Below are positions 1 through 36,208 of a DNA stretch of 36,208 nucleotides, piece by piece; position 1 is the stretch's first letter, and each line of letters begins with the position of its first letter. The DNA is from Lachnospiraceae bacterium. GTDB taxonomy: Bacteria > Bacillota > Clostridia > Lachnospirales > Lachnospiraceae. The position numbers and the translations under genes are program-made. The notes under the pieces were generated by a model. It saw only the letters and a list, made by a program, of their open reading frames with translations. It had not been told where the DNA came from and searched no databases. The stretch is taken from positions 1 to 36,208 of the forward strand of contig JAFRKV010000012.1 in the NCBI GenBank assembly GCA_017431515.1, written 5' to 3'.

Positions 1-90
1 GTTTCCGCTGCGAGGTCTTTGTTTGTAGCGCCTGATGGCGCGCAGGTCATAAGTAATCCTCCCACTTCGTGGGTCCCTCCTTATGACGAA
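1..90 (-). other. Folded region downstream of tRNA-Gln (possible structured RNA, cut by window edge)
   Basis: No protein gene is convincing here. Seen directly: an 8-bp inverted repeat (46-53 with 80-87, GTCATAAG/CTTATGAC) encloses a second stem (61-65 with 69-73, CCCAC/GTGGG). Another stem (28-32 with 37-41, GCGCC/GGCGC) lies inside a CTGCG/CGCAG pair. The nested helices begin only a few bases after the tRNA 3' end and would be co-transcribed with it on the minus strand. No U-run follows any stem, so these are not simple terminators. A small structured RNA, a tRNA-processing element, or one end of a larger ncRNA such as 6S are all possible. I cannot match it to a family, and the strand is inferred from the tRNA promoter. 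Confidence 0.35.
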
Positions 91-93
91 TAC

Positions 94-165
94 CAGCCCA
101 TCCAGGACTCGAACCTGGAAATGACGGAGTCAGAGTCCGCTGCCTTACCATTTGGCGAATGGGCT
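94..165 (-). tRNA. tRNA-Gln (anticodon CUG)
   Basis: The reverse complement folds as a cloverleaf. The 7-bp acceptor stem is AGCCCAT/ATGGGCT, the T-arm carries GGTTCGAGTCC, and the anticodon stem GCGGA/TCCGT has a seven-base loop CTCTGAC, giving anticodon CUG (glutamine, CAG codons). The discriminator base is G, as expected for tRNA-Gln. The bases after it read GTA, so CCA is not encoded and must be added by the tRNA nucleotidyltransferase. Confidence 0.93.
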
Positions 166-180
166 TTAAGCACAAATGCT

Positions 181-209
181 ATTATACTGATGAACCCCTG
201 AGTTGTCAA
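181..209 (-). promoter_or_regulatory. Consensus sigma-A promoter for tRNA-Gln
   Basis: On the minus strand there is a perfect TTGACA (204-209), a 17-base spacer and a perfect TATAAT (181-186). The -10 ends 15 bases before the mature tRNA 5' end, leaving a short leader for RNase P to remove. All twelve consensus bases match, as expected for a strong stable-RNA promoter. Confidence 0.9.
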
Positions 210-247
210 GGTGAAAACCACAGGTTTTTTCGACAGGCAGGCTTCCG

Positions 248-901
248 TCAGAACCGCAGAATGTTTCCATCCACTTCGGCGTAGGATTCCGGATCTCCAA
301 GGGAAAGTTTTGCTCTGCCCTCGGTCAGATCTGTCAGTTCCGCAAGCACCGTCTGACAGGCCGCTTCCGGCAGCATCAGTTTCAAGGTCACGTTTTCTGT
401 GTAGGTGCTGTCATGGATCGTAAATGCCTGCTTTGCGGCATAACGCTGCAGACGATCCAAATCCGTATATGCTGCTTCGATGGATAATTCCCGTCCGTTC
501 CGGCGTTCCGCGATGCGGCTGGCTGCAAGGCCTGCCTGTACTGCTGCCTGATAAGCCCTCACAAGTCCGCCGGTGCCAAGCAGTGTCCCGCCGAAGTACC
601 TGGTCACCACCACGATCGTATCACGCAGCTGCTCATGCAGGAGGATTTCCAGCATGGGTCTGCCGGCGGTTCCGGATGGTTCCCCGTCATCGGAGCAGCG
701 TTGGATCTGATTGCTTTCCCCGATCACAAACGCGTGGCAGTTATGGCGCGCATCGTAGTATTCCTTTTTTTTCGCGGACAGAAAGGCCAGCGCCTCTTCT
801 TCAGTATGAACCGGCTGCACAGCAGCAATGAAACGCGACTTTTTTTCTTCGATTTCTCCGATCCCGCCTTCGTAGACGAACCGCGTCATCTTCTGTTCCA
901 T
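248..901 (-). CDS. yigZ: YigZ/IMPACT-family protein (UPF0029)
   Basis: 217-residue protein of the IMPACT/YigZ family. The E. coli member is a small two-domain cytosolic protein of uncertain role; eukaryotic IMPACT modulates the Gcn2 stress response. The N-terminal half carries the family signatures KKSRFIA (about residues 20-26), HNCHAF and SDDGEPSGTAGRPML, followed by VTRYFGGTLLGTGGLVRAY near the middle. The C-terminal half fits the ferredoxin-like DUF1949 domain. Length is normal. The start at 901 has only a weak AAAGAGA in front; a second ATG four codons in, preceded by GGAACAGAAG, is an alternative. It follows glnN by 55 bases on the same strand and may be its distal partner. A short AAAACC/GGTTTT stem just after the stop is too weak to call a terminator. 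Confidence 0.9.
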   Translation of the reverse strand: MEQKMTRFVYEGGIGEIEEKKSRFIAAVQPVHTEEEALAFLSAKKKEYYDARHNCHAFVIGESNQIQRCSDDGEPSGTAGRPMLEILLHEQLRDTIVVVTRYFGGTLLGTGGLVRAYQAAVQAGLAASRIAERRNGRELSIEAAYTDLDRLQRYAAKQAFTIHDSTYTENVTLKLMLPEAACQTVLAELTDLTEGRAKLSLGDPESYAEVDGNILRF

Positions 902-956
902 AAGATCTCTTTATCATGATTGCACGGAAAACACCATCCGACACCGATCGACTGGT

Positions 957-3080
957 TTACACTTCAAAGATCAGATCGCCGTAGGACGGCATCGGCCACA
1001 GATCCTTGTCCACAATCATTTCAAGCCGGTCTACCGGCGAGCGAAGCGCTTTCATCGCCGCAAACACTTTTTCATAATAGTAAACCGCCTGCTCCTTGCC
1101 CTCTTTCATGGCAGATGCTTTTTCATCTTCGTCGATCAGCTTCGCCAGTGCCATCTTGGTATCGGAAAGAAGATCTAAGGCCTCTGCCAAAAGCTCGGTC
1201 TGTACGGAGACATCCGCATCCTCCAATGCCTGCCGCACCTGATTGATGGAGTCCGCCAGTCTCGTCGTATAGCGGATGATCGCCGGTATGATGTGTTTAC
1301 TGGCGATGTCAATCATGGATTTCGCTTCGATATTAATGGTCTTGGCATAGATCTCGTACTGGATCTCCATCCGTGATTCCAGTTCCGCCTTTGTAAAGAC
1401 ATGAAATCTTTCAAATGCCTTGACGTTATTCTTCGCAGTATAGGCCGGGATTGCCTCCACCATGGAGCACAGGTTCGGAAGCCCTCGTTTTTTTGCCTCC
1501 TCCACCCATTCTTCGGAATAGCCGTCGCCGTTGAAAATGATCCGCTGGTGCTCCTCCAGAAGCTGCTTTGTCAGATCCCGTACCGCCGCGTCAAAGTCCT
1601 TCGCCTTTTCCAGCTTGTCGCAGACATCGGCAAATGCTTCCGCAACGATGGTATTCAGAACGATATTGGGCTGGGCGATGGAATCCTTGGAGCCCACCAT
1701 ACGAAATTCAAATTTGTTTCCGGTAAAAGCAAAGGGAGACGTGCGGTTTCGATCCGTCGCATCCTTCATAAAATCAGGCAATGTCTTCACGCCTGTTTCC
1801 AGCTTCTCCCGATGGATCGAATGGGTCGCGGAGCCGGTGCTGATAAGCTGGGTCACCACATCGGTCAGCTGCTCGCCCAAAAAGACTGACAGGATCGCCG
1901 GCGGCGCCTCGTTAGCGCCCAGACGATGATCATTTCCCACATCTGCGGCAGAAGCCCGCAAAAGATCCGCATGCTCATCCACCGCTTTCAAAACACAGGC
2001 AAGGATCAGGAGGAATTGTGCGTTTTCGTGGGGACGCTTCCCCGGATCCAGCAGATTTAACCCATCGTCCGTAGACAATGACCAGTTATTATGTTTCCCG
2101 GAACCGTTCACCCCTGCAAACGGCTTTTCATGCAGAAGACAATGCAGATCATGGCGATAGGCCACGCGTTTCAGGGTCTCCATCACGATCTGGTTATGAT
2201 CCACCGCCACATTTGCCTCGGAATAGATCTCCGCCAGTTCGTGCTGTGCCGGTGCCACTTCGTTATGCTGGGTCTTTGCCGTCACGCCCAGCTTCCAAAG
2301 TTCCTTATTCACGTCGCGCATAAAGGAGGCCACGCGTTCCCTGATGGCGCCGTAATAATGGTCGTCCATCTCCTGTCCCTTCGGCGGCATGGCGCCAAAT
2401 AGCGTTCTTCCGGTAAAGATCAGATCCTTGCGTTTTAAGTACTTCTGGCGATCCACAAGAAAATACTCCTGCTCCGCGCCGACGGAAGGCGTCACGCGTT
2501 TTGAAGTGGTGTTGCCAAAAAGCCGGATCAGCCGCAGGCTCTGTTCATTGATGGCTTCCATGGAACGCAGGAGCGGTGTCTTCTGATCAAGCGCCTCCCC
2601 GGTATAAGAACAGAACGCCGTGGGGATGCAGAGCGTCGCACCTGCCGCATCCTGCCGGACAAATGCAGGGGAAGTGCAATCCCAAGCCGTATACCCTCTT
2701 GCTTCAAAGGTTGCTCGAAGGCCCCCGGACGGAAAAGAAGAAGCATCCGGCTCTCCCTTGATCAGCTCCTTTCCGGAAAAGCTCATCAGAATCTTTCCGC
2801 TGGGAAGGGGCGCGGAAATAAAGGAATCATGCTTTTCCGCCGTGACTCCGGTCATCGGCTGAAACCAATGCGTATAATGCGTCGCGCCTTTCTCGATCGC
2901 CCATTCCTTCATCTCATGGGCGATCACGTCTGCGGTTTCCAGATCCAGCTCCTGTCCCTCTTCTATGACTTCCCGCAGCTTTTTATAAACCTTTTTCGGG
3001 AGGCGCTCCTGCATCACCGCATCATTGAACACATTCTCTCCGAAAATGTCCGCCACATTAAAGTACACTGCTTCACTCAT
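957..3080 (-). CDS. glnN: Glutamine synthetase type III
   Basis: 707 residues, the usual size for the type III (GlnN) glutamine synthetases of Clostridia, Bacteroides and cyanobacteria, and much larger than GlnA (about 450). It makes glutamine from glutamate, ammonia and ATP in the cytosol and so controls ammonia assimilation. Recognisable segments are the N-terminal GSIII region ([15 protein letters not shown]), the [11 protein letters not shown] block (around residues 68-78), [12 protein letters not shown] (around 205), the catalytic [11 protein letters not shown] segment and [15 protein letters not shown] (around 325), and [17 protein letters not shown] (around 435). The C-terminal third is the GSIII-specific helical extension. 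The start is preceded by GAGAGGGG at normal spacing. It lies downstream of fba on the same strand but is separated from it by a terminator-like hairpin and a folded leader, so separate or attenuated control is likely. Confidence 0.96.
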
Positions 3081-3101
3081 GATTCTTTTCCCCTCTCAAA
3101 T

Positions 3102-3179
3102 CGAATAGGGAAGATTTCCCTTCCCTACTCGTCGCGTAGGCTGTGTCCGGCTTTCGCCGGAATCATTCCTCACGCAGCC
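3102..3179 (-). promoter_or_regulatory. Folded leader upstream of glnN
   Basis: Read on the minus strand, two hairpins precede the glnN ribosome binding site. The first is a six-pair UCCGGC/GCCGGA stem capped by a GAAA tetraloop (3146-3161), set inside a GGCUG/CAGCC pair (3139-3143 with 3175-3179). The second is a twelve-pair stem with one G-U wobble and loop GGAAAU (3102-3113 with 3120-3131). A 9-base complement (3160-3168 with 3223-3231) can pair around the upstream terminator hairpin and partly competes with the first stem. This looks like a cis-regulatory RNA. I do not recognise a known riboswitch class, and no strong promoter is visible between fba and this leader. Confidence 0.4.
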
Positions 3180-3194
3180 CTGTGTAGCAAAGAC

Positions 3195-3222
3195 AAGGGT
3201 ACTCCGCTGCCGGAGTACCCTT
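3195..3222 (-). terminator. Terminator-like hairpin after fba
   Basis: A perfect 12-bp stem (AAGGGTACTCCG / CGGAGTACCCTT) with a four-base loop, 24 bases past the fba stop. On the minus strand it is followed by GTCTTTGC, a poor U-tract, so termination may be partial. Read-through into glnN is possible. Confidence 0.6.
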
Positions 3223-3246
3223 GAATGATTCTGTATGATCTGTGTT

Positions 3247-4110
3247 TCAAGCCTTTCCGACGGAGCCGAAGAGTTCCATCTTGTCCTTCACCGTCGCTTT
3301 GATCGCCTCGAAGCCCGGCGCAAGAAGCTTTCTCGGGTCAAATCCCTTGCCCTCGAGATCCTTGCCTGCCTCCACATACTTGCGGGTCGCGTCCGCGAAA
3401 GCAAGCTGGCATTCTGTATTGACATTTACCTTGGAAACGCCGAGGGTGATGGCCTTCTTTACCATCTCCTCCGGGATACCGGAACCACCGTGCAGTACCA
3501 GCGGCATCGTGCCGGTCTTTTTCTGGATCGCATCCAGTGTCTCAAAGGAAAGTCCTTCCCAGTCAGCCGGATATTTGCCGTGAATGTTGCCGATGCCGGC
3601 TGCCAGCATATCCACGCCGAGATCCGCGATCGCCTTGCACTCGTCCGGATCTGCGCATTCGCCCTTGCCGATCACGCCATCTTCTTCGCCGCCGATGGCG
3701 CCGACCTCTGCCTCAATGGAAAGCCCCAGCGCATGCGCCACATTGACAAGTTCTGTCGTCTTCGCCACATTCTCCTCGATGGAGTAGTGGGAACCGTCAA
3801 ACATAATGGAAGTAAAGCCGGCTTTGATGCACTTATAGCAGCCTTCGTAAGTACCGTGATCCAGATGCGTCGCAACCGGAACCGTAATCTTGAACTCCTT
3901 GTCCATCGCCTCAACCATGGCCTGCACCGTACGGAAACCGCCCATATACTTGCCTGCGCCCTCGGATACGCCAAGGATCACCGGGGAATTCAGCTCCTGC
4001 GCGGTCTGAAGAATCGCCTTCGTCCATTCCAGATTGTTGATGTTAAACTGTCCTACCGCATAGTGGCCTGCTTTTGCCTTTTGCAGCATCTCTGTCGCTG
4101 ATACTAACAT
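3247..4110 (-). CDS. fba: Class II fructose-bisphosphate aldolase
   Basis: 287-residue zinc-dependent class II aldolase. It interconverts fructose 1,6-bisphosphate with dihydroxyacetone phosphate and glyceraldehyde 3-phosphate in glycolysis and gluconeogenesis. Seen: the substrate-facing GQFNINNLEW near residue 20, the THLDHG motif (around 81-86) with the catalytic Asp and a zinc His, a SIMFDGS segment, EAEVGAIGGEEDG (around 134-146), the zinc His in GNIHGKYP, and LVLHGGSGIP plus KVNVNTE for phosphate binding. Length and motif order are typical of the short tagatose/fructose-bisphosphate aldolase subgroup. The ATG has a strong GGAGGG seven to eight bases upstream and its own promoter. No other glycolytic gene lies beside it. 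Confidence 0.96.
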   Translation of the reverse strand: MLVSATEMLQKAKAGHYAVGQFNINNLEWTKAILQTAQELNSPVILGVSEGAGKYMGGFRTVQAMVEAMDKEFKITVPVATHLDHGTYEGCYKCIKAGFTSIMFDGSHYSIEENVAKTTELVNVAHALGLSIEAEVGAIGGEEDGVIGKGECADPDECKAIADLGVDMLAAGIGNIHGKYPADWEGLSFETLDAIQKKTGTMPLVLHGGSGIPEEMVKKAITLGVSKVNVNTECQLAFADATRKYVEAGKDLEGKGFDPRKLLAPGFEAIKATVKDKMELFGSVGKA

Positions 4111-4161
4111 TTCTTTCCCTCCATAATGATTAATATTTGCGCTGAACGCGCCTGTGCATCT

Positions 4162-4190
4162 ATTCTAGCATGATTACTGCCGGAATTCAA
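4162..4190 (-). promoter_or_regulatory. Promoter of fba
   Basis: Minus strand TTGAAT (4185-4190), a 17-base spacer and TAGAAT (4162-4167). A TGC just before the -10 resembles an extended -10. The -35 abuts the end of the upstream dagK gene. A small GCGC-GTTCA-GCGC stem lies in the short leader. Confidence 0.6.
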
Positions 4191-4193
4191 TTA

Positions 4194-5090
4194 TTAGTTC
4201 TTCTTTCGGACGCGAAAGTCCACCGCCTGTTTTTCACAGAAAATCTCCACATCCTGGAAGGTGCCGCCATACTCCCCGTCGATGGTCCAGGACAACGGCT
4301 CCTTTGATCTCAGAGTCAGATGATCCGCCTTTACCGCATACACAAACTTGGATTCCGGGATCAGATTCGCAAGGCGGGTCAGGATCTCATTTAATTCCAG
4401 AGGATTCTTCGGTTCTCTCACCAAGGTAACTTCCAAAAGTCCGTCGGAAAGATCCACATTTTTTCCTGTCAGATCCTTGATCCCCCCTACAGAGGAGGAG
4501 TTCGTAATCATCCCGTAAGAAAACCGATCCTCCAGTACTTCCCCGTTGACCTCCACCTGCATCTCATAACCGGGGATCGGCTTCCCGAACTGCTTCGCCA
4601 GTTCAAAGAGATATGCCGCATGGCCGAAAGCATTTTTCATCTGCTGGCTGGTGGCATAGGAAATATCCGTAAAAAGACCGAATGCCGCGATATAGACAAA
4701 ACTATCATCATTAATCGCGCCGATATCACAGGCATAATCCTCGCCGTTTGCGGCAATTTCCGCAGCCTTGATGATGTTTTTCGGAATTTTTAAGGTCGCA
4801 CCAAAATCATTCGTGCTCCCGGTGGGGATATAGCCGATCGGCACCCGATGCCCGCTGCGGATCATGCCGGTCACAGTCTCATCCAAAGTTCCGTCACCGC
4901 CGCTGCAGACCACCAGTTGATACTCCCCGGCCTTTTCCTCCACAAGCCGCATTGCATCGCCGCCCTCCTGCGTGGGATGGGCGGTGACCTCGTATCCCGC
5001 TTTCACGAGCGTATCCAGGACATCCGCGATCTTGCTTTTGATCATGCCTTTCCCGGATCGCATATTAAACACGAACAATGCTCTTTTCAA
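4194..5090 (-). CDS. YegS/BmrU-family lipid (diacylglycerol) kinase
   Basis: 298-residue diacylglycerol-kinase-catalytic-domain protein of the DgkB/YegS/BmrU group, which phosphorylates lipid alcohols at the inner face of the membrane. Seen: an N-terminal nucleotide-binding fold beginning LFVFNMRSGKG, the hallmark VVCSGGDGTLDETV (around residues 60-73), PIGYIPTGSTNDF (around 86-98), and a C-terminal beta domain with the WTIDGEYGG segment near residue 268. Length matches the family. The start codon is TTG, supported by GGAG eight bases upstream (AATGGAGAATAAATT-TTG); the next ATG is inside the conserved nucleotide-binding segment and is too late. It is the last gene of the uvrC-hprK-murB-rapZ-whiA block. 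Whether it is DgkB (phosphatidic acid recycling) or another lipid kinase cannot be told from sequence. Confidence 0.9.
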   Translation of the reverse strand: MKRALFVFNMRSGKGMIKSKIADVLDTLVKAGYEVTAHPTQEGGDAMRLVEEKAGEYQLVVCSGGDGTLDETVTGMIRSGHRVPIGYIPTGSTNDFGATLKIPKNIIKAAEIAANGEDYACDIGAINDDSFVYIAAFGLFTDISYATSQQMKNAFGHAAYLFELAKQFGKPIPGYEMQVEVNGEVLEDRFSYGMITNSSSVGGIKDLTGKNVDLSDGLLEVTLVREPKNPLELNEILTRLANLIPESKFVYAVKADHLTLRSKEPLSWTIDGEYGGTFQDVEIFCEKQAVDFRVRKKN

Positions 5091-5126
5091 AATTTATTCT
5101 CCATTTAATTTTAATATTTTTGCTTT

Positions 5127-5765
5127 CTATTCCGGCGTTTTCTCGGTGTGATCTCTCAATTTCTCCGCAATCGCCGCAATCTTTCGGAGGCGATGATTGA
5201 CGCCGCTCTTTCCCACCGGAGGCTGAAAATATCCCCCCAGCTCCGCAAGGGTGGCATCCGGATATCGGGTTCTGATCTCCGCCATTTCGCGGAGTGGTTC
5301 CGGTAATTCTGAGAAACCGATGGTCTCTTCGATCAGGCGGATATCCTCCAGCTGGCGCACCGCGGCGCCGACGGTTTTGTGGATATTCGCAGTCTCACAG
5401 TTCACCTTCCGGTTCACGGAATTACGCATATCTTTCAAAATCCGCGCATTTTCAAACTCCATGCAGCAACGGTAAGCGCCCATCAACTTCAGCGCATCCG
5501 AGATCTCATCACTTTCCTTCAGATAGACGACGTACTGCCCTTTCCGTTCCATGATCTTTCCGGAAAGAGAAAGATGCTCCATCACAGTCAGCATCTCCTC
5601 TGCATTCCCGCATTCACGAAACGACAATTCAAAATGATAGGACTTTTCCGGATCACTCATGGTGCCGGAAGAAAGGAACGCATCCCGCAGCGCCTGACGG
5701 TCTTTGTCCTTTTCTCTCCGTTTTTTCCCGGAAAGCTCTTCCTTTACTTTTCCCGCAAAAGACAT
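5127..5765 (-). CDS. whiA: WhiA, shortened form lacking the first LAGLIDADG-like half
   Basis: WhiA is a DNA-binding protein built from a degenerate LAGLIDADG homing-endonuclease-like domain plus a C-terminal helix-turn-helix. It affects sporulation in actinobacteria and cell division and nucleoid behaviour in Bacillus. This protein is 212 residues from the chosen start; the family is usually about 305-320. The N-terminus MSFAGKVKEEL is normal, but after about 14 linker residues it runs straight into the second LAGLIDADG-like motif (LRDAFLSSGTMSDPEKSYH, about residues 25-43). The first repeat, roughly 100 residues, is missing. The rest is intact: RNSVNRKVNCETANIHKT and the HTH segment GVNHRLRKIAAIAEKL. 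The ATG at 5763-5765 is chosen from the family N-terminus; an upstream in-frame ATG at 5798 would overlap rapZ. The frame is continuous, so this is an in-frame loss rather than a frameshift. Confidence 0.85.
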   Translation of the reverse strand: MSFAGKVKEELSGKKRREKDKDRQALRDAFLSSGTMSDPEKSYHFELSFRECGNAEEMLTVMEHLSLSGKIMERKGQYVVYLKESDEISDALKLMGAYRCCMEFENARILKDMRNSVNRKVNCETANIHKTVGAAVRQLEDIRLIEETIGFSELPEPLREMAEIRTRYPDATLAELGGYFQPPVGKSGVNHRLRKIAAIAEKLRDHTEKTPE

Positions 5766-5769
5766 TTCC

Positions 5770-6636
5770 TTACCGTCCTGCATTGCGTGTGATGTCACGA
5801 TGTTCGATCTTCAACGCATACCCCTCGTTGTTGATCAGCCTCCCGTAGAGCTCTTTTGCCAACGTCACGGAGCGATGCTTGCCGCCGGTGCAGCCGATGC
5901 TGATTACAAGCCGGCTCTTTCCCTCCGATACATAATTCGGCAGGAGAAACTCGATCAGATCCGTCAGTTTGTCCAGAAAGGCATGCGCTTCCGGAAACTG
6001 CATGACATAGTCACGCACCTCGCTGTCTTCACCGGTTTTGCTGCGAAGACCCTCCACATAAAAGGGATTCGGCAAAAACCTCACGTCAAACACGAGATCC
6101 GAATCCGTCGGAATTCCAAATTTATAACCAAAGGAAAGGATGGTGACAAAGAGATTCTTATAGCTTTGATTGTCCAGAAAAATACGGTTGATCTCTTCTT
6201 TCAACTCCCGGGTCAGGAGATGGGAGGTATCAATGATATGATCCGCCTGCTTCCGCAGCTTCTGCAGATGCTCCCGTTCCAGTCCGATCCCGGTCTCCAG
6301 ACGGTTGCTTTCCGCCAGGGGATGGCTGCGGCGGGTTTCCTTGTACCGCTTCAGGAGCACCTCATCATCCGCCTCCATAAACAATACTTCAAAGTTCCAT
6401 CCGTCCTTTTTGGCATGCGCAAGCGCTTCCTCCAGTTCTTCAAAGGGCCGCCCGCTGCGTACATCAATCCCTACCGCTACCTTCTGCAACTCCCCGCTTT
6501 GAGCGGAAAGCTCCATAAAAGGCTCCAAAAGCGAGATCGGGAGATTGTCCACACAATAATACCCGATATCTTCCATCATTTTCATCGCGGTGCTCTTGCC
6601 CGCGCCTGACATTCCGGTAAGGATCACAAATCTCAT
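5770..6636 (-). CDS. rapZ: RapZ/YvcJ-family nucleotide-binding regulator
   Basis: 288-residue P-loop protein of the RapZ (YvcJ) family. In E. coli RapZ is the RNA-binding adaptor that delivers the sRNA GlmZ to RNase E to control glucosamine-6-phosphate synthesis; in Bacillus YvcJ is a nucleotide-binding protein with GTPase activity and a less clear role. Seen: Walker A GMSGAGKS at residues 8-15, VDNLP around 29-33, and the family C-terminal domain with GCTGGKHRSV near residue 247. Length is typical. The start overlaps the end of murB by four bases (ATGA), indicating translational coupling. Its stop lies only four bases before the whiA start; yvcK, often placed between these two in Bacillota, is not here. 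Confidence 0.95.
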   Translation of the reverse strand: MRFVILTGMSGAGKSTAMKMMEDIGYYCVDNLPISLLEPFMELSAQSGELQKVAVGIDVRSGRPFEELEEALAHAKKDGWNFEVLFMEADDEVLLKRYKETRRSHPLAESNRLETGIGLEREHLQKLRKQADHIIDTSHLLTRELKEEINRIFLDNQSYKNLFVTILSFGYKFGIPTDSDLVFDVRFLPNPFYVEGLRSKTGEDSEVRDYVMQFPEAHAFLDKLTDLIEFLLPNYVSEGKSRLVISIGCTGGKHRSVTLAKELYGRLINNEGYALKIEHRDITRNAGR

Positions 6637-7595
6637 GAATGATTTCCTCCATCAAACCCCAACAGCTTCACTTCCGGCTCCAACAGGATCCCGCTGGACT
6701 CCCGGACTTTTTCCCGTACCAGCATCATCAGCCGGTAGATCTCATCCGCTGTCGCGTCTCCGGTATTAATGACAAACCCACAATGTTTCTCGGAAACCAT
6801 TGCACCTCCGACAGCGAACCCGCGCAGTCCGGCTTCTTCTATGAGTTTCCCCGCAAAATGCCCTTCCGGCCGTTTGAACGTGCTCCCGGCGCTGGCGTAT
6901 TCCAACGGCTGTTTCTCTTTCCGGCGCACAGCCAGTTCTTCCATCCTGCTCCGGATCTTCTCCGGGTCGTCTTTTTCCAGAGAAAAAACGGCAGAAAGCA
7001 CAATCCACTCCCGTTCCGGGATGATACTCTTCCGGTAGGAGAGGCGAAGCTCCTCTGCCGGCACTTCCTGCAGGTCTCCCTCTTTGGTGCAGACCGTCAC
7101 CTTCGTCAGCACATCCCTGATCTCCTGTCCGTAAGCCCCGGCATTCATTACCACACCGCCGCCTACGGTTCCCGGTATCCCGGAAGCGAACTCCAGCCCC
7201 TTCAGTCCGTACTGCTGCGCAACGCGGGAAACCGCCGCGAGGGTTATCCCGGCGGAAACCATGATCTCCTGTCCTTCCACGGAAATGCCCTCCAGGTCGT
7301 TCTCCAATGTCAGCACGACCCCATGCAGGCCTCGGTCAGAGACCAGGAGATTGCTCCCTCGCCCGACCACAAGAAAGGGCACATCCTTCTTTACGCAGTA
7401 TTGACGGATCTTTGCCGCAGCAGAAGGCGTCGCGGTCACGAAAAGGTCTGCCGGACCGCCCACACGGAAGGTGGTATGAAGCCGCATCGGCTCCTTCAGA
7501 AGGATTTGCGCCGTACACGCGCCGCCCTCTTCCTCTTTCAGGAGCGCTTCCAGTTCATCCTTTATGCTGTTGCACAGATTTTCGCTGTTATTCAT
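6633..7595 (-). CDS. murB: UDP-N-acetylmuramate dehydrogenase
   Basis: 320-residue flavoenzyme that reduces UDP-GlcNAc-enolpyruvate to UDP-MurNAc with NADPH, the second committed step of peptidoglycan synthesis. Seen: the FAD-binding N-terminal half with TTFRVGGPADLF (around residues 41-52), GRGSNLLVSD (around 98-107) and GLEFASGIPGTVGGGVVMNAGAYG (around 150-170); the catalytic region with LSYRKS; and the C-terminal GSTFKRPEGHFAGKLIE segment holding the active-site serine of the type II MurB group, ending near LLEPEVKLLG. The ATG lies six bases after the aminopeptidase stop with no strong ribosome binding site, suggesting coupled translation. It overlaps rapZ by four bases. Confidence 0.96.
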   Translation of the reverse strand: MNNSENLCNSIKDELEALLKEEEGGACTAQILLKEPMRLHTTFRVGGPADLFVTATPSAAAKIRQYCVKKDVPFLVVGRGSNLLVSDRGLHGVVLTLENDLEGISVEGQEIMVSAGITLAAVSRVAQQYGLKGLEFASGIPGTVGGGVVMNAGAYGQEIRDVLTKVTVCTKEGDLQEVPAEELRLSYRKSIIPEREWIVLSAVFSLEKDDPEKIRSRMEELAVRRKEKQPLEYASAGSTFKRPEGHFAGKLIEEAGLRGFAVGGAMVSEKHCGFVINTGDATADEIYRLMMLVREKVRESSGILLEPEVKLLGFDGGNHS

Positions 7596-7601
7596 ATTTA
7601 T

Positions 7602-9002
7602 TTAAGCTTCTTTTAAGAAAGCAACATATCCTTTATAGGCTTCATAAAGATCCGCCTTGCTGATGATCTCCCAAGGCGCATGCATATTCAGCACCGCGAC
7701 GCCGCTGTCGATCACCTGCATCCCGTAATTGCCGAAAATATACGCAATGGTGCCGCCGCCGCCCTGATCCACTTTTCCGAGCTCTGCTGTCTGGAAAAAG
7801 ACCCTATGCTTGTCAAAAATCCGGCGCATCTCCCCCATGTACTCCGCATTCGCATCGTTGGATCCGGATTTGCCTCTGGCGCCTGTATATTTGTTGAATA
7901 CCATGCCCCGTCCGAAATAGGCGCAGTTCTTTTTCTCCATCACAGACGGATAATTCGGGTCAAACGCCGCCGAGACGTCGGAAGAAAGGGCTTTGGATGC
8001 CGTGATCGCGCGCCGCAGGGACAGATCCTGATATTGCCCGGCACAGCTCATCACTTCCGCAAGCGTATTCTCAAAGAAGCGGGACTCCATCCCCGTCGCG
8101 CCCACCGATCCGATCTCTTCTTTGTCTACCAGCAGACAGCACGCGGTGCGTTTCGGCCGGGATGCCGCAAGCAGCGCCTCAAAGGACGGATAGGCGCAGC
8201 ACCGGTCATCATGTCCGTAGCCCATGATCATGCTGCGGTCAAATCCGTAGTCTCTGGCCGGTCCTGCCGGCACCACCTCAATCTCCGCGGAAAGAAAATC
8301 CTCTTCCTCGATCTTATATTCCTTCTTGAGCAGCGAAAGGATCTTTTTCTTCACCAGCTCCTTGGCATCCTCGCCCTTGGCATCCTTCGGCGCCTTTTCC
8401 GGCATGCTGCCGACCAGAAGATTTAAATCCTCTCCTTCTACCACTTTATTGCCCTTTTTCTCAAGCTGTGTCGCGGAAAGATGGATCAAAAGGTCGCTGA
8501 TTCCAAACACAGGATCCTCCGGCTTTTCTCCGATGCTGACCAAAACCTTCTTCCCGTCCTTCTTTACGATCACACCGTGCAGCGCCAGCGGGAGCGTTAC
8601 CCACTGATATTTTTTCACACCGCCGTAGTAATGGGTATCGAGCAGCACCAGTTCCTGATCCTCATAGAGCGGATTCTGTTTCAGGTCGAGACGCGGGGAA
8701 TCAATATGCGCCCCCAGAATGTTGATGCCCTTCTCCATAGGCTCCGTCCCGATCACAAAGAGCGCCATCGCCTTTCCGTAATTCTCCGCATAGACCTTGT
8801 CACCGGCCTTCAACTTCTTCCCGGAAGCGATTACCTCCTTCAGATTTTTGAAGCCTGCTTTCTCCGCCTCTTTCGCAAAAAATGCCACGCATTCCCGCTC
8901 GGTCTTGCAGGTGCTCAAAAAGGAGCGATATTGCTCCGAAAAATCAAATACCCTTTTAATTTCTGCTGCTGTGTACGATTTCCACGCATTTTTCCGTTCC
9001 AT
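7602..9002 (-). CDS. apeA: M18-family aminopeptidase (type 1)
   Basis: 466-residue di-zinc aminopeptidase of family M18, which trims N-terminal residues, often acidic, from peptides in the cytosol as large tetrahedral oligomers. Seen: GAHIDSPRLDLKQNPLYED (around residues 97-115) with the first zinc His and Asp, THYYGGVKKYQW, GYGHDDRCCA (around 270) with the bridging Asp, the catalytic VDKEEIGSVGATG, KYTGARGKSGSNDANAEY, and LGKVDQGGGGTIAY with NMHAPWE near the end. Overall closeness to Thermotoga APE1 supports the ApeA subgroup. The ATG has AAGGAGAG nine bases upstream. It sits between hprK and murB, an insertion into an otherwise well-known gene order with no obvious functional link. Confidence 0.93.
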   Translation of the reverse strand: MERKNAWKSYTAAEIKRVFDFSEQYRSFLSTCKTERECVAFFAKEAEKAGFKNLKEVIASGKKLKAGDKVYAENYGKAMALFVIGTEPMEKGINILGAHIDSPRLDLKQNPLYEDQELVLLDTHYYGGVKKYQWVTLPLALHGVIVKKDGKKVLVSIGEKPEDPVFGISDLLIHLSATQLEKKGNKVVEGEDLNLLVGSMPEKAPKDAKGEDAKELVKKKILSLLKKEYKIEEEDFLSAEIEVVPAGPARDYGFDRSMIMGYGHDDRCCAYPSFEALLAASRPKRTACCLLVDKEEIGSVGATGMESRFFENTLAEVMSCAGQYQDLSLRRAITASKALSSDVSAAFDPNYPSVMEKKNCAYFGRGMVFNKYTGARGKSGSNDANAEYMGEMRRIFDKHRVFFQTAELGKVDQGGGGTIAYIFGNYGMQVIDSGVAVLNMHAPWEIISKADLYEAYKGYVAFLKEA

Positions 9003-9041
9003 TTGATGGCTCTCCTTCTTTCTTCAGATTGATTTTTATAT

Positions 9042-9977
9042 TTATTCTTGATTTAAGTTTGCCTGTACCCGCCGATACAGTTCTTTTGCCGCATTGTATC
9101 CCATCTTTTTCTGGCGATGGTTGACGGCTGCGGTCTCACAGATGACGGCAAGATTCCGGCCCGGACGGATCGGCAGGGAATGGCAGACGACCTTGTTCCC
9201 CAGAAACTCCGTATATTCCTCCTCCATTCCGAGGCGGTCGTAGTCGTTTTCCTTCTTCCAATCCTCCAGCTGGATCACCAGATCGATGTTCTGCTTCTCC
9301 TTCACACATTCCACGCCGTACAGCGCCTTCACATCAATGATGCCGATGCCTCGCAGCTCGATAAAATGCTTCGTAATATCCGGAGAGGAACCCACAAGGG
9401 TGTGTTCATTGATCTTACGGATCTCCACCACATCATCTGTCACGAGCCGGTGGCCTCTTCTGATGAGCTCGAGCGCCGCCTCGCTTTTTCCGATCCCGCT
9501 CTCTCCGGTGATCAGCAGTCCCTCGCCGTATACATCCACGAGAACGCCGTGGATCGTGATCATGGGCGCCAATTCTTCCTTCAGCGTATAGATCAGCTCC
9601 GCGGTAAATTCCGAAGTGGAACGGCTCGTCTGCAGGAGCGGCACATTGTTTTCAATGGCGATCTGCTTGATTTCCTCATCCGGCACCAGATCCCGGCAAT
9701 AGATCACGCAGGGGATATCAAACCCGAAAAACTGCTTCGCGATATCCAGCCGCTGCTTCAGCACCTGCTGGCGTACGTAATTGTACTCCACGTTTCCGAT
9801 GATCTGGACACGTTTCTGCTCAAAATATTCAAAGTATCCGGAAAGCTGCAATGCGGGACGATTGACATCCGACAGCATGATCATCCGTTTGCTGAGGTCC
9901 AGCTCCTCTGTCAGATTTTTGAGATCCAGCATTTTCGCGATTTTCTCGACTGTTACCTCTTTTCCGTTTGAAGTCAT
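9042..9977 (-). CDS. hprK: HPr kinase/phosphorylase
   Basis: Bifunctional enzyme that phosphorylates Ser46 of the PTS protein HPr with ATP or pyrophosphate and removes that phosphate again, coupling glycolytic state to CcpA-mediated catabolite control. Seen: the N-terminal HPrK domain (about residues 1-125); the P-loop GESGIGKS (around 150-157) in the kinase core; the GHRLVTDDVVEI segment; the signature ELRGIGIIDVKALYG (around 200-215); and the C-terminal LPIRPGRNLA that couples nucleotide and HPr sites. The chosen ATG at 9977 has AAGGGGG seven bases before it. A TTG six codons upstream would place that ribosome binding site inside the coding region. At 311 residues it has the standard family length. 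It lies 44 bases after uvrC, with the aminopeptidase 39 bases downstream. Confidence 0.96.
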   Translation of the reverse strand: MTSNGKEVTVEKIAKMLDLKNLTEELDLSKRMIMLSDVNRPALQLSGYFEYFEQKRVQIIGNVEYNYVRQQVLKQRLDIAKQFFGFDIPCVIYCRDLVPDEEIKQIAIENNVPLLQTSRSTSEFTAELIYTLKEELAPMITIHGVLVDVYGEGLLITGESGIGKSEAALELIRRGHRLVTDDVVEIRKINEHTLVGSSPDITKHFIELRGIGIIDVKALYGVECVKEKQNIDLVIQLEDWKKENDYDRLGMEEEYTEFLGNKVVCHSLPIRPGRNLAVICETAAVNHRQKKMGYNAAKELYRRVQANLNQE

Positions 9978-10021
9978 ATCCCAACCCCCTTTCAATCAAC
10001 CCAATCTTATCATACGACACA

Positions 10022-11908
10022 TCAAGCGTCAAAAGACGTTTTTTCGGAATGAAAGTACTGATATACCGCCTCTGCCGCGCGTTCATTCATGGAATCCGTC
10101 GAGGCCAGTTCCTCGAGAGTCGCGTTGCCGATGGCTTCCAACGACTTAAAACGCCGCATCAGCGCCTTTCTCCTTGCTTCACCGATCCCCGGCACCTCGT
10201 CCAGCACGGAATGAACCTGTTCCTTCCCGCGCAGAGACCTGTGATAAGTGATCGCAAACCGGTGTGCCTCGTCCTGTACGCGCGTGATCAGTTTGAATCC
10301 TTCGCTGTGACTGTCGATCGGCAGCTCCACATCTTTAAAATACAGCCCTCTGGTATGGTGGTTGTCGTCCTTGACCATCCCACAGACCGGAATGGAAAGA
10401 CCAAGCTCCTCCAACACCTGCAGCGCCACATGCACCTGGCCTTTGCCGCCGTCCATCATGATCAGATCCGGAAACCGTGTGAAACTCCCGTATTCCTCCG
10501 TCTCTCCGGCTTCCTTCCGCTTCTCCAGTTCTTTCAGTCCATGCAGAAACCGGCGCGTCAGCACCTCGTGCATGGAGGCATAATCATCCGGTCCTGTCAC
10601 GGTACGCAGCCGGAATTTCCGGTAATCGCTTTTCACGGGTTTTCCTTTTTCAAAAACCACCATCGAACCAACGGACTGGAATCCGCTGATATTGGAAATA
10701 TCAAAGGCCTCCACGCGGCTCAACTCCTGCATTCCGAGGAGCTCTGCCAATTCCTTCATCGCACCGATGGTGCGCCCTTCTTCTTTCTTGATCCGCTCCC
10801 GATCCTTGCTCAGCACGAGTTCGGCGTTTTTCTCCGCCAGTTCCACCATGCGTTCCTTCAGGCCTTTCTGCGGTATCAGAATCCGTACCTTGTTTCCCCG
10901 GCGCTCTGTCAGCCATTCCGCGATGGTGTCCAGATCCTCTATTTCCTCCTGGAGGTGGATTTCCTTCGGAATGAGCGGCGTCCCGGAATAATACTGCCGG
11001 AGAAAAGCGGACAGGATCTGTCCCCTCGTATCATCGCTCCGCACACGCATGTAGAAATGATCTCTGCCGATCAGTTTGCCGCTGCGGATAAAAAAGACCT
11101 GCACCACCGCATCATCTCCGTCACTGGCCAGCGCAACGATATCCTTGTCTTCATTGTCAAAGGTCGTGATCTTCTGTTTCTGCGCGATCTGCCTCACGCT
11201 TCCCAGAAGATCGCGGTATTCCGCGGCCTTTTCATATTCCATGCGCTCCGCAAAGCCGTTCATCTTCTCTTCCAGCATGGAAAGGATCGGCACGTAGTCC
11301 CCGTTCAGAAACTGCAGCGCCGATTCCACGGATTTGCGATACTCCTCCGGGCTCACTGCGCCTGCGCAGGGCGCATCACATTGCCCGATATGGTAATTGA
11401 GGCAGGGGCGTTCCCTGCCGATGTCCTTTGGCAGCCTGCGGCTGCAGGTACGCAGATGATACAGCTTTCCGATCAGTTCGATGGTATTCTTCACGGCAAA
11501 AGCGGAAGTATAGGGTCCGAAATACCTGGAACCGTCTTTTTTGATCTGTCTGGAAAAGAGCACCCTGGGAAAGGCCTCCTGCAGCGTCACGCGGATATAG
11601 GGATACGTCTTGTCATCCCGCAGCATCGTATTGTATTTGGGGGTATGCTCCTTGATCAGATTGCATTCGAGCACCAGCGCCTCGAGTTCGGAGTCCGTCA
11701 CGATGTATTCAAATCGCGCGATCTGCCGTACCATCTGATCCTTTTTCAGCCCTTCGGAATGACTCGCCTGAAAATACTGCCGGACTCTGTGCCGGAGGCT
11801 TCTGGCCTTGCCGATATAGATGATGTCATCCGCTTTATCGTGCATAAGATAAACTCCCGGTTTATCCGGGAGTTTTTTCAGTTCTTCTTCTATCTCAAAT
11901 TGACTCAT
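10022..11908 (-). CDS. uvrC: Excinuclease ABC subunit C
   Basis: UvrC makes the dual incisions of nucleotide excision repair after UvrA/UvrB mark bulky DNA damage. From the chosen start it is 628 residues, the normal size. Seen: the N-terminal GIY-YIG nuclease (KPGVYLMHDKADDIIYIGKA, around residues 13-32); a Cys-rich RTCSRRLP...GRERPCLNYHIGQCDAPC linker typical of UvrC; the UVR helical pair around 205-240; the RNase H-like C-terminal nuclease with FDISNISG and MMDGGKGQ; and tandem helix-hairpin-helix motifs (VLDEVPGIGEARRKAL, near residue 570). The open frame continues 46 codons further upstream, but that part is a shadow of ftsH. The ATG at 11906-11908 (or the adjacent 11909-11911) begins [15 protein letters not shown] and overlaps the end of ftsH by 14 bases. 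Confidence 0.95.
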   Translation of the reverse strand: MSQFEIEEELKKLPDKPGVYLMHDKADDIIYIGKARSLRHRVRQYFQASHSEGLKKDQMVRQIARFEYIVTDSELEALVLECNLIKEHTPKYNTMLRDDKTYPYIRVTLQEAFPRVLFSRQIKKDGSRYFGPYTSAFAVKNTIELIGKLYHLRTCSRRLPKDIGRERPCLNYHIGQCDAPCAGAVSPEEYRKSVESALQFLNGDYVPILSMLEEKMNGFAERMEYEKAAEYRDLLGSVRQIAQKQKITTFDNEDKDIVALASDGDDAVVQVFFIRSGKLIGRDHFYMRVRSDDTRGQILSAFLRQYYSGTPLIPKEIHLQEEIEDLDTIAEWLTERRGNKVRILIPQKGLKERMVELAEKNAELVLSKDRERIKKEEGRTIGAMKELAELLGMQELSRVEAFDISNISGFQSVGSMVVFEKGKPVKSDYRKFRLRTVTGPDDYASMHEVLTRRFLHGLKELEKRKEAGETEEYGSFTRFPDLIMMDGGKGQVHVALQVLEELGLSIPVCGMVKDDNHHTRGLYFKDVELPIDSHSEGFKLITRVQDEAHRFAITYHRSLRGKEQVHSVLDEVPGIGEARRKALMRRFKSLEAIGNATLEELASTDSMNERAAEAVYQYFHSEKTSFDA

Positions 11909-13913
11909 CATCCGCCACCAGATCGATGGTCCCGCCGACCACGGGCAGGTCGTCTTCCTCAAACATTTCCTCGGAGAGCTCCGATTGCGGATCGGGCGGT
12001 GTCTCTCCTGCTTCCTTTTTCTCTTTCTCTTCCGGATCGTCCTCATCCGTATCAGGCCGGCCCTTTAATTTCCGGAAGATCTTCATAAACTCTTTTCCTG
12101 TGATGGTCTCGTTTTCATAAAGATATTTCGCGATTTCATCCAAGATCTCCCGGTTTTCGATCAGAAGATTCATGGCTTTATCGTAAGCCTCCTGGATCAT
12201 CCGCTGCACTTCCTGATCGATCTCCGCCGCTGTGGCGTCGCCGCCGTCAAAATGCGCCCGTCCGTCCAGATAGGCCGCATCAATCGTGGCGAGACTCACC
12301 ATTCCGAACTTCTTGCTCATGCCGTACTGCATGACCATTGCCCGGGCAATCTTGGTAGCCTGTTCAATATCATTGGCCGCACCGCTGGTCGCCGAGGAGA
12401 AAACCAGTTCCTCCGCCGCGCGGCCGCCCATAAACGTCACGATCTTGGCTTCCAGCTCATCTCTGGTCTGCAGGAACTTCTCTTCCTCCGGAGTCTGCAG
12501 GGTATAACCCAGCGCTCCCATGGTACGGGGCACGATCGTGATCTTCTGCACCGGCTCCGTATTCTTCTGAAGGGCGGATACCATGGCGTGTCCGACCTCG
12601 TGGTATGATACGATGCGACGCTCCTTTTCGCTCATGGCGCGGTCTTTCTTTTCCTTACCGCCCACTGCCACAAGCTCGAAGGCATCGAACAGATCCTTCT
12701 GGTTCACGAACTTGCGTCCGCTCTTTACCGCATTGATGGCAGCCTCGTTGATGATATTCGCCAGATCCGATCCCACCAGACCCGCAGAAGCAAGGGCTAT
12801 GGCATCCAGATCCACGCTTTCATCCATGTGGACGTCCTTGGAATGTACCTTCAGGGTCTCCAGACGTCCCTTCATATCCGGACGGTCCACAATGATCCGT
12901 CGGTCAAAACGTCCGGGACGCAGCAGCGCCTTGTCGAGAACCTCCGGACGGTTCGTGGCAGCAAGCACCAAAAGGCCTTTGCTGGTATCAAATCCGTCCA
13001 TTTCCGCTAGGAGTTGATTCAGAGTCTGCTCCCGCTCGTCATTTCCACCGCCGAAGCGGGTGTCGCGGCTTTTTCCGATGGCATCGATCTCATCAATAAA
13101 GATAATGCAGGGAGAGTTTTTCTCCGCATCCTTAAACAGGTCACGCACTCTCGAAGCGCCGACGCCGACAAACATCTCCACAAAATCCGATCCGGCAAGG
13201 GAGAAAAACGGCACGCCCGCCTCTCCTGCCACGGCCTTGGCCAGCAGCGTCTTTCCAGTACCGGGCGGTCCCACAAGGAGGGCGCCCTTCGGCAGTTTCG
13301 CGCCGATCTCCTGATATTTCTTCGGATTATGCAGAAAATCCACAACCTCCTGCAGAGATTCCTTTGCCTCGTCCTGCCCCGCCACATCCTTAAATGTCAC
13401 GCCCGTGGACTTCTCCACATAGACCTTTGCGGTGTTCTTGCCGACGCCGAACACGCCGCCACCGCCCATGCGGCGCATCAAAAATCCCAGCAGGATCCAC
13501 ACCAGCACCAGCGGGATCACAAAGCTCAGGATATTGTAAATCCAGGACGACGTATTATCCGGAATCGTTCCGCTCACCTCGACGCCATGGTCAAGCAGCA
13601 GCGAAAGAAGATCGTCATTTCGCACCACACCGGTGAAATAGGTGATCGGGATCATCATATTTCCGTTGTCCTTCGGTGTGATATTGATCTGATACGTTCC
13701 GATCTCTACGCTCTTGACACTGTCGTCTTCCACCATGCTGAGGAATTCGGAATAGCTGATCTCTTTTTTTGTCGCGCCGGACTGCATACGGCTGATCAGA
13801 CTCATGGCAAAAAGCGCGATCAACGTCGTGACGATGAACACGAGGATCATCTGTCCGTTGTTGCGCTTATTGTTGTTTCCGCCGTTATTACCGCCGTTGT
13901 CGTAATCGTTCAT
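11895..13913 (-). CDS. ftsH: ATP-dependent zinc metalloprotease FtsH
   Basis: Membrane-anchored AAA+ protease that extracts and degrades damaged membrane proteins and short-lived regulators. From the chosen ATG it is 672 residues. Seen: an Asn/Gly-rich cytosolic N-terminus (about residues 1-20); a first membrane helix ([19 protein letters not shown], about 24-42); an extracytoplasmic FtsH_ext domain; a second helix near 135; Walker A GPPGTGKT, Walker B IIFIDEID, the second region of homology around [19 protein letters not shown]; and the zinc site HEVGHAM. The C-terminal tail is strongly acidic ([14 protein letters not shown]). The second ATG (13911-13913) is preferred because GGAGAG lies six bases before it, while the ATG at 13925 has no ribosome binding site. 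A strong terminator-like hairpin lies directly upstream. Confidence 0.96.
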
Positions 13914-13929
13914 ATTGCTCTCCATCCGT

Positions 13930-13970
13930 AAAACAAAAACACCGGTATCAGCACGAAGCTGCTACCGATG
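13930..13970 (-). terminator. Intrinsic terminator or attenuator between the zinc-ribbon gene and ftsH
   Basis: Minus strand: a 13-position stem (13958-13970 with 13940-13952, one internal mismatch and one G-U) with a five-base loop, followed at once by TTTTTGTTTT. This is a textbook intrinsic terminator. It contains the stop codon of the zinc-ribbon gene, and its U-tract ends only about 17 bases before the ftsH start. Any transcript coming from upstream must read through it to express ftsH. Confidence 0.8.
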
Positions 13971-14210
13971 CTGAATTCTTCCCTCACGGATCCATTCTTT
14001 AATCTTCTGCTTCGGAAGATTGAAATACTCCGCCACTTCCATTTCCGTCACATCATTGTCGCGAATGTATTCCCGCACCTGAATGAACAGTTCTTCTTCC
14101 TCGCATTTCTTGCAAAATTGCTTTTCATAACTCTCCGGCAGGATTTTCCCGCACCGCGGGCAGCTTTTCCTTTGATGTGAAATTGAATCCCTGTGCTGCA
14201 GTACAGCCAT
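13962..14210 (-). CDS. Small zinc-ribbon / helix-turn-helix protein (YvyF-like)
   Basis: 82-residue protein. The N-terminal part has two Cys pairs, CPRC (about residues 17-20) and CKKC (about 33-36), forming a likely zinc ribbon. The C-terminal part (about 45-80) reads as a short helix-turn-helix (EMEVAEYFNLPKQKIKEWI, ending REGRIQ). This layout resembles YvyF and related proteins first named from flagellar operons, and MerR-like single-HTH regulators, but no flagellar gene is nearby. DNA or RNA binding is inferred only. The ATG at 14208-14210 has GGAGGG seven bases upstream; a GTG one codon earlier is too close to it. The gene has its own good promoter and its stop codon lies within a strong terminator in front of ftsH. 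Confidence 0.75.
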   Translation of the reverse strand: MAVLQHRDSISHQRKSCPRCGKILPESYEKQFCKKCEEEELFIQVREYIRDNDVTEMEVAEYFNLPKQKIKEWIREGRIQHR

Positions 14211-14240
14211 CACTGATCCCTCCGAAATAAGTTCTTCTAC

Positions 14241-14269
14241 ACTTTACTGATATTCTGTGAGAATGTCAA
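14241..14269 (-). promoter_or_regulatory. Promoter of the zinc-ribbon gene (and possibly ftsH)
   Basis: Minus strand TTGACA (14264-14269), a 17-base spacer, and TAAAGT (14241-14246). Upstream of the -35, at about 14298-14336, are A-rich tracts including two TCTAAAAA repeats, which could act as an UP element. The leader to the ATG is about 25 bases. Confidence 0.7.
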
Positions 14270-14380
14270 GCAGATGCCACGCTTTTGAACGTCTTCCCAA
14301 ATTTTTTAGATTCTTTTTATTTTCTTTTTAGAATTAGGACACATTTTCGCCACAATTAGTCTTTATAGTATAGACCATAG

Positions 14381-14395
14381 ATGAAACATTTTCAT
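14381..14395. promoter_or_regulatory. Palindrome ATGAAA-CAT-TTTCAT, possible operator
   Basis: A perfect 6+6 inverted repeat with a three-base centre. It lies upstream of the zinc-ribbon promoter, beside a second imperfect palindrome at 14360-14376 that contains a TATACT -10-like element on the minus strand. The stretch from 14270 to 14411 holds no gene. It may contain a second, regulated promoter, but a regulator cannot be named. Confidence 0.3.
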
Positions 14396-14411
14396 AACTA
14401 AACTCCTCGGG

Positions 14412-14440
14412 AAAGGGACGGTCCAAGCGGCCGTCCCTTT
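14412..14440 (-). terminator. Hairpin terminating the redox operon
   Basis: A perfect 10-bp stem (AAAGGGACGG / CCGTCCCTTT) with a nine-base loop, about 48 bases past the stop of the DUF1667 gene. The tail on the minus strand begins TTTCCC, so the U-run is short. Position at the operon end supports the call. Confidence 0.6.
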
Positions 14441-14487
14441 CTCAGTTGTATTCTGTCTCATCTTTACAGGCTGTCATCCATCCGGGC

Positions 14488-14856
14488 TCAGCCGGCCGCT
14501 GCGATATCCTTGGTGGCCACCATATCCACGCCGGTGCCGGCGACATCCGCGCATACCACGTCTCCGATCGCTACAGGCGCCTGCACACAGACTCCCTTCA
14601 ACGCCCCTGCCACATCAAAGATCTTATCCTTCGGGATATCCTGTCTGGTTTTGCAGGAAACCGTCGGGGACACGCCGCCGCTGACCTGGACCGTGCTGGT
14701 CACGATCCTCGTGGGATTCGTCACTTCTTTTCTGGCATAATCATCTCCGCGCTTGCAGGTATTTCCGGTCACATCCAGAATTTCGCCGTTTTCCATGGAT
14801 ACCGTGATATTACATCCCAGTGGGCATCCGATACAGGTAAGCTCTCTTTTTTCCAT
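14488..14856 (-). CDS. DUF1667 family iron-sulfur-type protein
   Basis: 122-residue DUF1667 protein. The N-terminus has CIGCPLGC (about residues 8-15) and a further CKRGDDYA (about 33), a Cys pattern like the Fe-S binding region at the start of molybdopterin oxidoreductases, so an Fe-S cluster is likely. The remainder is a small beta-rich domain (VTSTVQVSGG, CKTRQDIPKDKIFDV). Family members are encoded next to a GlpA-like oxidase and an NAD(FAD) oxidoreductase and are thought to be the electron-transfer subunit, analogous to GlpC. The ATG follows directly on the stop codon of the preceding gene with GGAGGG upstream, so the three subunits are made together. The substrate of the complex is not shown by the sequence. 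Confidence 0.88.
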   Translation of the reverse strand: MEKRELTCIGCPLGCNITVSMENGEILDVTGNTCKRGDDYARKEVTNPTRIVTSTVQVSGGVSPTVSCKTRQDIPKDKIFDVAGALKGVCVQAPVAIGDVVCADVAGTGVDMVATKDIAAAG

Positions 14857-16119
14857 CTATGCACCCTCCACCGTGATCGTAACCGTCTTCAATCCCGGAC
14901 GCTCCAAAAGATCAGCCTTTTTCAGGATCACCTGCTCCATTTCACCGGGCGCCATCACCGGGCGCTTCCGCTCAGAGATCTTTTCCTCATCAAAATAGGT
15001 CACGATACTGCAATTCTTATATACATCACCAACACGGAAACGTACCGTCAGCGTCTCGTCCATCCGCTCCGGACGGATCGTGCACGGCACGGAGTAGCGG
15101 ACACCGCCGGTGGGATTGATGGTGATGACGCGCTGATCGGTGCCTGCACCCTTTTGAATGTAGGCCGCCGCATTCTTTCCGGCATTCTTGGCCTCTTCCG
15201 AAACGTAATCCACGAGATCATGCACATGAAGCACATTGCCGCAGGCAAAGATCCCTTCGATATTGGTTTCCAGGCTCTCATTGACCACCGGACCGGAAGT
15301 GACACGTGACAGTTCCACGCCGGCGCCTCTCGAAAGCTCATTTTCCGGGATGAGACCGCAGGAGAGAAGCAGCGTATCACAGGTATAACGTTCTTCCGTT
15401 CCGGGAACCGGCCTTCTGTCCGAGCCGACCTCCGCGATCGTCACGGCTTCCACACGTTCCTTCCCCTCGATATCCACCACCGTATGGGAAAGTTTCAGCG
15501 GGATGCCAAAGTCATTCAGACACTGTACGATGTTTCGCTTCAAACCGCCCGAGTACGGCATCAGCTCCGCAACCACTTTCACTTTGGCACCCTCCAGCGT
15601 CATGCGGCGCGCCATAATGAGGCCGATATCCCCGGAGCCTAAGATCACCACTTCTTTACCGGGCATGAACCCCTCCATGTTGACCAGCCTCTGGGCAGTT
15701 CCGGCGGAATAGATCCCCGCCGGCCGGTAACCCGGAATGTTCAGCGCTCCTCTGGAACGTTCCCGGCATCCCATTGCAAGAATCACCGCCTTCGCCTGAA
15801 TCTCAAACAATCCCTCTGTCCGGTTCATGGCTGTGATCTTCTTATCGGAGCCGATTTCCATCACCATGGTATTTAAAATATATTCTATATTTAATTTCTT
15901 AGCCTCTGCAATAAAACGCGCCGCATATTCCGGTCCCGTCAACTCCTCTTTAAACGTGTGGAGTCCGAAGCCGTTATGGATGCACTGGTTCAAAATGCCG
16001 CCCAGCTCCTTATCACGCTCGATGATCAGGATGCTGTCGATCCCGTTTTCTTTTGCGCTGATGGCTGCCGCAAGTCCTGCCGGACCGCCGCCGACGATGA
16101 CAAGATCCACATTTTTCAT
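14857..16119 (-). CDS. NAD(P)/FAD-dependent oxidoreductase (GlpB-like position)
   Basis: 420-residue pyridine-nucleotide-disulfide-type flavoprotein. Seen: an N-terminal FAD Rossmann motif VIVGGGPAGLAAAISA (around residues 7-22), LGGILNQCIHNGFG (around 41-54), AMGCRERSRGALNIPG (around 115-130), an NAD-binding GSGDIGLIMARR in the middle (around 160-171), and a second FAD contact EGIFACGNVLHVHDLVD (around 288-304). The C-terminal 110 residues form an extra domain. It is the middle gene of a three-gene redox operon, overlapping the upstream GlpA-like gene by four bases (ATGA) and touching the DUF1667 gene. By analogy with Firmicutes GlpA-like clusters it probably passes electrons from the partner oxidase to NAD or a quinone/ferredoxin pool. 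The ribosome binding site is GGGAGGG. Confidence 0.88.
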   Translation of the reverse strand: MKNVDLVIVGGGPAGLAAAISAKENGIDSILIIERDKELGGILNQCIHNGFGLHTFKEELTGPEYAARFIAEAKKLNIEYILNTMVMEIGSDKKITAMNRTEGLFEIQAKAVILAMGCRERSRGALNIPGYRPAGIYSAGTAQRLVNMEGFMPGKEVVILGSGDIGLIMARRMTLEGAKVKVVAELMPYSGGLKRNIVQCLNDFGIPLKLSHTVVDIEGKERVEAVTIAEVGSDRRPVPGTEERYTCDTLLLSCGLIPENELSRGAGVELSRVTSGPVVNESLETNIEGIFACGNVLHVHDLVDYVSEEAKNAGKNAAAYIQKGAGTDQRVITINPTGGVRYSVPCTIRPERMDETLTVRFRVGDVYKNCSIVTYFDEEKISERKRPVMAPGEMEQVILKKADLLERPGLKTVTITVEGA

Positions 16120-17573
16120 GAGTCAGCCCTCCCGATCTCTTTATTCTTTCCCACCACAAATGTGGATTTTCCGCCGGATTTGCTGATGGCGTAAATATCC
16201 ATCGGCACCTCCCGTTCCAGGATCTCCATCGTGCGCGGCGAGCAGAAACCCGATTGGCATCTGCCCATGCCGGCCCTGGTACGGCGCTTCACGCCATCCA
16301 GCGAACGGGCACCTAAGGGTCTGTGGATCGCATCCAGAATCTCACCCTCCGTGATCATTTCGCAGCGGCAGATGATATTGCCGTATGCCGGATTCTCTTT
16401 GATGAGACGGTTCTGCTCCTCTGGGGAAAGCTCGGAGGGACGGAGGATTCCCTTTCTCGTCTCGTGAAAATCGGCTTTTTCCTTCAGGGAAAGCTTATTC
16501 TTCAAGAGTTCCGCGACCGTAACGCCGATGGCCGGCGCGGAGGAAAGCCCCGGGGACTCAATCCCGGCTGCATTAAAAAAGCCCGGGACATCCTCTGCTT
16601 CCCCGATGATAAAGTCATCGCCGTCCTCATGTGCGCGCAATCCCGCAAAGGAAGTGATCACCTCGCGAAGGGGCAGATTCTTCACACTGAGGGCGGACTT
16701 TGCAGTAACCTGATCGAGTCCGTCCTGCGTCGTATTGACGCCTTCCTTATTTTCAATATCCGTGGCAGTGGGCCCCACCAGAAGGTTCCCATGTACCGTC
16801 GGCGTCACGAGCACGCCCTTCCCCATTTTCCCGGGAAGCTGAAAGATCGTGTGGTCCACATGGGCTCCCGCCGTCTTGTCAAGCAGCATGTATTCGCCTT
16901 TACGGGCGATGATATGCATTTTCTTTGCGCTGAGCTGATTGTTGACCCAGTCCGCATACACGCCGGCTGCATTGACGACAGTCTTTGCTTCGATGGACGT
17001 GTGCTCCTGATTTGCGGCTTCCAGAACAAAGCAGCCGTTAGCTGATTTGATAGAAATTAATTCTGTATTTAAGAAAAACTCCACCCCGTTTTCTGCCGCG
17101 TTCTCCGCATAGGCCATCGTTAAATGGAAGGGGCAGACAATCCCGCCTGTGGGTGCAAACAACGCTTCCACCACATCATCCGCGAGATTCGGCTCCAGTT
17201 TTTTTAACTCGTCCTCAGAAAGAAGCTTCAGGCCCGGTACTCCGTTCTTTTCTCCCTTTTCCATCAGCTTTTCCAACCCTGCGCGGTCCTGCTCCTTTGT
17301 CCGAACCACAAGGGATCCATTCCGGCGGAACGGGACATCCAGCTTTTCTGCAATGTCATCCATCATCGCATTGCCTTTTACGTTCATCTTTGCCTTGAGG
17401 CTCCCCGGCTCCGCGTCAAATCCCGCATGGACGATCGCGCTGTTTGCCTTTGATGTGCCGGTGCAAACGTCTTCGTCCCGCTCGATCACGCAGGCCTTCA
17501 CATCATAACGCGAAAGCTCCCGCGCGATGGCGCAGCCGACGACACCCGCGCCGATGATCGCTACATCATACAT
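16116..17573 (-). CDS. GlpA-like FAD-dependent oxidoreductase with BFD-type [2Fe-2S] domain
   Basis: 485 residues from the chosen start. The N-terminal 365 residues are a DAO-family flavoprotein: VAIIGAGVVGCAIARELSRY (near residue 4) is the FAD motif, followed by TGTSKANSAIVHAG, as in glycerol-3-phosphate dehydrogenase and L-2-hydroxyglutarate oxidase. The C-terminal part is a BFD-like [2Fe-2S] domain with CRCE (about 400) and GRCQSGFC (about 440), the arrangement found in anaerobic GlpA. Oxidation of glycerol 3-phosphate to dihydroxyacetone phosphate is the likely reaction, but a hydroxy-acid substrate is possible. The ATG at 17571-17573 is preferred: AAGGAGAG lies seven bases upstream, inside what would otherwise be the extended N-terminus starting at 17594. 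No glycerol kinase or facilitator is present in this window. Confidence 0.85.
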   Translation of the reverse strand: MYDVAIIGAGVVGCAIARELSRYDVKACVIERDEDVCTGTSKANSAIVHAGFDAEPGSLKAKMNVKGNAMMDDIAEKLDVPFRRNGSLVVRTKEQDRAGLEKLMEKGEKNGVPGLKLLSEDELKKLEPNLADDVVEALFAPTGGIVCPFHLTMAYAENAAENGVEFFLNTELISIKSANGCFVLEAANQEHTSIEAKTVVNAAGVYADWVNNQLSAKKMHIIARKGEYMLLDKTAGAHVDHTIFQLPGKMGKGVLVTPTVHGNLLVGPTATDIENKEGVNTTQDGLDQVTAKSALSVKNLPLREVITSFAGLRAHEDGDDFIIGEAEDVPGFFNAAGIESPGLSSAPAIGVTVAELLKNKLSLKEKADFHETRKGILRPSELSPEEQNRLIKENPAYGNIICRCEMITEGEILDAIHRPLGARSLDGVKRRTRAGMGRCQSGFCSPRTMEILEREVPMDIYAISKSGGKSTFVVGKNKEIGRADS

Positions 17574-17668
17574 ACCTGCTCTCTCCTTTTCCATCAGTCA
17601 ATAAAGGGTTCTTATATGATACACCGTTGTTTCCATTTTCCATGATGTCTTTCGGTCATATTTCAGGG

Positions 17669-17698
17669 TTGTCATTTTTCAGGGAAAAGATTTATAAT
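17669..17698 (+). promoter_or_regulatory. Promoter of the 156-residue hypothetical gene
   Basis: TTGTCA (17669-17674), an 18-base spacer and a perfect TATAAT (17693-17698). Transcription would start about 55 bases before the ATG at 17760. The divergent redox operon starts on the other side, but I see no clear promoter for it. Confidence 0.65.
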
Positions 17699-17759
17699 TA
17701 TGAATATGGAAATGCGCTGGTGTTTTTTTATTATAACATGATTTCGGAGGATTATCTAC

Positions 17760-18230
17760 ATGAAACCGGAACGTCTGGCTTCCAGATTAGACGAAATGCA
17801 CGCCCTGACAAAAAAAGACTCCCTCGACTGGGTGGTGAACTTTCAAACCACCGAGCTGATGGAGGATCAGTTAAAGGATCATGTCACCGACGAAAGCGGC
17901 GATACCTGGACCATTGATGAATGCTATACGGAGTTTACCTGCAAGTTTGCCGGTGAGCCTTTTCATCTCATCACCTATGAGCTGATCAAAACCTGCCGGG
18001 ACAAGGTGCAGACCAACAATCTTCTGTTTCTGGCCCCGGACGGGATCCGACGGTTTGATCTGGATATCCTCGCCCCCTACAACGTCGAGAATTCCAAGAT
18101 TCTCACCTATAAGATCCACGAGCTGTGGCTGTTGCTCCTTGCCAAGGCAAAAGAAAAGAGCCCCCACGTTCGTTTGGACGCTACCGAGCCCTCCCTTTCC
18201 GATATGCCGGGAGTGAACCGTTCCTCATAA
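17760..18230 (+). CDS. Unrecognised 156-residue protein
   Basis: I do not recognise a family. It has no signal peptide or membrane segment and appears cytosolic and mixed alpha/beta. The N-terminal 45 residues are charged and helical (RLDEMHALTKKD), the centre has two Cys (ECYTEFTC, about residues 57-64), and an aromatic/aliphatic stretch (KILTYKIHELWLLLLAKAKE, about 116-135) forms a likely amphipathic helix. The ATG follows GGAGG by nine bases, and a good promoter precedes it. It is a single-gene unit between the divergent redox operon and the convergent murI, overlapping the murI 3' end by six bases. One of few plus-strand genes here, so coding is supported by the ribosome binding site and promoter rather than homology. 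Confidence 0.75.
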   Translation: MKPERLASRLDEMHALTKKDSLDWVVNFQTTELMEDQLKDHVTDESGDTWTIDECYTEFTCKFAGEPFHLITYELIKTCRDKVQTNNLLFLAPDGIRRFDLDILAPYNVENSKILTYKIHELWLLLLAKAKEKSPHVRLDATEPSLSDMPGVNRSS

Positions 18231-19016
18231 AGTGAGCAGCTGCTCCGAGAGGCGGATTTTTTCGATCCCGCCGCTGTTTTCCAATACTACCTTTCCACGG
18301 TCTTCGGATGGATTCCGAAGGTCGTTTTCCGTGAGACGCCGTTTTAATTCCCTGGCAGTCCCTTCCGCTCCGTCAAACACCGGAACGGTTTCTCCCCAAT
18401 AGCGTGAAATGGCAGCCCTTGCAAAAGGAAAATGCGTGCAGCCCAAAACGACCGCATCGATCCCCGCCTCCCGGTACGGCTGAAACAATCCGGCCAGATA
18501 GGCATCCATCTCCTTACTATCGTGCTTTCCGTCCTCAACAAGTGTCACGATCCGCGGTGCCGGAAGCGGGATCAGCTCCGCGCGATCCGAAAACCGCTTA
18601 GCCAGTTCGTGGTACTTTTCCTCGCGGATGGTCATTTCTGTTGCCAGCACCAATACCTTGCCCCCTTGTTTGAACAGTGCTGCGGGCTTCAGCGCCGGTT
18701 CAATCCCAATCATCGGGATCGTGGGATACCGTCTCCGAAGGGCTGTAATCGCTGCGCTGGTGGCGGTATTGCAGGCGATCACCACTGCTTTGACGTGATT
18801 CTCACGGATCATGGCCTCCACATGGGAAAGGGTCAGTTCCCGGACCTCCTCCAGCGTCCTGATCCCGTAAGGGGCATTTGCGGAATCTCCGAATACATAC
18901 AGATCCTCGGACGGAAGGATGCGCACAATCTGCCGCACCACACTGATTCCGCCCACACCGGAGTCAAAAATACCGACCGGCTTCCGCTTTTCTTCTGTTT
19001 CTTTTTCGTTCTCCAT
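18225..19016 (-). CDS. murI: Glutamate racemase
   Basis: 263-residue cofactor-independent racemase that converts L- to D-glutamate for peptidoglycan. Seen: VGIFDSGVGGISV (around residues 13-25) with the catalytic Asp-Ser pair, FGDSANAPYG (around 42-51), the first catalytic Cys in ACNTATSAA (around 83-91), MIGIEPALKPA, and the second catalytic Cys with its His in GCTHFPFA (around 192-199). Length is standard. The ATG at 19016 has no clear ribosome binding site close by; the short charged N-terminal tail (MENEKETEEKRK) is not conserved in the family, so the precise start is uncertain. It is divergent from the glycosyltransferase gene with a 59-base gap and convergent with the 156-residue gene. 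Confidence 0.95.
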   Translation of the reverse strand: MENEKETEEKRKPVGIFDSGVGGISVVRQIVRILPSEDLYVFGDSANAPYGIRTLEEVRELTLSHVEAMIRENHVKAVVIACNTATSAAITALRRRYPTIPMIGIEPALKPAALFKQGGKVLVLATEMTIREEKYHELAKRFSDRAELIPLPAPRIVTLVEDGKHDSKEMDAYLAGLFQPYREAGIDAVVLGCTHFPFARAAISRYWGETVPVFDGAEGTARELKRRLTENDLRNPSEDRGKVVLENSGGIEKIRLSEQLLTL

Positions 19017-19075
19017 ATCATAAATGTATCGAATCCGCCGTGGAAATGCAAGGTGGTTTGTGGTAGTCTAACACT

Positions 19076-20233
19076 ATGAAGATCCTGTTTTTCCAGCTCA
19101 AACCCACCAGTTATGAATCCTATCTCTATTTTTCCGGGGCGCTGGCTGCGGAATTTCAGAAAGCCGGACACGAAACCGTCTTTTTCCGCGCCGCGGAGGA
19201 GCCGCTGGAAGCCATGGAACGTTTCCGCGGGCAATCCTTCGATGCCATCATCGATTTCAATTCCATGCTGCCGAAAGTCACCACAGAGGACGACGGCTTT
19301 TTTCTGGATACCATCGATGCCCCCTTCTTCAACGTGATCCTGGACCACCCGCTTTATCATCACAACATATTAAAGCAAGAATTAAGAAATTATCATGTGC
19401 TCTGTCTGGACAAAAACCATGCCGCATATCTGCGCGGCTATTACCCGCATCTGAAAAGCGTCCATGTGTTTCCGATGACGGGGTCGCCTGCCGAACCACC
19501 GGTTCCCTTTGAAGAGAGAGAATACCCGCTGCTTTTCACAGGCAGTTATACAAGTCCGGCAGAGGTGGTCGACGCCATCACAAAGATTCCGGATTTTATG
19601 CAGGCGCAGGTACGCGCCCTCATTGACCGGATGACAGAGACCCCGTCTCTCACGATAGAAGCCGCCGCTCTGGAGCTTTTTTCCAACACCATTGTGACAG
19701 AACTGTTCCCGCTCCATCTGCAGTCTTTCTTCCTTGCCGACACTTATCTGCGCGCTGCTTCACGGGATCGCATCCTGCATGCGCTGGTCTCTTCCGGCCT
19801 TCCGGTCACGCTCTGCGGCAACGGCTATGAAAAAGCACCCTTCTACCGCGAGAAGAACGCCGTGTTTCTGCCGGAGGTCTCTTTTCCCGATACCTTCTCC
19901 CTGATGGCTCATGCGAAGATCACCCTCAATATCCTTCCGCTTTTCAAAAATGGCGTCCATGACCGCATTTTCAGCGCCATGCTGAACGGTTCCGCAGCAC
20001 TGACAGACCGCAGCGCCTGGCTTGCCTCACATTTCAAGGCAGAGGAACAGCTCTTTTTCTATGACGATGCCATGGAGGCCGAAGACACCCTGCCGGAGCG
20101 CATCGCGTCGCTCCTTGCCTCGGAAGAAAAGATCCGCGCCGTGGCGGAAGCAGGCAAAAAAGAAGCGTTTCTTCACCATACCTGGAAGAAACGCTGTGAA
20201 GCGCTGACCAAGATCCTGACCACCCTGTCCTGA
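19076..20233 (+). CDS. CgeB-like glycosyltransferase (DUF3880 plus GT1-like domain)
   Basis: 385 residues. The N-terminal half (MKILFFQLKPTSYESYLYFS, then DHPLYHH near residue 90) fits the DUF3880-type N-terminal domain, and the C-terminal half (LPEVSFPDTFSLMAHAKITL, about 263-282, then FKNGVHDRIFSAMLNGSAAL) fits the Glyco_trans_1_2 domain of CgeB/YkvP spore-coat or surface glycosyltransferases. It probably transfers an activated sugar to a surface polymer or protein. No signal peptide is seen, so it is cytosolic. The upstream sequence (AGGTGG about 20 bases away) is a poor ribosome binding site. No other polysaccharide genes flank it; it stands alone, divergent from murI and convergent, 10 bases away, with a small membrane-protein gene. 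Confidence 0.75.
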   Translation: MKILFFQLKPTSYESYLYFSGALAAEFQKAGHETVFFRAAEEPLEAMERFRGQSFDAIIDFNSMLPKVTTEDDGFFLDTIDAPFFNVILDHPLYHHNILKQELRNYHVLCLDKNHAAYLRGYYPHLKSVHVFPMTGSPAEPPVPFEEREYPLLFTGSYTSPAEVVDAITKIPDFMQAQVRALIDRMTETPSLTIEAAALELFSNTIVTELFPLHLQSFFLADTYLRAASRDRILHALVSSGLPVTLCGNGYEKAPFYREKNAVFLPEVSFPDTFSLMAHAKITLNILPLFKNGVHDRIFSAMLNGSAALTDRSAWLASHFKAEEQLFFYDDAMEAEDTLPERIASLLASEEKIRAVAEAGKKEAFLHHTWKKRCEALTKILTTLS

Positions 20234-20243
20234 TCACTCTTTT

Positions 20244-20753
20244 CTATTTGACCACCTTTCGCGGATTCCGGACGCTGATGAGATCCAGAATGTTCTCATC
20301 CGGCTCAAAAACAATCCGGTAGGTTCCTTTTTCATCCTTATAAACCGCACCGTACTTCTTGTTTTCCGGCAGTCTGGTGGAACAGTCTTTCACGGTGACG
20401 GAAGTGTCCCGCTCATAATTGGAAATTTCCCGGCTTCCTTCCGGCGCAATAATGATCAGATCCTCCATATCAATCTTTGCGACAGACTTGCGCCGGCTTT
20501 TTGCATAAATCCGGTCGATATCCAGCTGCCCCTCGATCCAGGTATATTCATACTCAATGTAATTGTATTTGTGGATGAAATAAAAGGCGATATACGCGAA
20601 AATCGTCGGCACCAAAAAGATGATCGGGGAAAGGATCCATAAGATCATGGCGATTGTCATGCAGATCGCCGCGAAAAGCACCGCTATCTCCACTGCCCAT
20701 CGCATGGGCGTCTTCTTCTGTGCGATCATCGTGGTATTTTCAAAAACACTCAT
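20244..20753 (-). CDS. Small membrane protein, possibly DUF6106 family
   Basis: 169 residues with two adjacent membrane helices (about residues 18-40 and 42-60: WAVEIAVLFAAICMTIAMIL, then IIFLVPTIFAYIAFYFI) and a cytosolic C-terminal domain of about 105 residues. That domain has YIEYEYTWIEGQLDIDRIYA and ISNYERDTSVTVKD, which suggest a beta-rich PH-like fold. It resembles small Clostridia-specific proteins labelled DUF6106, but that identification is from memory. Function unknown. The ATG has a strong GGAGGG nine bases upstream. It follows the aminopeptidase P gene by 42 bases on the same strand and is probably co-transcribed with it. Confidence 0.7.
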   Translation of the reverse strand: MSVFENTTMIAQKKTPMRWAVEIAVLFAAICMTIAMILWILSPIIFLVPTIFAYIAFYFIHKYNYIEYEYTWIEGQLDIDRIYAKSRRKSVAKIDMEDLIIIAPEGSREISNYERDTSVTVKDCSTRLPENKKYGAVYKDEKGTYRIVFEPDENILDLISVRNPRKVVK

Positions 20754-20795
20754 TGTCCTGTTCCCTCCGTTTCACTCTTCTGGCATTATACGCTT

Positions 20796-22601
20796 TTACA
20801 GCGGTTTTGTCACGTCTGAGAGCCACTCCCGCTCCTCCGGCGCAAGGAAGGGCGCGATTTCATCATACACGGTCTGATGATAACGGTTCAGAAGCTCCTT
20901 TTCCCGCTCTGTCAGCATGGACACGTCAATGGCATCCGGCTCATACGGTACCAGCGTTAAGGTGTCAAATCCCATAAACTGACCGTACTCGTTCTTCTCC
21001 AGTTTTTTGACCACCATCAGATTTTCGATCCGGATCCCGAACTGTCCCGGCAGGTAGATGCCCGGCTCATTGGAGATCACCATGCCTTCTTCCAGTGTCT
21101 GCTCCTTTGCGTTTCCCAACAGTTTGAAGCGAAATGCCTGCGGGCCCTCATGTACATTCAGGTAATAACCGACGCCATGCCCCGTGCCGTGGTTATAATC
21201 CATCCCCATTTCCCACAAGGGGGAACGCGCCAGATAGTCCAGATTCAAGCCGATGCAGCCGTATTTGAATTTGGCTGCGCCAAGGGCCAGGTTCCCACGG
21301 AGTACCGCGGTGTACAGCTTCTTTTGCTCCTCCGTCACCGCACCGAGGGCAATCGTGCGCGTGATATCGGTGGTGCCTTCCAGATATTGGCCGCCGGTAT
21401 CCAGCAGCAAAAAGTTCTCCGGCGCCAGAGGAATGTCCGTATCCCCGGTTGCCTCATAGTGGATGATCGCCCCGTGCGCCCCATAGCCTGCGATGGGGGC
21501 AAAGCTCTGTCCCCGGTAATGTTCCCCTTCTCCGCGGAATTCCTCCAGTTTCTTTGACACGGAGATCTCCGTAAGCGGTTCTTTGCCCACATGATGTTTC
21601 AGCCAGTATAAAAAACGCGTCACCGCCACCCCGTCTTTACGGTGTGCTTCTTTGATATTTTCCACCTCCGTGGGGTTTTTCTTTGCCTTCGGCAGAAGGG
21701 TCAGATTGGATTCCTCCACGATCTCGGCAGATACCGGCATCTGATCGATGATGGCAGCGGTGACTCTTGCCGGGTCAATGAGAACCCGTTTTCCTTCTGT
21801 ATGATCGGAAAGTGCCTGATAAAAATCCTCATAGGGAAGCAGCCGTACTCCGTCATTATTTAATCTCGATATAATTTCATTATCAAACGAGTGGCGATTC
21901 CCATATAACAGCGCTTCCTCCGGCAGCACGATCAAAAATGACAGAAACACCGGGTTATAGAGCACATCGCCGCCGCGGAGGTTTAAAAGCCACGCAATAT
22001 CATCCAAAGAAGCGATCACGGTACAATCCAGATCCTTTTCCTTCATTCGCTCCCGGATCTCCGAAAGCTTCTCTTCCCGGGACTTTCCGGCATAAGAAAG
22101 AGGCAGTTCCATGACCGGCTGTGACGGTAATGCGGGCCGCCCGGTCCACAACTCACCGATCAGATCCAATCCCATGGCAATCCTCACATCATCCTTCAGT
22201 TTCTTCCGGAGCTTCCGGAACAGGCTGCTGCTGACCGTCCGCCCGTCAAATCCGAGGGTGGCCCCTCCCACAAGCTTTTCTGCCAGAAAGTCCTCCAGCT
22301 CCGGCACGCCCTCGTCCATCATGCGGTAAAGCGTGATCCCGGTTCCTTTCAGTTCCTCTTCCGCCTGCAGAAAATATCTGCCGTCTGTCCAAAGCCCGGC
22401 TTCCTCCTGAAGGATTACAACCGTGCCCGCCGATCCGTCAAATCCGCTGATATATTCCCGGCATTTGAAATAGTCGCAGACATACTCCGATGCATGAAAG
22501 TCATCGGTCACAACGAGATAAGCGTCGATCTTTTGTTCCTTCATTTTGCTGCGCAGAGCGGCGATCCGCTCCCTGACGATCCTGCTGTCAATGGGTTTCA
22601 T
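20796..22601 (-). CDS. Xaa-Pro aminopeptidase (M24B, aminopeptidase P family, long form)
   Basis: 601-residue metallopeptidase that removes an N-terminal residue preceding proline; it is cytosolic and helps recycle peptides. Domain order is the long APP type: creatinase N-terminal domain 1 (about residues 1-135), a second creatinase-N domain (about 155-310), the M24 pita-bread catalytic domain (about 315-530), and a short C-terminal APP domain. All five metal ligands are visible: the Asp residues in LLLDTGG and TTDITRT, the His in GTGHGVGYY, the Glu in ISNEPGIY, and the Glu in FGIRIENL. The ATG has GAGAGG seven to eight bases upstream. It is followed by a small membrane-protein gene and preceded by the apt terminator, so it probably starts its own transcript. 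Confidence 0.93.
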   Translation of the reverse strand: MKPIDSRIVRERIAALRSKMKEQKIDAYLVVTDDFHASEYVCDYFKCREYISGFDGSAGTVVILQEEAGLWTDGRYFLQAEEELKGTGITLYRMMDEGVPELEDFLAEKLVGGATLGFDGRTVSSSLFRKLRKKLKDDVRIAMGLDLIGELWTGRPALPSQPVMELPLSYAGKSREEKLSEIRERMKEKDLDCTVIASLDDIAWLLNLRGGDVLYNPVFLSFLIVLPEEALLYGNRHSFDNEIISRLNNDGVRLLPYEDFYQALSDHTEGKRVLIDPARVTAAIIDQMPVSAEIVEESNLTLLPKAKKNPTEVENIKEAHRKDGVAVTRFLYWLKHHVGKEPLTEISVSKKLEEFRGEGEHYRGQSFAPIAGYGAHGAIIHYEATGDTDIPLAPENFLLLDTGGQYLEGTTDITRTIALGAVTEEQKKLYTAVLRGNLALGAAKFKYGCIGLNLDYLARSPLWEMGMDYNHGTGHGVGYYLNVHEGPQAFRFKLLGNAKEQTLEEGMVISNEPGIYLPGQFGIRIENLMVVKKLEKNEYGQFMGFDTLTLVPYEPDAIDVSMLTEREKELLNRYHQTVYDEIAPFLAPEEREWLSDVTKPL

Positions 22602-22686
22602 CCGTTTTTCCTCTCATTTTCGCAAGCCTTTTTCCGGCTTGGTTTATCACAGATTCTCTGAAACGATCCTTTTTTTGCATTGTCCG

Positions 22687-22725
22687 TAAAAATCAGAAAA
22701 GGAGACTGGCTGTCTTGCAGTCTCC
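22687..22725 (-). terminator. Intrinsic terminator of apt
   Basis: Minus strand: 8-bp stem GGAGACTG/CAGTCTCC (22718-22725 with 22701-22708), nine-base loop, then TTTTCTGATTTTT. It lies about 29 bases after the apt stop codon. Confidence 0.82.
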
Positions 22726-22753
22726 CTTCTTATCATGCGCTGTCCGATGCGTG

Positions 22754-23278
22754 TTACTTTCCTTCATAAGTCACGACCGAAGCCACATCATATTTTGCCA
22801 GCCGTTCTCTTCCCTTCAGCCCTGCAAGCTCCATCAGGAAAATGATCTTGACCACCGTGCCGCCCAGCTGCTCCACCAGCTTCGCAGCCGCTTCAATCGT
22901 GCCGCCGGTCGCGATCAGATCATCCACCAGCACCACCTTCTGTCCCGGCTTCACCGCATCCTTATGCATCTCGATCTTCGCCGTCCCGTACTCCAGCTCA
23001 TATTCCGCGGAAATCGTCTCGCAGGGAAGCTTTCCGGCCTTACGCACCAGCACAAAAGGCTTTCCGAGTGTATATGCGAGGGGCATTCCGAAAATAAAAC
23101 CTCTGGACTCCGCGCCCGCGATCACATCAAAGTCCACGCCATCCAAAAGCTTCAGCATGGAGTCGATCGCAAGCTTCAGCCCGTCCGCATCCTGCAGGAT
23201 ACTGGTCACATCACGGAACATAATCCCCGGCTCCGGATCGTCCGGAATGGTTCGAATATAATCTTCTACTTTTTTCAT
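22754..23278 (-). CDS. apt: Adenine phosphoribosyltransferase
   Basis: 174-residue purine salvage enzyme joining adenine and PRPP to give AMP in the cytosol. Seen: the N-terminal TIPDDPEPGIMFRDVTSIL (around residues 10-28) typical of Apt, GAESRGFIFG (around 57-66), the hood region KPFVLVRKAGKLP, and the PRPP-binding VVLVDDLIATGGT (around 117-129). The ATG follows GAGGGG by eight bases. The gene has its own promoter and terminator and is monocistronic. It is divergent from the kinase/VWA cassette. Confidence 0.97.
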   Translation of the reverse strand: MKKVEDYIRTIPDDPEPGIMFRDVTSILQDADGLKLAIDSMLKLLDGVDFDVIAGAESRGFIFGMPLAYTLGKPFVLVRKAGKLPCETISAEYELEYGTAKIEMHKDAVKPGQKVVLVDDLIATGGTIEAAAKLVEQLGGTVVKIIFLMELAGLKGRERLAKYDVASVVTYEGK

Positions 23279-23314
23279 GGTTATTACCCCTCTATGGTTT
23301 CTTTTGCAACGCCC

Positions 23315-23343
23315 ATTGTACTTTTTGACCGGGTTTCTGTCAA
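23315..23343 (-). promoter_or_regulatory. Promoter of apt
   Basis: Minus strand TTGACA (23338-23343), a 17-base spacer and TACAAT (23315-23320), eleven of twelve consensus bases. The leader to the ATG is about 30 bases. Confidence 0.85.
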
Positions 23344-23397
23344 GACCCCCGCCGTTTTCCGGACGATCCGGGTCAAAAAAGTTTATAAAAATTTTAT

Positions 23398-23426
23398 TTG
23401 TCTTCTCCGATCCACCTTGCTATAAT
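23398..23426 (+). promoter_or_regulatory. Promoter of the kinase/VWA cassette
   Basis: TTGTCT (23398-23403), a 17-base spacer and a perfect TATAAT (23421-23426). It lies 28 bases before the first ATG of the cassette. An imperfect inverted repeat (23321-23332 with 23368-23381, CTTTTTGACC-type arms) lies between this promoter and the apt promoter. Confidence 0.75.
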
Positions 23427-23454
23427 CAGTTACGAGAGAAAGACCTTTTGATTT

Positions 23455-24201
23455 ATGAAATCTGTTAAGCAGCGTCTGGCGGCGTTTATTCCGAGATTCA
23501 TCGGGGCGGGCACGGTTGCCCGGTTCCTGTCTTTTGTCAGTGTGCGGATTCCTGTTTCGCAAAGAAACGCGCATCTGGCGCAAAACTCCATTGCATGGAA
23601 TCAAATATGGGAAAAGGCCATGAAAGGCCGTTATATCGAGCATCAGCGGGAACTTTCCGGCATGCGGCTCGGAAAGATCACGGCGGATCGGAATGCCTGT
23701 GAGGTCATCGCAACCTATAATACCATGGCCTCCCTGTCCGCGGCAGAGGCCTCCTGGGCGAAAAAACCGGAGAAGAGCCTCCGCTACCCATGGTGGGACG
23801 TCACCAGAAAACGCACCTTTCCGGAAATGCTGTGGGAATTCGAGTCTCTCGGTCTGGCTCTGGCAGGGTATTTCGGTACCGCGCCGGGCAGGATCATAAA
23901 GTATCTGGAAAAACACGGATACGAAACCGGGACGCTTACCGGCAGAGCGATCACAGCGGAAAATGTCCTCTCTTTTGCGCGGCAGTATCGCGCGTTTATT
24001 CTGATGGCATATAATGACGGCGCAAATATCATGGCCCAGATACACACCCTCAGTATCACAAAGGAGGCCTATGGATTTCAGGTGCATAACGGAAACATGG
24101 AAGAAAAGACGTTTCCTGTATTATATGACGCCGTATGCGCAGTCAATCAAGGAAAAAGCAAGCCGATCGTTCTGATCGGCGCAGGAAGTTTCCCCGCATA
24201 A
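23455..24201 (+). CDS. Possible papain-fold (C39-like) protein, first gene of the kinase/VWA cassette
   Basis: 248 residues, not recognised with certainty. The order of a Cys in DRNACEVIATYN (Cys82), a helix-rich middle with LALAGYFGTAPGRIIKYLE (about 134-152), and a His in IMAQIHTLSI (His197) followed by VHN (211-212) is what one expects of a C39-like papain-fold peptidase or an inactive relative. The Cys is preceded by Asn-Ala rather than the usual Gln, so activity is doubtful. The basic, hydrophobic N-terminus (RLAAFIPRFIGAG) could be a membrane-surface helix, but there is no clear signal peptide. A good promoter precedes it, while the ribosome binding site is weak. The kinase gene starts ten bases after its stop, implying one transcript. 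Confidence 0.6.
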   Translation: MKSVKQRLAAFIPRFIGAGTVARFLSFVSVRIPVSQRNAHLAQNSIAWNQIWEKAMKGRYIEHQRELSGMRLGKITADRNACEVIATYNTMASLSAAEASWAKKPEKSLRYPWWDVTRKRTFPEMLWEFESLGLALAGYFGTAPGRIIKYLEKHGYETGTLTGRAITAENVLSFARQYRAFILMAYNDGANIMAQIHTLSITKEAYGFQVHNGNMEEKTFPVLYDAVCAVNQGKSKPIVLIGAGSFPA

Positions 24202-24211
24202 TCCAACCATC

Positions 24212-25594
24212 ATGAAACAAAAATCTGTCATAAAAACCGTCTGTGACGGGCGTTTTGTATGCCTTCGCATCCTGGGATGCGGCGGCGAAGGAACGGTTTA
24301 TCTGGCGCAGGACACAGTGGAATTACGTCTTGCGGCGCTGAAAGAGTATCCTTTGCATGATGGCACTGCAAAACGAATCGAAAAGGAGGCCCTTCGTCTG
24401 AAGGGTCTGTCCCATAAAGGAATCCCCGCGTTTTATGCCTTATTCCGCGAGAACGGCTGCCAATATCTTGCCATGGAATACATCGACGGAAAAAGCGTCA
24501 AGCACCTTTTGGAAAAAAAAGGCCCGCCCGGAGAAAAAGAGGCGCTCCGCATCGCATCAGCCCTTTGCACTCTGCTCCATTACCTGCACAGCAGAACTCC
24601 TGCTGTGTATTATCCGGATTTAAAGCCTTCCAACATCCTGCTGGATCGAACCGGTGCCGTCTATCTGGTGGATTTCGGCGCAGAATGCGCACATACAAGG
24701 GGCTATGCCGCCCCGGAGCAGTATCTTGCCGACGCTTCGCCGGATGCACGAACGGATCTTTATGCGCTGGGGGTCACCATGCACTATCTTCTGACCGGCA
24801 AAAATCCCAACCATCCTCCCTTTGCCTTTGAAAAGGTCAATAAATTAAATCCAAAAATAACAAAAGAAACCGCCGCGGTTGTGGAAAGGCTTCTGCAGCC
24901 ATCAACCAAAAAACGCTGGCAAAGCGCAAGAGAAGTGGAAAAGGCCATTGCAGGGATCCGTCACCGCAGAATGCGGCAGCTCGCATTCCGTGCGGCACTG
25001 GCAGCTGCCGCATGCGTGACGCTGTTTATAGGGACCGGACGATTGGAAAGCAATGCCCGCATCTCCATACAGAAGAATCCTGCAGAAGCGCACGTGAAAT
25101 CCGTTTCCCACGGCGCGGATGTGACCGAATCCATTGTGTCCAAACCGATTTTTCAAAATGCGGAAAAGATGCACCTTTCGTTTTCTCTCCCCGATGGATC
25201 CTATGAAACCTATCAGTTTCTCACAATTTCCTATGATCCGTTGTACGGAAATCTATATTACACGACGGACGGGACCGAGCCTGGGAAGGACTCCCTTCCT
25301 TATCAGGATGGTATTGTATTATCCGCCCCTTCGCAGACCATCCGCGTCTGCCAGCTTGGTTTGGATGGGGAACGCGCAGAGATCACCGGGGATTACAAAA
25401 TCACCGCAGCGGTCGAGGAGATTCCCATTTCTCCTGACAGTCCGCTGATGTGGGATATCTACTATACGCTGGGAAAATCCTGGACAGAGCCGGTTTTCAA
25501 TTATGAACTGGCGAAAATCCGGACTCTTCCGTCAGACGAGATCAAGGAGGAAGATCAATGGTTACTCGACTACATGCCTTTTTTAAAAAACTGA
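24212..25594 (+). CDS. Membrane-spanning Ser/Thr protein kinase with extracytoplasmic CHB_HEX-like domain
   Basis: 460 residues. The cytosolic Hanks-type kinase domain spans about 14-250. It has the glycine loop GCGGEGTVY (22-30), Lys44 in LAALKEY, catalytic loop YYPDLKPSNILL with Asp136, Lys138 and Asn141, DFG at 154-156, and RGYAAPEQY in the P+1 region. The HRD motif is YPD, so this is a non-RD kinase with a very short activation segment. A membrane helix follows (about 257-275), preceded by RHRRMR, placing the rest outside. The outer part contains YYTTDGTEP (349-357), typical of the chitobiase/hexosaminidase C-terminal (CHB_HEX) Ig-like domain, a probable carbohydrate or protein contact. 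No PASTA repeats are present. There is no obvious ribosome binding site, so translation may be coupled to the preceding gene. The 3' end overlaps the VWA gene by 37 bases. Confidence 0.88.
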   Translation: MKQKSVIKTVCDGRFVCLRILGCGGEGTVYLAQDTVELRLAALKEYPLHDGTAKRIEKEALRLKGLSHKGIPAFYALFRENGCQYLAMEYIDGKSVKHLLEKKGPPGEKEALRIASALCTLLHYLHSRTPAVYYPDLKPSNILLDRTGAVYLVDFGAECAHTRGYAAPEQYLADASPDARTDLYALGVTMHYLLTGKNPNHPPFAFEKVNKLNPKITKETAAVVERLLQPSTKKRWQSAREVEKAIAGIRHRRMRQLAFRAALAAAACVTLFIGTGRLESNARISIQKNPAEAHVKSVSHGADVTESIVSKPIFQNAEKMHLSFSLPDGSYETYQFLTISYDPLYGNLYYTTDGTEPGKDSLPYQDGIVLSAPSQTIRVCQLGLDGERAEITGDYKITAAVEEIPISPDSPLMWDIYYTLGKSWTEPVFNYELAKIRTLPSDEIKEEDQWLLDYMPFLKN

Positions 25595-26364
25595 TGGTGA
25601 CATTGCTGGTCGGAAGCCTTCTCATCATCGGCTGTAACGAAACAGTGCGGCGTTTTACAAAGATCGGGATGGAAAAGACCTCCAATGCCGTATGTTTTGC
25701 TCTGGATTGCAGCATCAGCATGATCGGCGACCCGCTGTCAGCAGCGTCAAATGCGGTGCAGCGCAGTCTCATGCAGTTTCCGGACGACATGGGGGCAGCC
25801 CTTGTGGTATTCCAGAAAGAGGCCAAAACACTCGTGCCGAATACGACGGATTACGGAGAGATCCTGAACGCCCTCCAGACGCTTACCGCCAGCGGCACCA
25901 CGGGCATCTCCGAGGGAATTCTGGAAGCAGACAAAGCACTTTCCAAAGTGGATGGTGCACGTTCCGTCATTTTGTTCACAGACGGAAAGAACGGAGAGGA
26001 ACGGATTTCGCCGGAAGTGGCAGCAAAACTGAAAGAGCATCATACCGCACTTTTCCTGATCGGCATTCTCGGTACGGAGGGAGATAACCTGAAGCAGATC
26101 GCGGAAGACTCCGGCGGCAGTTTTTTGTCTCTGGAGGATGGACTGCATTCCGCCGTTTCGGGCGTGGTGTATCGGGCGCAGGCAGGACGGAATCTGAAGT
26201 TTTTGCTTTTGACGATCATAGAACTTGCATTCTTCTTCGGGATCACCGTGCTTGTGTATCGCCGGAGACAAAACAAAGAACCGCAGAGCGGTTCTTTGCC
26301 AAATGCCGGTTATTTAAAACGGGAAGAAGTAAAACAGCTGATGAAAAACGGCCGGACCTCTTAA
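25558..26364 (+). CDS. Surface VWA-domain lipoprotein with C-terminal membrane anchor
   Basis: 268 residues. The N-terminus is a lipoprotein-type signal: basic MVTRLHAFFKK, a hydrophobic core, and lipobox IIGC with Cys26. A von Willebrand factor A domain follows (about 42-210) with an intact metal-ion adhesion site: DCSIS (Asp50, Ser52, Ser54), a Thr in SGTTG (114 or 115), and Asp142 in LFTDGKNG. A second membrane helix (about 218-240, FLLLTIIELAFFFGITVLVY) ends in RRRQNKE, so the VWA domain is outside and a 35-residue tail inside. The ATG has a near-perfect AAGGAGG at seven bases. The start lies 37 bases inside the kinase gene. It probably binds a ligand or partner at the surface, perhaps the outer domain of the kinase. 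Its stop codon overlaps that of the convergent ABC gene. Confidence 0.88.
   Translation: MVTRLHAFFKKLMVTLLVGSLLIIGCNETVRRFTKIGMEKTSNAVCFALDCSISMIGDPLSAASNAVQRSLMQFPDDMGAALVVFQKEAKTLVPNTTDYGEILNALQTLTASGTTGISEGILEADKALSKVDGARSVILFTDGKNGEERISPEVAAKLKEHHTALFLIGILGTEGDNLKQIAEDSGGSFLSLEDGLHSAVSGVVYRAQAGRNLKFLLLTIIELAFFFGITVLVYRRRQNKEPQSGSLPNAGYLKREEVKQLMKNGRTS
26274..26298. terminator. Perfect hairpin inside the VWA gene 3' end, possible terminator of the convergent ABC operon
   Basis: A perfect 11-bp stem (CAAAGAACCGC / GCGGTTCTTTG) with a three-base loop. It lies in coding sequence (residues NKEPQSGSL), about 63 bases past the ABC ATPase stop on the minus strand, where the tail reads TCTCC with no U-run. 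The fully paired arms and the convergent layout suggest a terminator role, but chance within coding sequence is possible. Confidence 0.4.
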
Positions 26365-27155
26365 GCCAGGATCGCTTTGTCACTCGCAAAGGTCTCTCCG
26401 CTGACTTCTTCGAATTTCTGCAGCAGATCCTCCACAGTCAGCGTCTTCTTCTGCTCCCCTCCGATGTCCAGGATGATCCGTCCCTCATGCATCATGATCA
26501 GCCGATTTCCATGCATGATGGCATCCTTCATGTTATGGGTCACCATCAATGCCGTCAGATTGTGTTCTCTGATGATCCTGTCGGATAGATCCAGCACCGT
26601 TGCCGCGGTCTTCGGATCCAGCGCCGCCGTATGCTCATCCAGGAGCAGGAGCTTCGGCTTCTGCAGCGTCGCCATCAGAAGGGTCAGGGATTGGCGCTGT
26701 CCGCCGGAAAGAAGTCCCACCTTCACGGACATCCGGTCTTCCAGTCCCAGATTCAGTTCCTTCACCTGCTCACGAAACGCCACATGTTCCTTTTTTGTGA
26801 TACCCCATCTGAGTCCGCGTTTTTTTCCGCGGCGCACGGCAAGCGCCAGATTTTCATCGATCTGCATCGTTGCGGCGGTGCCTGTCATGGGATCCTGAAA
26901 AACACGTCCGATATAAGCAGCGCGTTTATATTCGGGAAGCCCCGTCACGTCAACGCCATCAATTTTGATCGATCCGTTGTCCACAGGCCAAACCCCCGCG
27001 ATTGCATTCAAAAGGGTGGATTTGCCTGCGCCGTTTCCGCCGATGACGGATACGAAATCTCCTTCATTTAAGGTAAGATCCACGCCATTCAGTGCGACCT
27101 TTTCATTGATGGTGCCGGGATCAAAGGTTTTGTGAATATTTTCCACGATTAACAT
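26361..27155 (-). CDS. ABC transporter ATP-binding protein (TrpX-associated type)
   Basis: 264-residue ABC ATPase. Seen: Walker A GGNGAGKST (around residues 39-47), the signature LLSGGQRQS (around 147), Walker B LLLLDEHTA (around 170-178), and the switch His in LMVTHNMKDA. The sequence DEHTAALDPKTAATV and its pairing with a BPD_transp_2-type permease fit the ABC importers whose binding protein is the ABC_sub_bind (TrpX) family, linked to aromatic amino-acid or other small solute uptake. It hydrolyses ATP on the cytosolic face. It lies 11 bases after the permease gene and shares overlapping stop codons (TTAA) with the convergent VWA gene. Substrate is not shown by the sequence. Confidence 0.9.
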   Translation of the reverse strand: MLIVENIHKTFDPGTINEKVALNGVDLTLNEGDFVSVIGGNGAGKSTLLNAIAGVWPVDNGSIKIDGVDVTGLPEYKRAAYIGRVFQDPMTGTAATMQIDENLALAVRRGKKRGLRWGITKKEHVAFREQVKELNLGLEDRMSVKVGLLSGGQRQSLTLLMATLQKPKLLLLDEHTAALDPKTAATVLDLSDRIIREHNLTALMVTHNMKDAIMHGNRLIMMHEGRIILDIGGEQKKTLTVEDLLQKFEEVSGETFASDKAILA

Positions 27156-27166
27156 TGAGGGCCTCC

Positions 27167-28123
27167 TTACACGTCGTTTTTGATGCCGAGCGCCCGCTTG
27201 GCTGCCAGTTTAAAGGAACTCCTCCGCTGCTTCCGAAGGTACGGCACCGCAAGGAATACCGCGACAATGACGGCTGTAAAAAGCTTCAGGTCATCTGTCG
27301 GCATCTTGAGCCAGAGGATCAGACCGATCACGAAATAATAGACAATGCCGCCAACCACGACAAAGGACAACCGCAGGGCAAAATTCATCTGCTTCTTGAA
27401 GATCGCCTCGCCGAGCACCTCGCCGATGATCACCGCAGCCAGACCAATCACGATGGCACCCCTTGCCATCTGTACATCCGCAAAGCCCTGATACTGCGCC
27501 AGAAGTCCGCCGGAAAGCGCAACGAGGGCATTGCTGATGGCAAGCCCGATCAGTTCCATATTGGCAGTATTAATGCCCTGCGCCTTGCTCATGGCGCGGT
27601 TGCATCCGGTGGCGCGCAGTGCGGATCCCTGCTCCGTACCGAAATACCAATACATGACAGCGATGATGATCGCCGCAAAGATCAAAGCAATGACGATGGA
27701 TTGACTCACGTTCCTGAGGGAGAGGATCAGCGGATATTTGTCCACGCTGATCGCCTGATTGGCGCCGCCGAGGATATTCAGATTGATGGAATACAGTCCG
27801 ATCTGGGAAAGGATTCCCGCGAGGATCGGCGGGATCCCGAGCTTTGTGTGCAGAAGCCCCGTGACAAGGCCTGCCAGCGCACCCACGATGACCGCAATCG
27901 TCAGGGAAAGCCCGACGGGAACGCCTGCAATGGTCAGCATGACCGTCACCGCGCCGCCGGTCGCCATGGAGCCGTCAACCGTGAGGTCTGCGATATCCAG
28001 AAGGCGAAATGTGATATAAACACCCAGGGCCATGATGCCCCAGAGAATCCCCTGTGCGATATTGCCGGGCAGCGCATTGACAAAGGCTGCCGGACTGAGG
28101 GATGAAAAATAAGCAGCTAGCAT
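27167..28123 (-). CDS. ABC transporter permease (BPD_transp_2 family)
   Basis: 318 residues from the chosen ATG, with about eight to ten membrane helices, for example IAQGILWGIMALGVYITFRL, MLTIAGVPVGLSLTIAVIVG, IVIALIFAAIIIAVMYWYF and LSFVVVGGIVYYFVIGLIL. DIADLTVDGSMATGG near residue 45 and the EGRALRATG-like segment SALRATGCNRAMSKAQGI (coupling helix) fit the BPD_transp_2 permeases paired with TrpX-type binding proteins. The ATG at 28123 has AAGGA nine bases upstream. The open frame reaches further back to 28177, but that part lies in a leader and a long hairpin. No substrate-binding protein gene adjoins it, which is unusual for this type; the gene upstream is an unrelated FAD protein. Confidence 0.88.
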   Translation of the reverse strand: MLAAYFSSLSPAAFVNALPGNIAQGILWGIMALGVYITFRLLDIADLTVDGSMATGGAVTVMLTIAGVPVGLSLTIAVIVGALAGLVTGLLHTKLGIPPILAGILSQIGLYSINLNILGGANQAISVDKYPLILSLRNVSQSIVIALIFAAIIIAVMYWYFGTEQGSALRATGCNRAMSKAQGINTANMELIGLAISNALVALSGGLLAQYQGFADVQMARGAIVIGLAAVIIGEVLGEAIFKKQMNFALRLSFVVVGGIVYYFVIGLILWLKMPTDDLKLFTAVIVAVFLAVPYLRKQRRSSFKLAAKRALGIKNDV

Positions 28124-28171
28124 GTGGTTGATTCCTTTCTGAGTGTAGTTTGGTTTGGCGGTGGAGTCAGA

Positions 28172-28218
28172 GGTCACATGAGCGACATGCGGCTTCGCCG
28201 CATGTCGCTCAAGTGACC
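28172..28218. repeat. Long near-perfect inverted repeat between the FAD gene and the ABC permease
   Basis: Two 22-base arms (28172-28193 and 28197-28218) pair at 21 of 22 positions around a three-base TTC loop. The single mismatch is A-A near the base. Inner arms read GAGCGACATGCGGC / GCCGCATGTCGCTC. No U-run follows on either strand. It sits 14 bases after the FAD gene stop and about 49 bases before the permease ATG. It may be a transcript-stabilising or terminator-like stem, a protein-binding site, or a repeat element. I found no second copy in this window. Confidence 0.7.
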
Positions 28219-28232
28219 GTCGCTTCTCCCCG

Positions 28233-29603
28233 TTACTCTTCTGCGATCAGATCCGCGACATAGACACCGCTGGCGGAAGCATGAGACAGGGAATGCGTGA
28301 CACCGCTGCCGTCTCCGATGCAGTACAATCCCGGATGGTTCGTCTCCAGGCGTTCATTCAATTTTACTTCCATGTTATAAAACTTGACTTCCACGCCATA
28401 AAGCAGGGTGTCGTCATTGGCTGTGCCGGGGGCTACTTTGTCAAGGGCATAGATCATCTCGATGATCCCGTCCATGATCCGCTTCGGAAGCACGAGGGAC
28501 AAGTCTCCCGGCGTCGCCGCCAGGGTCGGATGCACGGTACATTCCGCAATGCGCTTTTCCGTGCTTCGTCTGCCGCGCTCCAGATCACCGAATCGCTGCA
28601 GGATCACGCCGCCGCCAAGCATATTGGAAAGACGCGCGATGCTCTCGCCGTATCCGTTGCTGTCACGAAACGGTTCGGAAAAATGCTTGGCCACAAGCAA
28701 AGCAAAATTCGTATTCTCCGTGCGTTTGCTCGGATCCTCAAAGCTGTGTCCGTTGACGGTGACGATGCCGTTGGTATTTTCATTGACAACGGAGCCGTAG
28801 GGATTCATACAAAAGGTGCGCACGCGATCCTCGAACTTTGCCGTCTGATATACGATCTTGCTTTCATACAGTTCATCCGTCAAATCGGAAAAAATGACTG
28901 CGGGGAGTTCCACTCTGACCCCGATATCCACACGGTTGCTTTTCGTATCGATCTGCAGATCCTGACAAACGGTCTCCATCCACTTGCTCCCGCTCCTGCC
29001 GACGGAAATGATGCACTTATCGCAGTCCGCGCTGCCGTCTTTATGCAGGATCCGATAACCGCCGCCCGGCAACGCCTCGATCTTCTGCACGGGAGTCTGG
29101 AAATAAAAGTCAATGCCGTCCTTTAATTCGTTGTACAGCTGCTCCAGAACGATATAGTTGATATCCGTGCCGAGATGCCGCACCGAAGCGTCCAGCAGAG
29201 AAAGCTTATTCTGCATGCAGAGCTTCTTGAGATGGGTGCCGGCTGTGGAATACATTTTGGTTTTTTCGCCGCCGTGGGAAACATTGATGTCATCCACATA
29301 GCGCATCAGATTCAGCGCCCGTTCACGGCCGATGTATTCATACAGTGTGCCGCCGAAATCATTCGTGATATTATATTTCCCGTCGGAAAACGCGCCGGCG
29401 CCGCCAAAACCGCTCATGATGGCGCAGGTCGGGCATTTGATGCAGCTCTTGACCTTCACGCCGTCAATGGGGCATTTGCGTTTCTCCAGAGAATAACCGG
29501 CTTCGAAAACAGCCACCTTCAGTTCCGGCTTTTTCTTGCGAAGCTCATAGGCGGAAAAGATGCCGCCCGGTCCGGCTCCGATGATAATGACGTCGTAGTT
29601 CAT
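28233..29603 (-). CDS. FAD-dependent dehydrogenase (COG2509 type)
   Basis: 456-residue flavoprotein of the uncharacterised COG2509 group. Seen: FAD motif VIIIGAGPGGIFSAYEL at residues 5-21; a Cys cluster KCPI then SCIKCPTC (Cys44, 54, 57, 60); GFGGAGAFSDGKYN after it; SVGRSGSKWM near 200; and a C-terminal LYCIGDGSGVTHSLSHASASGV (FAD ribityl contact) near 430. The Cys set is spaced like an Fe-S or zinc site. Family members are thought to be oxidoreductases, but the substrate is unknown. The ATG is preceded by GAGGATTTGAG and an extended -10 promoter. It is followed by a long hairpin, so it is probably its own transcription unit ahead of the ABC genes. Confidence 0.87.
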   Translation of the reverse strand: MNYDVIIIGAGPGGIFSAYELRKKKPELKVAVFEAGYSLEKRKCPIDGVKVKSCIKCPTCAIMSGFGGAGAFSDGKYNITNDFGGTLYEYIGRERALNLMRYVDDINVSHGGEKTKMYSTAGTHLKKLCMQNKLSLLDASVRHLGTDINYIVLEQLYNELKDGIDFYFQTPVQKIEALPGGGYRILHKDGSADCDKCIISVGRSGSKWMETVCQDLQIDTKSNRVDIGVRVELPAVIFSDLTDELYESKIVYQTAKFEDRVRTFCMNPYGSVVNENTNGIVTVNGHSFEDPSKRTENTNFALLVAKHFSEPFRDSNGYGESIARLSNMLGGGVILQRFGDLERGRRSTEKRIAECTVHPTLAATPGDLSLVLPKRIMDGIIEMIYALDKVAPGTANDDTLLYGVEVKFYNMEVKLNERLETNHPGLYCIGDGSGVTHSLSHASASGVYVADLIAEE

Positions 29604-29639
29604 CTCAAATCCTCATTTCCACAACAAAAATGCTTTTTC

Positions 29640-29648
29640 ATTATAGCA
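29640..29648 (-). promoter_or_regulatory. Extended -10 promoter of the FAD gene
   Basis: Minus strand TGCTATAAT, a perfect -10 with the TGn extension. No convincing -35 lies 16-18 bases upstream, which is common for extended -10 promoters. The leader to the ATG is about 35 bases. Confidence 0.55.
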
Positions 29649-29685
29649 CAAATTTCAAAAAATGGTAGAAAAACAGAAAGTGTCC

Positions 29686-29716
29686 CAAAAAAAGCCCGGG
29701 GGAAAACCCCCGGGCT
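29686..29716 (-). terminator. Intrinsic terminator of the L-fucose-isomerase-family gene
   Basis: Minus strand: 10-bp stem AGCCCGGGGG/CCCCCGGGCT, loop TTTT, then TTTTTTT (29686-29692). It lies about 46 bases after the stop codon. Confidence 0.92.
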
Positions 29717-29761
29717 GCGCTCTTGCGCTTGCCTCTGCAAGAGATCACACGTCCGATGATA

Positions 29762-31252
29762 TTATGCAAACGGATTTTCAGTGATATACGGCAGGTTTGC
29801 GGGCTGATTGTAGTTCAGATCCTCAAGCGGCACGCCGATATACTTGAATACCTCAAACAGCGCTTTGCCGTAATGTCCGAATGCCACGGCGCCATGATGC
29901 GGATAATTCTTCTCGATCAGGACGTGGCGATAAAACCGGCCCATCTCCTTGATGGCAAAGACACCGATGCCGCCAAAGGACTTCGTCGCCACCGGAAGCA
30001 CTTCACCTTCTGCTAGATAAGCGCGAAGCTTATTATCCGCAGTGGACTGCAGGCGGTAGAACGTGATCTCGCCGGGCGCGATATCGCCTTCCAGCGTGCC
30101 GTTGGTCACCTCCACCGGCAGGGATCTTGCCATGATCAGCTGATACTTCATCTCATGGAACGCAAGCTTGGTGCTGCAGGTATTGCCGCAGTGAAAGCCC
30201 ATGAAGGTATCTGTATGCTTGTAATCGAATTTGCCCTCGATGGACTCGCGATACATATCCTTCGGTACGGAATTGTTGATATCCAGCAGCGTTACCACAT
30301 CGTCGCTGACGCAGGTACCAATAAATTCGGAAAGGCAGCCGTAGATATCTACTTCGCAGGATACCGGAATCCCTTTTCCTGTGAGACGGCTGTTCACATA
30401 GCAGGGCACGAAGCCAAACTGCGTCTGGAATGCAGGCCAGCATTTTCCAGCGATCGCCACATATTTGCGATAGCCCTTATGCGCTTCCACCCAATCCAGA
30501 AGGGTCAGCTCATACTGCGCGAGCTTTGCGAGCACTTCCGGCTTTTTGTTGCCGGCGCCAAGCTCTGCTTCCATATCCTTGACGACATCCGGGATCCGCG
30601 GATCATCCTTATGTTTGTTGAAGGACTCAAACAGATCCAGCTCGGAGTTTTCCTCGATCTCCACACCCAGGTTATAAAGCTGCTTGATCGGCGCATTGCA
30701 GGCAAGGAAATTCAGTGGTCTCGGTCCGAAGGAAATGATCTTCAACTCCGAAAGTCCGATGATCGCCCGGGCAACCGGTACAAAGTCATGGATCATCTCC
30801 GCAAGATCCTCTGCATCGCCCACCGGGTACTCCGGAATATAAGCGCCCACATTGCGGAGTTTCAGGTTGTAGCTGGCATTCAGCATACCGCAGTAAGCAT
30901 CGCCTCTGCCCTGAATCAGGTCGTTCTGGCTCTCCTCAGCCGCAGCGACAAACATCTTCGGTCCGTCAAAATGCTTTGCGAGGAGCGTTTCGGAAATCTC
31001 CGGCCCGAAGTTGCCGAGATAAACGCAAAGCGCGTTGCAGCCGGCCTTCTTGATGTCTTCCAGTGCCTGCACCATGTGGATCTCGCTCTCCACGATACAG
31101 ATCGGACACTCATAAATGTCCGCTGCATCAAACTTCTTTGTGTAGGCATCGATCAACGCTTTTCTGCGGTTGACCGAAAGCGACTCCGGAAAGCAGTCGC
31201 GGCTGACCGCGACGATTCCGATCTTCACCTGTGGAATGTTCTGCATGTTCAT
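29762..31252 (-). CDS. L-fucose / D-arabinose isomerase-family protein
   Basis: 496-residue protein of the FucI/AraA-type sugar isomerase superfamily, which converts aldoses to ketoses with a manganese ion. Seen: an N-terminal Rossmann-type domain (VKIGIVAVSRDCFPESLSVN, about residues 9-28) and the middle domain with GNFGPEIS. The C-terminal catalytic domain has CWPAFQTQFGFVPC (about 268-282), SCEVDIYGCLS with the catalytic Glu and Asp (about 297-307), the metal His in FHCGNTC, and HGAVAFGHYG near the end. The substrate cannot be told: L-fucose, D-arabinose and other sugars are possible, and distant members isomerise sulfoquinovose. No fucose kinase, aldolase or transporter gene adjoins it. 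The ATG has AGGAGGG eight bases upstream. Confidence 0.85.
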   Translation of the reverse strand: MNMQNIPQVKIGIVAVSRDCFPESLSVNRRKALIDAYTKKFDAADIYECPICIVESEIHMVQALEDIKKAGCNALCVYLGNFGPEISETLLAKHFDGPKMFVAAAEESQNDLIQGRGDAYCGMLNASYNLKLRNVGAYIPEYPVGDAEDLAEMIHDFVPVARAIIGLSELKIISFGPRPLNFLACNAPIKQLYNLGVEIEENSELDLFESFNKHKDDPRIPDVVKDMEAELGAGNKKPEVLAKLAQYELTLLDWVEAHKGYRKYVAIAGKCWPAFQTQFGFVPCYVNSRLTGKGIPVSCEVDIYGCLSEFIGTCVSDDVVTLLDINNSVPKDMYRESIEGKFDYKHTDTFMGFHCGNTCSTKLAFHEMKYQLIMARSLPVEVTNGTLEGDIAPGEITFYRLQSTADNKLRAYLAEGEVLPVATKSFGGIGVFAIKEMGRFYRHVLIEKNYPHHGAVAFGHYGKALFEVFKYIGVPLEDLNYNQPANLPYITENPFA

Positions 31253-31298
31253 GTAAAATCCCTCCTGTCTTTATTACATTAAAATTTAATTTTGCTAT

Positions 31299-32645
31299 CT
31301 ACCCCTGTTTTGTGTTAGTCTTTGACTCTTTTGGTTCTTCCTTCTCCTCTGTCTTTTCTTCTTCCTCTTCGATTTCTTCTTCCCTTTCCGGAATCAGAAG
31401 CCGCACCTCCGAGATGCTGCGTCCCTCCATCTTGTCCACGGAAAGCACATAGCCATTCTCCGTCGTCACTTCCTCGCCCTCTTCCGGCACATGCCCGAGA
31501 AGCTCCAGAAGATAACCGCCCACGGAATCCGAATCCTCACTCTTGAACGGAAGAGACAGCTCCTCGCAGACATCCTCCAAATTCGCCGCGCCGCGGATCA
31601 GGTATTCCCTTTCACCGACCTCGCTGATATCCGCCTCTTCGTTTTCATCATACTCGTCATGAATATCCCCGACAATCTCCTCCAAAAGATCCTCCAGAGA
31701 GATCATCCCGGCCGTGGCGCCATACTCATCCAGTACGATCGCAATGCTGATGGATGCTTCCCGCATCTGGGCAAGAAGTTCCGCCGTATTCTTGTTTTCG
31801 TAGGTATAAAAGGGCTCCCGCATCACTTCCCTTGCAGAAAAATGCCCTTTGTCCTCAAAAAAAACGAGATCCTTCAGATAAATGATCCCCACCACATCGT
31901 CGGTGTTTTCCTCGCAAACCGGAAGTCTGGAAAAGCCGGACTCACGGAACAATTCAAACAACTCATCATAGCCGACGGTCACATCGGTATAGGTCATGTG
32001 ATTCCGCGGAACCATCACCTCCTGTACCTTCGCATCGGTGAAGTCAAAGAGCTTCTGAATGATGTCGCGTTCCTCATTCTCAATGATGCCGTTTTCCTGA
32101 CTGACATCCACGATGGTGCGAAGCTCATCCTCTGTGATCGATTCGCCCTTTGCACCCTCCTTGATCCCGAACAGCCGTAGAAACGCACCGGCCAGAAAAT
32201 TGATCGCGATGATCAGCGGCGTCAGCACGATCATGATCACGTATAAGAACGGCGCATATGCTTTGGAAAGCTTTTCTGCACGGGCCATGGCGATGGTCTT
32301 GGGTGATATTTCCCCGAAGATCAGGATCAGAAGCGTCAGAATACCGGTGGCGATCGCCGTTGCGATCCCTCCCTGCAGATGAATGGCAATCGTTGTCGTC
32401 AGCGCCGACGCCGACAGATTCACTACGTTATTGCCGATGAGAATGGCGCTGAGCATCTTATTTCCCTGATCCTTGATCTTCAGCACCTTGGCGGCCCGTC
32501 TGTCCCCATCCTCTGCCAGTGTCCGCATCCGTATGCGGCTGACCGTCGTGAATGCTGTCTCTGCGGAAGAAAAGAACGCAGAGAGCATGAGAAGAATCAC
32601 CAGAATCAATATCTCAAGTATGATGCTCGTATCCAACCGCGCCAC
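31299..32645 (-). CDS. CNNM/CorC-HlyC family membrane protein with CBS pair
   Basis: 448 residues, often annotated hemolysin-family protein. The domain order is a CNNM membrane domain (about residues 1-200) with four hydrophobic helices (ILEILILVILLMLSAFFSSA, AILIGNNVVNLSASALTTTI and so on) including the conserved FSSAETAFT and FGEISPKT motifs; a CBS pair (about 215-340) with VMVPRNHMTYTD and VDEYGATAGMISLEDLLEEI; and a CorC_HlyC domain ending near 425. Family members are linked to magnesium or cobalt export or sodium-dependent transport. The tail is almost all Glu and Lys (about 420-440). The start is GTG, with GGGAG six bases upstream. It lies 35 bases after the cytidylate-kinase-like gene and may be co-transcribed with it. 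Confidence 0.9.
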   Translation of the reverse strand: MARLDTSIILEILILVILLMLSAFFSSAETAFTTVSRIRMRTLAEDGDRRAAKVLKIKDQGNKMLSAILIGNNVVNLSASALTTTIAIHLQGGIATAIATGILTLLILIFGEISPKTIAMARAEKLSKAYAPFLYVIMIVLTPLIIAINFLAGAFLRLFGIKEGAKGESITEDELRTIVDVSQENGIIENEERDIIQKLFDFTDAKVQEVMVPRNHMTYTDVTVGYDELFELFRESGFSRLPVCEENTDDVVGIIYLKDLVFFEDKGHFSAREVMREPFYTYENKNTAELLAQMREASISIAIVLDEYGATAGMISLEDLLEEIVGDIHDEYDENEEADISEVGEREYLIRGAANLEDVCEELSLPFKSEDSDSVGGYLLELLGHVPEEGEEVTTENGYVLSVDKMEGRSISEVRLLIPEREEEIEEEEEKTEEKEEPKESKTNTKQG

Positions 32646-32679
32646 CTGTTACTCCCGTTTCGTTAGTATACCCATTCTA

Positions 32680-33276
32680 TCATACTTCCTGCCTTGCTTC
32701 AATGTATTTCTCCAGCATCACAGCCGTTCCTTCGACCCCGAGTTTGGTGCTGTTAATGCAAAGATCGTATGCGGAAGAATCACCCCAGCGCTTTTTCCCG
32801 AAACGGTCATGATACATCTTTCTCATGCGGTCCACGCGCCTGATCTTACTGGCCGCATCGCTTTTCCCCAATTTCTGGATCGACATGATCCGATCCAGCC
32901 TGGCTTCACTGTCTCCGTTCACAAATACCGAGATCAATCCATCAAACTCCTGTAATGCCGTTTCAGAGCACCGTCCGACGACGACAAAGGATTCTCCCTC
33001 TTTCGCTTTCTTTTTAAGGTAATCAAATTGAAGCTCCAGCAGGTTTTCCTCCAGAGAATTGGAATATCCGCGCACCTTCCGGCTGCGCATCCAGATATGG
33101 GGCCGGTCATCCACCTTACGGAATTCATCGTTTTTGATCACTTTTTCATCCGCCATCTTTTCCAGGAGGTTCCGGTCATACAGCGGAAGACCCAGATCCT
33201 TGGCAATCTTCGCGGCAATCGCATGGCCGCCGCTCCCGTAAGTACGACTGATGGAAAGCAAAAGTTGTTTCTTCAT
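32680..33276 (-). CDS. Cytidylate kinase-like family protein
   Basis: 198-residue P-loop-type protein of the cytidylate kinase-like family (PF13189 type), common in Clostridia and distinct from Cmk. Seen: ISRTYGSGGHAIAAKIAKDL (about residues 9-28), where GSGGHAI takes the place of the Walker A loop, then LPLYDRNLLEKMA (about 30-42), VVVGRCSETAL (about 98-108) and YHDRFGKKRWGD (about 154-165), the lid-like region. The exact substrate is unknown; a nucleoside monophosphate kinase role is inferred from fold only. The ATG has AAGGAG eight bases upstream. The gene sits between the permease and CNNM genes on the same strand. Confidence 0.85.
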   Translation of the reverse strand: MKKQLLLSISRTYGSGGHAIAAKIAKDLGLPLYDRNLLEKMADEKVIKNDEFRKVDDRPHIWMRSRKVRGYSNSLEENLLELQFDYLKKKAKEGESFVVVGRCSETALQEFDGLISVFVNGDSEARLDRIMSIQKLGKSDAASKIRRVDRMRKMYHDRFGKKRWGDSSAYDLCINSTKLGVEGTAVMLEKYIEARQEV

Positions 33277-33331
33277 CGCTTTTTCTCCTTATTAAATCCT
33301 GTTTTACTTTATCAAAACTGTGACGAGTTTT

Positions 33332-34690
33332 CTATAAATATCTTGCAAAAATCATCAGCATCGAGATCCCTACCACAATCACCGTCGCCGGCGCGGAAGT
33401 CTTCAAATAGTGTTTCCAGCTGATGGGATAACCGTTCTTTGCCGAAACCGAAGTGCCGACCACGTTTGCGGATGCGCCGATCGGAGTCGCGCTGCCGCCG
33501 ATATCCGTCCCCATGGCAAGGGTCCATGCCAGCGTGTGGATATCCACCCCCATGGTGGTCGAAAGACTTCGGATCACCGGCACCATCGTCGCAGCGAAGG
33601 GGATATTGTCCACAAAAGCGCTGGCGACTGCGGAAACCCAAATGATGATCGCAACCATCGCATACGGATTGCCGCCGGACATCTTGCCGATCAGTCCCGC
33701 GATCACTTCCAGCACACCCGTCTGCTCCAGACCGCCCACCACAATAAACAGCCCGATAAAAAACAGCAACGTCTTGAAATCCACACGTTTGATGATCTCC
33801 GGAATATGTTTGCCACCTGCGATCAGCGTCACGATCGCAATAAACGTGCCGATAATGGCCACAGAAAGGCCGGTCTGCGCATGCGTGATCAGGAGAATCA
33901 CCGCGCAGGCAAAGATCACGCAGCTGACAAAAAAGCCCTTTCGATCCACAATGGCTTCTTTGGGACTTGGCATGTTCGACACATCGACGGTCTCATGCTC
34001 TTCTGCCACCAGTTCCCTCCGGAATACAAAGAAATAATAAATCACCACAACCACAAGAGACACCAGCGCAATCAAGCCCGTATTGGTCACAAATTGTCCA
34101 AAGGAAAGCCCCAGCGCCGTTCCGATGATGATATTCGGCGGATCTCCGCACATCGTTGCCGAGCCGCCCAGATTCGCGCAAAAAATCTCTGACAGGATCA
34201 TGGGCACCGGATCGATCTTTAAGAGCTGCGCCAGTTCCACAGTCACCGCGGCCAGGAATAAGATCACCGTGATGCTGTCAATGAACATCGCCAAACCCGC
34301 AGACATGATCATAAACGCGATAAACAGCGGAATCGGTTTATAGTTGACCGCCTTTGCAAACACCATGCAAAGCCACCGGAAAAAGCCGGTCCGTGCCATT
34401 CCTTCCACCATGATCATCATGCCCAGCAGAAAAATGATCGTCGCCCAGTTGACGCCTGCGCTTTCCGAGGCTTCACCTCCTGCGGCATACCAAAAGTTCA
34501 AAGTAAAGATGCTCTTCAGATTCACAGTGTCCCAGATCGCCGAAGGACTCTTCATCGCAACGCCGAATACGAAGATCAGCGTGAGAAGACCGCATCCCAA
34601 CGTCACCCACTGACGCTCGATCTTATCCCAGACAATCAGGATAAACATGACCACAAAAATGATCACTGCCAACGCTTGTGCTGCTGACAT
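33332..34690 (-). CDS. ArsB/NhaD/SLC13-type ion transporter
   Basis: 452-residue integral membrane protein with about eleven hydrophobic helices. Hallmarks of the ion transporter superfamily are two repeats with re-entrant loops: AMFIDSITVILFLAAVTVEL and GGSATMCGDPPNIIIGTALG in the first half, and VDNIPFAATMVPVI and GTDIGGSATPIGASANVVGT in the second. The GDPPN / GASAN pair is typical of NhaD sodium antiporters, ArsB and SLC13-like carriers, so the substrate (sodium/proton exchange, an organic acid or another anion) is not settled by sequence. The ATG follows AAGGAAG by eight bases. A terminator in front of it ends the preceding unit; a TGCTAAAAT extended -10-like element near 34763-34771 may start its transcript. 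Confidence 0.85.
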   Translation of the reverse strand: MSAAQALAVIIFVVMFILIVWDKIERQWVTLGCGLLTLIFVFGVAMKSPSAIWDTVNLKSIFTLNFWYAAGGEASESAGVNWATIIFLLGMMIMVEGMARTGFFRWLCMVFAKAVNYKPIPLFIAFMIMSAGLAMFIDSITVILFLAAVTVELAQLLKIDPVPMILSEIFCANLGGSATMCGDPPNIIIGTALGLSFGQFVTNTGLIALVSLVVVVIYYFFVFRRELVAEEHETVDVSNMPSPKEAIVDRKGFFVSCVIFACAVILLITHAQTGLSVAIIGTFIAIVTLIAGGKHIPEIIKRVDFKTLLFFIGLFIVVGGLEQTGVLEVIAGLIGKMSGGNPYAMVAIIIWVSAVASAFVDNIPFAATMVPVIRSLSTTMGVDIHTLAWTLAMGTDIGGSATPIGASANVVGTSVSAKNGYPISWKHYLKTSAPATVIVVGISMLMIFARYL

Positions 34691-34773
34691 TTTCTGTCAC
34701 TTCCTTTTCTTTTTTCTTTCTCTTCGGGATGCAACCGATGCTCCCGAATCTTCTGTTATTTTAGCATTTTCGC

Positions 34774-34808
34774 AAAAAAAACACCACCGACATTTTTTCG
34801 GTGGTGTT
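34774..34808 (-). terminator. Intrinsic terminator of the 92-residue gene
   Basis: Minus strand: 11-bp stem AACACCACCGA/TCGGTGGTGTT with a seven-base loop, followed by a run of eight T. It lies about 48 bases after the stop codon. Confidence 0.92.
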
Positions 34809-34855
34809 TCGGCGCTCATACAATTCCAATGCTCTGTAGCGCTGAAAGATCGTCC

Positions 34856-35134
34856 TTATTCGAGACCGTCCAGCCCCGCGTAACGAAGCAGCTTTGCGAG
34901 GCTCTCTTCCAGCTCCTGCTCTGTCAGCGCGTAATGGGTCTCCTGCTCCTCCGGACTCTGAAACTCATCCGCTCTCGGAACGGCCGCCGTCACGGCGAGC
35001 TTTTCCTCCTCATCTGCCAGCATTGATCCGAATGAAAGGGTTGTCCTGCGCGGTGTCTGATAATAAAACGCTTCTCTTGGTGCTTCCTGTGAAGATGATG
35101 AATACGGGCTCACCGGTGTGACTTCCATGATCAT
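34856..35134 (-). CDS. Unrecognised 92-residue protein
   Basis: I do not recognise a family. The first 20 residues are Ser-, Pro- and Tyr-rich (EVTPVSPYSSSSQEAP), then YYQTPRRTTLSFGSMLADEE (about residues 25-44), and the C-terminal 30 residues form an acidic helix (TEQELEESLAKLLRYAGLDG). It has no signal peptide or membrane segment. The ATG at 35132-35134 is chosen because AGGAGG lies seven bases upstream. The frame continues 50 codons further back without a ribosome binding site, so that part is leader. It has its own promoter and strong terminator and so is an independent unit between tuf and the ion transporter. Confidence 0.75.
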   Translation of the reverse strand: MIMEVTPVSPYSSSSQEAPREAFYYQTPRRTTLSFGSMLADEEEKLAVTAAVPRADEFQSPEEQETHYALTEQELEESLAKLLRYAGLDGLE

Positions 35135-35227
35135 ACGCGTACCTCCTGTACTCCCTCTGCCTAAGCAGGCGATATCTTGTGTGTCCTCATTCACTCCCAC
35201 TACATCTTGTGATTTTTTGTTATAGTT

Positions 35228-35256
35228 ATTATCGGACAGGAGACCGCTTTTCTCAA
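35228..35256 (-). promoter_or_regulatory. Promoter of the 92-residue gene
   Basis: Minus strand TTGAGA (35251-35256), a 17-base spacer and GATAAT (35228-35233), each five of six consensus bases. The leader to the ATG is about 90 bases and includes a small GCCT-GCTT-AGGC stem. Confidence 0.6.
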
Positions 35257-35281
35257 CCATGAAAAAAGTACTAGATGGGCA

Positions 35282-35314
35282 CAAAAAACTTCCGGGGATA
35301 TTTCCCCGGAAGTT
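35282..35314 (-). terminator. Intrinsic terminator of tuf
   Basis: Minus strand: perfect 12-bp stem AACTTCCGGGGA/TCCCCGGAAGTT with a four-base loop, then a T-run at 35283-35288. It lies about 33 bases after the tuf stop codon. Confidence 0.93.
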
Positions 35315-35346
35315 GATCGTTTTGAGAAGATATTTTCGCTTCGAAA

Positions 35347-36208
35347 TTATTCGATGATGGAAGCGATACGACCGGAACCAACCGTACGGCCACCCTCACG
35401 AATAGCGAAGGTAAGACCCTGCTCCATAGCGACCGGATGAATCAGCTCGATGGTCATCTCGATGTTATCGCCAGGCATGCACATCTCCGTGCCGCTGGGA
35501 AGGTTGCAGACACCGGTTACGTCCGTGGTGCGGAAATAGAACTGCGGACGATAGTTGTTGAAGAACGGTGTATGACGGCCACCCTCATCCTTGGTCAGGA
35601 CATAAACCTGCGCCGTAAACTTCTTGTGGCAGGTAACGGTACCCGGCTTTGCAAGAACCTGTCCACGCTCGATCTTATCGCGGTCGATACCACGAAGCAG
35701 CGCACCGATGTTATCACCGGCCATTGCCTCGTCAAGCTGCTTTCTGAACATCTCGATACCGGTTACAACCGTCTTCTGAACATCTTCCTTCACACCGAGG
35801 ATCTCAAGTTCCTCATTCAGGTGCAGCGTACCACGCTCCACACGACCGGTAGCAACAGTACCACGACCGGTGATGGTGAATACGTCCTCGACAGCCATCA
35901 GGAACGGCTTGTCGGTCTCACGCTGCGGATCCGGGATATATGAATCTACGGTATCCATCAGCTCCATGATCTTGTCACCCCATTCGCCGGACGGATCTTC
36001 CAGAGCCTTCAGAGCGGAACCCTTGATGATCGGGCAATCCTTGAAGCCATACTCCTCAAGCTGCTCGGTTACTTCCATCTCAACCAGCTCGATCAGCTCC
36101 GGATCGTCAACCATATCACACTTGTTCAGGAATACTACGATGTACGGAACACCTACCTGACGGGACAGAAGGATGTGCTCCTTGGTCTGTGCCATCACAC
36201 CGTCGGTA
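35347..36208 (-). CDS. tuf: Elongation factor Tu, 5' part beyond the window
   Basis: The C-terminal 287 or so residues of EF-Tu, the GTPase that brings aminoacyl-tRNA to the ribosome. The open frame runs off the window edge, so about 110 N-terminal residues with the P-loop and switch I are not seen. The visible part starts [17 protein letters not shown], then NKCDM (NKxD guanine motif) and GSALKA (SA[LK] motif) of the G domain. Domain 2 follows with [13 protein letters not shown], and domain 3 ends with [20 protein letters not shown]. The stop is followed by a strong terminator, so it ends its operon (in Bacillota usually rpsL-rpsG-fusA-tuf). The [11 protein letters not shown] wording is typical of Lachnospiraceae-type EF-Tu. 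Confidence 0.97.

What the first reader, a model, noticed from the sequence alone, without database searches (positions are those of the whole stretch)
23398..26364. Three-gene cassette: papain-fold-like protein, transmembrane kinase and VWA lipoprotein
Three plus-strand genes share one promoter, with a ten-base gap and then a 37-base overlap. They join a possible C39-like protein, a kinase with an outer CHB_HEX-like domain, and an outer VWA domain on a lipid anchor plus a membrane helix. I know of bacterial kinase-VWA pairings in general but not of this set. The topology allows the VWA protein to contact the kinase ectodomain, giving a surface-sensing or adhesion-linked switch, with the first protein a candidate target or effector.
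Basis: partly seen in the sequence, partly recalled or inferred. Interest (0 to 1): 0.7.

Follow-up and report, generated by a model that had tools for sequence, protein, structure and literature searches.

The report
Kinase-VWA cassette with C39-like peptidase
A three-gene operon in a rumen-type gut bacterium joins a receptor-like protein kinase, a membrane-held VWA domain and a C39-like predicted cysteine peptidase; the set is kept across its small genus, so it is probably a real but genus-specific signalling unit, and its function is untested.

Summary
The three genes are at the stated coordinates, with the 10-base gap and 37-base overlap. All four held genomes of the genus (own included) carry the set in the same order; in two of them the proteins are only 30-46% identical to the window's. 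Window and nearest relative show purifying selection (dN/dS 0.08-0.14) and a conserved promoter region. Outside the genus the trio was not seen: 2 of 80 loci with a gene 1 relative have kinase and VWA neighbours, both from this genus. Gene 1 has no Pfam family. It belongs to a wide, mainly Lachnospiraceae family that aligns remotely with C39_2 peptidases, tetrad on tetrad (Q64, C82, H197, N212); two relatives are C-terminal modules of DUF4280 proteins, a polymorphic-toxin-like layout. The kinase keeps its catalytic residues but has a very short activation segment; its ectodomain is CHB_HEX plus an LRR-cap-like end, resembling separate proteins in larger kinase/VWA clusters of the family. The VWA protein has an intact MIDAS motif, two predicted membrane helices and an invariant cytosolic LPNAGY tail; the lipid anchor is not conserved. 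Best reading: a compact envelope-sensing kinase module with a cytosolic C39-like partner. The sensing and output steps are inferred, not shown.

The parts
23398..23426 (+). Promoter-like site TTGTCT-17-TATAAT with extended -10 (TG)
   Evidence: not above chance by count; stretch conserved in G202
23455..24201 (+). Gene 1: C39-like predicted cysteine peptidase, 248 aa, no membrane helix; predicted tetrad Q64 (23644-23646), C82 (23698-23700), H197 (24043-24045), N212 (24088-24090)
24212..25594 (+). Gene 2: transmembrane Ser/Thr-kinase-like protein, 460 aa
24263..24937 (+). Kinase domain (aa 18-242); catalytic Lys, YPDLKPSN and DFG present; only 10 residues between DFG and APE
24980..25036 (+). 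Predicted membrane helix of the kinase (aa 257-275)
   Evidence: mean hydropathy 1.82
25190..25354 (+). CHB_HEX_C_1 / Fn3_assoc ectodomain (aa 327-381)
25487..25591 (+). C-terminal segment EPVFNYELAKIRTLP...YMPFLK (aa 426-460), like the start of the LRR part of a separate CHB_HEX-LRR protein in G107
25558..26364 (+). Gene 3: membrane-held VWA protein, 268 aa; AGGAGG ribosome site read directly upstream of its start, inside gene 2
25579..25647 (+). Predicted N-terminal membrane helix (aa 8-30); Cys26 of the putative lipobox is not conserved
25690..26133 (+). VWA domain (aa 45-192) with intact MIDAS (DCSIS, GTTGI, FTDG)
26200..26256 (+). Predicted C-terminal membrane helix (aa 215-233), followed by basic residues
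26296..26328 (+). Cytosolic tail motif LPNAGYLKREE (aa 247-257); LPNAGY identical in 4 of 4 genus proteins

Best explanation
The operon encodes a compact envelope-sensing module. Shown by sequence: a kinase with a predicted inside catalytic domain and outside CHB_HEX/LRR-cap-like domain; a VWA domain with an intact metal-binding MIDAS motif held between two predicted membrane helices; and a protein without membrane helix that carries a complete C39-like Q-C-H-N tetrad; all co-oriented, tightly spaced and retained together in the genus. Inferred: the VWA domain binds a ligand or the kinase ectodomain outside; its invariant LPNAGY tail docks to the kinase or to the peptidase inside; the kinase, whose activation segment is too short for usual activation-loop control, is switched by this assembly. 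Also inferred: gene 1 is its dedicated cytosolic partner, either a cysteine peptidase set on or off by the kinase or one that trims a module component or an intracellular target.
For: Same order in 4 of 4 genus genomes (in G200 gene 1 is cut by the contig end), with other outer neighbours in G201 and G200 than in window and G202. The cassette gene 1 proteins lie together on one side of a supported branch (96/89; 3 of the 4, as G200's is too short). Purifying selection between window and G202: dN/dS 0.078, 0.136 and 0.141. Promoter region conserved with G202. MIDAS, kinase catalytic motifs and tail intact in 4 of 4. Gene 1: C82 in 79 of 79, Q64, H197 and N212 each in 78 of 79 aligned sequences (each miss a gap). 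The family profile with 18 intermediates aligns with C39_2 at P 9.8e-5 (local) and 1.1e-5 (global), HHalign probability 58-61%; controls 0.15-0.67 local and 0.23-0.96 global; in the extended alignment Q, C, H and N fall on Q, C, H and D. Separate kinase and VWA genes lie together in 4 of 12 other family genomes with such a VWA protein.
Against: Gene 1 relatives elsewhere have no kinase or VWA neighbour: 78 of 80, 20 of 20 and 20 of 20 loci (23, 2 and 6 of these loci are under 9 kb, so some flanks are short). The 20 tight neighbours scanned hold no kinase or VWA domain and are varied. The M24 gene also stays near the cassette in all four genomes, so part of the adjacency could be inertia. The C39 relation is remote: without intermediates P is 8.7e-4, probability 23%, with the VWA control at 0.095; 0 of 61 family members hit C39_2 at E 0.1.
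Confidence: 0.42

Rival explanations
1. The kinase and VWA proteins are a two-part receptor, and gene 1 is a bystander: an orphan C39-like gene that landed upstream in the ancestor of the genus and shares only the promoter.
For: Gene 1 relatives sit in many unrelated contexts. Kinase and VWA genes are linked without a gene 1 relative nearby in G107, G065, G030 and G003, with CHB_HEX-LRR genes between or beside them by Pfam in G107 and G065.
Against: Adjacency and order kept in 4 of 4 genus genomes while other outer neighbours differ; gene 1 has the lowest dN and dN/dS of the three between window and G202.
Confidence: 0.3
2. Gene 1 is a self-acting or exported toxin-type peptidase, and the kinase/VWA pair keeps it silent or releases it under envelope stress, as in a stress or defence switch.
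For: Two relatives of gene 1 are C-terminal modules of DUF4280 (PAAR-like) proteins (DUF4280 4e-14 and 1e-13), and other relatives carry long N-terminal extensions. A C39-related papain-fold class of polymorphic toxins, Tox-PLC39, is described (PMC3482391, passages seen). The kinase matches PADLOC PD-T4-6 profiles (best 4e-44).
Against: No export or trafficking domain was found and no candidate immunity gene was seen in the window. The PD-T4-6 match covers residues 9-255, the kinase domain, and kinases in general would be expected to match (inference). Gene 1 evolves slowly (dN/dS 0.078). The flanking genes scanned, two upstream and three downstream, are PRTase, M24 peptidase, ABC ATPase, permease and FAD protein.
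Confidence: 0.18
3. Gene 1 is a processing peptidase that cuts the cytosolic LPNAGY tail of the VWA protein, turning an outside event into release of a signalling complex.
For: LPNAGY is identical in 4 of 4 VWA proteins, two of them only about 30% identical to the window's, and gene 1 has no membrane helix.
Against: A similar NAGF tail in G107 lies in a genome whose gene 1 relative is on another contig, and its pairwise similarity is weak (E 0.015). No cleavage site is known.
Confidence: 0.1

Closest known systems
Larger Lachnospiraceae clusters seen here: G065 (WG, DUF6382-FHA, PP2C, kinase-TPR, TPR-CHB_HEX-LRR, VWA), G030 (PP2C, kinase-TPR, VWA, TPR-RCC1), and partly G107 (kinase-TPR, TPR-CHB_HEX-LRR, VWA) and G003 (kinase-TPR, VWA, TPR-RCC1)
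   Same: Kinase and VWA protein encoded close together, with a CHB_HEX-LRR or RCC1 protein
   Different: Here the CHB_HEX domain is fused to the kinase, TPR and LRR parts are missing, the VWA protein is short, no PP2C or FHA gene is in the cassette, and a C39-like gene is added
TerY-P triad (VWA + PP2C + kinase with zinc ribbon; Anantharaman et al. 2012, as described in PMC11090510, passages seen)
   Same: VWA domain with MIDAS encoded with a Ser/Thr kinase
   Different: No PP2C gene; the kinase has a membrane helix and ectodomain in place of a zinc ribbon; the VWA is held in the membrane
PpkA-type kinase with a C-terminal VWA domain in one protein (Pseudomonas aeruginosa; PMC1262709, passages seen)
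   Same: Kinase and VWA domain work as one set
   Different: One protein there, two here; no CHB_HEX domain and no C39-like gene mentioned in the passages seen
PknB/PrkC-type PASTA receptor kinases
   Same: Inside kinase domain, one membrane helix, outside C-terminal domain; best NCBIfam match
   Different: CHB_HEX in place of PASTA; NCBIfam score 119.5 against a cut-off of 450. G200 has a separate PASTA kinase
Peptidase_C39_2 and the polymorphic-toxin class Tox-PLC39 (PMC3482391, passages seen)
   Same: Q-C-H-(N/D) tetrad in register; two relatives are C-terminal modules of DUF4280 proteins
   Different: Asn in place of Asp; below Pfam detection for the window protein; no trafficking domain
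Cpe1 papain-like interbacterial protease effectors (PMC12136450, abstract and passages seen)
   Same: By the paper, structurally close to the C39-type peptidases ComA and LahT (that these are C39 is recalled)
   Different: Encoded with an immunity gene and delivery pathways; none was seen for the window gene

Membership tests
TerY-P triad | PP2C phosphatase encoded in the triad | tested here: not met
   None of the 3 cassette proteins and 5 flanking proteins scanned has a PP2C domain
TerY-P triad | VWA domain with MIDAS next to a Ser/Thr kinase | tested here: met
TerY-P triad | Kinase with C-terminal zinc ribbon or OB fold | tested here: not met
   C-terminal part is a membrane helix plus CHB_HEX; no such Pfam hit
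PASTA receptor kinase (PknB/Stk1) | PASTA repeats outside the membrane | tested here: not met
   No PASTA hit; NCBIfam NF033483 119.5 bits against cut-off 450
Active eukaryotic-like protein kinase | Catalytic Lys, catalytic-loop Asp and DFG | tested here: met
   ALKE, YPDLKPSN and DFG present; activity not tested
VWA domain with MIDAS | DxSxS, T and D motif | tested here: met
   4 of 4 genus proteins
Bacterial lipoprotein (VWA protein) | Conserved lipobox Cys | tested here: not met
   Cys26 only in the window; V, L, V in the three relatives
Peptidase_C39_2 | Score above Pfam cut-off | tested here: not met
   No hit for the window protein; 0 of 61 in A3 at E 0.1; 1 of 19 at 0.077; one fused relative, L015, passes (24.8 bits against 24)
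Peptidase_C39_2 | Q, C, H and D/N catalytic residues in register | tested here: met
   hhalign P 9.8e-5 local with intermediates, tetrad aligned in the extended alignment; only Cys lies in the default local alignment
Peptidase_C39_2 | Papain-like fold | not testable with these tools
Polymorphic toxin (Tox-PLC39) | N-terminal trafficking domain and adjacent immunity gene | tested here: not met
   248-aa protein with no trafficking-domain hit; downstream are the kinase and VWA genes
PD-T4-6 anti-phage kinase | Defence function | not tested
   Profile match 4e-44 over the kinase domain only

The most novel reading that the evidence does not exclude
A one-operon transmembrane switch in which an outside VWA/CHB_HEX sensor pair drives a receptor kinase that directly controls a cytosolic C39-like cysteine peptidase of a family without a Pfam model, i.e. 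a kinase-gated protease of toxin-related ancestry turned to signalling.
Probability: 0.25. Interest if true: 0.75.

Novelty: new variant of a known kind. Interest (0 to 1): 0.42.

Why it matters
Bacterial receptor kinases with outer domains other than PASTA are little studied, and how VWA proteins feed them is not known (own knowledge). This cassette is a small, complete set in which to test that. It also points to a wide, mainly Lachnospiraceae family of C39-like predicted peptidases that has no Pfam model, found both as free-standing genes and, in two genomes, as payload-like modules of DUF4280 proteins.

Tried and rejected
Lipoprotein reading: rejected, as the Cys is not conserved. LPNAGY as a sortase signal: rejected, as it follows the last predicted membrane helix and no hydrophobic stretch follows it (sortase layout recalled). 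CHB_HEX hits as kin of the kinase: of 115 of 397 genomes with ectodomain hits (own and G202 included), 13 places outside the genus were fetched; two (G107, G065) have a kinase nearby as a separate gene and 11 have none in the stretch. Two of the 11 were scanned with Pfam and are zinc-ribbon/CHB_HEX proteins near FtsK genes. No kinase-ectodomain fusion was seen in the 13; the rest were not examined. Full-length kinase search: 40 of 299 genomes (own included) at E 1e-38; only the own genome aligned through the ectodomain, the others ended at residues 242-337 (that sample held no genus relative). Mobile-element origin of gene 1: no relative in viral contigs by one pattern scan and none in plasmids; the phage collection was not searched. 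T7SS link in the genus: WXG100 in 0 of 4 genomes at E 0.01. DUF6382 in 3 of 4 genomes, not found in the own one (82% complete), and on other contigs than the cassette. The 194-aa G107 tail protein as a family marker: 2 of 200 genomes, itself and one weak match. PDB sequence profile search with the gene 1 family: best E 0.15, not meaningful. Literature, listings only: searches listed 2, 3, 2 and 3 papers, none with this trio in title or abstract start; two searches found 0; one search showed 12 of 23 and 12 of 3,306, so these two settle nothing. Searches were argument errors; 78 and 83-84 took up related terms.
Full report
What was given and what is there. The finding names three plus-strand genes at 23398-26364. 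The ORFs are exact: 23455-24201, 24212-25594 and 25558-26364, with a 10-base gap and a 37-base overlap. Upstream is a divergent PRTase gene (apt-like); downstream a convergent ABC ATPase gene. One promoter-like site starts at 23398. By count it is not above chance, but alignment with the G202 relative shows a conserved block around it down to the start codon, with the rest of the intergenic region more changed. The window lies in a 2.35-Mb, 82% complete assembly.

Gene 1. Pfam, NCBIfam and PADLOC give nothing convincing. Relatives occur in 22 of 200 family genomes (own included) and 29 of 392 order genomes (own included). A genome-collection scan found 92 relatives and kept 80 loci, mostly Lachnospiraceae MAGs. 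In an alignment of 61, residues Q64, G73, C82, E83, I85, A86, Y88, N89, G138, G141, N187, H197 and N212 are invariant. The block C82-N89 is partly so by construction, as searched for the pattern CE[VA]IA[VTA]YN; in 19 sequences mostly found by whole-protein search, Q64, C82, A86, Y88, N89, H197 and N212 are also invariant. Is it C39-like? Direct Pfam evidence is weak: 1 of 19 members at 0.077, 0 of 61 at 0.1, but 3 of 10 picked longer or distant relatives hit C39_2 at 3.6e-5, 0.005 and 0.009, one over the cut-off. Profile comparison with 30 Lachnospiraceae C39_2 domains gave P 8.7e-4, probability 23%, for the family alone, with controls at 0.51, 0.5 and 0.095. With 18 intermediate relatives added it gave P 9.8e-5 local and 1.1e-5 global, probability 58-61%; controls with NLPC_P60 (24 domains), kinase and VWA alignments gave 0.15-0.67 local and 0.23-0.96 global. 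The default local alignment holds the Cys; the extended one puts Q64, C82, H197 and N212 on the Q, C, H and D of C39_2. Across 79 sequences the counts are Q 78, C 79, H 78 and N 78 (each miss a gap). Two relatives (G629, G346) are DUF4280 proteins with this domain at the C terminus; others carry long N-terminal extensions, some apparently secreted.

Gene 2. Catalytic motifs are complete: glycine loop, ALKE, YPDLKPSN, DFG. The histidine and arginine of the usual HRD motif (recalled) are replaced. Only 10 residues lie between DFG and APE in the window and G202, against 23 in G201 and G200, so control by activation-loop phosphorylation is unlikely in the first pair (inference). After one predicted membrane helix come a CHB_HEX domain and a segment EPVFNYELAKIRTLP...YMPFLK at the very end. 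In G107 the ectodomain (34% identity over 161 residues) lies in a separate TPR-CHB_HEX-LRR protein, where the matching segment is followed by leucine-rich repeats. All four genus kinases end within one to three residues of this motif. I infer a fusion of a kinase with part of such a protein before the genus split.

Gene 3. MIDAS residues are intact in 4 of 4. Hydropathy gives an N-terminal and a C-terminal helix in all four, and positive charges place both ends inside (inference). The putative lipobox Cys is unique to the window among the four. LPNAGY is identical in 4 of 4. Among the other ORFs held and searched, the wider motif was seen only in a 194-aa membrane protein of the G107 cluster, whose tail carries repeated EEKTQI-like segments; the pairwise similarity is weak (E 0.015).

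Conservation of the set. VWA relatives are in 4 of 4 genus genomes (own included). In each the gene order is gene 1, kinase, VWA (in G200 gene 1 is cut at the contig end, 76 aa left). Identities to the window (gene 1, kinase domain/ectodomain, VWA) are 90, 74/83 and 75% in G202; 37, 42/41 and 30% in G201; 42 (part), 45/46 and 32% in G200. dN/dS between window and G202 is 0.078, 0.136 and 0.141 (dS 0.85-1.67, so rough). The M24 gene is near the cassette in all four; window and G202 share the ABC and FAD genes at 97%, while G201 and G200 share another downstream gene (82%), and G201 has a fucose-isomerase-like gene upstream. The cassette gene 1 proteins group together (96/89). Outside the genus, a tblastn recount at E 1e-3 finds kinase, ectodomain and VWA relatives in 2 of 80 loci (G202 and G201 again), 0 of 20 loci and 0 of 20 loci; 31 of these 120 loci are shorter than 9 kb. 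Tight same-strand neighbours elsewhere: 10 of 39 upstream and 10 of 19 downstream ones (two of the 19 being cassette kinases) were scanned; five gave no Pfam hit at 1e-5 and the rest are varied, among them transporters, NeuB, GGDEF, a chemotaxis receptor and L,D-transpeptidases.

Kin of the kinase-VWA part. Of 12 other family genomes with a VWA relative, four have a kinase in the fetched stretch: G107, G065, G030 and G003; none of the 12 stretches has a gene 1 relative. One of the remaining eight, G137, is cut by the contig start next to a CHB_HEX-LRR-like gene. G065 and G030 also have PP2C; G065 has a DUF6382-FHA gene by Pfam and G030 a relative of it by BLAST. So the window cassette looks like a stripped, re-fused version of a family signalling cluster, with a C39-like gene added. 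That history is inference from domain content.

Mechanism. Shown: anatomy, intact motifs, co-orientation, conservation in the genus. Inferred: sensing outside by VWA and CHB_HEX, signalling by the kinase, output through gene 1. I give 0.42 to this module reading and 0.3 to gene 1 being a bystander. TerY-P, PASTA kinases and polymorphic toxins each fail a defining feature tested here. Literature listings (53 and 54 only in part) showed no paper on this trio; the library is open-access only.

Noticed in passing
window 26274-26298: Perfect hairpin CAAAGAACCGC-AGA-GCGGTTCTTTG inside the 3' end of the VWA gene; the core is kept in G202 with loop AAA. A T-rich stretch follows on the minus strand, so it may be the terminator of the convergent ABC operon overlapping VWA coding sequence; the terminator scan did not list it.
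   Followed up: partly
L238, L239: Gene 1 domain fused behind DUF4280 (PAAR-like) in two family genomes, a polymorphic-toxin-like layout.
   Followed up: partly
L004, L152: ORFs joining an EamA-like transporter (named by eye) in frame with the gene 1 domain in two loci; a real fusion or an assembly error was not tested.
   Followed up: no
L079 6884-7468: Membrane protein with repeated EEKTQI-like segments in its tail, possible phosphothreonine/FHA sites (by eye).
   Followed up: partly
L083 10153-10701: Membrane protein with repeated GTVVLPK segments next to a kinase and near a PP2C gene, possibly of the same type (by eye).
   Followed up: no
L087, L092: Zinc-ribbon CHB_HEX proteins one and two genes downstream of FtsK in the two loci scanned with Pfam; other fetched ectodomain-hit loci have similar gene-length patterns, but their genes were not scanned.
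   Followed up: no
L250-L254: Distant gene 1 relatives in another family of the order with a GCGP Cys motif; L250 has a copper-amine-oxidase-N-like domain by Pfam.
   Followed up: no
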